Assembly: GCA_030655315.1 (NCBI GenBank)
Contig: JAURVT010000019.1
Location: 1-53,134, forward strand
From: Nocardioidaceae bacterium
GTDB taxonomy: Bacteria > Actinomycetota > Actinomycetes > Propionibacteriales > Nocardioidaceae
DNA: 53,134 nucleotides
Reading direction: 5' to 3'
Part shown: piece by piece, positions 1-53,134 of the stretch
How positions within the stretch are numbered: the first letter of the stretch is position 1
How the letters are laid out: the number at the start of each line of letters is the position of its first letter
Program-made: the position numbers and the translations under genes
Notes under the pieces: generated by a model
Seen by the model: only the letters and a program-made list of their open reading frames with translations
The model's database searches: none
What the model was told of the DNA's origin: nothing

Positions 1-2
1 AG

Positions 3-296
3 GTCGACCTGACCTCGATCGCCTCGGCCACCGCCGAGCGCTTCGACACCATGACGCCCACCCAGTCCGTCTCCGGACGGACCCGCACCTACGGCCGCCA
101 GCAGGTCGTCGAGATCCGCGCCCGCCTCGACCCCCGCGCCGACGGCGACAGCATCGCCGCCGCCGCCCGCGCCTGCACCGACGACGTCCAGACCGCACTG
201 CCCGACGGCGACGCCACCTGCCGCGTCATCCTCGACGGCCCCTCGCGCTCGACGCTGGTCCGCAAGGCCACCGGCTCGACCGCACGCGTCCACTGA
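3..296 (+). CDS. C-terminal part of an AmaP/Asp23-associated-like protein (5' truncated)
   Basis: The reading frame is open from the first base of the window and stops with TGA at 294-296, so only the last 97 residues are visible; the start lies upstream. An internal ATG at 51 is in frame but has no convincing ribosome site. The visible part is hydrophilic, with alternating beta-like stretches and no membrane segment. It precedes a CsbD gene. In Actinobacteria, CsbD often sits next to the alkaline-shock proteins Asp23 and AmaP, and the ending resembles the cytoplasmic tail of AmaP-like or DUF6286 proteins. The family assignment is inference from neighbourhood and general character. That a coding gene ends here is well supported by codon bias. 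Confidence 0.5.
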   Translation, partial: VDLTSIASATAERFDTMTPTQSVSGRTRTYGRQQVVEIRARLDPRADGDSIAAAARACTDDVQTALPDGDATCRVILDGPSRSTLVRKATGSTARVH

Positions 297-352
297 CGCA
301 CCCCACCGACGCCGTCCCATCGGGGGACGGGGCATCACGAAGGGAGTCCCTC

Positions 353-526
353 ATGGGTCTCGGAGACAAGATCAAGAACACCGCCGAGGACCTCGCCGGC
401 AAGGCCAAGGAGGCCGTCGGCGACGTCACCAACAACGACGAGCTCAAGGCCGAGGGCAAGGCCGACCAGGCCAAGTCCAGCACCAAGCAGGCCGGCGAGA
501 ACGTCAAGGACGCCTTCAAGAAGTAG
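353..526 (+). CDS. CsbD family stress-response protein
   Basis: This 57-residue protein starts MGLGDKIKNTAEDL. It is almost entirely charged and small residues (Lys, Glu, Asp, Ala, Gly) with repeated K-x-x-A/E-G-K-A patterns, the signature of the CsbD family. Family members are small, probably disordered or helical proteins induced by general stress (sigma-B in Bacillus); their biochemical role is unknown. A purine-rich AGGGAG at 341-346 precedes the ATG. It follows the AmaP-like gene by 56 bp and is closed by the hairpin at 536-571. It is shorter than 60 residues but a clear family member. Confidence 0.9.
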   Translation: MGLGDKIKNTAEDLAGKAKEAVGDVTNNDELKAEGKADQAKSSTKQAGENVKDAFKK

Positions 527-535
527 TCCTCCCCC

Positions 536-571
536 GATGCCCCGCCGTCCCGTCCAGGGCGGCGGGGCATC
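536..571. terminator. Strong bidirectional hairpin terminator
   Basis: A 12-bp perfect stem (GATGCCCCGCCG at 536-547 against its complement at 560-571) encloses a 12-nt loop. It lies between the convergent csbD and GGDEF genes and can serve both. No long T-tract follows, as is common in high-GC actinobacteria. Confidence 0.8.
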
Positions 572-588
572 GTCGCGTCCGGAGCCCC

Positions 589-2112
589 TCAGACCCCGAG
601 CGCGAGGGTGACGAGGACCTGCAGCGTGGAGGTCACCCAGCCGACATCGCCGCTGAGGTCGTCGGCGTAGACCTCGACGAGCCAGCCGACGCCGTCGCGG
701 TCCTGGCCACCGGCACCGACGACGGCCGTGAACGGGGTGGTGGCGAGGACGCGGCGCTCGCTGGGGTCGCCCTCGATGATCGTGGCGTAGAAGGGGTAGC
801 CGTCGAGGGCCGAGCGGGTGGCCGGGAAGCCCTCGAGGTCGTAGGAGTCGAGCGGCAGGGTCGGACCGTCGGAGCGGCGCAGCGGGTTGAAGCCGTAGCC
901 GACGTCGCGCAGTCGCCCGTCGCCGTCGGCGCGGCCGATCACCCAGGTCGCGGACTCGGTCACCGCGCAGACCGCCTCGGCGACGAGACGCAGGCGGACG
1001 TCTGGCGCGGCCGCCGAGGTCACGAGCAGCGCGTGGGTCAGCTCGGCCAGCGAGTCGTAGACGTGCTCGCTCCAGTGCTCGGCGGCACGCTCGGCCGACG
1101 GTGCGCGGCGGGACTGCTTGTGGCGGTACAGGTCGGCGTCGGCGCTGCGCAGGAGCGCCCGGCGCACCTGGTCGCCGGCCAGCAGCGCGGGCACCTCGAC
1201 GCCGCGGACGGCGGACCCGGTGGAGATGTCGAACGAGGGCACGGCGGTGCGGGCGGCGGCCCGGACGGCGTCGACCACCTCGGCCACGTCGAGCCCGCGC
1301 GCGGTGCGGGCGACGAGCGCGAACTCGTCACCGCCGAGCCGCGCGGCGACGCCGCCGTCCAGGCGTGCGGCGACCTGCGTGAGCGCGTCGGCGACGAGGG
1401 TGAGCAGCTGGTCGCCGCCGTCGTGCCCGATCGAGTCGTTCACCTGCTTGAAGTGGTCGACGTCCAGCAGCACCAGCGCGACCCCTGGCAGGTCCGGGTC
1501 GTGGATGTAGCGGTCGAGGACGTCCTCGGCCGCCCGGCGGTTGGCGATGCCGGTGAGGGGGTCGGTGAACGCCAGGTGGTGGAGCGCCGCGAGCTGCTCG
1601 AGGCGGGTGAGGCCGTGCGCGAGCAACGACGTGACGAGGTCGCACTGCGTGACCAGCATCGGGTCGGGCTCGTCCGACGCGCACCCCACCACCAGCGCGC
1701 CCCACACGGCCGGGCCGACCCGCAGCGGCGACGTGTAGGTGCTCCGCCCGCCGACGCCCTGGATCATCGCCCGCTCGGGCTCGGTGAGGGCGGGGTCGGC
1801 GAGGCTCATCGTGCCGCCCTGGCCCGAGAACGCGACGCGCGCGGCGTGCGGGTAGTCCGCGAGGGGGAAGCCGACGGGGTCTGCGGTCGCCGTGCCCTCG
1901 GGGTGCTCGCCGTCGCAGCGCGCGACGCCGAACGTCGCCCCCCGCTGCCAGTCGATCCGGGCGAGGTGGGCCTCCACCACGCCCGGGACGGTCATCGCGG
2001 CGCGCGCGGCCACCAGGAACAGGTCGTCCAGGTCGTCGCCGTGGCGGACGAGGTCGCCGAGGTCGGACAGGCCGCGCCAGAGCGCGTCGTCGACCGTCGA
2101 GGACGGGACCAT
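589..2112 (-). CDS. GAF-GGDEF diguanylate cyclase with C-terminal sensor-like region
   Basis: Predicted to make the second messenger c-di-GMP from two GTP. The protein has 507 residues: a GAF-like sensor domain (about 10-165), a GGDEF domain opening with DPLTGIANR near 188 and carrying an intact RLGGDEF active site near 259-263, then about 145 residues that look like a second GAF-type domain. No membrane segment is seen, so it is cytosolic. The start at 2112 is chosen because GGAGG stands 8 nt upstream; an upstream in-frame start at 2208 would run towards the divergent kinase gene and lacks such a site. The 161-bp gap to the kinase must carry both promoters. The ligand sensed is unknown. Confidence 0.88.
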   Translation of the reverse strand: MVPSSTVDDALWRGLSDLGDLVRHGDDLDDLFLVAARAAMTVPGVVEAHLARIDWQRGATFGVARCDGEHPEGTATADPVGFPLADYPHAARVAFSGQGGTMSLADPALTEPERAMIQGVGGRSTYTSPLRVGPAVWGALVVGCASDEPDPMLVTQCDLVTSLLAHGLTRLEQLAALHHLAFTDPLTGIANRRAAEDVLDRYIHDPDLPGVALVLLDVDHFKQVNDSIGHDGGDQLLTLVADALTQVAARLDGGVAARLGGDEFALVARTARGLDVAEVVDAVRAAARTAVPSFDISTGSAVRGVEVPALLAGDQVRRALLRSADADLYRHKQSRRAPSAERAAEHWSEHVYDSLAELTHALLVTSAAAPDVRLRLVAEAVCAVTESATWVIGRADGDGRLRDVGYGFNPLRRSDGPTLPLDSYDLEGFPATRSALDGYPFYATIIEGDPSERRVLATTPFTAVVGAGGQDRDGVGWLVEVYADDLSGDVGWVTSTLQVLVTLALGV

Positions 2113-2273
2113 TCCTGACACCTCCACCAGTCCGTGTCCTCCCGCGCCGAGCATGGCTGCTGTCGTGCAGCGGCTGCCAGAATCCCACAGGGGCCGCGTC
2201 GGTGTCACCGACTCCGGACCAGCCGGGGGCGCTGTCGGTGGCCGAGTGCGGGTCCGGGTGCTGCAATGGGCGG

Positions 2274-3727
<1,454 letters not shown>

Positions 3728-3731
<4 letters not shown>

Positions 3732-5740
3732 CCTCCGCGCGCCGGGTCGTCCCGCACGGTTCGTGGCCCTCGCCGGTGTCGGCCCGCGACGTCTACGCCG
3801 TCAGCACGCTGCGGCGGACGCCCCGGGTCGACGGCGACACCCTCTACTGGACCGAGTCGCGACCGGGCGACGCCGGACGCACCACGCTGGTGCGACTGGG
3901 TCCCGACGGCGTCCCGCAGGACGTCACCCCGCCCGGCCACGACGTCCGCACCCGGCTGCACGAGTACGGCGGCGGCGACGTCGGCGTCCGCGACGGCGTC
4001 GTCCTCTGGTCCGAGCTGACCGCGCAGCGCGTGTGGCGCACCGCCCCCGGCGAGGAGCCGCACCCGATCACCCCGCCCACCGGTGGCGCGGTGCGCTTCG
4101 GCTGCTTCCGCCTCGACTCCGGCCGCGGCGTCGCGTTCGCGGTCCGCGAGGACCAGCGCGACCCGGCGGTCGAAGCGGTCACCTCGCTCGTGCGGCTCTC
4201 GCTCGACGGACCGAACGACGACCTCGGCGTCCCCGTCGTCGCCGGTCGGGTCCGACCCGTGGGCGCGCCCGACGGCACGGCCGACGTCGGCTCCGCACCG
4301 GACTTCGTCGCCGACCCGGCGCTGTCGCCCGACGGCGGGCGCCTGGCCTGGCTGTCGTGGAACCACCCCGACATGGCCTGGGACTCCACCTGGCTGTGGG
4401 TCGGCACGCTCGACGCGGCCGGCGACCTGCACGACGTGCGCGCGGTGGCCGGCGGCGACGGCGAGGCCCTGGAGCAGCCGACGTGGCTCGACGCCGACCG
4501 GCTGGTCGTCCTCACCGACCGGTCCGGGTGGAGCAACCACGCCGTCCTCGACCTCACCGACGCGGAGCCGACGCTGCGCGACATCCGCCCCGACGAGCAC
4601 GACCTCGGCCAGCCCCGCTGGACCCAGGACCAGTCGTCCTACGGGCTCCTCCCCGACGGCCGCCTGGTGAGCACCCGGGTGGTGGACGGTGCCCACGAGG
4701 TAATCCTGCTCGACCTCGCGACGGGCGACCTCGTCACCGTGCCCACGCCGCTCACCCACGTGATGGACCTGCGCGTCTGGGGCGGGCGGGCCGTGGGCCG
4801 CGCGCTGCACGCCGACCGTCCCGCCGACCTCGTGACGATCGACCTCGTCGACGGCACGACCGAGCCGGTGCCGGGCGCGGTCGCCCCGCCGGTCGACCCG
4901 GCCTACGCGTCGGAGCCCGAGCCGGTGGACTGGCCGACGCCCGACGGCGCCGAGGCGCACGGCTTCCTCTACCGGCCGCGGCACCCGGACGTCGTCGCGC
5001 CGGACGGCGAGCTGCCCCCGCTCGTGGTCACCCTGCACGGCGGGCCCACGGCCGCGTGCCAGCCCGGCTACGCCGCGTCCCGCACGTTCTGGACCTCGCG
5101 CGGGTTCGCGGTGCTCGACGTGAACTACGGCGGGTCCACGGGCTACGGGCGCGCGTACCGGCGCCGGCTGCAGGGCACCTGGGGCCTGGTCGACGTGCAG
5201 GACGCCGCCGGCGGGGCACGACACCTCGCCGACACCGGCGTGGTGGACGGCGCGCGGCTCGCGATCACCGGAGGCAGCGCCGGCGGCTTCACCACGCTCG
5301 CGGCGATGACGGGCACCGACGTCTTCTCCGCCGGCGCGAGCCACTTCGGCGTCAGCGACCTCGGTGCCCTCGCACGCGACACCCACAAGCTGGAGTCGCG
5401 CTACCTGTGGGGGCTCGTGGCCCCGTGGCCCGAGGGCGCGGCCGTCTACGAGGAGCGCTCCCCGCTCTCGCAGGTCGACGGCCTCTCGGCGCCGCTCATC
5501 CTGCTGCAGGGCACCGAGGACCGGGTGGTGCCGCCCGAGCAGGCGCACCTGATGGCCGATGCGCTGCGCGCCAAGGGCCTCCCCGTCGCGCTGGTGCTGT
5601 TCGAGGGCGAGGGCCACGGGTTCCGGGTCCCGGACAACCAGGTCCGCGCACGCGAGTGCGAGCTCTCCTTCTACGCCCAGGTGTGGGGCTTCGAGCCCGC
5701 CGACGACCTCGAGCCCGTCGAGGTGGAGAACCTGGTCTGA
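3728..5740 (+). CDS. S9 family prolyl oligopeptidase / acylaminoacyl peptidase
   Basis: A 670-residue serine peptidase: an N-terminal beta-propeller region (about 1-400, with TolB-like SPDG and DG repeats) followed by an alpha/beta hydrolase domain. The triad is visible as Ser517 in GGSAGG, Asp598 in EDRVVPP and His630 in GHGF. The oxyanion-loop-like HGGPT also fits. Family members cleave short peptides or N-acylated amino acids; the propeller restricts access to small substrates. No signal peptide is visible, so it should be cytosolic. It starts with GTG overlapping the kinase stop (GTGA), which makes coordinated synthesis with the kinase likely. Whether the peptidase is a kinase substrate cannot be told from sequence. 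Confidence 0.92.
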
Positions 5741-5859
5741 CGCCGACCCACAGGTCCGACCGTCCGGCGCACCGCGTCCGCCATGCGGACACGGCGAGCC
5801 CCGCGCGGCACCCGCTGGTTACATCGAGAGACACCCGCCGCCCCACCGAAGGTCCCGCC

Positions 5860-6645
5860 ATGCCCCGCCGTCTCACCAGCCTCGTCGCCCTCCTGCTCGC
5901 GACCGTGGTCCTCGCCGCCTGCGGCGGCTCCTCCGACGAGGGCTCGACCGCCGACCAGGTGCAGTCCGACGGCGTGCTGAAGATCGGCACCGAGGGCACC
6001 TACTCGCCCTTCACGTTCCACGACGCGACCACCAACGACCTCACGGGCTACGACGTCGACGTCATCAGCGCCGTCGCCGACAAGATGGGCGTCAAGCCCG
6101 AGTTCAGCGAGTCGACGTTCGACGCGATCTTCGCCGGCCTCACCTCCGAGCGCTGGGACGTCGTCGCCAACCAGGTGACCCGCACGCCTGAGCGCGAGGG
6201 CCTGTACGACCTGTCGAAGACCTACACCGTCTCCGAGGGCGTCATCCTGGTGCGCAAGGGTGACACCTCGATCTCGAGCCTGGCCGACCTCAAGGGCAAG
6301 ACCACCGCCCAGTCGTCCACCAGCAACTGGGCCCAGGTCGCCAAGGACGCCGGCGCCGACGTCGAGTCGGTCGAGGGGTTCGTCCAGGCCGTCACGCTGG
6401 TCAAGCAGGGCCGCGTCGACGCGATCGTCAACGACAACCTCGCGGTGCTCGACTACCTGAAGAACTCCGGTGACACCTCGGTCGAGGTCGCCGCGCAGAC
6501 CGGCGACACCAGCGACCAGGTCTTCGCGTTCCGCAAGGACTCCGGCCTCGTCGGCCCGGTGAACGACGCGCTCGACGAGCTGCGCGCCGACGGCACGCTC
6601 GCGAAGATCTCGGAGAAGTACTTCGGCACCGACGTGTCGAAGTAG
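5860..6645 (+). CDS. Polar amino acid ABC transporter, substrate-binding lipoprotein
   Basis: A 261-residue lipoprotein: signal sequence with lipobox LAAC and the lipidated Cys at residue 21, then a type II periplasmic binding fold (SBP_bac_3) with the typical opening DGVLKIGTEGTYSPF, the domain crossover in QGRVDAIVNDN and the C-terminal LAKISEKYFG. It would bind a polar amino acid or a close analogue outside the cell. The permease follows after 12 bp and the ATPase overlaps that, giving a complete three-gene importer. The 119-bp upstream gap separates it from the peptidase and should contain its promoter, possibly with TTACAT near 5819 as the -10 box. Confidence 0.93.
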   Translation: MPRRLTSLVALLLATVVLAACGGSSDEGSTADQVQSDGVLKIGTEGTYSPFTFHDATTNDLTGYDVDVISAVADKMGVKPEFSESTFDAIFAGLTSERWDVVANQVTRTPEREGLYDLSKTYTVSEGVILVRKGDTSISSLADLKGKTTAQSSTSNWAQVAKDAGADVESVEGFVQAVTLVKQGRVDAIVNDNLAVLDYLKNSGDTSVEVAAQTGDTSDQVFAFRKDSGLVGPVNDALDELRADGTLAKISEKYFGTDVSK

Positions 6646-6657
6646 TCCGGCCGCGAC

Positions 6658-7329
6658 GTGAACTGGGACACCGCCTGGCCCCTCGTGCAGTCGAGCATCG
6701 GCCCGATGCTCGAGGGGCTCGTCAAGGGGACCATCCCCCTGACGCTGATCGCCTTCCCGGTCGGCCTGGCGATCGCCCTCGCGGTCGCCCTGATGCGGCT
6801 GTCGTCGATCCCGGGGCTCGCGACGATCGGCCGGTTCTACGTCTCGATCATCCGCGGCACGCCGCTGCTGCTGCAGCTGTTCATCATCTTCTACGGGCTG
6901 CCCGAGTTCGGCGTCCGGTTCGAGCCGTTCCCCGCGGCCGCCGTCGCCCTGAGCCTCAACGTCGGCGGGTACGCGGCCGAGATCATCCGCTCGGCGATCA
7001 TGTCGATCCCCAAGGGCCAGGTGGAGGCCGCGCAGACCATCGGGATGGGCTACGGGCTCACCCTGCGGCGCGTCGTGCTCCCGCAGGCGGCACGCGTCGC
7101 CGTCCCGCCGCTGTCCAACACCCTCATCTCGCTCGTCAAGGACACCGCGCTTGCCTCGACGATCATCGTCACCGAGATGCTGCGCGTCGCCCAGGAGCTC
7201 GCCGCGCCCACCGGCCAGTACTTCACCCTCTACGGCGTGGCCGCGGTGATCTACTGGGTCATCTGTCTCGCGCTGTCGTTCGTCCAGACCCGGCTCGAGA
7301 CCCGACTCGACAGGTACGTGGCCCGATGA
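6658..7329 (+). CDS. Polar amino acid ABC transporter permease (HisM/GlnP type)
   Basis: A 223-residue membrane protein with about five hydrophobic helices and the HisMQ-family pattern: GTIPLTLIAFPVGL in the first helix, RGTPLLLQLF, and the EAA loop seen as EAAQTIGMGYGLTLRR, which docks to the ATPase. It starts with GTG 6658, 12 bp after the binding-protein gene, and ends in an ATGA overlap with the ATPase (7326-7329). One permease gene suggests a homodimeric channel. Confidence 0.93.
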   Translation: MNWDTAWPLVQSSIGPMLEGLVKGTIPLTLIAFPVGLAIALAVALMRLSSIPGLATIGRFYVSIIRGTPLLLQLFIIFYGLPEFGVRFEPFPAAAVALSLNVGGYAAEIIRSAIMSIPKGQVEAAQTIGMGYGLTLRRVVLPQAARVAVPPLSNTLISLVKDTALASTIIVTEMLRVAQELAAPTGQYFTLYGVAAVIYWVICLALSFVQTRLETRLDRYVAR

Positions 7330-8096
7330 GCACCTCCCCCACCAGCGGCCCGCTCGTCGCCGTCGACGGCCTGCGCAAGAGCTTCGGGTCCAACGAGGTC
7401 CTCCAGGGCATCGACTTCACCGTCGACCCCGGGTCGGTCACCGTGCTGATCGGCGCGTCCGGCTCGGGCAAGACCACGATGCTGCGATCGCTCAACGTCC
7501 TCGACCGTCCCGACGCCGGACTCGTGCGGATCGGCGACGTGTCCGTGGACTTCGCCGGCACGGTGCCCAAGAAGGACGTCGTCCGCCTGCGTGCGCAGAG
7601 CGGCATGGTGTTCCAGGCGCACAACCTGTTCCCGCACCGCACGGTGCTGCAGAACGTCACCGAGGGGCCGCTGCTGGTGCAGGGTCGGCCCCGCGACGAG
7701 GTGGAGGACGAGGCGCTGCGGCTGCTCGTCCAGGTGGGGCTCGGCGAGAAGGCGCAGCAGCACCCGTACCAGCTCTCCGGCGGCCAGCAGCAGCGCGTCG
7801 GCATCGCCCGGGCGCTCGCGCTGAAGCCGCAGCTGATGCTGTTCGACGAGCCGACCTCCGCGCTCGACCCCGAGCTCGTCGGCGAGGTGCTCGAGGTGAT
7901 GAAGGACCTCGCCTCGCAGGGCTGGACCATGGTCGTGGTGACCCACGAGATCCGGTTCGCACAGCAGGTGGCCGACCAGGTGCTGTTCCTCGACGGCGGC
8001 GTCGTGGGGGAGCGCGGTGCGCCCGGTGAGGTGCTCGTCGACCCGCAGAGCCCGCGGCTGCAGCAGTTCCTGCGCCGCATCCTGGACCCGCTCTGA
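7326..8096 (+). CDS. Polar amino acid ABC transporter ATP-binding protein (GlnQ type)
   Basis: A 256-residue ATPase with Walker A GASGSGKTT, Q-loop in MVFQAHNLFPH, ABC signature LSGGQQQR, Walker B LMLFDEPTSALD and the switch histidine in VVTHE. It powers the importer encoded by the two upstream genes and starts inside the permease stop codon (ATGA), so synthesis is coupled. Length and motif order are standard for the PAAT family. It is followed by a 112-bp gap with a TAGGGT at 8152-8157 that may be the -10 box of the next gene. Confidence 0.95.
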   Translation: MSTSPTSGPLVAVDGLRKSFGSNEVLQGIDFTVDPGSVTVLIGASGSGKTTMLRSLNVLDRPDAGLVRIGDVSVDFAGTVPKKDVVRLRAQSGMVFQAHNLFPHRTVLQNVTEGPLLVQGRPRDEVEDEALRLLVQVGLGEKAQQHPYQLSGGQQQRVGIARALALKPQLMLFDEPTSALDPELVGEVLEVMKDLASQGWTMVVVTHEIRFAQQVADQVLFLDGGVVGERGAPGEVLVDPQSPRLQQFLRRILDPL

Positions 8097-8208
8097 CGCG
8101 GTGCCGTCGACGGGTCTCGGCTCGACGCGTCGGGGAGGGCCTCCGGGCGACTAGGGTGGTACGCGGCCGGTCCGACCAGGGTCGATCGCCGACGTCAGGA
8201 GTCCCGTC

Positions 8209-8541
8209 ATGACCAACGTCCTGCGGGGCTCGGTGGACCAGGCCCCGACCGCCTCCACCACGCGGTCCGGCGCGCCGATCGCCGACGTGATGGTCCGCGT
8301 GGGCGCCCAGGCCGAGATCGGCACCGGACGCTGGAGCGCCCTCGAGCCCGCCGTCTGCCACGTCCGCGCCTTCGGCGACCTCGCCGAGACGCTGGTGCGC
8401 GCGCTCGTGGTCGGTGCCGAGGTGGTCGTCATCGGGTCGATCGTCCCGGGCGCCTGGGACCCCGAGCCCGACGAGCTCGAGACGGTCCCGCGCCGGGTCG
8501 TCGCCGACGCGGTCACCTACCCGCTCCCCGACCCCGCCTGA
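8209..8541 (+). CDS. Small single-stranded-DNA-binding-protein-like OB-fold protein
   Basis: A 110-residue protein. The segment VRVGAQ...HVRAFGDLAETL...LVVGAEVVVIGSI...W, followed by RRVVADAV, matches the order of conserved blocks in bacterial SSB OB folds (V-x-F-G-x-LAE, G-x-V-x-V-x-G). It lacks the acidic C-terminal tail that recruits partner proteins in canonical SSB, ending instead in VTYPLPDPA. A good ribosome site (AGGAG at 8200-8204) precedes the ATG. It stands alone, convergent with the alarmone synthetase gene. It is best called a paralogous SSB-like protein; actual DNA binding is inference. Confidence 0.65.
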   Translation: MTNVLRGSVDQAPTASTTRSGAPIADVMVRVGAQAEIGTGRWSALEPAVCHVRAFGDLAETLVRALVVGAEVVVIGSIVPGAWDPEPDELETVPRRVVADAVTYPLPDPA

Positions 8542-8582
8542 GCGTCCGCCCTCAGGCCCCGCAGCAGCGCGACGGGCCGGGC

Positions 8583-9275
8583 TCAGGCCTGGAGGTCCGG
8601 CGACGCGGGCACGGTGCGCGACTCGCGGTGCAGCTGCTCCATCTGCTGGTCGAGCCGCTCGGTCGCGGCCGCGACGCCGGTGAGCTCCTCGCGCAGCCGC
8701 AGGGGGATCTCCCGGCGGTACTTGTAGTGGATCTTGTGCTCCAGGCTCGCCCAGAAGTCCATCGCCACGGTGCGGATCTGCACCTCGACACGCACCACCT
8801 CGGTGCTCTCGGACAGGAACACCGGGATGTCCACGATCAGGTGCAGGCTCTTGTAGCCGCTCGGCTTGGGGTTCGCGATGTAGTCCTTGACCTGCACGAC
8901 CGTGACGTCCGGCTGTCGCTCGAGCATGTGCAGCACCGTGTAGGCGTCGCTGACGAAGCTGCACACGATGCGGATGCCCGCGATGTCCCAGACCTTGGCG
9001 CGGACGTCGTCGAAGCTGGGCGCGCAGCCCAGGCGGCGGGCCTTCTCGGCGATGCTCTCGGGCCGCTTGAGCCGGTGGTTGACGTGCTCGATCGGGCTGT
9101 CCGCGCCGGTGTGCTCGAGCTCCTGCTGCAGGATGCTGATCTTGGTGAGCATCTCCTCGAGCCCGAAGCGGTAGAGCATCAGGAACCCGCTGACGCCGTC
9201 GCTGATCTCGAAGAAGTCGCGGGCCAGGTCGGGGTGCACCGGGAGGGGCAGCTCGGTGTCCGCAGGTTCGTCCAC
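8583..9275 (-). CDS. Small alarmone synthetase (RelA/SpoT-domain GTP pyrophosphokinase, RelQ-like)
   Basis: A 230-residue stand-alone synthetase that would transfer pyrophosphate from ATP to GTP/GDP, giving (p)ppGpp. The RelA_SpoT block is clear: WDIAGIRIVCSF, the NPKPSGYKSLH substrate loop, and VEVQIRTVAMDFWASLEHKIHYKY with the catalytic EVQIRT and Glu-His. There is no HD hydrolase, TGS or ACT domain, so it is not the long RSH enzyme. The GTG start at 9275 is preceded by TAGCGT seven bases upstream, a possible leaderless promoter. It lies 10 bp after the MFS gene on the same strand, so readthrough from that gene is also possible. Confidence 0.92.
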   Translation of the reverse strand: MDEPADTELPLPVHPDLARDFFEISDGVSGFLMLYRFGLEEMLTKISILQQELEHTGADSPIEHVNHRLKRPESIAEKARRLGCAPSFDDVRAKVWDIAGIRIVCSFVSDAYTVLHMLERQPDVTVVQVKDYIANPKPSGYKSLHLIVDIPVFLSESTEVVRVEVQIRTVAMDFWASLEHKIHYKYRREIPLRLREELTGVAAATERLDQQMEQLHRESRTVPASPDLQA

Positions 9276-9285
9276 GCGGTGGACG

Positions 9286-10500
9286 CTACCGGGCCGCGGC
9301 GCCGCGCGACTGCATCACGCCGGCGGCGGTGCCCAGCACGGTGAACAGGGCCGTCGTCGCGAGCACCACGAGCAGCGGTGCGGTCCAGGCGTCGGTGGCG
9401 TCGTGGACGGCCCCGACGACGGTCGGCGCGAGCGCGGCCACCACGTACCCGACGCCCTGGACGAACGCCGACAGCCGGGCGCTCTCGCGGTCGGTGCGCG
9501 AGACCTGGACGACGATCGTGAAGATCGCCGCGAAGCCGCCGCCCTGGGCCACCCCGCCGAGCACGCTGCCGAGCAGGTAGGCCTCGGGCGCCACGAGGAG
9601 CTGCACCGGGAACGCGAGCCAGAGCACGCCGACCGTCGCGACGGCGCCCCACGGCGGGAGCCGCAGGGCCAGCAGCGGGACGCCGAACGCCCCGATGATC
9701 GCGCAGACCTGGAAGACCGACGACGCCGCGCCCGCCGCACCCGACCCGAGCCCGATCTCGTCCGCGAGCAGTGCCGGCAGCCACGCCGTGAGCGCGTAGT
9801 AGGAGGCCGCCTGGCCGGCGAACGCCAGGGCGAGGAGCCAGGCGAGCGGACGCTGCCAGATCGGCGCCCCCTCCGCGGTGGGTGGCGCTCCCGTCGCACC
9901 GGGCGACGGGAGCGGCCAACGGACGCGGTGGCTCCGGAACGCCCACCACGCCACGATGCTGACCGCGGCGACCAGGCTCCAGACGCCGAGAGCGAACCGC
10001 CAGCCCGTGGCGTCGGCCAACGGGACGGTCGCCAGCGTCGCGATCATCGAGCCGAGGTTCATCGCGGCGACGTGGACGCCGGTGACCACCCCCACCCGCG
10101 ACGGCGGCGTCTCGCGCCGGATCAGCACCGGCACGACGATGTTGCCGACGGTGATGCCCAGTCCGATGACGGCCGTGCCGACGAGCGCGAGCGCGTAGCC
10201 GCCGCCGCTGCGCATCAGCGCGCCGACGAGCACGGCGCCCAGGCAGATGACCACCGCGCGCTCGGCCCCCGCGCGTCGGACGGCCAGCAGCGCGACCGGC
10301 GCGAGCAGGCCGAAGCACAGGACCGGCAGCGTCGTCAGCAGCCCCATGCCGGCTCCGCCGACGCCCAGGTCGTCGCGCAGCTCGTCGACCAGCGGCGCGA
10401 CCGCGACGAACGGCGACCGCAGGTTCAGCGCGACGAGGACCAGGACGGCGACGAACGCCCAGGGCAGCGGCCCTGCAACCGTTCCACGGGGGCTGCTCAC
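9286..10500 (-). CDS. CynX/NimT-type MFS transporter
   Basis: A 404-residue, about 12-helix membrane protein of the cyanate/nitroimidazole branch of the major facilitator superfamily, recognisable from its start (VLVALNLRSPFVAVAPLVDEL), the loop RRAGAERAV and the GITVGNIVVPVLIRR helix. Substrates of this branch are poorly known; several members export toxic compounds. The start is GTG 10500, with TAGCGT exactly 6 bp upstream (10507-10512 on the minus strand), an arrangement that predicts a leaderless message. It is not near the cyanase gene at 48.5 kb, so the CynX name should not be read as cyanate transport. Confidence 0.88.
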   Translation of the reverse strand: MSSPRGTVAGPLPWAFVAVLVLVALNLRSPFVAVAPLVDELRDDLGVGGAGMGLLTTLPVLCFGLLAPVALLAVRRAGAERAVVICLGAVLVGALMRSGGGYALALVGTAVIGLGITVGNIVVPVLIRRETPPSRVGVVTGVHVAAMNLGSMIATLATVPLADATGWRFALGVWSLVAAVSIVAWWAFRSHRVRWPLPSPGATGAPPTAEGAPIWQRPLAWLLALAFAGQAASYYALTAWLPALLADEIGLGSGAAGAASSVFQVCAIIGAFGVPLLALRLPPWGAVATVGVLWLAFPVQLLVAPEAYLLGSVLGGVAQGGGFAAIFTIVVQVSRTDRESARLSAFVQGVGYVVAALAPTVVGAVHDATDAWTAPLLVVLATTALFTVLGTAAGVMQSRGAAAR

Positions 10501-10526
10501 CGCCCCACGCTAGAGCGCGCCAGGTC

Positions 10527-11648
10527 TCAGCGCGGAGCCGCCCCGAAGGCGGCGGCGAGGTCGGCGCCGATCTGCTCCAGGTGGTCGAGCGGGCGACGCA
10601 TCGCCTCGTCGAGCGAGCCGGCGGAGTCGAGCACCGAGCGGGCCGCCCAGAACGGCCCCGTGGCGGCGTCGACGCTGCCCGCGACCAGGGCCACCGGCAC
10701 CCCGGCGGCCTCGGCCAGGCCCCGCACGTGCCACGGCACCTTGCCCGCGGCGGACTGCGCGTCGTAGCGGCCCTCGCCGGTGACGACGAGGTCGGCCGCG
10801 GCGATCCGCTCGGCGAGGCCGCTCAACGAGGCGACGCGGTCGGCGCCGAGGACGAGGGACGCGCCCCACGCCAGCAGCCCGAAGCCCGACCCTCCCGCGG
10901 CACCCGCGCCCGGTCGGTCCTCCAGGCCGGGCTCGCGCCGCTCGCCGGCGACGACCGCCGCGAGCCGCGCCATCGCGGCCTCGAGCACCTCGAGGTCGTC
11001 CGGCGTCGCGCCCTTCTGCGGCCCGAAGACGTGGGCGGCGCCGAGGGGGCCGAGCAGCGGGCTGTCGACGTCGGTGAGCACCTCGACCCCGTCCGGCGGG
11101 AGCGCCCGCAGCCCGTCCAGGTGCAGGGCGGCGAGGTCGGCCAGACCCGCTCCCCCGTCGCCGGCCGGACCGCCCGCGGCGTCGACCGGGCGGGCACCGA
11201 GCTCGCGGAGCGCGCCGACGCCGCCGTCGGTGGAGCAGCTGCCGCCGAGGGCCAGCAGGAGCCGCGGGACGCCGTGGTCGAGCGCGGCGGCGATGGCCTG
11301 CCCGAAGCCGCGGGTGTGTGCCGTCAGCGGTGCGGGCTCGGCCAGCAGGGCGATCCCGCTGCAGGCGGCGAGCTCGACCAGGGCGGAGCCGTCGGGCAGC
11401 AGCAGCCAGTGCGTGTCGACGTCGTCACCGCCCGGGCCGGTCACGCGGACGGGCACCGGCGTCGCACCGGGCACCGCCGCGGCGACCGCGTCGACCGTGC
11501 CCTCCCCGCCGTCGGCCATCGGCGCGACGACCAGCTCGTCGTCCGGCCGCACCGAGCGCCATCCGCGGGCGAGGGCCTCGGCGACCTGGACCGACGTCGC
11601 CGACCCCTTGAACGAGTCGGGCGCGAGGACGACCCTCGTCGGCCTCAA
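10527..11648 (-). CDS. glxK: Glycerate kinase (GarK/GlxK family)
   Basis: A 373-residue enzyme that phosphorylates D-glycerate with ATP. It has the family opening VVLAPDSFKGSATSVQVAEAL, the ADGGEGTVDA motif and the GGSCSTDGGVG loop, and the C-terminal VVTGEGRYDAQS. Length is typical (about 375-380). It begins at TTG 11648, which overlaps the stop of the Usp gene as TTGA; this rare start is supported by the overlap and by conservation of the N-terminus right from the first residues. It is the last gene of an APC permease-Usp-kinase group, which may handle a compound degraded to glycerate. Confidence 0.92.
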   Translation of the reverse strand: MRPTRVVLAPDSFKGSATSVQVAEALARGWRSVRPDDELVVAPMADGGEGTVDAVAAAVPGATPVPVRVTGPGGDDVDTHWLLLPDGSALVELAACSGIALLAEPAPLTAHTRGFGQAIAAALDHGVPRLLLALGGSCSTDGGVGALRELGARPVDAAGGPAGDGGAGLADLAALHLDGLRALPPDGVEVLTDVDSPLLGPLGAAHVFGPQKGATPDDLEVLEAAMARLAAVVAGERREPGLEDRPGAGAAGGSGFGLLAWGASLVLGADRVASLSGLAERIAAADLVVTGEGRYDAQSAAGKVPWHVRGLAEAAGVPVALVAGSVDAATGPFWAARSVLDSAGSLDEAMRRPLDHLEQIGADLAAAFGAAPR

Positions 11649-12094
11649 CGGCGCGGCTTGGCGGGCGTGCGCCAGACCAGCACCGGGCAGTCCGCGTGGT
11701 TGAGCACGCGGTGGGCGACCGACCCCATGAGCACGGCCTCGGTGCGCGAGCTGCGGCTGGCCACCACGATCAGCCCGGCCTGCTCGCGCACGGCCGCCTT
11801 GACGATCTCGCCGGACGGCGAGCCGCCCACGACGCTCGTGGCGACCTCGGGGGCCCAGCGACGCAGCTCCACGGCGACGTGCTCGGTGGCCCGCTCGGCG
11901 GTCCTGCGGAACGACATCTCCTCGATCGGCTCGCGGCCCTTCTCCGCGTCGGACGCGAACGGCACGGCGGCGAGAGGGCTGACGACCGCGAGGACGGTCA
12001 CCTTGGTGACCTTGGCCGGGTCGACGACCGACTCGAGGAAGCGTGCGGCCTCCAGGGACTGCTCGGAGCCGTCGGTGGCGATCAGGACGTGCAT
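11645..12094 (-). CDS. Universal stress protein (UspA family)
   Basis: A single-domain Usp of 149 residues: start HVLIATDGSEQS, and the C-terminal nucleotide loop region LIVVASRSSRTEAVLMGSVAHRVLNHADCPVLVW. In the ATP-binding subgroup the loop reads G-x2-G-x9-G-S/T. Here the first glycines are replaced (ASRSSRTEAVLMGS), so ATP binding is uncertain. GAGGAG stands upstream of the ATG at 12094. It lies 14 bp after the permease gene and its stop overlaps the TTG of glycerate kinase, so the three genes probably form one transcript. Usp domains often accompany amino acid permeases. Confidence 0.9.
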   Translation of the reverse strand: MHVLIATDGSEQSLEAARFLESVVDPAKVTKVTVLAVVSPLAAVPFASDAEKGREPIEEMSFRRTAERATEHVAVELRRWAPEVATSVVGGSPSGEIVKAAVREQAGLIVVASRSSRTEAVLMGSVAHRVLNHADCPVLVWRTPAKPRR

Positions 12095-12108
12095 GGTGTC
12101 TCCTCGGC

Positions 12109-13488
12109 TCAGGCGTGGACGGCGGGGTCGTCGACGGGCGGCGGGTCGCCGTCGGTGAAGCGGTCGTTGACGAAGTACAGGACGACGCCGACGGCCAGCA
12201 TGCCGGCGCACCAGACCAGGGCGCCCGGGTCGTCGACGGCGGTGTAGACGAGCAGGCCGGCGTTGCCGACCACGCCGATCCACAGCAGGACCGTGGGGGC
12301 CGTGTAGTGCTCGTGTTCGACGGAGGCCGCGCGCAGCTTGAGCGCCGACGCGCACACCATCCCGTAGACCGCGATCAGGAACACGACCGTGACGGTCGCG
12401 AGGCGGTCGACGTCCGCGCTCAGGAGCAGCAGCACGACCAGGCTCGCGGTGAAGACGATCGCGACCCAGGGCGTGCGCCGCCCCGGGTGCACCCGCGCGA
12501 AGACCCGCGGCATGACGCCCTGGCGCGCCATCCCGTACATGATCCGCGACTGCGCGACGAGCGAGACGAGCGCGGTGTTGGTGACCGCGACGAGGGCGAT
12601 CGCCGAGAACACCTGGTCGGGCACCGGGATCGGGCCGTTCTGGACGACGGTCAGCAGGCTGCCGGCCGCGCCGCCGTCGGCCGCGAGCTCGTCGATCGGC
12701 GCCACCATGGCCGCGATCAGGGCGATCACCACGTAGAGGACGCCGGCCAGCGCCATGCCGCCGATCAGGGCCTTGGGGAACACCTGGCTCGGGTTCTTGG
12801 TCTCCTCGGCGACGTTGGCCGCGTTCTCGAACCCCGTCATCGCGAAGAACGCGAGCACGGCGCCGCTGAGGACGCCGAGGACCGGGTTGCCCTCGAACTG
12901 CAGGATCGGCGCGAAGTCGGCGTCGCCGTTGACGATCACGACCACCCCGACGAGCAGCACCAGGCCGAGGCCGATGGTCTCGATGACCGTCATCACCATG
13001 TTGGCCCAGACCGACTCCGAGATGCCGCGGAAGTTCACCAGCGACAGCACGACGATGAACGCCACCGCGACCACCGAGGTCGGGACGCCCGACACGAACT
13101 GCTCGAAGTAGCTGCCGCCGAACACCCGCGCGAGCGTGCCGGCCGCGGCGATCGTCGCGGCCAGCAGGCAGAAGGTGGTGATGAACGTGGTCGGACGGTG
13201 GTCGAAGGCCTTGTGCACGTAGAGCGACGCGCCCGCGGCCTGCGGGTACTTGGTGATCAGCTCGGCGTAGGCGAAGCCGGTCATCAGCGCGATCATCACG
13301 CCGACGACGAACGACAGCCAGAACGCCCCGCCGACGGTGAAGGCCATCACGCCGATCAGCGCGTAGATGCCCGAGCCGAGCACGTCGCCCAGCACGTAGA
13401 AGAACAGCAGGCGCCCGGTGATGGGCCGCGCCAGCTCCTCGGTCTGCCCGGAGCCGGGCGATTCTCCAGTCATGGTGCGGTCGCTCAT
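12109..13488 (-). CDS. APC superfamily amino acid permease
   Basis: A 459-residue, 12-helix transporter. Its first helix region GDVLGSGIYALIGV carries the unwound G-S-G-I-Y substrate site of the APC superfamily, and helix 6 shows FFAMTGFENAANVAEETKNP, a conserved APC signature. The start at 13488 (MSDRTMTG) is preferred because GAGGAGG lies 9 nt upstream; an in-frame ATG at 13539 has no ribosome site. The substrate is probably an amino acid or amine. It heads the Usp-glycerate kinase group. Its promoter must lie between 13489 and the long inverted repeat starting at 13580. Confidence 0.92.
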   Translation of the reverse strand: MSDRTMTGESPGSGQTEELARPITGRLLFFYVLGDVLGSGIYALIGVMAFTVGGAFWLSFVVGVMIALMTGFAYAELITKYPQAAGASLYVHKAFDHRPTTFITTFCLLAATIAAAGTLARVFGGSYFEQFVSGVPTSVVAVAFIVVLSLVNFRGISESVWANMVMTVIETIGLGLVLLVGVVVIVNGDADFAPILQFEGNPVLGVLSGAVLAFFAMTGFENAANVAEETKNPSQVFPKALIGGMALAGVLYVVIALIAAMVAPIDELAADGGAAGSLLTVVQNGPIPVPDQVFSAIALVAVTNTALVSLVAQSRIMYGMARQGVMPRVFARVHPGRRTPWVAIVFTASLVVLLLLSADVDRLATVTVVFLIAVYGMVCASALKLRAASVEHEHYTAPTVLLWIGVVGNAGLLVYTAVDDPGALVWCAGMLAVGVVLYFVNDRFTDGDPPPVDDPAVHA

Positions 13489-13579
13489 CGTGGCGGCCTC
13501 CTCGTGCTGTGAGGCTCGCCATCCTGTCAGTACCCCCACCCCGGGCGCGACCGTTGCAACTGCCTACCACTTTCCCCCT

Positions 13580-13810
13580 GTCGGATTCCCAGGTAGGCAC
13601 GGTCTTCCGACAGGAACCCGGAGAACTCTCCGGGTTTCCGTCGGATCACCAGGTGGGGTGGGGCGGGAGTGACGGGCGGGACGACGCGCCGCCGTCCCGT
13701 CCCAGCCGCCCCGTCAGCCCCGCCGGCACCACCTCACCCGGAGGACCGACGGATACCCGGAGAGTTCTCCGTGCCCGCGTCGGAAGACCGTGCCTACCTG
13801 GGAAACCGAC
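13580..13810. repeat. 231-bp long imperfect inverted repeat between the lut operon and the permease gene
   Basis: A left arm (13580-13644) and a right arm (13746-13810) are inverted copies of a 65-bp sequence with 58 matching positions by eye. Weaker complementarity continues inward, so almost the whole segment can fold back. Each arm also holds its own small hairpins, for example CCCGGAG-AACT-CTCCGGG at 13617-13634 and GTCGG/CCGAC at 13580-13584 and 13607-13611. It begins 8 bp after the stop of lutC. It may be a terminator, a REP/BIME-like element or a MITE; no coding frame explains it. This is all that fills the 329 bp between lutC and the APC permease. Confidence 0.85.
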
Positions 13811-13817
13811 GGACCCG

Positions 13818-14405
13818 TCAGCCGGCGACGATGACGTGGAGGGTGCGGGGGCCGTGGACGCCCTCGACGCGGTCGAGCTCGATGTCGCTGGTGGCGGACG
13901 GGCCGCTGATCCAGGTCTGGGGGCGGGACGGATCGAGCACGGCGACGGCGTCGGGGACGTCGGCCACGACCTGGTCGGCGCGCACGACGCAGACGTGGAG
14001 GTCGGGGACGAGGGTCGCGGCGCGGCGCCCCTCCCCCGGCCCGTGCGACAGCACGATCGTGCCGGTGACGGCGATGCCGCAGGTGGCGCCCGTGACGACG
14101 GCCGCCACGCCGTCGAGCTCGGCGGACGTGAGGCCGTCGTCGACGACGGCGCCCTCCACGTGCCACGGCAGACCCGGCGGGACGACGACGCGCGCGCCGT
14201 CGGGCAGCGCCTCGGCGATCCGCGCCTCGACCTCGTCGGCCGAGCAGCGCACGACGACGGCCTTGTAGTCCTCGACGCGCTCGAGGAACAGGTCGAGGTC
14301 GCCGCGGGTGTCCGTGCGGTAGCCGCGCGCCACCGTGACCGGCGACGTGTCGGCGTGGGCCAGCGCCCCGCGCACCCGGGCGAGGATGTCGTCGCGCGCG
14401 GTCAT
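13818..14405 (-). CDS. lutC: LutC, LUD-domain subunit of L-lactate oxidation complex
   Basis: A 195-residue LUD (DUF162) protein, with the family's blocks VVPPGLPWHVEG, ATCGIAVTGTIVLSHGPGEGRRAATLVPDLHVCVV and the C-terminal ISGPSATSDIE. With LutA and LutB it forms the iron-sulfur complex that oxidises L-lactate to pyruvate. The ATG overlaps the stop of lutB (ATGA, 14402-14405). It is the last gene of the rhamnose operon; its stop is followed directly by the long inverted repeat. Slightly shorter than Bacillus LutC (about 240). Confidence 0.93.
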   Translation of the reverse strand: MTARDDILARVRGALAHADTSPVTVARGYRTDTRGDLDLFLERVEDYKAVVVRCSADEVEARIAEALPDGARVVVPPGLPWHVEGAVVDDGLTSAELDGVAAVVTGATCGIAVTGTIVLSHGPGEGRRAATLVPDLHVCVVRADQVVADVPDAVAVLDPSRPQTWISGPSATSDIELDRVEGVHGPRTLHVIVAG

Positions 14406-15883
14406 CGTCCGCCCCCGGTGCGCTTCCACCAGCGGCGGAACGACTCGCGCGGCGGCGCCGGCATGTCGCGCGCCCCGGTCCACCTGCCACCCGGACCGGG
14501 CAGCCAGGAGATGACGTGCCGCCCACCGCCCGCGCGACGACCCTTGGCCCCCTTGCGGTCGAGGAACCGGCCGGCGAGGCCGGACACCTGCTCGGCGGCG
14601 TCGAGACGGGACCCCGACGACAGCGTCAGTGCGGCCCCCTTCATCGCGACGGCCTCGGGCTTGGGGACGCCGCCGCGGTGCGCGTCGACGACCTGCGCGC
14701 GCAGGTCGACCAGCACCGAGGGGATGTCGATCCGCACCGGGCAGGCGTCGAAGCAGGCCCCGCACAGCGAGGAGGCGTACGGCAGCGCATCGGTCTGCTC
14801 GTCGACGCCCACGCCCTTGAGCAGCGGGTTGAGGATCGCGCCGATCGGCCCCGGGTACACCGAGCCGTACGCGTGGCCGCCGGTGCGCTCGTAGACCGGG
14901 CAGACGTTCAGGCAGGCCGAGCAGCGGATGCAGCGCAGCGCCTGGCGCCCCACCTCGTCGGCGAGCGCGTTGGTGCGGCCGTTGTCGAGCAGCACGACGT
15001 GCATCTCCTGCGGCCCGTCGCCGGGGGTGACCCCGGACCAGGTCGACGTGTACGGGTTCATCCGCTCGCCGGTGGACGACCGCGGCAGCAGCTGCAGGAA
15101 CACGTCGAGGTCGGACCAGGTGGGCAGGATCTTCTCGATCCCCACCACCGACACGAGCACCTCGGGCAGCGTCAGGCACATCCGCCCGTTGCCCTCGGAC
15201 TCGACGATCACGAGCGTGCCGGAGTCGGCGATCGCGAAGTTGGCGCCCGAGACCGCGACCTTGGCGCGCAGGAACTTCTCGCGCAGGTGCAGCCGGGCCG
15301 CCTCGGCCAGGCGGGCGGGCTCGTCGCTCAGGTCGTCCGGGGCCGGACGACCGGCGCCCGCCATCTTCTCGCGGAAGATCTCGCGGATCTCGGCCCGGTT
15401 GCGGTGGATCGCGGGCACCAGGATGTGGCTGGGCAGGTCGTCGCCGAGCTGCACGATCAGCTCGGCGAGGTCGGTCTCCCAGGCGGCGATGCCCTCGGCT
15501 TCGAGCGCCTCGTTCAGCTCGATCTCCTGGGTGGCCATCGACTTGATCTTGACCACCTCGTCGACGCCGTGGCCCTTCGCGATGGACGCGACGACGGCGC
15601 ACGCCTCGGCGGCGTCGTTGGCCCAGTGCACCGTGACGCCGCGCGCGGTCAGCTGCTCCTCGAGCATCACGAGGTGCTCGTCGAGGTGCATCAGGGTGTT
15701 GTCCTTGATCGCCGCCCCGGCCAGGCGCAGCTCCTCCCAGCCGTCCACCTCGGCGACGACCTTGAGGCGCTTGTCGCGGATGGTCGACGTCGCGTGCGCG
15801 AGGTTGGCGCGCAGCTGGGTGTCGGCCAGCGCCTCGCGCGCGGCGGCGGGGAAGGCGGGCATGCCGACGAACGTGTGGCTCAT
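14402..15883 (-). CDS. lutB: LutB, iron-sulfur subunit of L-lactate oxidation complex
   Basis: A 493-residue protein with an N-terminal LUD domain (SHILVPAIHRNRAEIREIF; GANFAIADSGTLVIVESEGNGR) and a C-terminal ferredoxin-like part holding two cluster motifs: CIRCSACLNVCP (near 317) and CGACFDACP (near 373), enough for two [4Fe-4S] clusters. It passes electrons from lactate oxidation, probably to a quinone-linked acceptor. Its start forms TGATG with the end of lutA (1-bp overlap), and its end overlaps lutC. Length matches the family (about 475-495). Confidence 0.95.
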   Translation of the reverse strand: MSHTFVGMPAFPAAAREALADTQLRANLAHATSTIRDKRLKVVAEVDGWEELRLAGAAIKDNTLMHLDEHLVMLEEQLTARGVTVHWANDAAEACAVVASIAKGHGVDEVVKIKSMATQEIELNEALEAEGIAAWETDLAELIVQLGDDLPSHILVPAIHRNRAEIREIFREKMAGAGRPAPDDLSDEPARLAEAARLHLREKFLRAKVAVSGANFAIADSGTLVIVESEGNGRMCLTLPEVLVSVVGIEKILPTWSDLDVFLQLLPRSSTGERMNPYTSTWSGVTPGDGPQEMHVVLLDNGRTNALADEVGRQALRCIRCSACLNVCPVYERTGGHAYGSVYPGPIGAILNPLLKGVGVDEQTDALPYASSLCGACFDACPVRIDIPSVLVDLRAQVVDAHRGGVPKPEAVAMKGAALTLSSGSRLDAAEQVSGLAGRFLDRKGAKGRRAGGGRHVISWLPGPGGRWTGARDMPAPPRESFRRWWKRTGGGR

Positions 15884-16668
15884 CAGCCTGCCCTCCGGGC
15901 GTCGACGGGGTGCGCGCCCGGGTCGGGCGTCGCGGGGTCGTCCTCGGTGGCGGCCAGGATCTCGGCCAGGTGCATGGTGCGCACGCGCGAGCGCTGCCGC
16001 GAGAGCAGCCCGCCGACGTGCATCAGGCAGGAGTTGTCGCCCGCGACGAGCACCTCGGCGCCCGTGCCGGCCACCTCCCGCGCCTTGTCCGAGCCCATGG
16101 CCACCGACGTGTCGGCGTTCTTGACCGCGAACGTGCCGCCGAAGCCGCAGCACTGGTCCGCACCGGGCAGCTCGACGAGCCGCAGCCCGCGCACCTGGCG
16201 CAGCAACTGCAGCGGACGGTCGCCGACGCCCAGCATCCGCAGCGAGTGGCAGGTCGGGTGGTAGGTGACGGCGTGCGGGAAGTACGCGCCGACGTCGGTC
16301 ACGCCGAGCACGTCGACGAGGAACTCCGACAGCTCGTGGACCTTCGGGGACAGGTCGGCGACGGCGGCCTGCAGCGCGGGGTCGCCCGAGCGCCGCGCGA
16401 CGATCGCGTGCTGGTGCCGGGCAGAGCCCGCGCACGAGCCCGACGGCGTGACGATCGCGTCGTACCCGGCGAAGGCGTCGGCGTACCCGCGCACCACCGG
16501 GACGGCCTCGTCCAGGTAGCCGGTGTTGACCATGGGCTGGCCGCAGCAGGCCTGCCCGGCCGGGAACTCGACGTCGACGCCGAGGCGTCGGAGCAGCCGC
16601 ACCACGGCCTGCCCCGTCCCGGGGAACATCGCGTCGTTGATGCAGGTGACCATCAGGGCGACCCTCAT
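15883..16668 (-). CDS. lutA: LutA, CCG-domain subunit of L-lactate oxidation complex
   Basis: A 261-residue protein with two cysteine-rich CCG domains, visible as ACCGQPMVNTGY and QCCGFGGTFAVK, which bind an iron-sulfur cluster and are shared with glycolate oxidase GlpC/GlcF. It opens with the typical MRVALMVTCINDAMFPGTG. A strong GGAAGGAG lies before the ATG at 16668, but the start also overlaps the rhaB stop (ATGA, 16665-16668), so lactate oxidation is translationally linked to rhamnose catabolism. Confidence 0.95.
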   Translation of the reverse strand: MRVALMVTCINDAMFPGTGQAVVRLLRRLGVDVEFPAGQACCGQPMVNTGYLDEAVPVVRGYADAFAGYDAIVTPSGSCAGSARHQHAIVARRSGDPALQAAVADLSPKVHELSEFLVDVLGVTDVGAYFPHAVTYHPTCHSLRMLGVGDRPLQLLRQVRGLRLVELPGADQCCGFGGTFAVKNADTSVAMGSDKAREVAGTGAEVLVAGDNSCLMHVGGLLSRQRSRVRTMHLAEILAATEDDPATPDPGAHPVDARRAG

Positions 16669-18125
16669 GGAAGCTCCTTCCCTCGTCGGGCCAGTCTGGA
16701 CTCCAGCTCGTCCCACTGCCGACCGGTCCCCCGCGGCTCGTAGCGGCGGAGCGTGTGCGTGGCCCCGATCAGGGCCCGCATCGCGGCCAGGTCGGGCAGG
16801 TCGGCACCCAGCGCCCGGGCCTGGACGAGGACGTTGCCGAGCGCCGCGGCCTCGACCGGCCCGGCGAGCACGGGCAGCCCGCAGGCGTCGGCCGTCAGCT
16901 GGCAGAGGAGCGCGTTCTGCGACCCGCCGCCCACCACGTGCACCACCTCGACCTCGAGCCCGCCCAGCCGCGCGGCCAGGCCGACCGTGCGTCGGTACGC
17001 GAGCGCGAGGCTCTCCAGGACGCACCGCACCGTCGCGCCCGGCCCCTCGGGTGGGGTCTGCCCGGTCTCGCGGCAGGCGGCCGCGATCCGGGCGGGCATG
17101 TCGCCGGGGGCCAGGAAGGCCTGGCCGTCGACGTCGACGACGGGCCCGAAGGCCACCGCGGCAGCGGCCTCGTCGAGGAGCGCGCCGAGGTCGTCGCGTC
17201 CCCAGGCGCGCAGGGTCTCGCTGAGCACCCACAGGCCCATGACGTTGCGCAGGAAGCGCACGGTCCGGTCGACGCCGCCCTCGTTGGTGAAGTCGGCCTC
17301 GCGCGCCTCGTCGGTGAGCACCGGACCGTCGAGCTCGACGCCGACCAGCGACCAGGTGCCCGAGGAGATGAACGCCGCCGGCACGGCCGGGTCGAGCGGC
17401 ACGCCGACGACCGCCGACGCGGTGTCGTGCGAGCCCACGGCGACGACCGGCGTGGTCGCCGGCAGCCCCGTGGCGTCGGCGACGGCCGGCAGCAGGGTGC
17501 CCACCACCTCGCCGGGCTCGACGACGGTCGGCAGCACGCGCGGCGGCACGCCGACGGCCTCGGCCAGGTCGGTGGCCCACCGGTGACCGCGGACGTCGAA
17601 CAGCTGCGTGGTGGAGGCGTTGGTAGCCTCGGCGACCCGCCGGCCGGTCAGCCACGACCCGAGCAGGTCGGGCACCAGCAGCACGGCCGCGACGTCGTCG
17701 AACGACGGCTCGGTGGCGAGCTGGTAGATGGTGTTGAAGCCCAGCTGCTGCAGGCCGGTGGTGGCGTACAGCCGCTCCTCGCCGATCAGCGCGGTCACCC
17801 GCTCGCGCACGCCGTCGGTGCGCGTGTCGCGATGGCTGAACGGGCGGCCGAGCAGGCGGCCGTCGGCGTCCACGAGCCCGTAGTCGACGGCCCACGAGTC
17901 GACCCCGACGGCGGCGACGTCGCCCGCGCGGCCGAGCCCGACGAGCACCTCGGACCAGAGCCGCTCGACGTCCCAGCGCAGGGACCCGTCGCCGGCGGTG
18001 ACCGGTCCGTTGCCGAACCGGTGCACCTCGACGAGCTCGAGCCGGCCGTCGCCGACGGTGCCGACCATGACGCGCCCGCTGGTCGCGCCGAGGTCGACGG
18101 CCGCCAGCCGCAGGAGGCCCGTCAT
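16665..18125 (-). CDS. rhaB: Rhamnulokinase
   Basis: A 486-residue FGGY-family sugar kinase that phosphorylates L-rhamnulose at C1. It shows the N-terminal phosphate loop VDLGATSGRVMVG, the RhaB hallmark VDSWAVDYGLVD and the catalytic aspartate region AVGSHDTASAV, then SSGTWSLVG and GGGSQNALLCQLTA in the ATPase half. It lies 2 bp after rhaEW and overlaps lutA by four bases. Length is typical (about 480-490). Assignment as RhaB rather than another FGGY kinase rests on these motifs and on adjacent rhaI and rhaEW. Confidence 0.95.
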   Translation of the reverse strand: MTGLLRLAAVDLGATSGRVMVGTVGDGRLELVEVHRFGNGPVTAGDGSLRWDVERLWSEVLVGLGRAGDVAAVGVDSWAVDYGLVDADGRLLGRPFSHRDTRTDGVRERVTALIGEERLYATTGLQQLGFNTIYQLATEPSFDDVAAVLLVPDLLGSWLTGRRVAEATNASTTQLFDVRGHRWATDLAEAVGVPPRVLPTVVEPGEVVGTLLPAVADATGLPATTPVVAVGSHDTASAVVGVPLDPAVPAAFISSGTWSLVGVELDGPVLTDEAREADFTNEGGVDRTVRFLRNVMGLWVLSETLRAWGRDDLGALLDEAAAAVAFGPVVDVDGQAFLAPGDMPARIAAACRETGQTPPEGPGATVRCVLESLALAYRRTVGLAARLGGLEVEVVHVVGGGSQNALLCQLTADACGLPVLAGPVEAAALGNVLVQARALGADLPDLAAMRALIGATHTLRRYEPRGTGRQWDELESRLARRGKELP

Positions 18126-18127
18126 CG

Positions 18128-20158
18128 TCAGCGCAGGAACGCCGCGGCCACGCCCGAGTCCACCGGCACGTGCAGGCCGGTGGTCTGGGTCAGGTCGGGA
18201 CCGACGAGCGCGAACACGCCGTTGGCGACGTGCTCGGGCAGCACCTCGCGCTTGAGCAGGGTGCGCTGGGCGTAGAACGCGCCGAGGTCCTTCTCCTCCA
18301 CGCCGTAGACCTTGGCGCGGTTGGCGCCCCAGCCGCCGGCGAAGATGCCCGAGCCGCGGACGACGCCGTCGGGGTTGATGCCATTGACCTTGACGCCGTG
18401 CTCGCCGAGCTCGGCGGCCAGCAGGCGCACCTGGTGGGCCTGGTCGGCCTTGACCGCGGAGTACGCGATGTTGTTCGGGCCGGCGAAGACCGAGTTCTTG
18501 CTGGAGATGTAGACGATGTCGCCGCCGAGCCCCTGCTCGATCAGCACCTTCGCCGCCGTGCGTGCCACCAGGAACGAGCCCTTGGCCATCACGGCGTGCT
18601 GCAGGTCCCAGTCCGCGACGGTGGTCTCGAGCAGCGACTTGCTCAGCGACAGGCCGGCGTTGTTGACCACGAGGTCGAGCCCGCCGAACGCGAGCAGCGT
18701 CTCCTCGACGGCCGCGCGCACCTGGTCCTCGTCGGACACGTCGGCCTGCACGCCGACGGCGACGTCGGTGCCGCCGATCTCGGCCGCGGCGGCCTGCGCC
18801 TTGGCGAGGTCGAGGTCGGCGATCGCGACGACGGCACCCTCGGCGGCCAGCTTCACCGCGATGGCCTTGCCGATCCCCGACGCGGCGCCGGTCACCAGCG
18901 CGATGCGGGTGGCGAGCGGCTTGGCCTTGGGCATCCGCTGCAGCTTGGCCTCCTCCAGCGCCCAGTACTCGATCCGGAACTTCTCTGCCTCGTCGATCGG
19001 CGCGTAGGTCGACAGGCCCTCGGCGCCGCGCATCACGTTGATCGCGTTGACGTAGAACTCGCCGGCAACGCGGGCGGTCTGCTTGTCCTTGCCGAAGCTG
19101 AACATGCCGACGCCGGGCACCAGGACGACCAGCGGGTCGGCGCCGCGCATCGCGGGGCTGTCGGGCGTCGCGTGCCGGTCGTAGTAGCCGGCGTAGTCCT
19201 CGCGGTAGGCGACGTGCAGCTCGCGCAGGCGCGCGATCGAGTCCTCGACGGACGCGTCCACGGGCAGGTCGAGCACGAGCGGCTTCACCTTGGTGCGCAG
19301 GAAGTGATCGGGGCAGGAGGTTCCCAGGGCCGCCAGCCGCGGGTGCTCGGCGGACGCGAGGAAGTCCAGGACGACGTCCGCATCGGTGAAGTGGCCGACC
19401 ATCGGCCGGTCCTGCGACGCGATCGAGCGGATCGTCGCGACGAGCGCCGCGGCCTTCGTGCGTCGCTCGATCTCGGGCAGCGCGCCGTAGCCGTCGAGCG
19501 CGGGCCCGAACGGGTCGGCCTTCGAGTGCTCGGCGATGTACGCCGCGGCCGTGTCGATGATCCAGAGCGAGGCCTGCTCGGCTTCGTCGCTCGTCCCGCC
19601 CCATGCCGTGATGCCGTGCCCGCCGAGGACGCAGCCGATCGCGTCGGGGTTCTTCGCCTTGATCTCGGCGATGTCCAGGCCGAGCTGAAAGCCCGGACGA
19701 CGCCAGTCGACCCAGGCCACCTTGTCGCCGAAGATCGTCCGCGTCAGCTCGCGCCCGTCGGCGGCCGTCGCGATCGCGATGCCCGAGTCGGGGTGCAGGT
19801 GGTCGACGTGCGGCGCGTCCACGAGGCCGTGCATCGCGGTGTCGATCGACGGCGCGGCTCCGCCCTTGCCGTGCAGGCAGTAGTCGAACGCGGCGACCAT
19901 CTCGTCCTCGCGCTCGACGCCCGGGTAGACGTCGACGAGCGCGCGCAGGCGGTCCAGGCGGAGCACCGCGAGTCCGGGCTCCCTGAGCGTGCCGAGGTCT
20001 CCGCCGGAGCCCTTGACCCAGAGCAGCTCGACGGGCTCGGAGGTGACCGGGTCGATCTCGGTGCCCTTGGCCGAGGTGTTGCCGCCGGCGTAGTTGGTGT
20101 TCTTCGCGTCGGCGCCGAGCCGGTTGGACCGCGCGATCAGCTCTGCGGGGGTGGTCAT
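18128..20158 (-). CDS. rhaEW: Bifunctional rhamnulose-1-phosphate aldolase / L-lactaldehyde dehydrogenase
   Basis: A 676-residue fusion. The first part (about 1-400) is a class II aldolase of the RhaD/AraD fold, with metal-binding histidines in HVDHLHPDSG and GGHG. The second part (about 420-676) is a short-chain dehydrogenase with VTGAASGIGKA, NNAGLS and the YSAVK catalytic pair. The aldolase splits L-rhamnulose-1-phosphate to DHAP and L-lactaldehyde, and the dehydrogenase oxidises L-lactaldehyde to L-lactate, as known for RhaEW in alphaproteobacteria, Bacillus and actinobacteria. The start at 20158 overlaps the rhaI stop (TGATG); an ATG three codons upstream (20167) is an alternative. Confidence 0.94.
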   Translation of the reverse strand: MTTPAELIARSNRLGADAKNTNYAGGNTSAKGTEIDPVTSEPVELLWVKGSGGDLGTLREPGLAVLRLDRLRALVDVYPGVEREDEMVAAFDYCLHGKGGAAPSIDTAMHGLVDAPHVDHLHPDSGIAIATAADGRELTRTIFGDKVAWVDWRRPGFQLGLDIAEIKAKNPDAIGCVLGGHGITAWGGTSDEAEQASLWIIDTAAAYIAEHSKADPFGPALDGYGALPEIERRTKAAALVATIRSIASQDRPMVGHFTDADVVLDFLASAEHPRLAALGTSCPDHFLRTKVKPLVLDLPVDASVEDSIARLRELHVAYREDYAGYYDRHATPDSPAMRGADPLVVLVPGVGMFSFGKDKQTARVAGEFYVNAINVMRGAEGLSTYAPIDEAEKFRIEYWALEEAKLQRMPKAKPLATRIALVTGAASGIGKAIAVKLAAEGAVVAIADLDLAKAQAAAAEIGGTDVAVGVQADVSDEDQVRAAVEETLLAFGGLDLVVNNAGLSLSKSLLETTVADWDLQHAVMAKGSFLVARTAAKVLIEQGLGGDIVYISSKNSVFAGPNNIAYSAVKADQAHQVRLLAAELGEHGVKVNGINPDGVVRGSGIFAGGWGANRAKVYGVEEKDLGAFYAQRTLLKREVLPEHVANGVFALVGPDLTQTTGLHVPVDSGVAAAFLR

Positions 20159-21324
20159 CAGTTCCATCCTGACTGCGAGCCGCCGACGCGGTCCGCCTCG
20201 ATCTGCTGCTGGTAGCCGCTCGCGGCGTAGGCCCGCACCGGGTCCGCCGGCAGGCCGCGTCCCTCGCGCCACGCGGCGAGGTCGGCCCGGACGTCGGTGT
20301 AGAACGCGTCGTTGAAGACCTCGTGCGCGCCGAGCACGTCGCCGGCCGTGCGGGCGGCGTCGAGGGCGTCGAGGTCGAGCAGCAGGGCGCGGGCCGTCAT
20401 CTCCTGGACGTTGAGCACCGAGCGGATCTGCCCGGGGATCTTGCCCTCGATGTTGTGGCACTGGTCGAGCATCAGCGCGACGTCGCTGCCCGGGCCGAAG
20501 CCGCCGCCGCGGATCACCTCGACGACGATGCGGAACAGCTGGAACGGGTCCGCCGCCCCCACGATCAGGTCGTCGTCGGCGTAGAAGCGGCTGTTGAAGT
20601 CGAACGAGCCGAGACGGCCCAGGCGCAGCAGCTGCATGACGATGAACTCGATGTTGGTGCCCGGCGCGTGGTGGCCGGTGTCGAGGCAGACCATCGCCTT
20701 CGGGCCCAGGGCGCTGACGTGGGCGTACGACGTGCCCCAGTCGGGGACGTCGGTGTGGTAGAACGCCGGCTCGAAGAACTTGTACTCGAGCACGAGCCGC
20801 TGGTCGTCGCCGAGCCGGTCGTAGATCGTGCGCAGGCTCTCGGCGAGCCAGTCCTGGCGGGCGCGCATGTCGGCCTGGCCGGGGTAGTTGGAGCCGTCGG
20901 CGAGCCAGATCTTGAGGTCGCGCGACCCCGTCTGGTCCATCACGTCGATGCACCGCAGGTTGTGCTCGACGGCCTTGCGGCGGACGGCCGGGTCGGCATG
21001 GGTGAGGCTGCCGAGCCGGTAGTCGTCGTCCTGGAAGGTGTTGGAGTTGACGGTGCCGAGACCGACGCCGTGCTCCTTCGCGTAGGTGCCGAGCGCGGCG
21101 AAGTCGTCCACGTCGTCCCAGGGGATGTGCAGCGCCACGGTCGGTGCGAGGCCCGTGAGGCGGTGCACGGTGGCGGCGTCGGCGATCTTCTCGTGGACGT
21201 CGCGCGGGGTGCCGGCGCTGCCGAACACCTTGAAGCGCGTGCCCGAGTTGCCGTAGGCCCAGGACGGCACCTCGATGGCGAGCGCCTCGAGCTGGTGGCT
21301 GATCGAGTCGAAGGTGGTGGTCAT
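20158..21324 (-). CDS. rhaI: L-rhamnose isomerase
   Basis: A 388-residue TIM-barrel isomerase that converts L-rhamnose to L-rhamnulose. It has the actinobacterial/Pseudomonas-type RhaI sequence: EVPSWAYGNSGTRFKVF at the start, LWLADGS-like KIWLADGSNYPGQ, LEYKFFEPAFYHTDVPDWG and DTGHHAPGTNIEFIV with metal-binding residues, plus FDFNSRFYADDDL. It sits 1 bp after rhaM and overlaps rhaEW. It is not the E. coli RhaA type (about 419 residues). Confidence 0.96.
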   Translation of the reverse strand: MTTTFDSISHQLEALAIEVPSWAYGNSGTRFKVFGSAGTPRDVHEKIADAATVHRLTGLAPTVALHIPWDDVDDFAALGTYAKEHGVGLGTVNSNTFQDDDYRLGSLTHADPAVRRKAVEHNLRCIDVMDQTGSRDLKIWLADGSNYPGQADMRARQDWLAESLRTIYDRLGDDQRLVLEYKFFEPAFYHTDVPDWGTSYAHVSALGPKAMVCLDTGHHAPGTNIEFIVMQLLRLGRLGSFDFNSRFYADDDLIVGAADPFQLFRIVVEVIRGGGFGPGSDVALMLDQCHNIEGKIPGQIRSVLNVQEMTARALLLDLDALDAARTAGDVLGAHEVFNDAFYTDVRADLAAWREGRGLPADPVRAYAASGYQQQIEADRVGGSQSGWN

Positions 21325-21325
21325 C

Positions 21326-21679
21326 TCACATCACTTCTCGTGGGTGGTGCGCGAGCTGGTCCTCCAGGTGGAAGACCTCCTCGAGCTGCAGGAAGCCGGT
21401 GTCGGGACGGTCGTCGCCGAGGGCGACGAAGAAGTCGGCCATCTCGGCCTGCCAGCGCGCGTTGACGTCGGTCGCGGCCATGCCGGCCTGGGCGTCCTCG
21501 AGCGACGGGGTCTCGAGGTAGCCGATCAGCAGGCCGTCGGGCCGCAGGAACAGGGAGTAGTTGTGCCACCCGGTGTCGGCCAGGGCCGCGAGCATCTCGG
21601 GCCAGACGGCGGCGTGACGCTGCTTGTACTCCTCGACGCGGTCGGGCTTGACCTGCAGCTGGAAGCAGACGCGGGGCAT
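21326..21679 (-). CDS. rhaM: L-rhamnose mutarotase
   Basis: A 117-residue RhaM/RhaU protein with the family pattern RVCFQLQVKPDRVEEYKQRHAAVWPEML, the GWHNYSLFL strand and the terminal VFHLED. It interconverts alpha and beta anomers of L-rhamnose, feeding the isomerase. It lies between the transporter genes and the catabolic genes, 93 bp after rhaS; that gap contains the hairpin at 21721-21758. Length is slightly above the usual 104-110. Confidence 0.95.
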   Translation of the reverse strand: MPRVCFQLQVKPDRVEEYKQRHAAVWPEMLAALADTGWHNYSLFLRPDGLLIGYLETPSLEDAQAGMAATDVNARWQAEMADFFVALGDDRPDTGFLQLEEVFHLEDQLAHHPREVM

Positions 21680-21720
21680 GACGGACCGCCTTGGCTGGGA
21701 GGGGAACGGGTGGGGAGGAC

Positions 21721-21758
21721 CGCGCCGACCGGCGACCGGGGGATCGCCGGCCGGCGCG
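21721..21758 (-). other. Intra-operon stem-loop between rhaS and rhaM
   Basis: A 15-bp stem with one mismatch (CGCGCCG-A-CCGGCGA against TCGCCGG-C-CGGCGCG) and an 8-nt loop lies in the 93-bp space after the binding-protein gene. No T-tract follows, so it is better explained as an mRNA-stabilising or partial-termination element that lets rhaS be made in excess than as a full stop. Confidence 0.7.
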
Positions 21759-21772
21759 AGAGGGGCGACGAC

Positions 21773-22810
21773 TCAGAAGTCGAAGTCGTCGATGTTGTCG
21801 GCGTTGAAGACGGTGGGCTCACCGAGGACGACGACGCCGTCGGCCTCGACGGTGTAGTCACCGAGGTCGCCGGCGGTGAACTTGTCGCCCTCCTTGCCGG
21901 TGATGGTGCCGTCGACGAGCGCCTGCGCGGTGAACGCGGCGAGGTAACCGAGCTCCTCGGGGTTCCACAGCGCGAAGCCCTTGACGGTGCCGTCCTTGAC
22001 GTACTCGCGCATCTGGTTGGGCGTGCCGAGCCCGGTCAGCTGGACCTTGCCCTTGAAGTCCGAGTCGGACAGGTAGCGCGCCGCGGCGGCGATGCCGACC
22101 GTGGTGGGCGAGATGATGCCCTTGAGGTCCGGGTTCGACTGCAGCAGCGCCGCGGTCTTGTCGAAGGACTCCTGGTCGTCGTCGTTGCCGTAGACGGTGT
22201 CGACGAGCTCGATGTTCGGGTGGTTGGCCGCGAGGTCCTTCTTCATCAGCTCGATCCAGGTGTTCTGGTTCGTCGCGTTGGCGGCCGCGGACAGGATGGC
22301 GACCTTGCCCTCGTCACCGATCTGCTCGGCGATCAGGTCGACCTGGCTCTTGGCGATGCCCTCGGCGCTGGCCTGGTTGACGAACACGTCGCGGAACTGC
22401 GGCTCGGTGTCGGAGTCGAACGTGACGACCTTGGTGCCGGCGCTGCGCGCCTCCTCGAGGGCGTCGCCGATGGCGGTGGGGTCGTTGGCCGACAGGACGA
22501 GCGCGTTGATGCCCTGCTGCGCGACGGTGTTGATGTACTGGACCTGCGCGTCCGGGGTCGCCTCCTGCGGGCCGACCTCGTCGAACGTGCCGCCGAACTC
22601 CTCGACGGCCTTCTTGCCGCCGGCGTCGGAGGCCTCGAAGTAGGGGTTGCCGAGGTTCTTGGGCAGGAACGTGACGGTCGTGGCGCCGCCGCCGCCCTCG
22701 CCGCCGGAGCCGGAGCCGCTGTCGCTGCCGCCGCCACAGGCCGTGAGGACCATGGCCGCACTGAGCGTGAGAGCCGCGAGCGCGGTGGCCCGCTTGGTCT
22801 GGATCTTCAT
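21773..22810 (-). CDS. rhaS: Rhamnose ABC transporter substrate-binding lipoprotein
   Basis: A 345-residue lipoprotein: signal peptide with lipobox LTAC and lipidated Cys25, a Gly/Ser-rich linker, then a type I periplasmic sugar-binding fold (VTFLPKNLGNPYFEASDAGGKKAVEEFG; DSDTEP; SPTTVGIAAAARYLSD; GLGTPNQMREYVKDG). This is the RhaS branch of sugar-binding proteins; the assignment to rhamnose is strengthened by the operon. Its ATG overlaps the rhaP stop (ATGA). A hairpin follows the gene. Confidence 0.93.
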   Translation of the reverse strand: MKIQTKRATALAALTLSAAMVLTACGGGSDSGSGSGGEGGGGATTVTFLPKNLGNPYFEASDAGGKKAVEEFGGTFDEVGPQEATPDAQVQYINTVAQQGINALVLSANDPTAIGDALEEARSAGTKVVTFDSDTEPQFRDVFVNQASAEGIAKSQVDLIAEQIGDEGKVAILSAAANATNQNTWIELMKKDLAANHPNIELVDTVYGNDDDQESFDKTAALLQSNPDLKGIISPTTVGIAAAARYLSDSDFKGKVQLTGLGTPNQMREYVKDGTVKGFALWNPEELGYLAAFTAQALVDGTITGKEGDKFTAGDLGDYTVEADGVVVLGEPTVFNADNIDDFDF

Positions 22811-23865
22811 GAGGTGTGCCTTCCGTGGGTGCCGGCGCCAGCTGCTGGCGCTCGTGAGGGGCCTGCGGCCCGTCGGTTCGACCGGGAGCGCAGTCGCGAG
22901 ACGGCCTCCAGGACGCTGGTGGACATCACCGAGGCCACGAGGAGCAGCCCGATGATGATGTTGATGACGTTGACCGTCACGCCCTGCAGGCGCAGGGCGC
23001 TCGAGATGACGCCGATCAGGAGCACGCCGGCGACGACGCCGGGGAGCTTGCCGCGGCCGCCGAAGATCGAGACGCCTCCGAGGAGGACCGCCGCGATCAC
23101 CTGCAGCTCCAGGCCCGTGGCGTTGTCACCGCGGGCGCTGCCGAAGCGCAGCGTGAAGAAGATGCCCGCGAAGGCCGACACGAGGCCGGTCAGCACGAAC
23201 ACCGTGAACTTGGAGCGCTGGACGTTGACGCCGGTGAACCGCGCCGCCTCGTCGTTCAGGCCGATGTCGTAGATGCCGCGGCCGAACGAGGAGTACTGCA
23301 GCAGCACCGCGAACCCGACGGCGAGCACCAGGAACGGGATCACGACGACCGGGATCCCGGTGCTGCCGATGGTGGCCTTGGCCAGGTCGGTCCAGGTCTC
23401 GGGGAACTCGGTGACCGCCGTGGTGCCGAGCAGGCCGACGGCCAGGCCGCGGAACAGCGCGAGCGTGCCGATCGTCACCGCCAGCGACGGCAGCCCGACG
23501 TACGCGACGAGGAATCCGTTGAACGCGCCGCACACCGCACCGGCGGCGAGCGCGACCACGGCCGCGCCGACGAACGGCATGCCCGCCTGCGTCAGGACGC
23601 CGAGCAGGACGCTCGACAGACCGACGACGCTGGCGACCGAGAGGTCGATCTCGCCGGTGACGATGACCATCGTCATCGGCAGCGCGATCAGCAGGATCGG
23701 CGCGACGTCGAGCAGCAGGTACGTGAGCGTCAGCGGGCCGTCGAAGAACGGCACGTTGAGGATCGAGTACAGGACGACGACCACCAGCAGGAAGATCACC
23801 GCGCTCTCGCGGGTGACCAGCAGGCGCTGCCACAGGGGGCGCGCGTGCTCGGGGTAGGTGCTCAT
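22807..23865 (-). CDS. rhaP: Rhamnose ABC transporter permease (RhaP)
   Basis: A 352-residue permease with about nine or ten hydrophobic helices and the ribose/rhamnose permease signature TGEIDLSVASVVGLSS and GLPSLAVTIGTLALFRG. It pairs with the next permease (rhaQ) as a heterodimer. Start and stop overlap rhaQ and rhaS by four bases. The last residues (about 330-352) are basic and lie in the cytosol. Confidence 0.92.
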   Translation of the reverse strand: MSTYPEHARPLWQRLLVTRESAVIFLLVVVVLYSILNVPFFDGPLTLTYLLLDVAPILLIALPMTMVIVTGEIDLSVASVVGLSSVLLGVLTQAGMPFVGAAVVALAAGAVCGAFNGFLVAYVGLPSLAVTIGTLALFRGLAVGLLGTTAVTEFPETWTDLAKATIGSTGIPVVVIPFLVLAVGFAVLLQYSSFGRGIYDIGLNDEAARFTGVNVQRSKFTVFVLTGLVSAFAGIFFTLRFGSARGDNATGLELQVIAAVLLGGVSIFGGRGKLPGVVAGVLLIGVISSALRLQGVTVNVINIIIGLLLVASVMSTSVLEAVSRLRSRSNRRAAGPSRAPAAGAGTHGRHTS

Positions 23866-24929
23866 GCGTCTTCCCTCGCCTCGGTGAGCTTGCGTGCGGT
23901 GCGGTTGGCCAGGACCCGGTCGAGGACGATCGCGCCGATGATCAACCCGCCCACGACGGCCCGCTGCCAGAAGTCGGGGATGCCGACGATCGGCAGGGCG
24001 CGGTTGATGGTGACGAGCAGGAAGGCGCCGATGGCGGCACCCCAGACCGTGCCGCTCCCGCCGAAGATCGCGACCCCGCCGATGACCACGGCGGCGACGG
24101 CCTGCAGCTCGATGCCGGTGCCCGCGCCGGAGCTGACGGTGCCGTAGCGCGCGGCGAACAGGACGCCCGCGAGCCCGGCCAGCGCGCCGCTCAGCGCGAA
24201 CGCGGCGAGCACCCGGCGTCGGACGTCCAGCCCGTACAGGACGGCGGCGTCGGGGTCGGAGCCGATCGCGTACAGCTCGCGTCCGCCGCGGGCCGAGTAG
24301 AGGTAGTAGCCCACCCCGACGAGCACCACGAGCGCGATGATCGTCAGCACCGGGATGCTGAGGATCGACGCGGTGCCGAGGCGGAGGAACGAGCGGGGCA
24401 TGTCGTCGGCGTTGATCCGGTCGCTGCCGGCCCAGGTGAGCACGACGCCGCGGTAGATGTAGAGGGTGCCGAGCGTGATGACGAGCGCGGGCACCCGGCC
24501 GAACGCGACGAGCACGCCGTTGACCAGGCCGAGCAGCATCCCGACGACCAGTCCGGCGAGGATCACCGCGACCACCGGCAGGCCGGTGTCGATGAAGAGC
24601 CGGCCGGTCAGGTACGCGGTGAGCCCGAGCACCGACCCGACGGACAGGTCGACGTTGCGGGTGATGACGACGACCGCCTGGCCCGCCGCGAGCAGCAGCA
24701 GGATCGACGGCGTCAGCAGCAGGTCGCGCCAGCTGTTGGAGCTGAACAGGAAGCTCGGCGTCGTCAGCGTCGCGGCCGCGATGACGAGCAGCAGCACGAT
24801 GAGGATGGCGAGCTCGCGCGAGCGCAGGACCGTCGTCAGGATCCGTCGACCGCGCGGCTGACGGCTGGGCTCGACCAGGCGCTCGACCGCGTCGGGGGTG
24901 CTGGGCTCGGTGCTCTGCGCCGCGCTCAT
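23862..24929 (-). CDS. rhaQ: Rhamnose ABC transporter permease (RhaQ)
   Basis: A 355-residue permease homologous to RhaP: RNVDLSVGSVLGLTAY, RVPALVITLGTLYIYRGVVLTW and GSGTVWGAAIGAFLL are typical of the RhaPQ/RbsC family. An N-terminal 30-residue cytosolic stretch precedes the first helix. The ATG at 24929 overlaps the rhaT stop (ATGA, 24926-24929). Assignment of P versus Q follows gene order and sequence resemblance, so the two labels could be exchanged. Confidence 0.9.
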   Translation of the reverse strand: MSAAQSTEPSTPDAVERLVEPSRQPRGRRILTTVLRSRELAILIVLLLVIAAATLTTPSFLFSSNSWRDLLLTPSILLLLAAGQAVVVITRNVDLSVGSVLGLTAYLTGRLFIDTGLPVVAVILAGLVVGMLLGLVNGVLVAFGRVPALVITLGTLYIYRGVVLTWAGSDRINADDMPRSFLRLGTASILSIPVLTIIALVVLVGVGYYLYSARGGRELYAIGSDPDAAVLYGLDVRRRVLAAFALSGALAGLAGVLFAARYGTVSSGAGTGIELQAVAAVVIGGVAIFGGSGTVWGAAIGAFLLVTINRALPIVGIPDFWQRAVVGGLIIGAIVLDRVLANRTARKLTEAREDA

Positions 24930-26455
24930 CGCTGGGCCTCCAGGCTGGTGGTGGCGGCCCTCATGACCGACTCGGGGGTGGCGTCGTCGCGGGCGATGTC
25001 GGCGGTGAGCCGGCCCTCGCAGACGACGAGCACGCGGTCGGCCATGCCGAGCACCTCGGGCAGTTCCGACGAGATCATCAGGATCGCGAGGCCCTGGCCG
25101 GCGAGCTCGGAGAGCAGCCGGTGCACCTCGGACTTCGTGCCGACGTCGATGCCGCGGGTGGGCTCGTCGATGATCAGCAGCTTGGGGTTCGTGGCCAGCC
25201 ACTTGGCGATGACGACCTTCTGCTGGTTGCCGCCCGACATCGTCGCGGCATTCATGTCGAGCGCACCGGTCTTGACCGCGAGGCGCTGGGCCCACGGGCT
25301 CGCCGCACGGTTCTCGGCGCCCTCGGTGAGGATGCCGAGGCGCGAGAGGCCGCCGCGGATCACGCCGGCGACGTTGCGCGCCACCGACGCGTCGGTGACC
25401 AGGCCCTGCTTGCGACGGTCCTCGGGGATGAACGCCATGCCGGCCGCGATGGCCGCGCGCGGGTTGCTCGGCGGGACGGGTCGGCCGTGCATCGTCACCG
25501 TGCCGCGCTCGTAGCCGTCCACGCCGAACACGGCGCGGGCGATCTCGCTGCGACCGGCCCCGACGAGCCCGGCGAGACCGACGATCTCGCCCTCGCGGAC
25601 CTGGAAGCTGACGTCGTGGAACTGGCCTACGGCGTCGAGGCCCTCGACCTCGAGGACGACCTCGCCGACCGTCGCGGGCGTCTTGGGGAAGAGGTCGCCG
25701 ACCTCGCGTCCGACCATCAGCGCGACGATCTCGTCCTCGTCGGTCTCGGCGACGGGCTTGGTGGCGACGTACTCGCCGTCGCGCATCACCGTGACGGTGT
25801 CGCACAGCGCGAACACCTCGTCGAAGCGGTGCGAGATGAACACCAGCGCCCGCCCCTCGTCGCGCAGGCTGCGGGCGACGGCGAACAGCCGGTCGACCTC
25901 GACGCCCGACAGCGCGGCGGTGGGCTCGTCCATGATGAGCAGCCGCGCGTCGAGCGAGATGGCCTTGGCGATCTCGATGATCTGCTGGTCCGCGATCGAC
26001 AGCCCCTGGGCCGGGCGACGCGGGTCGAGGGCGACGCCCAGGCGGCTGAACAGCGCGGTGGCCTCGGTGTGCATCGCCGCGCGGTCGACGCGGCGTCCGC
26101 GGGTCAGCGGCTGGCGTCCCATGAAGATGTTCTCGGTGACCGAGAGGTCGGGGAAGAGCGTCGGCTCCTGGTAGATCACGGCGATGCCCGCGGCCTTGGA
26201 GTCCGACGTCGACCCGAAGTCGACGTGGATGCCGTCGAGCAGGAAGTCGCCGGAGTCGCGGCGGTGCACCCCGGCGACGATCTTGATCAGGGTGGACTTG
26301 CCGGCGCCGTTCTCGCCCACGAGCGCGTGGATCGAGCCGGCGTCGACCGACAGGCTCGCCGAGCTCAGGGCGACGACGGGACCGAAGGACTTCGCGACGT
26401 CGCGCAGCTCGAGGGTCGGCGTGCCAGCGGGTGCGTCCGACGCGGTCGCAGCCAT
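24926..26455 (-). CDS. rhaT: Rhamnose ABC transporter ATP-binding protein
   Basis: A 509-residue tandem ATPase of the ribose/rhamnose type. The first half has GENGAGKST (near residue 50), IYQEPTLFPDL, LSIADQQIIEIAKAI and LLIMDEPTAAL. The second half has the degenerate Walker A GLVGAGRSE, the MSGGNQQKVVIAKWL signature and LLIIDEPTRGIDVG. It is the first gene of the 11-gene rhamnose operon. ATG 26455 is chosen over GTG 26461 because GGAGG (26461-26465) would otherwise overlap the start codon. The LacI-type operator lies 13 bp upstream. Confidence 0.94.
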   Translation of the reverse strand: MAATASDAPAGTPTLELRDVAKSFGPVVALSSASLSVDAGSIHALVGENGAGKSTLIKIVAGVHRRDSGDFLLDGIHVDFGSTSDSKAAGIAVIYQEPTLFPDLSVTENIFMGRQPLTRGRRVDRAAMHTEATALFSRLGVALDPRRPAQGLSIADQQIIEIAKAISLDARLLIMDEPTAALSGVEVDRLFAVARSLRDEGRALVFISHRFDEVFALCDTVTVMRDGEYVATKPVAETDEDEIVALMVGREVGDLFPKTPATVGEVVLEVEGLDAVGQFHDVSFQVREGEIVGLAGLVGAGRSEIARAVFGVDGYERGTVTMHGRPVPPSNPRAAIAAGMAFIPEDRRKQGLVTDASVARNVAGVIRGGLSRLGILTEGAENRAASPWAQRLAVKTGALDMNAATMSGGNQQKVVIAKWLATNPKLLIIDEPTRGIDVGTKSEVHRLLSELAGQGLAILMISSELPEVLGMADRVLVVCEGRLTADIARDDATPESVMRAATTSLEAQR

Positions 26456-26468
26456 GTCCACCTCCGGA

Positions 26469-26482
26469 TTGAAACGTTACAA
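26469..26482. promoter_or_regulatory. LacI-family operator of the rhamnose operon
   Basis: TTGAAACGTTACAA is a near-perfect palindrome centred on a CpG (AACGTT core), the hallmark of LacI-family operators. It lies just before the ribosome site of rhaT and downstream of the predicted -10 box, a good position to block transcription. The LacI regulator gene reads divergently from 26643. Confidence 0.82.
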
Positions 26483-26493
26483 CAACAGAGTGG

Positions 26494-26523
26494 ACGGTAT
26501 GTGACGGCCCCCACAACGGTCAA
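26494..26523 (-). promoter_or_regulatory. Predicted promoter of the rhamnose operon
   Basis: On the minus strand TTGACC (26518-26523) is followed after 18 bp by TACCGT (26494-26499). Both fit housekeeping-sigma boxes, and the TSS would fall close to the operator. No other promoter-like pair this good is seen in the 187-bp divergent region. Confidence 0.55.
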
Positions 26524-26642
26524 GAGTTTCGGGAAAGTCACGATCAGGTGTCGGACCGGGCCGGCGACCTGACCCCCGGCGTCTACCCTGATCGGCGGAG
26601 CGGGCCGTCGGCCCGGAGATACCGGTCAGGGGGCGTCGAGGC

Positions 26643-27671
26643 GTGAGCAGGAGCGGCCACGCGGCGAGCGTCAAGGACGTGGCGGCAGCGGCCGGCGTCA
26701 GCCTCGGCACCGTCTCGAACGTGCTCAACCGGCCCGAGCGGGTGAGCACCTCCACCCGCGAGCGCGTCGAGCAGGCGATGGCCGAGCTGGGCTTCGTCCG
26801 CAACGAGACCGCGCGCCAGCTGCGCGCGGGCAGCAGCCGGACGCTCGCCTACGTCATGCTCGACGCCGGCAACCCGTTCTTCACCGACGTCGCCCACGGC
26901 ATGGAGGACGCCGCCGAGGACGCCGACCTGTCGCTGTTCCTGTGCAACAGCAACCACCTCCCCGAGCGCGAGGCGGCCTACCTCGGACGGTTGGAGCAGC
27001 AGCGCGTCCAGGGCGTGCTCATCACGCCGATCGACCCCGAGCACCCGCTGCTCGAGGAGCTGCCGGCACGCGGCACCCCGGTGGTCGTCGTCGACCGCAC
27101 GCGCGACGTCGAGACGCACTGCTCGGTCGCGGTGGACGACGTGCACGGCGGCCGGATCGCCGCCGAGCACCTGCTCGAGCTGGGCCACGAGCGCATCGCG
27201 TTCGTCGGCGGCCCCGAGGCCATCGGTCAGGTGCGCGACCGCCTCGCGGGCGCCCGGCTCGCGGTCGAGGCCGCCGGGCTCCCGCCGTCCGCGCTGCACG
27301 TCCTGACCACCGACGCGCTCACCGTCCCGCAGGGCCGCGACGCCGGCGCACGGCTGCTCGCCCGCCCCGCACGCGAGCGTCCGACGGCCGCGATGTGCGT
27401 CAACGACGTGCTCGCCCTCGGCCTGCTGCAGCGCTGCGTCGGCCTCGGTCTCGACGTGCCGGACGACCTCGCCATCGTCGGCTACGACGACATCGACTTC
27501 GCGTCCGCGGCCACCGTCCCGCTGACGTCGGTGCGCCAGCCCCGTCACCTGATCGGGTCGAAGGCCGCCGAGCTGGTCATCGACGAGGCGGGCGACCCCG
27601 GCCACCACCACGAGCAGGTGCTGTTCACGCCCGACCTCGTGGTGCGGGCGTCGACACGCCGTCCGGCCTGA
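26643..27671 (+). CDS. LacI-family transcriptional regulator of rhamnose catabolism
   Basis: A 342-residue repressor: N-terminal helix-turn-helix (about 8-55; SVKDVAAAAGVSLGTVSNVLNRPERVS), including the hinge-helix sequence ARQLRAG, then a periplasmic-binding-protein-like effector domain (VMLDAGNPFFTDVAHGMEDAA; VAVDDVHGGRIAAEHLLELGHERIAFVGG; VGYDDIDFASAATVPLTSVRQP). GTG 26643 is the start. It is divergent from the rhamnose operon, whose head has a matching AACGTT operator; L-rhamnose or a phosphorylated intermediate is the likely inducer. The regulator's own promoter may include TACCCT at 26584-26589. Confidence 0.92.
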   Translation: MSRSGHAASVKDVAAAAGVSLGTVSNVLNRPERVSTSTRERVEQAMAELGFVRNETARQLRAGSSRTLAYVMLDAGNPFFTDVAHGMEDAAEDADLSLFLCNSNHLPEREAAYLGRLEQQRVQGVLITPIDPEHPLLEELPARGTPVVVVDRTRDVETHCSVAVDDVHGGRIAAEHLLELGHERIAFVGGPEAIGQVRDRLAGARLAVEAAGLPPSALHVLTTDALTVPQGRDAGARLLARPARERPTAAMCVNDVLALGLLQRCVGLGLDVPDDLAIVGYDDIDFASAATVPLTSVRQPRHLIGSKAAELVIDEAGDPGHHHEQVLFTPDLVVRASTRRPA

Positions 27672-27806
27672 GTGACGGGCCGCGCTGCCACATCCGGGCC
27701 GGCCGCGCCGATCGCCACGCCACGAACCTACGCACCACCTGCAGGTCCGGCCGGGCGGGGCCCATACTGTGCTCAGCCGGGACGAGGTGCGTGCAGGGGG
27801 ACTGCG

Positions 27807-29840
27807 ATGGACTACCAGGCGGTGACCGCTGCGGTCGCCCACTTGCTCGCGTCGACGACCGAGGACTCACCCGTCGAGGTGCTGCTCTCCGAGCTGTGCC
27901 ACGCGGCCGTCGGCCTCCTCGACGTTGACGACGTCCACCTGCTGGTGCTGCACGAGGAGCGCCCCCGGTTCCTGCACGCGACCACCCGCCCACCGGCGGC
28001 GACGCGCGAGCTCGAGGAGGCCCTGCGCGCGGGGCCGTGCCGCGACGCCGTCGAGACCGGCCAGGTGGTCGTCGCCCGCGACCGTGCGGAGCTCGAGCCG
28101 TGGCCCCTCGTCTCGATGCTCGACGCCGGTACCGGCGTCCACGCGCTGGTCGCCGCCCCCCTGACGAGCCGCGGGCGCGCCTGGGGTGCGCTCGTCGCGA
28201 GCGCCAGCCGGCCCACCGACTGGTCCGACGACCAGCTCGCCGTCCTGAGGCTGCTGGCCGACGGCACCACGGCCCGGCTCGTCGTCCAGTCCGACCGCAA
28301 CGAGGCGCTGCTCGCCAAGATCCAGCTCGGGCACCAGAGCACCCACGACTCGCTCACCGGCCTGGGCAACCGGGTGATGCTGTTCGACCGTCTCGAGCAC
28401 ATGCTCGCCACGGCACCGTCGACCGGGACGACCGTCGCCGCGCTGTTCGTCGACCTCGACGAGTTCGCCCAGGTCAACGAGATGTACGGGCACCGTGCCG
28501 GCGACCACGCGCTCCGCGAGGTGGGCCAGCGACTGATCGGCCTGCTGCGGACCGGCGACATGGTCGCGCGGCTCGGCAGCGACGAGTTCGTGGTGCTGGT
28601 CGACCAGCTGCCCACGGCCGACGAGCACGACCGGCTCGCCGTGGTGCACGGCCTCGCCGAGCGCATCCACCGCGCGCTCGCGGCCCCGCTGATGCTCGAG
28701 GCGGGCACGGTGCACCTCACCGCGCACGTCGGTGCCGCCGTCGCCGGCGGGACGATGTCGGCCGAGGAGCTGGTGGACGAGGCCGACCACGCGCTGTTCG
28801 AGACTCGGGGGCGCCCCCCGGGCTCGGTGAGCGTCCGCGACTTCTCCCTCCCGCTGCCCCGGGTGCCGGTCGAGGCCGAGCGGGTGGGCCTGGCCCGCGC
28901 GCTGGACCGCGAGCACCTCGCCGCGCACTACCAGCTGATCGTCGACTCCGCGGCACCCCACCGCACCGTCGCCGTCGAGGCGCTCATGCGCTGGACCGAC
29001 CGGGACGGCGTGATCGTCCCGGCCAGCTCGTTCATCGACGCCGCCTCGCGCCAGGGCCTGATGCCCGCCTTCGGCGCGTGGATCGCCAACCAGGCCTGCG
29101 CGCAGCTGGGGCAGTGGCGGACCGACCTCGGCGACCTCGCGCCCGAGCGCGTCTTCGTCAACCTCAGCGCGCGCGAGCTCAACGACCCGACGCTGCCCGA
29201 CACGCTCGCGTCCGCCGCCGAGCGGCACGACCTGGAGGCCTCGCAGCTCGGGCTCGAGATCATCGAGGAGAGCTTCGTGCACCCCGGGCTCGTGCACCGG
29301 CTGGCCGAGCTGAGGCGTCGGGGTCACCAGCTCGCGATCGACGACTTCGGCACCGGCTACTCCTCGCTCTCGCGGCTCATCGACGTGCCCGTCGACGTCG
29401 TGAAGATCGACCACGACTTCGTCGCCGGGCTGCCCGGCGACCGGCGCCGCGCAGGGCTCGTGGAGGCCGTCGTCGCGATCGCACGGACGCTCGAGGTGAA
29501 GGTCGTCGCCGAGGGCGTCGAGACCGTCGAGCAGCGCGACCTGCTGGCCGGTGCCGGCGTCGACCTGCTGCAGGGCTACCTGTTCGGCCACCCCTCCCCC
29601 GGCGACGAGGTCTTCGCTCGGTCGGGGGCGGGCGACCACCGGGTGCTGGTGCGCCACGTGATCAGCGGGGACGCGGCGGTCGTGCAGGCGTCCCAGGTCT
29701 CGCGGACGCTGCGGCGCTGGTTCGAGCGCAGTCCGGACGACGTCCTACGGGCCGTCGACGAGCTGGAGGACGCGCTCGTCGAGCGTCGCTCCACGCGTCG
29801 CCTGGAGAACTACCTCGGCGTCGAGGTCTCGCGGCCCTGA
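27807..29840 (+). CDS. GAF-GGDEF-EAL c-di-GMP signalling protein
   Basis: A 677-residue cytosolic protein with a GAF sensor (about 15-165), a GGDEF domain with altered signature GSDEF (257-261) and a complete EAL domain (about 365-600). The EAL domain keeps its catalytic residues: Glu391 in EALMRW, the IIEES glutamate, Asp512-Asp513 in DDFGTGYSSL, Lys in KIDHDF, Glu in AEGVET and QGYLFG. It is therefore probably a c-di-GMP phosphodiesterase whose GGDEF half may only bind GTP. About 70 further residues follow the EAL domain. The ATG at 27807 has AGGGGG upstream; TACTGT near 27766 may be the -10 box. Confidence 0.9.
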   Translation: MDYQAVTAAVAHLLASTTEDSPVEVLLSELCHAAVGLLDVDDVHLLVLHEERPRFLHATTRPPAATRELEEALRAGPCRDAVETGQVVVARDRAELEPWPLVSMLDAGTGVHALVAAPLTSRGRAWGALVASASRPTDWSDDQLAVLRLLADGTTARLVVQSDRNEALLAKIQLGHQSTHDSLTGLGNRVMLFDRLEHMLATAPSTGTTVAALFVDLDEFAQVNEMYGHRAGDHALREVGQRLIGLLRTGDMVARLGSDEFVVLVDQLPTADEHDRLAVVHGLAERIHRALAAPLMLEAGTVHLTAHVGAAVAGGTMSAEELVDEADHALFETRGRPPGSVSVRDFSLPLPRVPVEAERVGLARALDREHLAAHYQLIVDSAAPHRTVAVEALMRWTDRDGVIVPASSFIDAASRQGLMPAFGAWIANQACAQLGQWRTDLGDLAPERVFVNLSARELNDPTLPDTLASAAERHDLEASQLGLEIIEESFVHPGLVHRLAELRRRGHQLAIDDFGTGYSSLSRLIDVPVDVVKIDHDFVAGLPGDRRRAGLVEAVVAIARTLEVKVVAEGVETVEQRDLLAGAGVDLLQGYLFGHPSPGDEVFARSGAGDHRVLVRHVISGDAAVVQASQVSRTLRRWFERSPDDVLRAVDELEDALVERRSTRRLENYLGVEVSRP

Positions 29841-29913
29841 CCTCGCGGCGTTCGGCCCCGCCCGGACGACGGACGTAGCGTCGAGGGACATCCCCCGACG
29901 AACGAGGCACGCC

Positions 29914-30273
29914 ATGCCGGCTGACCACACGACCAGTGTCGACCTCGAGCCGGGCACGGTCCGCCGGGCCGGTGGTTGGGCCGTCGGGCGCACCCCCGCG
30001 GGCGAGGCGTTCGCGGTCTCCCGCCGCTGCCGCCACCAGCTCGCCGACCTGAGCGCCGGCACGGTCGACGCCGACGGGTGCCTGGTGTGCCCGTGGCACC
30101 AGAGCCGCTTCGACGTGGGCAGCGGACGCATGGTCGCCGGGCCGCGCGGGTTCTTCGGATACCACGGCCCCACCCCGGGCTACACCGCGCTGGTGCTCGG
30201 CTACGCCCGCCACCTGCGGCTCGCCGTCGGCCGGGTCGCGCACGAGGCGGGACGGCTCGTCGTCCGCCGCTGA
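29914..30273 (+). CDS. Stand-alone Rieske [2Fe-2S] protein
   Basis: A 119-residue soluble Rieske domain with the two cluster ligands pairs Cys39-x-His41 and Cys59-x2-His62 (CRH and CPWH), about 17 residues apart, as in the dioxygenase ferredoxin type. There is no signal peptide or membrane anchor and no oxygenase or reductase nearby. The spacing between the pairs is normal. It could be an electron-transfer ferredoxin or a regulatory subunit. A run of four 14-bp repeats and a terminator follow immediately. Confidence 0.85.
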   Translation: MPADHTTSVDLEPGTVRRAGGWAVGRTPAGEAFAVSRRCRHQLADLSAGTVDADGCLVCPWHQSRFDVGSGRMVAGPRGFFGYHGPTPGYTALVLGYARHLRLAVGRVAHEAGRLVVRR

Positions 30274-30276
30274 CCG

Positions 30277-30332
30277 GCCTCGAGGCGACAGCCTCGAGAC
30301 GGCAGCCTCGACACGGCAGCCTCGAGACGACA
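30277..30332. repeat. Four tandem copies of a 14-bp unit
   Basis: Units of the form GCCTCGAGACGGCA begin at 30277, 30291, 30305 and 30319. Each differs from the others by one to three bases and all are exactly 14 bp. CTCGAG centres can pair with one another. They fill the space between the Rieske stop codon and the terminator. Confidence 0.85.
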
Positions 30333-30334
30333 TA

Positions 30335-30370
30335 GAGCCGCCCTGGGGTCTCGGGTCCCCAGGGCGGCTC
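30335..30370. terminator. Strong hairpin terminator after the Rieske gene
   Basis: A perfect 14-bp stem (GAGCCGCCCTGGGG with its complement at 30357-30370) and an 8-nt loop. This is the strongest simple hairpin in the window. The 252 bp that follow, up to the next start, contain no convincing gene. Confidence 0.85.
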
Positions 30371-30622
30371 GTGCACGACACTACGGAGCCGGGACGCCAC
30401 GCTCCAACCCGAACATCGAGTTACCGGCCAGGTGGACGAGACTCCTCGACGGCCGTTCCTCGCGATTCCGCGTCATCACGGCCTCGAGGTGGTCGGGCGC
30501 CTCGTCAGCCCTGACCAGACGGGTGGAACCGGCGGAGCGAACCTGCGGTGGGCCGGGGCCGGACGTACCGTCGAGGAGGCAGTGCGGGCAGCCCGTCCGC
30601 GCTCGACCGACGGGGCGTCCTG

Positions 30623-31030
30623 GTGAAGACCTACCTGCGTGCACTGAGCGTCCCGGCCGTCGCGCTCCTGCTGGTGGGCTCGGCCCTCGCCCTCACGCAG
30701 CTGACCGTCTCCGGGGTGCTGTTCAGCCTCCTCGCCGGAGGTTGGGCGGGCGCGGCGCTCGTGCCGGCGGCACGGTGCTGCGCGGTGGCGTGCGACGTCC
30801 GCCCCCTCGGTGCCCCGGTGCTCGCGACGGTCGGTGCGGCGACCGTGCTCACCCTGCTCGGCGTCACCGTGCTGCTGCCCGTGCTGGGTCTGCTCCTGGC
30901 CCTCGCCCTGGTGGTGCTGCTCCTCCCGCCGGTCGCCGTCGTCGTCGTCACCTGGGAGTCGCTGCGTCGCTACCGCACGACCTGGGCGCCCGTGGCCGTC
31001 CCCGACCGCTCGGTGCCGCCGGAGGGCTGA
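30623..31030 (+). CDS. Small hydrophobic membrane protein, function unknown
   Basis: A 135-residue protein with three or four predicted membrane helices (about 10-30, 35-50, 65-85 and 88-110), the last being a run of Leu, Val and Ala. It ends in a short basic and Pro-rich tail. GTG 30623 (VKTYLRAL) is the most likely start since it precedes the first helix directly; the frame is open further up to 30548, but that part is hydrophilic and looks like leader. I do not recognise a family. Its end overlaps the putative promoter of the DUF1905 gene. Confidence 0.6.
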   Translation: MKTYLRALSVPAVALLLVGSALALTQLTVSGVLFSLLAGGWAGAALVPAARCCAVACDVRPLGAPVLATVGAATVLTLLGVTVLLPVLGLLLALALVVLLLPPVAVVVVTWESLRRYRTTWAPVAVPDRSVPPEG

Positions 31031-31056
31031 CCACCGTCGGTCCGGCGTCCTACCCT
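31027..31056 (+). promoter_or_regulatory. Predicted leaderless promoter of the DUF1905 gene
   Basis: CTGACC (31027-31032), an 18-bp spacer and TACCCT (31051-31056) lie exactly 6 bp before GTG 31063. Transcription would begin at the start codon. No ribosome site is present, which agrees. Confidence 0.55.
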
Positions 31057-31062
31057 GGGCCG

Positions 31063-31350
31063 GTGGAGCTGGCGTTCAGCGGCGAGATCTGGTTCTGGAA
31101 GGGCCCGGCACCGTGGCACTTCGTCACGGTGCCCGACGAGGAGTGCGCGGCGCTCGAGTCGGTGTCGTCGGTCGTCACGTACGGCTGGGGCATGGTCCCC
31201 GTGGCCGCCCGCATCGGCGCCACCGCGTGGGAGACGTCGCTGTGGCCCCGCGAGGGCGCGTACGTCGTGCCGCTCAAGACGTGGGTGCGCAGGGCCGAGG
31301 GGCTCGAGCTGGGGCAGGTCGTGCAGGTGCGTCTGACGGTCGACGTCTGA
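31063..31350 (+). CDS. DUF1905 domain protein
   Basis: A 95-residue protein matching the small beta-barrel DUF1905: FSGEIWFWKGPAPWHFVTVPDEE, VTYGWGMVPVAARIGATAWETSLWPREGAYVVPLKTWVRRAEGLELGQVVQVRLTV in order. The biochemical role of the family is unknown. GTG 31063 is supported as start by the promoter arrangement (-10 box 6 bp upstream) and by the homologous region beginning at residue 2. Confidence 0.88.
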   Translation: MELAFSGEIWFWKGPAPWHFVTVPDEECAALESVSSVVTYGWGMVPVAARIGATAWETSLWPREGAYVVPLKTWVRRAEGLELGQVVQVRLTVDV

Positions 31351-31369
31351 GGGCCCGGCAGGGCCCGGG

Positions 31370-32170
31370 TCAGCCGAGCTGGACCAGCTGGTCGAGGTCG
31401 TCGTCGGGCAGCCCGGACGAGGCGACCGCGGTGACGACGGAGCGGTCGAGCACGATCGCGCCGCCGTTGTTGGCGAGGAAGGCGGTGTCGGCCGCGTCGC
31501 GTCCGGTCGCGATGCGCACCAGCGTCGAGCGAGGCGCGAGCGCGGTGGCGTCGACGGCGTGCCACCCGCCGGAGACGTGGGCCTCGGCGACGGCGTGGAA
31601 GTCCATCGGGTCGCAGCCGGGGGCGTAGACCGCGACCAGGCGCGTCGGGACGCCCAGCGAGCGGAGCAGCGCGACGACGAGGTGGGTGTAGTCGCGGCAC
31701 ACGCCGGCGCCCGCCAGCAGGGTGTCGGTCGCGCCGTCCGTCGGACCACTGCTGCCGGGCACGTAGTCGAGGCGGGTGCCGACCCAGGACGACACGACCT
31801 CGAGCAGGTCCTCGTCGGACACCGCCCCGAACTGCTTGATCGCGAAGCCGCCGAGGGTGTCGGACGCCGCGTAGCGGCTGGGACGGCGGTAGACCGACAG
31901 GTCGTCGCCGCCGGCCTCGTCGGGGGTGCCGCGTCCGGTCAGGGTGGCGGCGTAGCGGATCTGGAGCTCGCCCGGCTCCGCGTCGACGAGGTGCATCCGC
32001 CCGCCGTGCGGCGTGGTCACCTCGCGCGGCGTCAGCTCGCGGCCGTCGAGCACGAGCGACAGCCGGTCCTGCACCTCGACGCCGGGCACGTGCGCGACCG
32101 CGACCTGCAGCTCGAGCTCGCACGCCCCCACGACGGTCACGTCCAGCTCGGCACCCACGGTCCTGTCCAT
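31370..32170 (-). CDS. Transglutaminase-like cysteine protease-fold protein
   Basis: A 266-residue protein with an N-terminal beta-sandwich (about 1-95) and a transglutaminase core. The catalytic triad is present: Cys (near 157) in GAGVCRDYTHLVVALLRSLG, His in DFHAVAEAHV, and Asp in GWHAVDATALAP. Members of this actinobacterial group (often written transglutaminase family or YebA-like) may cross-link, hydrolyse peptides or act on unknown amides. No export signal is seen. ATG 32170 is used; upstream in-frame sequence overlaps the divergent GNAT. Confidence 0.9.
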   Translation of the reverse strand: MDRTVGAELDVTVVGACELELQVAVAHVPGVEVQDRLSLVLDGRELTPREVTTPHGGRMHLVDAEPGELQIRYAATLTGRGTPDEAGGDDLSVYRRPSRYAASDTLGGFAIKQFGAVSDEDLLEVVSSWVGTRLDYVPGSSGPTDGATDTLLAGAGVCRDYTHLVVALLRSLGVPTRLVAVYAPGCDPMDFHAVAEAHVSGGWHAVDATALAPRSTLVRIATGRDAADTAFLANNGGAIVLDRSVVTAVASSGLPDDDLDQLVQLG

Positions 32171-32272
32171 GTCCGGAGTCTCGCAGCGCCGGGCCGACAC
32201 CGACGACCGCGAGACGGTGATGCTCGACACCCCGCCCCGGTACGGTGACCGCACCCGTCGATGAGGAGCACC

Positions 32273-32572
32273 GTGGACGTCACGCACGAGCCCGACCACC
32301 ACCGCTGGGTCGCGCACCTGGACGACCGGCAGGCCGGCGTCCTCGAGTACATCCCCGCCGGCCACCTCGTCGTCATGACCCATACCGAGGTCGACCCGGT
32401 GTTCGAGGGGCGGGGCGTCGGCGGCGCGCTCGCCCGCGCCGCGCTCGACGACGCCCGCGCCCAGGGCGTGCTCGTCCTCGCCCTGTGCCCGTTCGTCAAG
32501 GCGTGGATCGCCCGCCACCCCGACTACCGGGACCTCGACTACCAGGCGCCCCGCTCCACCGCCGTCGACTGA
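32273..32572 (+). CDS. Small GNAT-type N-acetyltransferase (YjdJ-like)
   Basis: A 99-residue single-domain acetyltransferase: the acetyl-CoA loop is seen as VFEGRGVGGALARAALDDAR, followed by VLALCPFVKAWIARHPDYRDL, a pattern of the small Gcn5-like group. The start GTG 32273 has GAGGAG 4 bp upstream; ATG 32261 would lie within that ribosome site. It is convergent with the zinc finger gene after 6 bp. Confidence 0.88.
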   Translation: MDVTHEPDHHRWVAHLDDRQAGVLEYIPAGHLVVMTHTEVDPVFEGRGVGGALARAALDDARAQGVLVLALCPFVKAWIARHPDYRDLDYQAPRSTAVD

Positions 32573-32578
32573 CCGACC

Positions 32579-32941
32579 TCAGTGCAGTCGCGCCGTCCAG
32601 TCCGCCGGCACCCGGTCGGCGGGCGCGGGCGCACCCTGCTCGTCAGGGCGGCTCACCGGCGGGGGCAGCGCGATCGCGGCACCGACCCGGTCGTCGTCGA
32701 AGTCGTAGGACCAGTCCTCCCCCGGCTCGAAGCTGACGATCACGTGGTGGCCGGTCTGCCTCGCGTGCGTCGACGCGTGCTGCCCGGGCGAGCTGTCGCA
32801 GCACCCCACCTCGCCGCACGCCACGCAGCGACGCAGGTGGAACCACCACCCGCCGTCCAGCCCGAGGCACGGCCCGCACCCCGTCCCGCTCGGACGTGGC
32901 GACACCACGCCCGCCCGTCCTGCACCCGTGTCCTGCGTCAT
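32579..32941 (-). CDS. UBP-type zinc finger protein
   Basis: A 120-residue protein with the ubiquitin-hydrolase-like zinc finger: C-G-P-C, then WFHLRRCVACGEVGCCDSSPGQHASTHARQTGHHVIVSFEPGEDWSYDF. This set of Cys and His residues binds zinc in eukaryotic UBP domains that recognise a free C-terminal Gly-Gly. Bacterial versions are common in actinobacteria but have no known ligand. GAGAGG precedes the ATG at 32941. Confidence 0.9.
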   Translation of the reverse strand: MTQDTGAGRAGVVSPRPSGTGCGPCLGLDGGWWFHLRRCVACGEVGCCDSSPGQHASTHARQTGHHVIVSFEPGEDWSYDFDDDRVGAAIALPPPVSRPDEQGAPAPADRVPADWTARLH

Positions 32942-33103
32942 CGGTCGTCACCTCTCGGTAGCCGGTCCCGAGACGCCGATCATCCCCCCGCCACGCCCTC
33001 CTGACCAGGGCCGGACGCCCCTGGGGTGGCCCGATTTCAGTCCCGCGCCCCCGGCCCGATACAGTTGGCCCTCGGTCCGGCGGGCGATCCTCGTCCGGAC
33101 TCC

Positions 33104-33179
33104 GCCGCCTTAGCTCAGTCGGCAGAGCGTCTCACTCGTAATGAGAAGGTCGTCGGTTCGATTCCGACAGGCGGCTCCA
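33104..33179 (+). tRNA. tRNA-Thr, anticodon CGT
   Basis: Acceptor stem GCCGCCT (33104-33110) pairs with AGGCGGC (33169-33175), T discriminator and an encoded CCA (33177-33179). The anticodon stem TCTCA/TGAGA encloses CTCGTAA with anticodon CGT at 33137-33139, reading ACG codons. The T-arm GTTCGATTC is intact. No integrase and no repeated tRNA end are seen nearby. A TACAGT at 33059-33064 may be its -10 box. Confidence 0.96.
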
Positions 33180-33357
33180 CCGAAGCCCCAGGTCACCGGC
33201 CCGTTCGGGCCCCGTCCCCGCTGGCTCGTCGCCGCCCCCCAAGGGGCCCGAGCAGCCGAGTCCCCGCCGCGACGCACGCGTCGATCAGCCGATCGTGGGG
33301 ATGGACACCGAGTCCGAAGGCGATGAGCAGACGGGTGCAGACCTGTCTAATACCTTC

Positions 33358-33972
33358 ATGGAGCGATCAGCGTTCACCACCTGCCACATGTCGATCTCGC
33401 TGGACGGTTTCGTGGCCGGGCCGGACCAGGGCCGAGAGCACCCGCTGGGCAAGGGTGGCGGCGAGCTGCATCTGTGGCACATCGGTGACCCCCGTGCGAC
33501 CGAGGCGGACCACACGGCGAACGGGTGGCTGATGCGCCCTCGGGGTGCCTACGTCATGGGCCGGAACATGTTCGGGCCGATCCGCGGCGCGTGGGACGAC
33601 GCGTGGGACGGGTGGTGGGGGCCGGAGCCGCCGTATCACGCGCCGGTGTTCGTGCTCACCCACCACGCGCGTGAGTCGATCGAGATGGAGGGTGGGACGA
33701 CGTTCCACTTCGTCACCGAGGGGTTCGCCGTCGCCTACGCCCGAGCGCTCGACGCCGCGGGCGAGGACGGCGTGGACATCGCCGGGGGCGCGTCGACGGT
33801 TCGTCAAGCACTCACCGCCGGCGTCGTCGACGAGCTCACGCTGGACTTCGCGCCGGTCCTGCTCGGCGGGGGCGAGCGCATGTTCGACGGCGTCGCAGCG
33901 TTCGGCTTCGCGCCCGTCGAGGTGCTCCACTCGCCGCTCGCGACGCACGTCCGGTACCGCCGAGCCGGCTGA
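33358..33972 (+). CDS. Dihydrofolate reductase / RibD C-terminal family reductase
   Basis: A 204-residue protein of the RibD_C fold used by small NADPH reductases: MSISLDGFVAGPDQG at the start, AYVMGRNMFGPI, then the nucleotide-binding VDIAGGASTVRQALTAGVVDELTLDFAPVLLGGGERMF. Substrates in this broad group are usually unknown. I prefer ATG 33358 over an upstream ATG at 33295: TCTAAT (33346-33351) stands 6 bp before it, pointing to a leaderless start, and homology begins there. It is the first gene after the tRNA. Confidence 0.87.
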   Translation: MERSAFTTCHMSISLDGFVAGPDQGREHPLGKGGGELHLWHIGDPRATEADHTANGWLMRPRGAYVMGRNMFGPIRGAWDDAWDGWWGPEPPYHAPVFVLTHHARESIEMEGGTTFHFVTEGFAVAYARALDAAGEDGVDIAGGASTVRQALTAGVVDELTLDFAPVLLGGGERMFDGVAAFGFAPVEVLHSPLATHVRYRRAG

Positions 33973-34024
33973 GCACGCACCTGTCGTCAGCATGGGTCGG
34001 GCACGACCTTCCTAGGCTGTCCTC

Positions 34025-34663
34025 GTGGCGACCGACGTGGAGGTCTCGTACTCGATCCGGGCTGAGGAGTACATCGAGCTCCTCGGGTCGACGACCGCGT
34101 CCCACCTGTCCGACGTGCAGCTCATCACGTCGTGGGCTCGGGAGGTCGACGGGCCGGTGGTCGATGCGGGGTGCGGGCCCGGGCACTGGACGAGCCACCT
34201 CGTCGACCACGGGGTCGACGCGCGCGGAATCGATCAGGTGGCCGGCTTCATCCGGCACGCTCGTGAGACGTACCCGGCGGTGTCGTTCGAGGTCGGGAGC
34301 ATCGATGCTCTGCCGTACGACTCGGACAGCGTGGGCGGAGTGCTGGCCTGGTACTCGCTGATCCATCACCCGCCCGCCACCATCGGCCTGGTGCTCTCGG
34401 AGCTCGCGCGGGTGCTGCGTCCTGGAGGTGCGCTGCTGATCGGGTTCTTCATCGGCCCCGCCGTGGAAGCCTTCGACCACTCCATCGTCACCGCGTACCG
34501 ATGGCCCGCCGAGGCGTTGATCGCCGAGCTGCGCTCTGCGGGGCTCGAGATGGTCGAGATCCACACGCGCACTGGGGCACAGCCCAAGCCGCGACCTCAC
34601 GGGGCGATCCTGGCCCGACGCAGCGACGACCGGACGTCAGCGCGGACCGAACAGGTCTGCTGA
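34025..34663 (+). CDS. Class I SAM-dependent methyltransferase
   Basis: A 212-residue methyltransferase with motif I VVDAGCGPGHWT, an acidic residue in GIDQVAGFI, motif III-like IDALPYDSDSVGGVLAWYSLIHH and LRPGGALLIGF. It is of the ubiE/arsM-like Methyltransf_11/25 type; the methyl acceptor is unknown. The GTG start at 34025 is preceded by TAGGCT exactly 6 bp upstream, with no ribosome site, so its mRNA is probably leaderless. Codon use is less GC-biased than in neighbouring core genes. Confidence 0.87.
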   Translation: MATDVEVSYSIRAEEYIELLGSTTASHLSDVQLITSWAREVDGPVVDAGCGPGHWTSHLVDHGVDARGIDQVAGFIRHARETYPAVSFEVGSIDALPYDSDSVGGVLAWYSLIHHPPATIGLVLSELARVLRPGGALLIGFFIGPAVEAFDHSIVTAYRWPAEALIAELRSAGLEMVEIHTRTGAQPKPRPHGAILARRSDDRTSARTEQVC

Positions 34664-34802
34664 GATCGAGCTGGTCCCGCGTCACCGTCCCGGACCAGGA
34701 TCCCGCCCCGGTGCTCCTCAGCCGGACAGCCGTGTCGGGCTCGAGGAAGGATGTCGGCGCGCTGGCGCCGTGCTGGGCCGGGCAGCTCGCTGACGCTGCG
34801 GT

Positions 34803-35279
34803 TCAGGCCAGCTCGGCGATCTGCTTGATCGCGGCGATGGTGCGGGGTATCCCGTCCTGGGCCTGCCTGGTGCGATCGTCGATCTCGACCGCCGACCGGT
34901 CCCCGTACTTCTCCTCGAACATCGCCATCCCCTCCGGGAGGAACTCCCAGCTCTCGGTCAGCCGAGTGCCCGCGCCGTCCGAGTCGACCGTGAGGCCCCA
35001 CTTAACGAACTTGCCTCCCACGATCCAGGCGAACTCGCGGCCACGGTCGGCCACGAGGACCTGCGACCGCGTCTCCCAGGTCCGATCGGGGAGCTCGTTG
35101 CGTCCGGTGAACCAGGCGCCGACCTGGCCCGCCTCGGCCTCGTCGTCCCACCAGCACGATGTGCAGACGGGGCTCCACTCCCCCGTGTGGGTGACGTCAC
35201 TGACGAGGTCGTAGACCGACTCCGGCGTGGCGGCGACGGCGATGGACCCCTGAAGGGTGCGTGCCCGGAAAGCGGTCAT
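34803..35279 (-). CDS. SRPBCC / polyketide-cyclase-like START-fold protein
   Basis: A 158-residue single-domain protein with the SRPBCC pattern: GSIAVAATPESVYDLVSDVTHTGEWSPVCTSCWW, a W-x-x-R block and the C-terminal helix. Such domains form a hydrophobic cavity for lipids or aromatic compounds. Its ATG overlaps the stop of the DsbA-like gene (35276-35279), so the two are made together. Its ligand is not predictable; the shared operon suggests a small organic substrate or product of the reductase. Confidence 0.85.
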   Translation of the reverse strand: MTAFRARTLQGSIAVAATPESVYDLVSDVTHTGEWSPVCTSCWWDDEAEAGQVGAWFTGRNELPDRTWETRSQVLVADRGREFAWIVGGKFVKWGLTVDSDGAGTRLTESWEFLPEGMAMFEEKYGDRSAVEIDDRTRQAQDGIPRTIAAIKQIAELA

Positions 35280-36019
35280 CGGCGCTCACTCCTCAGCCGT
35301 CGACTGCCGCCGTGCCAGTCCTCCTGCTTGCCCACGGTGCCGGGCTGCACGCCGAATCCCACCAGCTGCGGCTGCTCGCGCAGGCTGCGCTTCATCTCGG
35401 CGAAGCCGGGGAACCGGGCCAGGGCCACCACGTGGTCCCACAGCTCGCCGGCGTCCTCGGGCTCGGGAAGCCGACTGATCACCGGGCCGAAGAACGCCAC
35501 TCCCTCGGGAGGCTCGAAGTGGATGATCGGCGTGCCGACGTCCTTGCCGGTCAGCCTGAGAGCCTCCTCGCCGTCAGCGCGGATCGCGGCGTCCCAGGAC
35601 TCGTCGTCGAGGGCATCGGCCAGGGTGATGGGCAGGCCCGCCTCGCGCAGGACAGGCTCGAGGAACTCCCGGGTACCGCGCCGTTCCCGGTTCTCGCCGT
35701 CCGTGACGTCGGAGGGTGGGGGCGTGTCGAAGATGTGGTGCCCGAGCCCTGCCTGCAAGACGTCGACCGCCTCCGGCCCGTGCTCGCCGCGTGCGCGGGC
35801 CGCCACCCTGAGCAGGCGCAGGCCCGCGGTGTGACCGGCTTCGTACTCCGGCGGGAAGTGGGCGTCGTAGTCGACGTCCGCGTTGATCAGCCGTAGGGAG
35901 ATGAACCGCCAGTCCACGGTGAGGCTCCGCTCGGCCTGGACCATCCGGATCCACTTGCTGGTCAACCAGCAGAACGGGCACACCGGGTCGAAGTAGAAGC
36001 GGATGTCGGTCGACGTCAT
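35276..36019 (-). CDS. DsbA-like mycothiol-dependent reductase (Rv2466c-like)
   Basis: A 247-residue thioredoxin-fold protein with active site CPFC (Cys14, Cys17), the opening FYFDPVCPFCWLTSKWI, and the cis-Pro region KDVGTPIIHF followed by GVAFFGPVISRLPEPEDAGELWDHVV. The order and wording match the mycobacterial mycothiol-dependent nitroreductase Rv2466c and its actinobacterial relatives. It is longer at the C-terminus by about 25 residues. TACGGT lies 6 bp before the ATG (leaderless pattern), and the SRPBCC gene is coupled downstream. It would reduce nitro or oxidised compounds with mycothiol; that function is inferred. Confidence 0.85.
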   Translation of the reverse strand: MTSTDIRFYFDPVCPFCWLTSKWIRMVQAERSLTVDWRFISLRLINADVDYDAHFPPEYEAGHTAGLRLLRVAARARGEHGPEAVDVLQAGLGHHIFDTPPPSDVTDGENRERRGTREFLEPVLREAGLPITLADALDDESWDAAIRADGEEALRLTGKDVGTPIIHFEPPEGVAFFGPVISRLPEPEDAGELWDHVVALARFPGFAEMKRSLREQPQLVGFGVQPGTVGKQEDWHGGSRRLRSERR

Positions 36020-36097
36020 GGTGCCACCGTAGGAGCCTGGCCCAGCACCGGCGACCGGGACGCCATGTCCGCACGCGTGTCGTGAGATGCGGACTCG

Positions 36098-36513
36098 TCA
36101 GGGCGTCTCCGGGACACGGCGGCCTGCGGCCGGCGGTGTGAAGAGGTTGACGAGGTTGCCGTCGGGGTCGCGCAGGAGAAGTGAGCGGTTGCCCCAGGGC
36201 ATCGTCGTCGGCCTCTGCACCACGGTCACCGAGGGGATCACGGCCTGGATGCGCTCGTGGTCGGCGTCGACGTCGTCGACGAGGAACTCCACGATGACCG
36301 CACGGTTGGCCGCGGCCTGCGCGACGTCGCCGCCGAAGAGCGCCAGTGTCGCGGTGCTCCCGATGGCCAGGGTGAACGCCGGCCACCGCAGCTCGGCGAA
36401 CTCGTCGTTCGCCCACGTCGCGTCGTACCGGTGACCGTCTCGTAGAAGCCGACCAGCCGCCCGATGTCGGCGGTGATGACGCGGATCGATGCCAGATGGG
36501 CGGTGGCGCTCAC
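36098..36513 (-). pseudogene. Glyoxalase/VOC gene with a single frameshift
   Basis: A GTG start at 36513 with GAGGAG upstream begins MSATAHLASIRVITADIGRLVGFYETVTG, a VOC opening, but the frame then leaves the family and stops at 36238. From 36427 the other frame continues the family: YDATWANDEFAELRWPAFTLAIG, then MPWGNRSLLLRDPDGNLVNLFTPP, ending at 36098. One base lost between 36427 and 36430 accounts for the break. The joined product would have about 139 residues, the normal size of a metal-dependent VOC enzyme. Either a recent pseudogene or a base-call error. Confidence 0.85.
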
Positions 36514-36766
36514 GGTTGCTCCTCAGGTGCGGTCCTGTCGATGTGCTGGCGACGATAGGACGACCCGCGGACACTTCTGTCCGCCACAGGTGGCACAGGT
36601 CGGCACCCCCCCGTCCGAGGACACGCGTGCGTCGGGCGACCCGCGCATCTGGAGGTGCTGGTGTCAGGTTCCCGCTGTGGTCACGCTCCGGGTGAGGGTC
36701 CTCGCCAGCCAGCACGGTGGGCACGATCGAGCCGGCAGCCGTCCAGGTGCGGTGCCGGCTGGAGCG

Positions 36767-37297
36767 TCAGTGGAAGATGAACCGGGTCGGTTCGAAGTCG
36801 TCCTCGGTGGGCAACGCGATCACCTTCGCGGGATGGATCTTCCAGGCCTGGAACGGTGGACCGCCCGAGGTCGGTGCCGCGTACGGTGCGTCGAGCTCCT
36901 CACCGACCACCTCCGTCGGCCAGTCGTAGACCTCGAGCATCGTCGCCGATGCCCGCTCGAGCTCCCCGTGCGCTCTCATTCGTCGTGCGGTGCCCTCGAC
37001 GGCGAGGTGGACGGTCCCCAGATCGATGGCCAGAGACACCTCCCCGTCGGCCTCGAGGTGGGAGGTCTTGACCGCCGATGCCTTCGTCGCGAACACGAAC
37101 GCCTCGCCGTCCCACGCCGCGAACAGGGGCCGGGTGTGGACACCGCCGTGGGGTCGGCGCACGCTCAGCCATGAGGTGCCCTCGCCGGTGACGAGTCGCT
37201 CCTCGATGTCTGCCCATGCTGCGATGCCCTCAGGATGTTGCCGGCTGTCGGTGCCGCGACCGTTCCGCGAGATCGGTTCTCTGCTCGGACTGGTCAT
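36767..37297 (-). CDS. Pyridoxamine 5'-phosphate oxidase-like (PNPOx/F420-type) protein
   Basis: A 176-residue split-barrel flavin-binding-type protein: WLSVRRPHGGVHTRPLFAAWDGEAFVFATKASAVKTSHLEADGEVSLAIDLGTVHLAVEGTARRM covers the core strands, and GPPFQAWKIHPAKVIALPTEDDFEPTRFIF the end. These folds bind FMN or deazaflavin F420; the cofactor cannot be told. ATG 37297. It is divergent from the hypothetical gene at 37497, with 199 bp between. Confidence 0.87.
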   Translation of the reverse strand: MTSPSREPISRNGRGTDSRQHPEGIAAWADIEERLVTGEGTSWLSVRRPHGGVHTRPLFAAWDGEAFVFATKASAVKTSHLEADGEVSLAIDLGTVHLAVEGTARRMRAHGELERASATMLEVYDWPTEVVGEELDAPYAAPTSGGPPFQAWKIHPAKVIALPTEDDFEPTRFIFH

Positions 37298-37496
37298 ACA
37301 GGTACCGACCGGGCCGCATCCCCTGACTCATCGGGGTGGTCGCAGGACGTCCCTCGGGACTGGGTCGTCGCGGGCACGAGTGGGAGGGATGTCGTCAGGG
37401 GGTGCCGCCGTGGTCACGCCCCGCGAGGCTTCTGGCGACAGACGGCGTTCGTCAGCAGGGTCTTGTCGTGAGGTCCGACGCGGCCGATGATGGTCC

Positions 37497-37907
37497 ATGG
37501 CTACTCGAACGATCGCCGACCCGCGTGCGCCTGGTGAGATCTTCACCGATCAGCGTGGCTCGTCGCGCTCGATGCGCGTGACGTGCCACCCCGAGCACGC
37601 GGTCGTCGTGCTGAGCCTGTGGTCCGACGACGGATCGGTGTCCACGTGCGTGTCGACCTTCCGGCTGTCGCTGGACCAGGTGCCTTCCCTGGTGCACCAG
37701 CTGACCACCGGGCTGGTGTCGATGGTCGGCTCGTCCCCGCCCGACGCGGCCGACTGCCAGGTGGCGGTCGCCTCCACGGCACCACCCGAAGCCGGCGGAG
37801 GCAAGCCCGCGGTATCCGGGACCCGGGCGCGGGTCGCAGCGTCGTTGAGCCGCGTCGCGGACCTCTGCGCGCGGGCCGGCGACCGGTTGGCCGACGGCGG
37901 CCGATGA
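37497..37907 (+). CDS. Conserved-type actinobacterial hypothetical protein
   Basis: A 136-residue protein. The first 80 residues (GEIFTDQRGSSRSMRVTCHPEH, VVVLSLWSDDGSVSTCVSTFRLSLDQVPSLVHQLTTGL) look like a small beta domain followed by a helix, a pattern seen in many uncharacterised actinobacterial proteins. The rest is Ala, Gly and Pro-rich. GATGAT 5 bp before the ATG may be a -10 box. I cannot name a function. The downstream VOC gene is 30 bp away on the same strand. Confidence 0.6.
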   Translation: MATRTIADPRAPGEIFTDQRGSSRSMRVTCHPEHAVVVLSLWSDDGSVSTCVSTFRLSLDQVPSLVHQLTTGLVSMVGSSPPDAADCQVAVASTAPPEAGGGKPAVSGTRARVAASLSRVADLCARAGDRLADGGR

Positions 37908-37937
37908 GTCCGCGACGCCGGGCTGGTCTGACCTGGC

Positions 37938-38288
37938 ATGAGTGATTCCCAGCTGTCCGTCTCGGCGGTCCTCGCCGCGCTCCCGTCGTCCGACCTCGGC
38001 CGGTCCGAGGCCTTCTACACGGCCTTGCTCGGCAAGCCGGTCGACGACCGGCCGATGCCGGTGCTCGCCCAGTGGCGGTGGGGTGACTTCGTGCTCCAGG
38101 TCGTCGAGGACGCCGGACGGGCCGGGGGCGGACTCCTGACCCTGTTGGTGCCCGACATGGCGGCTGCCGTTGCCGGCATCCGCGACCGAAGGCTTCCCGC
38201 GAGCTTCGACGCAGGCACGGTGGTCGCCCAGGTCGCCGTGCTGACCGATCCCGACGGCAACCAGATCACGCTCGTCGAGGCCCGCTGA
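37938..38288 (+). CDS. VOC (glyoxalase/bleomycin-resistance) family protein
   Basis: A 116-residue VOC protein: VLAALPSSDLGRSEAFYTALLGKPVDDRPMPVLAQWRWGDFVLQVVED at the start and the second half ending QVAVLTDPDGNQITLVEAR, with the usual beta-alpha-beta pair. Metal ligand positions are not clearly conserved, as in many small members. The complete reading frame contrasts with the broken VOC gene about 1.5 kb upstream. Confidence 0.85.
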   Translation: MSDSQLSVSAVLAALPSSDLGRSEAFYTALLGKPVDDRPMPVLAQWRWGDFVLQVVEDAGRAGGGLLTLLVPDMAAAVAGIRDRRLPASFDAGTVVAQVAVLTDPDGNQITLVEAR

Positions 38289-38846
38289 CCGATCTGCGTC
38301 AGCCAGGTAGTCGGGCGACGCCCTCGACGTCGGTCACACCAGGAGCGGTTGACGATGCCGTCCGGCGATCTCCGGCGGGACGAAGCCCGCGCGTCGGCGG
38401 TGCGTGCGGCAGCGGTGCCAGGCGACGTCGACGGCGACATCCGCGCCGAGGTCCAGGAGGCTCTCGAGCACGTCCATGGGACCAGGCGCGTGCGCGTCCT
38501 CGTGCCGGGTCGTCACAGCTGAGAGGCGCCCCACCCCGAACGGAGCTCCGGCGGAGGTGCCCGCTGCGGTCACGCTCCGTGTGGGGTCCCCACCGCGCCC
38601 GTGCTCCACGCGATCGTCAGGGGCGGGAAGGCCGACACGGCTGTGTCGTGGCCGTCGAGATGGGAGCGGACGGCGAGGCAGCCACTGCCAGTGACTCCCT
38701 CTGGCGCGTCACCTTCCGTTGCCTGAACCCATGACGACCGGTGACCCGTCCGCGAGCTCATCGGGTGCCGAGTCGTGCCCACCGGACCGCCGTCGACCGC
38801 ATGGCCCCGGGGACCGTCGTGGAACGACGAGGTCCGACCGACGAGA
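38289..38846. other. 558-bp stretch without a confident gene
   Basis: No frame here shows a recognisable protein. It holds a weak minus-strand small ORF (38334-38477) and a 55-codon plus-strand frame from ATG 38355 with AGGAG upstream. A 30-bp segment at 38560-38589 is nearly identical to 36671-36701, about 1.9 kb away. It may be decayed coding sequence. Confidence 0.6.
38334..38477 (-). CDS. Possible 47-residue small protein
   Basis: Minus-strand ATG at 38477, stop at 38334. The product MDVLESLLDLGADVAVDV... has a hydrophobic-acidic first half and a basic second half (WHRCRTHRRRAGF). About 41 of 47 third positions are G or C, as in real genes here. There is no ribosome site and an overlapping plus-strand frame competes with it, so this is a low-confidence call. 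Confidence 0.25.
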   Translation of the reverse strand: MDVLESLLDLGADVAVDVAWHRCRTHRRRAGFVPPEIAGRHRQPLLV

Positions 38847-39683
38847 TCAGCGCCCGGTCGTGGCGGCCAGCCTGCTGATCGCGGCGGCGAAGGCCTCGAC
38901 GAACGTCTCCTGGGCCTCGGCCGGCAGGCGGTCGAGGGACAGGTAGGGGTTGAGGTCCTCGAGCTCGACGAGCAGCAGGTCCCCGCCCCTGGTGCGGCAC
39001 GCGTCGACCCGTTGGATGCCGTGCGTGATCGTGTTCCAGTCGATGAAGCGCCGGGCGAAGGCCAGGTCGTCCTCGTCCGGCTCGTAGGGCACGAGCTCCC
39101 AGCGCCGCTCGGGGTCGGGCGCGTAGAGGGCGTGGACGAAGGCGTCGTCGACGTAGAAGAACGACACCTCGTGCAGGAAGTCGATCCGCGGTTGGACGAG
39201 CAGCCCGTCCCAGTCCAGGCCCGCCAGATCGTCTCGCGAGACGACCTGCAACCCGACGGAGTCCGCGCCGAGCTCGGGCTTGGCCACGTAGCTGTGGACG
39301 GCGGGCAGCCGGTCGACGTCGTCGAGGCGCTCGATGGTGGGGATGACGGGGAAGTCCTGGGCGAAGAGGTCGAGCAGGTACTGCTTGCCGCGCATGTCCG
39401 CCCGGCCGGTGAGCTCGTTGTAGACCCGGGCACCGGCTGCGACGGCGCGCGCGCAGAAGTCCGCGTGGGCGGCCTGACGGTGGATGACGGGGCCCATGTT
39501 GCGGACCACGACGACGTCGAAGGACGACATGAGGGCGGCCGCGTCGTCGGGGTGGCACGTCGCCAGGTCGAAGCGGTGCCGGAGGCGGGACGTGAGGACG
39601 ATGTCCTCGTCGCAGTACCGACGTCCCCGGGCCTGGTAGGCCAGATCGGTGACGTAGAGGACGCGAGGCCTGGTCTCGGACAC
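38847..39683 (-). CDS. Orphan ATP-grasp enzyme
   Basis: A 278-residue protein with the layout of an ATP-grasp ligase: an N-terminal alpha/beta domain (RVLYVTDLAYQ...DVVVVRNMG), nucleotide-binding lysines in NELTGRADMRGKQYL and YVAKPELGADSVGLQVV, and acid residues for metal binding in LLLVELEDLNPYLSLD. It resembles the RimK/glutathione-synthetase-like group, which joins a carboxylate to an amine. No precursor peptide or partner enzyme sits next to it. GTG 39683 has AGGAG upstream. The reaction is unknown; the fold assignment is inference from motif order. Confidence 0.7.
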   Translation of the reverse strand: MSETRPRVLYVTDLAYQARGRRYCDEDIVLTSRLRHRFDLATCHPDDAAALMSSFDVVVVRNMGPVIHRQAAHADFCARAVAAGARVYNELTGRADMRGKQYLLDLFAQDFPVIPTIERLDDVDRLPAVHSYVAKPELGADSVGLQVVSRDDLAGLDWDGLLVQPRIDFLHEVSFFYVDDAFVHALYAPDPERRWELVPYEPDEDDLAFARRFIDWNTITHGIQRVDACRTRGGDLLLVELEDLNPYLSLDRLPAEAQETFVEAFAAAISRLAATTGR

Positions 39684-39818
39684 GAAGATCTCCTGCGAGT
39701 GGACGCACCGGCCGAGCCATCATCGCGCACACCGGCCGGCGGGGCCGTGTCGCCCGGGCACGTGCCGCAGGCGCGGTCATCAAGACAGGAGGAGGCGCGA
39801 GGGCTGGTCCGGCGACGG

Positions 39819-40499
39819 TCAGAAGTCGATGCGGCCGCGGCGGTCGTGGAGCTCGCCGGTGGGGCCGCCCGGGCCGAGGGTCGCGAGGGCCACGGTGGCG
39901 TCGGTGCCCTCGGTGACCGTCTGGTGGCCGCCGTGGGCGTTGAAGTCGGTGGCGGTGTACCCGGGGTCCGAGGCGTTGACGCGCATCTCGGGGAGGTTCT
40001 TGGCGTACTGGACGGTCAGCGTGATGACGGCCGCCTTCGACGCCGCGTAGGGGACGGCCCGGACCGGGTGCTCGTCGTGGGCCGGGTCGAGCAGGTAGCG
40101 CGGCCACCCCACGCCCGAGGCGACGTTGACGACGACCGCGGCGTCCGAGCGTCGCAGCAGGGGGAGCGCGGCCTGGGTGACGCGCACGACGCCGACGACG
40201 TTGGTGTCGAGCACGGTCGCCATCGCGTCGGCGTCGAGGTCGTCGACCCCGAAGGAGCTGCCGAGGACGCCGGCGTTGTTGACGAGGACGTCGAGCCCGG
40301 GCAGCCCGGCCACGGTGGCCGCGACGGAGTCGGGGTCGGTGACGTCGAGCTGCACGGGGTGGGCGCCGAGCTCGCGGACGGCGTCCGCCGAGGCGAGGTC
40401 GCGCATCCCGGCGTGGACGGTGTGGCCGGCCTCGATGAGCCGGCGGGTGGTCTCCAGCCCGAGGCCGCGGTTGGCCCCGGTGATCAGTGTCGTGGTCAT
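39819..40499 (-). CDS. Short-chain dehydrogenase/reductase
   Basis: A 226-residue classical SDR with TTLITGANRGLGLETTRRL (cofactor loop), the NNAGVLG motif, a serine in VVNVASGVGWP and the catalytic YAASKAAVI. It uses NAD(P)H on an unknown carbonyl compound. GGTGGAG precedes the ATG. It reads divergently from the XRE regulator, whose helix-turn-helix protein commonly controls such a neighbouring SDR gene in actinobacteria; the 86-bp gap holds both promoters. Confidence 0.9.
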   Translation of the reverse strand: MTTTLITGANRGLGLETTRRLIEAGHTVHAGMRDLASADAVRELGAHPVQLDVTDPDSVAATVAGLPGLDVLVNNAGVLGSSFGVDDLDADAMATVLDTNVVGVVRVTQAALPLLRRSDAAVVVNVASGVGWPRYLLDPAHDEHPVRAVPYAASKAAVITLTVQYAKNLPEMRVNASDPGYTATDFNAHGGHQTVTEGTDATVALATLGPGGPTGELHDRRGRIDF

Positions 40500-40585
40500 G
40501 GCTCCACCCTGAGGTCGCCGGCCACGGCGAGGGTAGGCCCCGTCAGTACCAGGCTGGATCGTCGCGGTGACGGCATGCTGGTGGC

Positions 40586-41434
40586 ATGCAGGAGCTCGCC
40601 GAGGTGCTGAGGTCGTGGCGGGACCGGCTCTCCCCCGCGGAGGTCGGGCTGCCCCCCGGCCCGGCGCGACGCGCCCCCGGCCTGCGTCGCGAGGAGCTGG
40701 CCGGCCTGGCCGGCGTCAGCGTGGAGTACCTGGTGCGGCTCGAGCAGGGACGGGCCCGTCACCCGTCCCCGTCGCTGCTGGCCGCGCTGGCGCGAGCGCT
40801 GCGCCTGACCGACGGCGAGCGCGACCACCTCTACCTCACGGCCGGCGTCGCACCACCCGCGGCCGGCACGGTCTCCCACCACGTCGGGCCCGGGGTGCAG
40901 CGCGTGCTCGACCGGCTCCGGGACGTGCCGATGGCGGTGTTCTCCGCGGCCAGGGACCTCGTGTGGTGGAACCCGATGTGGGCGGCGCTGACCGGCGACC
41001 CGTCGACGCACCAGGGCCTCGAGCGCAACGTCGCCTGGCGCCACTTCACCGAGGCGCCTGGCCTCGTCGCCTACGACGCCGCGCACGCCGAGGAGTTCTC
41101 GGACGACCTCGCGGCCGACCTGCGCGAGGCCGTCGGCCGCTACCCCGACGACCACGCCCTGCGGACGCTCGTCACGCGGCTGCGGGACGCCTCGGACGAC
41201 TTCGACCGGCGGTGGCGCCGCGCCCACGTCGCCCGCCACCGGTCGAGCACCAAGACGGTGACGACGACCCGCGTCGGACCCATCGCGATCGACTGCGACG
41301 TCCTCACCGCACCGGGCACCGACCTGCGCATCGTCGTCTACACCGTGGCACCGGGTTCCGAGGACGAGTCCAGGCTGGACCTGCTGAGGGTCACCGGCGC
41401 GCAGGGCCTCACCGGGTACGCCGCCCGGCCCTGA
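40586..41434 (+). CDS. XRE-family regulator with MmyB-like ligand-binding domain
   Basis: A 282-residue protein: an N-terminal Cro/C1-type helix-turn-helix (about 5-75; PGLRREELAGLAGVSVEYLVRLEQGR) and a C-terminal MmyB-like domain (about 100-275; MAVFSAARDLVWWNPMWAALTGDP, NVAWRHF). MmyB-type domains may bind fatty-acid-like ligands. It probably represses or activates the divergent SDR gene. The protein is complete and of family length. Confidence 0.92.
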   Translation: MQELAEVLRSWRDRLSPAEVGLPPGPARRAPGLRREELAGLAGVSVEYLVRLEQGRARHPSPSLLAALARALRLTDGERDHLYLTAGVAPPAAGTVSHHVGPGVQRVLDRLRDVPMAVFSAARDLVWWNPMWAALTGDPSTHQGLERNVAWRHFTEAPGLVAYDAAHAEEFSDDLAADLREAVGRYPDDHALRTLVTRLRDASDDFDRRWRRAHVARHRSSTKTVTTTRVGPIAIDCDVLTAPGTDLRIVVYTVAPGSEDESRLDLLRVTGAQGLTGYAARP

Positions 41435-41461
41435 CCGGGGCTGTCCGACCCCGTCGGCGGG

Positions 41462-42178
41462 CTAACGGGCGGGCGGGTCGGCGGTGATGCGGTCGAGCCA
41501 GTCGGCCAGCAACGCGCGCTCGGCGGGGCTCAGGGACGCGACCTCGCCGAGGCCGGCGCGGAGCGTCACCGCCGCCGTCGACGGGCCACCGGCCGCGACG
41601 GCCGGGGCGTCGGTGAGGATCGTGCGGGCCAGCGCGTCGTAGACCGACGCGACGAGGTCGAGGTCGCGCTCGTCCGGCGGAGACGCCAGCAGCGTCAGGA
41701 CGACGCCCGTGCCGGCCGCGTGGATCATCGCGACGGCGCGGCCCTCGGCGACCGCCAGCCGACCGACGGACGCGACCCGGTGCACGCGCTCGCGCAGGAC
41801 CCGCATCCCGGCCTCCCCCGCCGCGGACGTGGCGGCGCGCGCCGGGTCGGCGAGCAGCATCGCCACGGCGGGGTTGGCCAGACCGAAGTCGACGTGGGTC
41901 CGCCAGCTGGCGGCGAGCTCGTCGACCGGGTCCTCGGAGTGCGCACCGGCGACCTTGGTCCCGACGTAGGTGGCCAGGACGTGCTCGGCCACCGCGTCGA
42001 GCAGCCCGTCCTTGTCGCCGAACAGGCGGTAGATCGTCGGCGGCTGCACCCCCGCGGCGACGGCCACGGCCCGGGTGGTGACGGCTGCCGGGCCGCCGCC
42101 GCGGAGCAGCGACGCCGCCGCCTCCACGATCGCCACCTGGGTCCGGCCGCGTCCGACGTTCTCGTCCACCTCGGTCAT
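41462..42178 (-). CDS. TetR-family transcriptional regulator
   Basis: A 238-residue regulator with an N-terminal TetR helix-turn-helix (AAASLLRGGGPAAVTTRAVAVAAGVQPPTIYRLFGDKDGLL) and a helical ligand-binding part. The start ATG 42178 has TATCGT 6 bp upstream (42185-42190, minus strand), predicting a leaderless message. The 28-bp palindrome at 42183-42210 overlaps that box, so the gene should be autoregulated and also control the divergent NmrA-type gene. Its C-terminal end is convergent with the XRE gene. Confidence 0.9.
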   Translation of the reverse strand: MTEVDENVGRGRTQVAIVEAAASLLRGGGPAAVTTRAVAVAAGVQPPTIYRLFGDKDGLLDAVAEHVLATYVGTKVAGAHSEDPVDELAASWRTHVDFGLANPAVAMLLADPARAATSAAGEAGMRVLRERVHRVASVGRLAVAEGRAVAMIHAAGTGVVLTLLASPPDERDLDLVASVYDALARTILTDAPAVAAGGPSTAAVTLRAGLGEVASLSPAERALLADWLDRITADPPAR

Positions 42179-42182
42179 GGTC

Positions 42183-42210
42183 CAACGATAACGCACTGGT
42201 GTTGCCGTCG
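42183..42210. promoter_or_regulatory. Predicted TetR operator
   Basis: A 28-bp imperfect palindrome with half-site pattern C-x-ACG-xx-AAC-x-C and its complement lies in the 86-bp divergent gap of the tetR and NmrA-like genes and covers the predicted -10 box of tetR. Confidence 0.6.
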
Positions 42211-42264
42211 ATAATTCGGTGCTAACGTCAAGAGCGTTCCCATGGAAACACGAGAGGACCTCCC

Positions 42265-43119
42265 ATGATCGTCATCACCGGTGCCACCGGCCAGCTCGGC
42301 TCCCGGATCGTCCAGCACCTCCTGGCCCGCGTCCCGGCCGACCAGGTCGGCGTGAGCGTCCGCGACGTGGATCGTGCGGCCGACCTCGCGGCCCGCGGGG
42401 TCCGGGTACGGCGGGCCGACTTCGCCGACCCCGCGACCCTGGCCGACGCCTTCGAGGACGCGACGCAGGTGCTGCTCGTCTCGAGCGACCGGCTGGGCGA
42501 GGAGGGCGTGCGACTGCACCGCGCGGCGGCCGACGCCGCTCGCGACGCCGGCGCCGACCGCGTGCTCTACACCAGCCACCAGGGCGCCTCCGCGAGCTCG
42601 GTGTTCGCGCCGATGCCCGACCACGCCGCCACCGAGGAGCACCTGCGCACCCTGGGCGTCGCGACCACGTCGCTGCGCAACGGGTTCTACGCGAGCACGG
42701 TGCCGCGGATGCTCGGCGGCGCGCTCGAGACCGGCGAGCTGCGTGTCCCCGCGGACGGGCCCGTCTCGTGGACGACGCACGACGACCTGGCCGAGGCGAC
42801 CGCCGCGATCCTCACCGACGGGACGGAGCTCGACGGCCCCACCCCGCCGCTGACGGCCCCCGACGCGCACGACTTCTCCGACGTCGCCCGGGTGCTCTCC
42901 GAGCTGTCCGGCCGCTCCGTGCGTCGGGTCGTGGTGGACGACGAGGAGTGGGTGCAGGGCCTGGTGGGCCGCGGCGTCCCCGGGGAGCAGGCCGAGATGC
43001 TGCTCCAGCTCTTCTGGGCCTCGCGCCGCGGCGAGTTCGCCGCCACCGACCCGGCGCTGGAGAAGCTGGTCGGACGACCCGCGGCGTCGATCCGCGACGT
43101 CCTGGCCGCTGCCGTCTAG
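42265..43119 (+). CDS. NmrA-like NAD(P)-binding oxidoreductase
   Basis: A 284-residue atypical SDR: MIVITGATGQLGSRIVQHLL (GxxGxxG), VRVRRADFADPATLADAF, and DRVLYTSHQGAS, with no YxxxK catalytic pair. This group (NmrA/QOR2-like) includes quinone oxidoreductases and redox sensors. The ATG follows GAGAGGACC. It reads away from tetR and shares the operator region with it. Its TAG stop overlaps the stop of the convergent GNAT gene within a CTAG palindrome (43116-43119). Confidence 0.88.
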   Translation: MIVITGATGQLGSRIVQHLLARVPADQVGVSVRDVDRAADLAARGVRVRRADFADPATLADAFEDATQVLLVSSDRLGEEGVRLHRAAADAARDAGADRVLYTSHQGASASSVFAPMPDHAATEEHLRTLGVATTSLRNGFYASTVPRMLGGALETGELRVPADGPVSWTTHDDLAEATAAILTDGTELDGPTPPLTAPDAHDFSDVARVLSELSGRSVRRVVVDDEEWVQGLVGRGVPGEQAEMLLQLFWASRRGEFAATDPALEKLVGRPAASIRDVLAAAV

Positions 43120-43658
43120 CCCTCGGGCCCGGGGACGCGGAGCGCCTTGGCCATCACGGTGGCCGTCGAGACGACGTCGCCGTGGCGGTGGTCGGCGACG
43201 TCGCCGGTGGGGGTGAAGCCGCGGGACTCCCAGAACGGACGGACCAGGTCGTTCGTCCCGACGACGGCGAGATGGATCCGCCGCACGTGGCTCCACCCGC
43301 CGATGCGCTGCTCGACGAGGTCCCAGGCGCGACCGCCCAGCCCGCGGCCCTGGTCGGTCTCGCGGATCAGGAACAGGCCGATCCAGGCGGTCGCGGGGTC
43401 GGGGTATCCGTCGAGCACGTCGACGCACCCGATCGGCTCGTCGTCGGCCGTGACGGTCCAGACGTGCTTGCGGCGTCGGTCGAACCCGGAGGGCAGACCG
43501 TCCAGGACCTCCGTGGCGACGTCCTGCGACGGCGGACCGCCGGTGACCCGTCGCGCGTAGTCCGGGGCGTCCTGCAGGACCGACTGGAGCGCGCCGACGT
43601 CCTCGACCGATCGTCCGACGGTGCGCAGCCGGAGGTCCACGGCGCCGTCATCACTCAT
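43116..43658 (-). CDS. GNAT-family N-acetyltransferase
   Basis: A 180-residue acetyltransferase: WTVTADDEPIGCVDVLDGYPDPATAWIGLFLIRETDQGRGLGGRAWDLVEQRI contains the acetyl-CoA loop (Q-G-R-G-L-G), and PFWESRGFTPTGDV the C-terminal motif. The start at 43658 lies 8 bp inside the end of the phosphotransferase gene, so translation is coupled. Linkage of an acetyltransferase to a macrolide-phosphotransferase-like kinase suggests modification of small molecules, but substrates are unknown. Confidence 0.88.
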   Translation of the reverse strand: MSDDGAVDLRLRTVGRSVEDVGALQSVLQDAPDYARRVTGGPPSQDVATEVLDGLPSGFDRRRKHVWTVTADDEPIGCVDVLDGYPDPATAWIGLFLIRETDQGRGLGGRAWDLVEQRIGGWSHVRRIHLAVVGTNDLVRPFWESRGFTPTGDVADHRHGDVVSTATVMAKALRVPGPEG

Positions 43659-44550
43659 CGGCGAGCAGCATCGCCGACGCGGCGGCGAGGTCCGCCTCGG
43701 CGCCGGTGGTGAGCGCATAGAGGGCGTACGCGATCGGGGAGGACTCCCACAGCCGGCGGGCCTGCGCGGCCATCCCGTCGTGCACGTCCCCACCGGCCTG
43801 CTCGTAGGCCCGCAGGGTGGCCTGCAGCATGGCCTCGCCCGCGGCGCCGTGCTGCGCGGCAAGGTCGCGAGCGGGATCGTCGACCCGTCCGGTCGTCCAG
43901 TCCAGGACCGCGGTGAACGCGCCGTCCCGGTCGAGCAGCACGTGCGCCGGATAGATCTCCCCGTGGGTCATCACCGTCCGCCGCGGCCAGCAGGTGTCAT
44001 CGTCCAGCCAGGTGCGCCAGGAGTCGCCCAGTGCGGGCGCGACGGTGAACGCCTCGCGCACGCGGGCGACGTCGTCGGCCCAGGCCTGGCGCACCTCCTC
44101 CGGGGAGCGGACCTCGACACCGGCGGCACGGGCCTCGTCGGCACCCAAGGCGTGCAGCCGGGCCAGCAGCCGGCCGAGGCGCACGGCGTAGTCCGGGTCG
44201 GCGGGGTCCAGGTGCCACACCGGCTCGCCCGCCTCGGACAGCGTCAGCCCCGGCTCGCCCGGGAGGGCAGGGTAGGCGATCAGCCCGGGCTCCCGCACCT
44301 GCCAGTCGGGCACCGCGACACCGCCGGCCGCCAGCGCCGGCGAGACGAGGTCGAGGATCCGGGCCTCGGCCGCCATGCCCGCCGAGACGTCCGCACGGCG
44401 GGGGACGCGGAGCACCCACCGCCTCCCGTCGGCGTCGTCGGCCATCACGACGCGGTAGTCCAGGCCGGCGTCGTTCAGCACGGCGCCGTCGGACGACAGG
44501 TGCAGGCCGTGGTCGGCGGCCCGGGCGACGGCGTCGTGGATCGGGTTCAC
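43651..44550 (-). CDS. Macrolide 2'-phosphotransferase-like kinase (APH family)
   Basis: A 299-residue antibiotic-kinase-fold protein (family length about 300). It shows the APH order: RWVLRVPRRADVSAG with the ATP lysine region altered to Arg, the catalytic loop THGEIYPAHVLL, and LDWTTGRVDDPARDLA for metal binding. The usual HGD of the brenner loop reads HGE here (near residue 196). I choose GTG 44550. Resistance activity cannot be claimed; environmental actinobacteria carry many related kinases with unknown substrates. Confidence 0.82.
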   Translation of the reverse strand: MNPIHDAVARAADHGLHLSSDGAVLNDAGLDYRVVMADDADGRRWVLRVPRRADVSAGMAAEARILDLVSPALAAGGVAVPDWQVREPGLIAYPALPGEPGLTLSEAGEPVWHLDPADPDYAVRLGRLLARLHALGADEARAAGVEVRSPEEVRQAWADDVARVREAFTVAPALGDSWRTWLDDDTCWPRRTVMTHGEIYPAHVLLDRDGAFTAVLDWTTGRVDDPARDLAAQHGAAGEAMLQATLRAYEQAGGDVHDGMAAQARRLWESSPIAYALYALTTGAEADLAAASAMLLADE

Positions 44551-44727
44551 ACGGCCACGCTGCCACCCGCGGGCACGACGACGCCAACCCCTTTTGCGAC
44601 CTCCTGCCCGACGGGGCGGCGGACGTCGGCGGAGCACGCGCCACGGTCCGCGCCCTAGGGTGGGCCGCCGGTGCAGCGACCAGCGCCCGCGCCCGGACCA
44701 CCACGAGACCGTCAGCGAGGAACACCT

Positions 44728-45678
44728 GTGTGCCGAGTTCTTGCCTACATCGGACCTGAGCTACCCCTGGGGAGCCTGCTCCTGGAGCCGGGCAACAGCC
44801 TCATCAACCAGACGCTCGACCCCGAGCGCCACCCCCTGCTTCAGCTCGCCGGCTGGGGGTTCGGGGCCTGGAGCGAGCACCTGCTCGAGCCGAGCAGGCC
44901 GCTGATCTACCGGCGCCCCACCGCGGCGTTCTACGACGACAACGTCCAGAAGATGGTGCCGAGCCTGCGCGCCAGCACGCTGCTGGCCCACGTGCGGGCG
45001 GCGGACTACAACGCGGCTGCCGTCGTCACCGACGAGAACTGCCATCCCTTCTCGTACGAGGGGACGCCCTGGATCATCGCCCAGAACGGCGACCTCCCAA
45101 ACTGGCGGGTGCTGCAGCGCGAGCTGCTGCCGCACTGCGAGGACCGCTACCTCGAGCAGATGCGGGGCACCACCGACACCGAGTTCCTCTACGTGCTGCT
45201 GCTCTCCCTGCTCGAGGGCGACGGCGACGACGACGTCCAGCGCGCCTTCGAGACCATGCTCGGGCTCCTCGTCGCGGCGATGGAGAAGCTCGACCTGGTC
45301 GAGCTGACCAAGCTGAAGATGGCCCTGGTCGCACCGAACCGGATCATCGGGGTCAACGTCGGCTCGGGCCACCAGGGCGAGACGCACCCCGAGGGCGACT
45401 GGCGGGAGCTGCTGAAGTCCGGCCCGGGCACCGACGACTACGCCCTCGCCATGCTCCTCGAGCCGATGTACATGCTGACGGGCCGCAACTTCGAGAACTA
45501 CGAGACGTCCTACGACGTCGACGTGTGCGCCGTCGAGGAGGCGACGTCCGTCGTCTTCGCCTCCGAGCCCCTGACCGAGAGCACCGAGGACTGGTTCGAC
45601 CTGGAGTTCGGCCAGATCGTGTTCCTCGAGCGGTCCGACGCCGGCATCACCCGGACGGTCCGCACGCTGGACGTGTAG
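44728..45678 (+). CDS. Class II glutamine amidotransferase (YafJ/EgtC-like)
   Basis: A 316-residue Ntn-hydrolase glutamine amidotransferase. The start is GTG 44728 because it places the nucleophilic cysteine at position 2 (M-C-R-V-L-A-Y), exposed after methionine removal; GAGG lies upstream. Other conserved parts are HVRAADYN, ENCHPFSYEGTPWIIAQNGDL and TTDTEFLYVLLL. It would release ammonia from glutamine or a gamma-glutamyl compound. No synthase partner is nearby, and the ergothioneine genes egtB/egtD are absent from the window. The divergent 177-bp region carries TAGGGT at 44656-44661. Confidence 0.9.
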   Translation: MCRVLAYIGPELPLGSLLLEPGNSLINQTLDPERHPLLQLAGWGFGAWSEHLLEPSRPLIYRRPTAAFYDDNVQKMVPSLRASTLLAHVRAADYNAAAVVTDENCHPFSYEGTPWIIAQNGDLPNWRVLQRELLPHCEDRYLEQMRGTTDTEFLYVLLLSLLEGDGDDDVQRAFETMLGLLVAAMEKLDLVELTKLKMALVAPNRIIGVNVGSGHQGETHPEGDWRELLKSGPGTDDYALAMLLEPMYMLTGRNFENYETSYDVDVCAVEEATSVVFASEPLTESTEDWFDLEFGQIVFLERSDAGITRTVRTLDV

Positions 45679-45771
45679 TCGCGCCGGCGCACGGCCCGCC
45701 CGGCGCCATCTGGTCCGATGTGCTGGGCTGGGACCTCCCCTGCCCGACAGCGCCCCGACGGACGGACCCCG

Positions 45772-46485
45772 ATGCCCAGGAACGAACCGGTCACGGACGT
45801 CAGCGCCGTGGTGCTCGACGTCAACGAGACGATCTCGGACACCCGTCCCATGGCAGCGGCGTTCGAGCGCGTCGGCGCACCGGCGCACCTCGCGACGCTC
45901 TGGTTCGGCTGCGTGCTGCGGGACGGGTTCGCGCTGACGGCCGCCGGGAGCCCCGGCGACTTCGAGGAGCTCGCGCGGGGCGGCCTGCGCGTCCAGCTCG
46001 AGCCCCTGCTCCCGTCCGACGACCTCGACCGGAGCGTCGACGAGCTGATGGCGACCTTCGCCGGGCTCGGACCGCATCCCGACGTCGCCCCCGGACTGAG
46101 GGCCCTCGCCGAGCGCGGGCTCGTGCTCGTCACCCTCGGCAACGGGCCTGCGTCCACCGCGCGCACCCTGCTGGAGCGAGCGAACAGCGACGACGTGCAC
46201 GAGACGCTCAGCGTCGACGACGCCGGCGCCTGGAAGCCGGCACCGCAGGCCTACGCCTACGCGCTGTCCCGCCTGGGCACCGTCCCCTCGAGCACGGTCA
46301 TGGTCGCGGTGCACCCCTGGGACCTCGACGGCGCGGCCCGGGCAGGGCTGCGGACGGCCTGGCTCAACCGCGACGGCCGACCGTGGCCGGCCTACCTCCG
46401 GGCCCCGGACCTCGAGGTCGACCGGCTCGACGCCCTCGCCCCCCTGCTCCAGGTGAGCGGGTCGTCGGCGCCTTCGGGGGCGTAG
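45772..46485 (+). CDS. HAD superfamily hydrolase (haloacid dehalogenase type II-like)
   Basis: A 237-residue HAD protein with the nucleophile motif VVLDVNETISD, motif II VTLGNGPAS, Lys in AWKPAPQAYAYAL and motif IV-like VAVHPWDLDGAARAGLRTAWLNR. The second Asp of motif I is replaced by Asn, as in haloacid dehalogenases; these cleave 2-haloacids by attack of the first Asp. The ATG at 45772 starts shortly before motif I; an earlier ATG at 45718 adds a Pro/Arg-rich segment unlike the family. Confidence 0.86.
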   Translation: MPRNEPVTDVSAVVLDVNETISDTRPMAAAFERVGAPAHLATLWFGCVLRDGFALTAAGSPGDFEELARGGLRVQLEPLLPSDDLDRSVDELMATFAGLGPHPDVAPGLRALAERGLVLVTLGNGPASTARTLLERANSDDVHETLSVDDAGAWKPAPQAYAYALSRLGTVPSSTVMVAVHPWDLDGAARAGLRTAWLNRDGRPWPAYLRAPDLEVDRLDALAPLLQVSGSSAPSGA

Positions 46486-46564
46486 CGACCTCCGTGCGGG
46501 ACGGGTCGATCCTCCCCGATCCCCTCGAGGACCGAGCCCGCCGCCCGCGGGAGGACGTCCGTGC

Positions 46565-47005
46565 TCAGGCGCGCGGGAGGATCGCCGTGAACCTGACCAG
46601 GAAGTCGCGGATCGCGACCAGCTGGTCGGTGTCGTAGTCCCCCAGGGCCCGCTGCAGGGCATCCCCCTGCTCGCCGTAGAAGTCCTGGGCGAGCCGGTGG
46701 GCGTCGGCGGTGGGGTGCAGGGTCACGATGCGGCGGTCGTCGTGTTCGCGGGAGCGGGTGACCAGGCCGCGCGCCTCGAGGCGGTTGACGAGCGCGTTGG
46801 TGGCGCCCGAGGTCAGGCCGATCCGTCGCGAGAGCGCGGCCGGCGAGAGCGGCGCCGCGCCGATCTCGGCGTAGACCAGCTCACCGAGGGCGACCCCGTC
46901 CGACGTGGGCAGGCCCAGCGCGCGAGCGAGCAGCAGCGCGGACTCGTGGTAGGCCACGGCGTAGCCGCGGAGCGCCTCGAGGACCTCGGATCTCACGTCG
47001 ACCAC
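46565..47005 (-). CDS. MarR-family regulator
   Basis: A 146-residue winged-helix regulator: LSPAALSRRIGLTSGATNALVNRLEARGLVTRSREHDDRRIVTLHPT is the helix-turn-helix and wing. It is downstream of the FAD monooxygenase gene by 21 bp on the same strand, so the two form an operon and the regulator probably controls it. Inverted repeats at 48299-48334 are the likely target. GTG 47005 is the start. Confidence 0.9.
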   Translation of the reverse strand: MVDVRSEVLEALRGYAVAYHESALLLARALGLPTSDGVALGELVYAEIGAAPLSPAALSRRIGLTSGATNALVNRLEARGLVTRSREHDDRRIVTLHPTADAHRLAQDFYGEQGDALQRALGDYDTDQLVAIRDFLVRFTAILPRA

Positions 47006-47026
47006 GGGGTCATCCTGACAGGCGCC

Positions 47027-48286
47027 TCACCGCCGGCGGTGCGTCGAGCCCGGCTCGGCGGCCTGCGCGAACGGGTAGTCCGGGAGGACGGGCTCGTGCC
47101 GGGCGCTCGTGAGCAGGTGCCGCTGCGCCAGGCCCTGGAGGGCCGGCAGCGCCGAGACGCGGTGCACCGCCTGGACCGCGCGGACCCCCAGCCTCGACGA
47201 CGGGTGCAGCGCCCGGGCCCCGCCCGGCGGCAGGCCCTGGGCGGAGTCCGCGTAGCGCCGCAGCAGGCGCTCGTACCGGTCGAACGCGGCCGTCGGGGAG
47301 TCACCGGCGCTCCGGACGTCGCGGGCGAGCTCGCCGGTGAGGACGTGCGCGCCGACCAGCGCCAGGGTGGTCCCCATCCCGGTCGGGCCCGAGCCCCAGG
47401 CGGCGTCACCCACCAGCGCGACGCGACCCGTGCTCCACCGCGAGACGACCACCTGGTTCATCCGCTGGGCGTAGAACTCCTCGGGACGCGCCTCGAACCC
47501 GGCCAGGATGCGCTCGCTCTGCCAGCCCGCGCCGGCGAAGCGCTCGCGCAGGATCGACAGCTGCGACTCGACGGGGAGGCTCTCGAAGCCGATCGGGTCG
47601 GAGGCGAACGACAGGCTGGCCCTCAGCGTGCCCTGGTCGTCCGGACGGATCGAGGCCACGCGGCCGCCGGTCCCGGTGAACCAGTCCCAGTAGTCGGTGT
47701 CGCCGTCGCGGCGCTCGATGGTGCCGTAGGTGATGCTGACGCCGCGGTCGCGGTACGTGGTCCACTCGTCGAACAGCAGACGACGGGTGCGCGAGCTGCG
47801 ACCCTCGGCGACCAGCACGAGGTCGTACCGCCCCTGCGCGCCGCCGTCGAACCGCACGTCGACCCCCGCGGGGTCCTGCTCGGCCGCGGTGACGAGGTCT
47901 CCGTACCGGACCTCGACCCCCTCCGGGACGCGGTCCATCAGCATCCCCGCGAGCACCCCGCGCAGGATCTCGACCTCGGCGGTGGGACCGTCCTGGCCCT
48001 CGACGCGCGGGAACTCCGCGTACGGCCGGCCGGACTCCTGGACGAACCGGGTGCCCTGCTCCCCCGTCAGGCGGGCCATCACCTCGTCCTCGAGCCCCAT
48101 CCTCCGGACCACCTCACGCCCCAGACCCCGGACGTCGATGTTCTGTCCCGCCTCGCGCTGCCGGTCGGACCGCTCGAGCAGGGTGACGTCGAAGCCCGCC
48201 CGGTCGAGCCCCCACGCCAGCGCGGGCCCGGCGATGCTCGCGCCGGTCACCAGGACCCGGGCAGGACGTGCGGAGGGTGCGTTCAC
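47027..48286 (-). CDS. FAD-dependent monooxygenase (PHBH-fold)
   Basis: A 419-residue flavoprotein: VLVTGASIAGPALAWGLDRAGFDVTLLERS binds FAD at the N-terminus, and VALVGDAAWGSGPTGMGTTLALVGAHVL is the second FAD motif with the GD pair. Members hydroxylate aromatic or similar compounds with NAD(P)H and O2. The start is GTG 48286, supported by GAGAGG 9 bp upstream; an ATG at 48304 has none. It is divergent from cyanase, with a 186-bp gap, and followed by its MarR regulator. Confidence 0.9.
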   Translation of the reverse strand: MNAPSARPARVLVTGASIAGPALAWGLDRAGFDVTLLERSDRQREAGQNIDVRGLGREVVRRMGLEDEVMARLTGEQGTRFVQESGRPYAEFPRVEGQDGPTAEVEILRGVLAGMLMDRVPEGVEVRYGDLVTAAEQDPAGVDVRFDGGAQGRYDLVLVAEGRSSRTRRLLFDEWTTYRDRGVSITYGTIERRDGDTDYWDWFTGTGGRVASIRPDDQGTLRASLSFASDPIGFESLPVESQLSILRERFAGAGWQSERILAGFEARPEEFYAQRMNQVVVSRWSTGRVALVGDAAWGSGPTGMGTTLALVGAHVLTGELARDVRSAGDSPTAAFDRYERLLRRYADSAQGLPPGGARALHPSSRLGVRAVQAVHRVSALPALQGLAQRHLLTSARHEPVLPDYPFAQAAEPGSTHRRR

Positions 48287-48298
48287 GGTGTCGCCTCT

Positions 48299-48334
48299 CA
48301 TCAAGCTTCATGGAGAAGTGACTTTATCATGAAG
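48299..48334. promoter_or_regulatory. Overlapping inverted repeats, probable MarR operator
   Basis: CATCAAGCTTCATG (48299-48312) is a palindrome with one mismatched pair. CTTCATG (48306-48312) and CATGAAG (48328-48334) form a second inverted repeat around an AT-rich stretch with TTATCA. This is the only AT-rich site in the monooxygenase/cyanase gap, typical for MarR binding and a promoter. Confidence 0.6.
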
Positions 48335-48472
48335 TTGCCTCCCGGTCGCAGCCGCTACGGTGCCGCGGTGTCGACCACTCGCCCACCGCTGCCCCGAGAA
48401 GGTGCTCCCATGTCCCACGTCGGCCCGCCAGACTGGTCCGACCACGACCGACCACCAGAAGGAGACGGTGTC

Positions 48473-48922
48473 ATGACGCCGATCATGGACAAGACCGAAG
48501 CCGGCCGACTCGTCGACGCCGCCCGCATCAGGGCCGGGCTCACCTGGTCCTCGGTGGCCGAGTCGCTCGGCACCCCCCTGGTGTGGACGATCGCCGCGCT
48601 GCTCGGCCAGCACCCGGTCCCGTCCGACACCGCCGAGTCGGCCCGGACGCTGCTCGACCTCGACGACGCGGTGGTGGAGAGCCTGCTGCAGCAGCCGTCC
48701 CGGTCGATCGACCCCGCCCTGCTGCAGGACCCGACGATCTACCGCCTCCAGGAGGCGCTCGCCGTCTACGGACCGGCCCTCAAGGCCCTGATCCACGAGG
48801 AGTTCGGCGACGGGATCATGAGCGCGATCAACTTCAAGGTCGACTTCGCGCGCCGCGCCGACCCTGACGGCGACCGGGTCGTCATCACCCTGGACGGGAA
48901 GTTCCTCGACTACCGCTGGTGA
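48473..48922 (+). CDS. cynS: Cyanase (cyanate hydratase)
   Basis: A 149-residue cyanase that converts cyanate and bicarbonate to ammonia and CO2. The catalytic residues are present with the same spacing as in E. coli (R96, E99, S122): Arg91, Glu94 and Ser117, in YRLQEALAVYGPALKALIHEEFGDGIMSAINFKVDF. ATG 48473 has AAGGAG upstream, and the N-terminal helical domain fits. No carbonic anhydrase (CynT) or cyanate transporter gene lies next to it, and no LysR regulator (CynR). It is divergent from the monooxygenase-MarR pair. Confidence 0.95.
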   Translation: MTPIMDKTEAGRLVDAARIRAGLTWSSVAESLGTPLVWTIAALLGQHPVPSDTAESARTLLDLDDAVVESLLQQPSRSIDPALLQDPTIYRLQEALAVYGPALKALIHEEFGDGIMSAINFKVDFARRADPDGDRVVITLDGKFLDYRW

Positions 48923-48959
48923 GGCTCGCCGCGCCGGCCCTCGAGCCGGCCGCGGCCCT

Positions 48960-49001
48960 GGGCACCGACGTCGCACCCTCGCCGCGCGGCGGCCGGTGCC
49001 C
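48960..49001. terminator. Hairpin between convergent cynS and ohrR
   Basis: GGGCACCG (48960-48967) pairs with CGGTGCCC (48994-49001), with further GC-rich pairing inside. It lies in the 96-bp convergent gap and may stop both transcripts. Confidence 0.55.
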
Positions 49002-49018
49002 TCCGTCGTCCGGACGAG

Positions 49019-49480
49019 TCAGTCGCGTGCGCGAGCGGCACGCTCGACGTTGCGCGTGAGGTCGCGGACCAGCGTCCGCAGCTGGGCCACCTGGTCGTCG
49101 GCGAGACCCATCGCGTCGCCGATCGCCCGCTGCACGTCGGGGGCCGAGGCGCGCAGCTCGTCCCCGCGCCGGCCCGTGACGACGAGCACCGTCCGGTGGT
49201 CGTCGGGGTCGGGTCGCCGCCGCACCAGGTCGGCTGCCTCCATCCGGCGCAGCAGCGGAGTGAGCGTGGCGTGGTCGAGGTGGAGCGTCGTGGCGAGGTG
49301 CTTGATCGCGGACTCCCCGTCGGACCACAGGACGGTGAGGACGAGGTACTGCGGGTAGGTGAGGTCGAGGTCGTCGAGCACCACCCGGTACACGGACGTC
49401 AGGGCCCGGGACGCGGCGTAGAGGTCGAAGCAGAGCAGCTCGTCCAGGTGGGGGCTGGTCGACGTCGGAAGGGTGGACAC
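49019..49480 (-). CDS. ohrR: OhrR-type peroxide-sensing MarR regulator
   Basis: A 153-residue MarR-family protein of the OhrR type. It has the redox-active cysteine at the canonical N-terminal place (Cys17 in LCFDLYAASRALT), YRVVLDDLDLTYPQYLVLTVLW and the winged helix DHATLTPLLRRMEAADLVRRR. Oxidation of this Cys by organic hydroperoxides releases DNA. GTG 49480 is taken as start because TATGAT (49487-49492, minus strand) stands 6 bp upstream, so the mRNA is probably leaderless. It is divergent from osmC and shares an operator with it. Confidence 0.92.
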   Translation of the reverse strand: MSTLPTSTSPHLDELLCFDLYAASRALTSVYRVVLDDLDLTYPQYLVLTVLWSDGESAIKHLATTLHLDHATLTPLLRRMEAADLVRRRPDPDDHRTVLVVTGRRGDELRASAPDVQRAIGDAMGLADDQVAQLRTLVRDLTRNVERAARARD

Positions 49481-49508
49481 CCCTGGATCATATCGTCGCC
49501 GGCTGTTA

Positions 49509-49522
49509 TCTTGTACACAAGA
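49509..49522. promoter_or_regulatory. OhrR operator
   Basis: TCTTGTACACAAGA is a perfect inverted repeat of 6-bp arms around AC. It lies in the ohrR/osmC gap and overlaps the likely -35 region of ohrR, so binding can repress both genes. Confidence 0.8.
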
Positions 49523-49544
49523 CATTCAATCTTCTGGAGGAACG

Positions 49545-49988
49545 ATGCCCACACGCAACGCCCGCACCGCTTGGAACGGCACCCTCGAGCAGGGCTCCGG
49601 CCAGGTCGAGCTCAGCAGCTCCAAGGTCGGCACCTACGACGTCTCCTTCCCCAAGCGCGCGGCCGACGACGCCGGCGGCACGACCAGCCCCGAGGAGCTG
49701 ATCGCCGCGGCCCACTCGGCGTGCTACGCCATGCAGCTGTCCGCGTTCGTGGCCGAGGCCGGCGGCACCCCGCAGGGCCTCGAGGTGTCCGCGGCCGTCA
49801 CGCTCGGCCCGGACCCGAGCGACGGCGGCTTCCGCCTCACCGGCATCGCCCTCACGGTCCGCGGCGAGGTCGACGGCCTCGACGAGGCCGCCTTCGTCCA
49901 GGCCGCCGAGAAGGCCAAGGCCGGGTGCCCCGTGAGCAAGGCCCTCACCGGCGTCGAGATCACGCTCGACGCCTCGCTCGACTCCTGA
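49545..49988 (+). CDS. osmC: OsmC-family organic hydroperoxide reductase
   Basis: A 147-residue OsmC/Ohr-fold thiol peroxidase with both catalytic cysteines: Cys60 in HSACYAMQLSAF and Cys128 in GCPVSKAL. PEELIAAAHSACYA is typical of the OsmC rather than the Ohr branch. It reduces organic hydroperoxides using cellular thiols. GGAGG lies 4 bp before ATG 49545. The divergent OhrR and the operator at 49509-49522 show peroxide control. The alpha/beta hydrolase 46 bp downstream is probably cotranscribed. Confidence 0.94.
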   Translation: MPTRNARTAWNGTLEQGSGQVELSSSKVGTYDVSFPKRAADDAGGTTSPEELIAAAHSACYAMQLSAFVAEAGGTPQGLEVSAAVTLGPDPSDGGFRLTGIALTVRGEVDGLDEAAFVQAAEKAKAGCPVSKALTGVEITLDASLDS

Positions 49989-50034
49989 GCCTGCGGCCCG
50001 TCAGCCCCTGATCCACTCTCCGAGAGGAACGCAC

Positions 50035-50883
50035 ATGCCCTTCGTCAACGTCGGTACCGACGGCAACACCCCGGTCGAGCTCCACTACGAGGACCTCGGC
50101 AGCGGCACCCCCGTCGTCCTGATCCACGGCTGGCCCCTCAGCGGGCGCTCGTGGGAGAACCAGGTCCCGGCCCTCATTGAGGCCGGCCACCGCGTCATCA
50201 CGTACGACCGCCGCGGCTTCGGCGACTCGTCGCAGCCCTGGAACGGCTACGACTACGACTCCTTCACCGCCGACCTCGACGTGCTGCTCAAGCACCTCGA
50301 CATCACCGGCGCCACCCTCGTCGGCTTCTCGATGGGTGGCGGCGAGGTCGCCCGCTACATCGGCACCTTCGGCACCGAGCGCGTCTCCAAGGCCGTGTTC
50401 GCCGCCGCCGTCCCGCCGTACCTCTACAAGTCCGACGACAACCCGGACGGCGGCCTCGACGACGAGACCATCGCCGGCTTCAAGGGCGGCGTGACCGGAG
50501 ACCGGATCGCGTTCCTCGAGGACTTCACCAAGAACTTCTTCGACGCCGGCAACGGCTCGGAGGCCCTCGTCCCCGAGCCCACCCGCCTGTACAACCGGGC
50601 GATCGCGGAGTTCGCGTCGCCCAAGGGCACGCTGGACTGCATCACCGCGTTCGGCACCACCGACTTCCGCCCCGACGTGCAGAAGGTGGCCGACGCCGGC
50701 ATCCCCGTGCTGGTCATCCACGGCGACTCCGACGCCGTCGTACCGTTCGAGGTCTCGGGCAAGCGCACCCACGAGTCGATCCCGGGCAGCGACCTCAAGG
50801 TCATCGCCGGTGGCCCGCACGGCATCAACGCCACGCACGCGCAGGAGTTCAACGACGCGCTGATCACCTTCCTGGCCAAGTAG
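50035..50883 (+). CDS. Alpha/beta hydrolase, non-heme chloroperoxidase-like
   Basis: A 282-residue alpha/beta hydrolase: HGWPLSGRSWENQVPAL, nucleophile Ser99 in GFSMGGGE, the acid in IHGDSDAVVPFE and His in GGPHGINATH. This matches the cofactor-free haloperoxidase/arylesterase group. In peroxide-regulated loci it may hydrolyse esters or peracids. GAGAGGAACGCAC precedes the ATG. It follows osmC by 46 bp, so the two likely share the OhrR promoter. A terminator follows. Confidence 0.92.
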   Translation: MPFVNVGTDGNTPVELHYEDLGSGTPVVLIHGWPLSGRSWENQVPALIEAGHRVITYDRRGFGDSSQPWNGYDYDSFTADLDVLLKHLDITGATLVGFSMGGGEVARYIGTFGTERVSKAVFAAAVPPYLYKSDDNPDGGLDDETIAGFKGGVTGDRIAFLEDFTKNFFDAGNGSEALVPEPTRLYNRAIAEFASPKGTLDCITAFGTTDFRPDVQKVADAGIPVLVIHGDSDAVVPFEVSGKRTHESIPGSDLKVIAGGPHGINATHAQEFNDALITFLAK

Positions 50884-50904
50884 CACCGCAGCGCCGCACC
50901 ACCT

Positions 50905-50937
50905 CGACGCCCCGACCGCACCGCGGCCGGGGCGTCG
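50905..50937 (+). terminator. Hairpin terminator after the hydrolase
   Basis: CGACGCCCCG (50905-50914) pairs with CGGGGCGTCG (50928-50937), a perfect 10-bp stem with a 13-nt GC-rich loop, 21 bp behind the stop codon. Confidence 0.75.
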
Positions 50938-51033
50938 TCGCGTACCGGTGGGAGGGTTCGCCACGAGGGGAACCGTCCGACGACCGGCCCGGGCCGACCG
51001 GCACTCTCAGGCCCGACCCGGTAGACCTGTGCC

Positions 51034-51174
51034 ATGAAGCTGTTGCGAGGAGCCGCCGCGATCGGCGTGGCCAGGAAGCTGTACACCGAGGCGCAGAAGC
51101 CGGAGAACCAGCGCCGGATCCGCGAGGCGGTGAACAAGGTGAAGTCCCAGCGGGGGCGCAAGCGTCCACGCTGA
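51034..51174 (+). CDS. Small basic protein of 46 residues
   Basis: ATG 51034 to TGA 51172-51174. The product MKLLRGAAAIGVARKLY... has a hydrophobic N-terminal helix and a strongly basic tail (QRRIREAVNKVKSQRGRKRPR). It is well separated from neighbours and has the codon bias of a real gene. TAGACC lies 6 bp before the ATG. Similar short basic proteins are found in actinobacteria, but I know no function. It is too short for ordinary gene lists. Confidence 0.55.
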   Translation: MKLLRGAAAIGVARKLYTEAQKPENQRRIREAVNKVKSQRGRKRPR

Positions 51175-51235
51175 CGCCTGCCGGGACGGAGCGGTGGGCC
51201 GATGAGTCCGGCGGCACCGGGCGGTCGGTAGAGGC

Positions 51236-51706
51236 ATGAGCGACGAGAGCGTGAGCGCCGAGACCACCGTCGAGGCGTCGACCCAGGACGTGTTCGCGGT
51301 GGTCACCGACCCGTCCCGCCATGCCGGCATCGACGGGACGGGATGGGTGGCCGAGGCGGTGGACGGCTCGCCCCTGAGGGGTACCGGCGACCGGTTCCAG
51401 ATGGCGATGTTCCATCCCGACCACCCGGACGGCACCTACGAGACCGTCAACGAGGTGATCGCCTACGAGCAGGGCCGCGCCGTGGCCTGGCGCACCGGCT
51501 ACGTCGACGACTCCGGGGCGGTCGTCTTCGCCGGCTGGTGGTGGCGCTACGACCTGGTCGCGGAGGGCCCGCGACGGACGCGGGTGACGCTCACCCACGA
51601 CTGGTCCGACGTCGGCCCCGGACCACGCGCCTACCTGTCCTTCCCGGTGTTCGGCGACGACCACCTCGACGACTCCCTGCGCCACCTGTCCGCGATGCTG
51701 TCCTAG
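51236..51706 (+). CDS. SRPBCC / polyketide-cyclase-like protein
   Basis: A 156-residue START-fold protein: VSAETTVEASTQDVFAVVTDPSRHAGIDGTGWV at the start, and AWRTGYVDDSGAVVFAGWWWRYDLV, TRVTLTHDWSDVGP, ending in the C-terminal helix. It belongs to a different subgroup from the SRPBCC protein at 34.8 kb. The ligand is unknown. It is 61 bp after the small basic gene. The 295 bp that follow, to the BKACE stop, hold a terminator-like hairpin and no clear gene. Confidence 0.87.
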   Translation: MSDESVSAETTVEASTQDVFAVVTDPSRHAGIDGTGWVAEAVDGSPLRGTGDRFQMAMFHPDHPDGTYETVNEVIAYEQGRAVAWRTGYVDDSGAVVFAGWWWRYDLVAEGPRRTRVTLTHDWSDVGPGPRAYLSFPVFGDDHLDDSLRHLSAMLS

Positions 51707-51796
51707 CGGCGGGACCCGTGGTCCACGTCCGGGGGCCGGTCCCGGTTTGATCCGCCGCGGTGCGGGGTACAACGTCCTCGCGAGCCGCCCTCGCCA

Positions 51797-51831
51797 GCGA
51801 CCCCATCTCGGGAATCTCGGGGTGGGGTCGC
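51797..51831. terminator. Hairpin in the gap before the BKACE gene
   Basis: GCGACCCCA (51797-51805) pairs with TGGGGTCGC (51823-51831) around a 17-nt loop. It lies in the 295-bp convergent region between the SRPBCC and BKACE genes; the rest of that gap (51707-52001) shows only out-of-frame shadows. Confidence 0.6.
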
Positions 51832-52001
51832 CGCACGCCTGGAGTGCGCCCATGTTCGAGCGCTTCTGCCGCCGTCCGTCCCCGAGCGTGCCGCACGTCC
51901 CCGTGATCCTGCCCGAGCCCCTGGCCGGGGAGGTGCGGCTGCTCGTCCGGCCCGGACGGCGGGGGCGGCGCGGCGCCGTCCCCCGCCCTGCCGGACGCGG
52001 G

Positions 52002-52949
52002 TCAGGACAGCTGGTAGAGCGCGCGTGCCTCGTCGTGGGTGGCGATCGGCCGGCCGACGTCGCGCGCGATCTCCTGCACCTGCTGGAGCAGCTCGAGGTT
52101 CGTGGGGTTGCGGGCCGGGTCGTAGAACAGCTCGAGGCCGGTCTTGACGTGGCCGCCCAGCTCGATCGCCCGACGGATGACGTCGGTGTCGTCGAGAGCG
52201 CCCTGGCCCCAGATCGAGATGTACCAGGGGTGCGTGACCTTGGCCTCCTCGATCATCCACAGGTAGTAGTAGAGGCTCTCGAGGCTCGGCTTCATGCCGT
52301 TGGTCCCGATCGGCTCGGTGGCGGTGAGGCCGTAGTCGCCGATCAGGTAGAAGTCCCACATCGAGCCCGGCGTCGACAGCCCGCGGTTGACGTAGTGCAT
52401 GGCGTGCCGCAGGTGGCCCGGCTCGTAGACGCCGTAGACCATCGGGATGTTCCGCTCGCGCAGCATCTTCCACTGGCTCGCGATGCGGGCGTAGTTGAAG
52501 CCGAACTCCGGGCCGCTCAGGTAGCCCTCGTCGTCGACGTCGGTCGCGAAGAGCGTCAGGCCCGTGTCGACGCAGGCGATGCGCACGTTGCCGCCCTCGT
52601 GGAGCAGGGCGACGTGCTCCAGGCCGTTCTCGTCGGGCAGCAGGCGCAGGTTGTTGCAGGTGGTGGGGTACCAGGTGATGTCGGGGTGCTTGGCGAGCAC
52701 CTTCTCCCAAGTGCGCATGTAGTCCCTGTAGGCGTTCTGCCCCAGCAGGTCGAAGCTGGTGTTGTGCGCGTGGATCGCGCCCGCACCGGCCTCCCAGCAG
52801 CGGATCGCGTCGTCGGCGATCTCCTCGTAGGAGATGGGGGTGTTCGGGTTCATCTCCTTGGTCCGCACGCCGTTGATGTGCGACTCGATCACGACCGGGT
52901 GGTCCCAGCTCGGTGCGGCGTCGGCGTACGTGTCCAGAGCAGTGGTCAT
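52002..52949 (-). CDS. BKACE-family beta-keto acid cleavage enzyme (DUF849)
   Basis: A 315-residue TIM-barrel enzyme with metal-binding His60 and His62 in AIHAHNTSF and the opening PVVIESHINGVRTKEMNPNTPISYEEIADDAI. BKACE enzymes join a beta-keto acid with acetyl-CoA to give acetoacetate and a new CoA ester; substrates range from 3-keto-5-aminohexanoate to dehydrocarnitine. AAGGAG precedes the ATG at 52949. It is slightly longer than usual and its substrate cannot be told. It lies 34 bp behind the lipA stop. Confidence 0.88.
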   Translation of the reverse strand: MTTALDTYADAAPSWDHPVVIESHINGVRTKEMNPNTPISYEEIADDAIRCWEAGAGAIHAHNTSFDLLGQNAYRDYMRTWEKVLAKHPDITWYPTTCNNLRLLPDENGLEHVALLHEGGNVRIACVDTGLTLFATDVDDEGYLSGPEFGFNYARIASQWKMLRERNIPMVYGVYEPGHLRHAMHYVNRGLSTPGSMWDFYLIGDYGLTATEPIGTNGMKPSLESLYYYLWMIEEAKVTHPWYISIWGQGALDDTDVIRRAIELGGHVKTGLELFYDPARNPTNLELLQQVQEIARDVGRPIATHDEARALYQLS

Positions 52950-52983
52950 GATCGGGTCTCCTTCGGTCGTGCGGTGGTCAGGA

Positions 52984-53134
52984 TCAGGGAACGAGGGTGG
53001 GGGCGGGGACGTCGAGGTCGATCTCGATCCCCCGGGCGGCCATCGCCTGCTGGTACAACCGGCCGGCCCGGTACGACGAGCGGACCAGCGGCCCCGACAT
53101 CACGCCCTGGAACCCGATCTCCTCGGCCTCGGCC
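52984..53134 (-). CDS. lipA: Lipoyl synthase, C-terminal end (truncated by window)
   Basis: The last 49 codons, ending at TGA (52984-52986), read [20 protein letters not shown] and then [10 protein letters not shown], the highly conserved C-terminus of LipA. It contains the serine that ligates the auxiliary cluster (in RSSYRAG). LipA inserts two sulfur atoms into octanoyl chains by radical SAM chemistry. The gene starts outside the window. The following BKACE gene is only 34 bp away and may be cotranscribed. Confidence 0.95.

What the first reader, a model, noticed from the sequence alone, without database searches (positions are those of the whole stretch)
13580..13810. 231-bp long inverted repeat directly behind the operon
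Two 65-bp arms match at 58 of 65 positions in inverted orientation, with inner complementarity and smaller hairpins within each arm. That is far longer than an ordinary terminator. It could be a REP/BIME-like element, a non-autonomous mobile element, a dsRNA/RNase III site or a strong termination structure.
Basis: seen in the sequence. Interest (0 to 1): 0.6.

Follow-up and report, generated by a model that had tools for sequence, protein, structure and literature searches.

The report
Repeated hairpins at bacterial gene ends
The long inverted repeat behind the lactate genes is one of at least 44 copies of a palindromic DNA family that sits just after gene stop signals in this one bacterium, probably ends transcripts there, and serves as the landing site of a jumping gene, several relatives of which elsewhere also land in palindromes.

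Summary
The inverted repeat is real: arms match 58 of 65, and the 231 bases fold at -193.8 kcal/mol (z -15.6). It is not specific to the lut operon. I count at least 44 places of one family in the genome: 14 long (213-254 bp), 13 short (92 bp), 10 half copies, 3 split by an insertion sequence, 4 divergent or minimal. A core motif occurs 71 times against 0 for its control; a longer pattern has 0 matches in the other public genomes scanned. Copies lie a median 7.5 bp from a stop codon; 23 of 39 lie between convergent genes, 3 between divergent ones. No REP transposase and no target duplication (0 of 27) were found. Best reading: a lineage-specific REP/MITE-like palindrome acting as a bidirectional transcript end (placement shown, termination inferred). 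The three copies found of an IS481-family element all lie in it, at one point, with 15-16-bp duplications. Of 15 readable insertions of transposase relatives, 9 are centred in palindromes of other sequence, 5 lie at tRNA or tRNA-like 3' ends, 1 at neither.

The parts
13580..13810 (.). whole palindromic element, long form, 231 bp
13580..13602 (+). left outer conserved block GTCGGATTCCCAGGTAGGCACGG
   Evidence: (CCAGGTAGGC invariant in 40 of 40 arms)
13603..13606 (+). left variable 4-nt spacer (TCTT); the equivalent position is where the IS481-family element inserts in other copies
13607..13644 (+). left inner stem-loop CCGACAGGAACCCGGAGAACTCTCCGGGTTTCCGTCGG
   Evidence: covariation
13656..13734 (.). 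G/C-rich centre (G-rich left half, C-rich right half) with a further hairpin
13746..13783 (-). right inner stem-loop
13784..13787 (-). right variable 4-nt spacer
13788..13810 (-). right outer conserved block, inverted copy of the left one
13818..14405 (-). lutC-like gene (LUD domain); its stop codon lies 7 bp from the element
14402..15883 (-). lutB-like gene (LUD domain, 4Fe-4S, LutB_C)
15883..16668 (-). lutA-like gene (CCG cysteine-rich domains)
12109..13488 (-). amino-acid permease gene, same strand, whose start lies 91 bp beyond the element

Best explanation
The 231-bp repeat is one copy of a lineage-specific family of dispersed extragenic palindromes built from modules. A full arm has an outer block (GTCGGATTCCCAGGTAGGCACGG), a variable AT-rich 4-nt spacer, a stem-loop with a 15-bp stem, and a second 4-nt spacer. 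Short copies are block-core-block (92 bp), half copies are block-core plus a G-rich end, and long copies are two half copies head to head. Placed a few bases after stop codons and mostly between convergent genes, the transcribed hairpin most likely marks the 3' end of mRNAs from both sides, as a U-tract-less intrinsic terminator and/or a barrier to 3' exonucleases. The family probably spread by copying with a transposase supplied in trans that is not identified here. An IS481-family element inserts at the spacer, a site outside genes. Shown: family, modules, placement, restriction to this lineage in the collections scanned, IS insertions. Inferred: termination or stabilisation, and the copying mechanism.
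For: Copy number: 40 places, four more; the exact motif CCCAGGTAGGCNNGG occurs 71 times against 0/0 for the reversed control; two of the 71 lie inside genes and are not elements. Alignments A1 and A2 show the modules. Inner stem covariation 0.122 against 0.090 sd 0.010, 0 of 500 shuffles; cells with both sides changed 30 against 19.5, 1 of 500. Placement (39 elements): 23 convergent, 13 co-directional, 3 divergent, against 6271/16334/6362 bp of such gaps in 400 kb of the same genome, chi-square p 9e-8; median distance to a stop 7.5 bp, 33 of 36 within 30 bp; the 13 co-directional copies crowd to the stop side (mean relative position 0.17, KS p 4e-5). The only 4 of 66 outer ends reading GACGG abut a gene so that T|GA makes its stop codon. 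IS481-family element: 3 of 3 copies found lie in the family.
Against: No transcript data. No U-tract and no classical terminator call at this site. Three copies lie between divergent genes, where termination makes little sense. The 13 short copies show no covariation (0 double changes, fewer than shuffles), so their outer stems are kept by sequence, not by pairing alone, which suggests sequence recognition or recent spread rather than selection for a hairpin. In one search the number of pairs with a double change is not above shuffles (5 against 4.5). Gene calls come from my own simple caller. No mobilising enzyme was found, and 0 of 27 complete copies have a direct repeat of 2-8 bp abutting their ends.
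Confidence: 0.62

Rival explanations
1. Selfish non-autonomous mobile palindrome (MITE or REP-like) with no host function. The 3'-end position only reflects purifying selection against insertion into genes and promoters.
For: Found in one genome only; sequence rather than pairing conserved in the short form; element sequence reaches into the ends of neighbouring reading frames in several copies (negative distances; stop codons made at the element edge); modular long, half and short forms.
Against: Spacing of 5-20 bp from stops is tighter than avoidance of promoters requires (co-directional KS p 4e-5); inner stem covaries; no abutting duplication (0 of 27) and no partner transposase seen.
Confidence: 0.25
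2. Binding site for a chromosomal DNA-binding protein: CGG-N4-CCG dyads inside a strictly conserved 23-bp block, as for a nucleoid or condensation protein; the hairpin is secondary.
For: CCAGGTAGGC invariant in 40 of 40 arms; spacers variable and 75% A/T in a genome of 73% G+C (400-kb sample) beside conserved CGG and CCG; placement between convergent genes also suits supercoiling factors.
Against: A simple binding site would not need 92-254 bp palindromes or a covarying inner stem; strongly biased towards 3' ends, few at promoters.
Confidence: 0.1
3. Terminal repeats of an autonomous element carrying the AbiEi-like gene found between two facing half copies (L035).
For: Two half arms face each other 1.28 kb apart around a 328-aa gene with an AbiEi_4 match just under the curated cut-off (24.9 against 25 bits).
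Against: Only one such arrangement; the four other places in this genome that match the protein do not coincide with any element place listed; the left half arm sits between convergent gene ends like ordinary copies.
Confidence: 0.03

Closest known systems
REP / BIME elements (GTAG- and CGTC-tagged repeats, PMC3733652, passages)
   Same: Dispersed extragenic palindromes, mostly downstream of coding regions, single or paired, IS targets; the string GTAG occurs in the conserved block
   Different: 92-254 bp instead of 20-40 bp; GTAG lies inside a paired stem instead of forming an unpaired tag; no RAYT (PF01797) found in the genome
MITE-type palindromes (Correia/NEMIS, ERIC; recalled)
   Same: About 100-250 bp, long terminal inverted repeats, intergenic, can run into gene ends
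   Different: No abutting target duplication, no parent element found, no Rfam match of note, no match in other genomes
TRIT terminator motif of Mycobacterium tuberculosis (RNIE; recalled, paper not held)
   Same: A repeated, sequence-conserved hairpin behind genes of a high-GC actinobacterium
   Different: No sequence link tested; not known here to be as long or modular
REP-targeting insertion sequences (IS621, IS1397, ISPpu9/10, ISRm22; PMC1525189, abstract and part of Discussion)
   Same: An insertion sequence that inserts at a fixed point of a dispersed extragenic palindrome
   Different: The part read lists IS3, IS110, IS4, IS256 and IS5 members; here it is IS481 family with 15-16-bp duplications (10-18 bp in relatives), and relatives use palindromes of other sequence or tRNA 3' ends

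Membership tests
REP (GTAG/CGTC superfamilies) | 20-40 bp imperfect palindrome, many copies, extragenic, near gene ends | tested here: not met
   Copy number and placement met; size not met, 92-254 bp apart from one 32-bp solo unit
REP (GTAG/CGTC superfamilies) | unpaired GTAG or CGTC tag at one end | tested here: not met
   GTAG is at positions 14-17 of the block but pairs with CTAC in 13 of 13 short copies
REP (GTAG/CGTC superfamilies) | RAYT (Y1_Tnp) gene in the genome | tested here: not met
   0 matches to PF01797; 5 of 14 control genomes ring. RAYT-less REP hosts are known (PMC3733652, passages)
MITE | terminal inverted repeats | tested here: met
   23-bp ends paired at 98.3% of cells in 13 short copies
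MITE | target site duplication | tested here: not met
   0 of 27 complete copies have an abutting direct repeat of 2, 3, 4, 5, 6 or 8 bp; shuffled pairings give 0.6 at 2 bp. No empty site from a close relative was available
MITE | autonomous partner with the same ends | tested here: not met
   No second element type with these ends noticed among the motif hits; candidate in L035 disfavoured
intrinsic terminator | G+C-rich hairpin just after the stop codon | tested here: met
intrinsic terminator | U-tract after the hairpin | tested here: not met
   0 terminator-like sites in 13480-13830; U-tract-less terminators in actinobacteria are recalled, not tested
intrinsic terminator | transcripts end there | not testable with these tools
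   no RNA data
IS481 family (the insertion sequence) | rve-type DDE transposase with IS481 features, terminal inverted repeats, target duplication | tested here: met
   rve 2.2e-15, LZ_Tnp_IS481 3.9e-5; inverted repeats; 15, 15 and 16 bp duplications after pairing flanks by spacer

The most novel reading that the evidence does not exclude
A subclade of IS481-family insertion sequences with ~10-18-bp target duplications is specialised for structured 3'-end elements: palindromes (probable transcript ends) of unrelated sequence in several genera, at least two of them dispersed families, with a sister branch at tRNA 3' ends. The transposase would recognise dyad or hairpin-forming DNA shape rather than one sequence, and the palindrome families would act as gene-free landing pads.
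Probability: 0.3. Interest if true: 0.68.

Novelty: new variant of a known kind. Interest (0 to 1): 0.5.

Why it matters
It turns an oddity behind one operon into a genome-wide family with a testable role at mRNA 3' ends in a genome of 73% G+C (400-kb sample), of a kind where U-tract terminators are scarce (recalled). It also supplies a concrete set of insertion sites in several genomes for asking whether an IS481 branch chooses targets by DNA shape, which would add IS481 to the insertion-sequence families known to use extragenic palindromes as safe sites.

Tried and rejected
Rfam, permissive search of 13400-14000: only a meaningless E 0.79 hit. Plasmid collection: no match to the element or, at E <= 1e-60, to the transposase. 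RAYT as mobiliser: no PF01797 match in the genome. AbiEi-like gene between two facing half arms as an autonomous element: rejected because the other places matching the protein are not at element places. Alternative local hairpin within the outer 32 nt: three of its four spacer pairs fail in 35-39 of 40 sequences and there is no clear covariation (0.016 against 0.012, 92 of 500 shuffles), although one solo copy (L077) does form it. Downstream of lutC in relatives: one search read four of seven relatives and the own locus on the wrong strand. Redone: lutC is found in all seven, its downstream DNA is readable in six (in L089 the fetched stretch gives no usable stop), and a search of the seven loci with the element and its arms gives no match at E <= 10. 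First transposase tree was faulty because several loci were read on the wrong strand; redone, where I dropped one near-duplicate row (G249b) before building.

Limits of the counts: one search scored 40 of 167 first-look candidates, 150 of 4000, 40 of 249 and four per genome, so degenerate copies or further insertion-sequence copies may be missing. The motif hits C14:37641 and C56:19175 lie inside genes and are not counted.

The 39 elements in the placement test are the 40 places less the three split by the IS, plus the degenerate half copy C9:286730 and the solo unit C9:185252; the two C6 copies (50134, 50465), also in a convergent gap, were left out. Boundaries of half copies at their G-rich end were set by eye, so their distances on that side are soft. 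The two runs of my gene caller disagree on one element, L036 (co-directional, then convergent). The 400-kb background was 20 stretches that I chose from four contigs, not a random draw, and it holds one of the 40 places (C6:41288, in L106) and three of the four added ones. Two of 13 transposase-relative loci (L130, L135) are cut at a contig end and their junctions were not read.

Statements that something is not in print rest on seven paper searches in the open library only. Among the listings and passages seen I did not find an IS481 subgroup targeting palindromes or tRNA ends, but subscription papers and ISfinder were not searched.

After the filing check I added. They changed: the lutC neighbourhood in relatives, the duplication test (now computed), the tRNA claim (now 3 of 5 called by ARAGORN), and wording of counts.

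Full report
OBSERVATION. Arms 13580-13644 and 13746-13810 match at 58 of 65 positions; 300 shuffles of the same bases reach at most 44, and this tile is the best of 913 tiles over the window. The repeat extends to 104-nt arms at 81%, and an inner 24-nt hairpin is reported in the left arm; the right arm holds the matching stem-loop. As RNA from the lut strand it folds at -193.8 kcal/mol, z -15.6, 0 of 200 shuffles as low. It lies 7 bp behind the stop of a lutC-like gene (LUD domain; lutB-like and lutA-like genes precede it) and 91 bp from the start of a permease gene on the same strand.

A FAMILY. Searching the window's own genome (4,176,123 bases, 57 contigs; 73% G+C in a 400-kb sample) gave 40 distinct places (40 of 167 first-look candidates were scored). 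The exact motif CCCAGGTAGGCNNGG occurs 71 times against 0 and 0 for the reversed control; two of the 71 lie inside genes. A covariance model built from 40 arms added a degenerate half copy at C9:286730 and two weaker copies at C6:50134 and C6:50465, and the motif scan added a 32-bp solo unit at C9:185252. I count 44 places: 14 long (213-254 bp), 13 short (92 bp each), 10 half copies, 3 split by an insertion sequence and 4 divergent or minimal ones.

MODULES. A full arm reads outer block GTCGGATTCCCAGGTAGGCACGG, four variable bases, stem-loop CCGAC...GTCGG, four variable bases, then either the inverted outer block (short form) or CCGTGCC-like sequence and a G-rich end (half form); two half forms head to head make the long form. 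CCAGGTAGGC is invariant in 40 of 40 arms. The first spacer is 75% A/T, most often TCTT (29 of 66). The inner stem covaries in the 40 arms (score 0.122 against 0.090 sd 0.010, 0 of 500 shuffles; 30 cells changed on both sides against 19.5, 1 of 500), although the count of pairs with a double change is not above shuffles (5 against 4.5). Against a pure pairing explanation, the 13 short copies have no double changes at all, fewer than shuffles: their ends are held by sequence or by recent common origin. None of 27 complete copies has an abutting direct repeat of 2-8 bp.

DISTRIBUTION. A search of 99 other genomes of the family, drawn evenly from a larger group, with an 81-bp arm gave one 31-bp match at E 4.7e-4 and nothing else; a search of the genus returned only the own genome. 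The 20 fixed bases of CCCAGGTAGGCACGG-N4-CCGAC gave 0 matches in genome contigs (84,980 species, own genome possibly left out) and 0 in viral contigs. Plasmids gave no match. Seven lutB loci from relatives hold no copy at E <= 10. The family is therefore peculiar to this lineage as far as these collections show.

PLACEMENT. With my own codon-usage gene caller, trained on 400 kb of the same genome, 39 elements fall 23 between convergent genes, 13 between co-directional and 3 between divergent genes, against 6271, 16334 and 6362 bp of such gaps (chi-square p 9e-8; against numbers of gaps 57, 277 and 53, p 6e-14; convergent against divergent p 4e-5). The nearest stop codon lies a median 7.5 bp away; 33 of the 36 elements that have a neighbouring stop lie within 30 bp. 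The 13 co-directional copies crowd to the stop side (mean relative position 0.17, KS p 4e-5). In all four ends that read GACGG instead of GTCGG (4 of 66 ends), the neighbouring gene ends two bases into the element, so that T|GA makes its TGA stop. That suggests insertion at gene ends followed by remaking of the stop. Placement is thus terminator-like; three divergent copies do not fit.

INSERTION SEQUENCE. Three copies of one 1.3-kb insertion sequence were found (three left ends, three right ends, 40 of 249 candidates scored); its 395-aa transposase matches rve (2.2e-15) and the IS481 leucine zipper (3.9e-5). All three lie in this family at the same point, CACGG-N4-CCGACA. Four of the six flanks are at contig ends, and the one complete copy, on C11, joins a GAGA flank to a TTTT flank. 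Pairing flanks by spacer gives duplications of 16, 15 and 15 bp, so the C11 junction is either mis-assembled or rearranged between IS copies. The insertion point is about 20 bp from the centre of the palindrome, at the spacer, not at its loop.

THE SAME HABIT ELSEWHERE. Relatives of the transposase were fetched (Haloechinothrix halophila, 3 copies at 48%; a Phycicoccus MAG, 45%; both Actinomycetes; 11 of 394 genomes of the window's class with E <= 1e-60, own included; 13 loci outside the own genome, of which two are cut at a contig end and were not read). Empty sites were joined for the 15 readable copies, with 200 base shuffles each. Nine have a palindrome centred within 2.5 bp of the duplication: three in Haloechinothrix, GATCTTGAG..GTGG/CCAC..CTCAAGATC (z 11-23); three in G285, GATTTCGGTGC../..GCACCGAAATC-like (z 7.3-7.5); G328 (z 7.9); G197 (z 8.3); and Phycicoccus, weak (10-bp arms, z 3.3, its score equalled by the best shuffle). 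One (G066, L137) has none (z 1.8). The other five (G249 two, G309, G374, G445) have 15-16-bp duplications: ARAGORN calls a tRNA whose 3' end is the duplication in three (L138, L139, L141); in L134 and L136 the sequence beside the duplication reads like a tRNA 3' end by eye but ARAGORN calls none. Four of these five also have a strong palindrome near by (z 4.7-11.5), but 23-30 bp off-centre, so nearness of a palindrome alone proves little; the centring does. Two of the palindromes are themselves dispersed: 6 intact copies in Haloechinothrix (control 0) and 2 in G285 (control 0). With the same gene caller, not trained on those genomes, a gene ends 31-118 bp before 5 of 5 intact Haloechinothrix copies fetched (of 6), and both G285 copies lie between convergent gene ends. 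In the transposase tree the tRNA group (100/100) is sister to the G328/G285 group (98/98); deeper forks are weak.

HOST. No call names the host. Of the 8 best lutB relatives listed on named plasmids, 7 are actinobacterial by recalled taxonomy, at 61-67% (Tsukamurella, Streptomyces, Rhodococcus and others; the eighth is Deinococcus), which with the G+C content suggests an actinobacterium (inference).

LITERATURE. PMC1525189 (abstract and first of two parts of the Discussion) reports REP-targeting members of IS3, IS110, IS4, IS256 and IS5, not IS481. PMC3733652 (passages) defines REPs as 20-40 bp with unpaired GTAG or CGTC motifs at one end, mostly downstream of genes, GTAG ones often with RAYTs. 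PMC10045372 (passages) says most IS481 members make 6-bp and not a few ~15-bp duplications. PMC6794481 and PMC2516522 (passages) give CTAG targets for IS481 members. The TRIT terminator motif is recalled; its paper is not held.

VERDICT. The element works like a REP/BIME- or MITE-type extragenic palindrome placed as a transcript end, but fails defining tests of REPs (size, unpaired tag, RAYT) and of MITEs (duplication, partner), so it is not filed as either. Shown: structure, family, modules, placement, restriction to this genome in the collections scanned, IS targeting. Inferred: bidirectional termination or 3'-end protection, and spread by copying. The IS481 link is the part a specialist would not expect. 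Shape recognition remains a conjecture, since the own IS lands off-centre and target sequences may simply have co-diverged with the transposases.

Noticed in passing
L138 1409-1423, L141 1409-1423, L139 1412-1427, L136 1337-1352, L134 1358-1373: IS481-family relatives with 15-16-bp duplications at tRNA 3' ends in four unnamed class members; ARAGORN calls the tRNA in L138, L139 and L141, the other two are tRNA-like by eye only.
   Followed up: partly
L035 3021-4303 (G000 C9:80720-82002): A 328-aa protein with an AbiEi_4-like N-terminus sits between two facing half copies of the palindrome; probably coincidence.
   Followed up: partly
L076 3060-4420 (G000 C11): The one complete IS481-family copy joins flanks with different target duplications (GAGA and TTTT spacers): mis-assembly or IS-mediated rearrangement. 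Contigs C3, C4, C15 and C50 break at the same IS.
   Followed up: partly
L106 10134-10214 and 10465-10545: Two related palindromes 331 bp apart that lack the outer block on both sides (core with G-rich or C-rich ends only), in a gap between convergent genes.
   Followed up: partly
L124-L128 near 1501-1542: Haloechinothrix halophila has its own dispersed family of 42+-bp palindromes with a variable 12-bp centre after gene ends, target of an IS481 relative.
   Followed up: partly
L025, L028, L030, L031, L032, L033, L044 (one outer end each): One outer end reads CCACG/CCAGG/CCTGG/CGAGG instead of GTCGG and, in most, runs on into a CCCACCCGTC-like flank resembling the family's own G-rich centre, as if a further half unit had once been joined there.
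   Followed up: no
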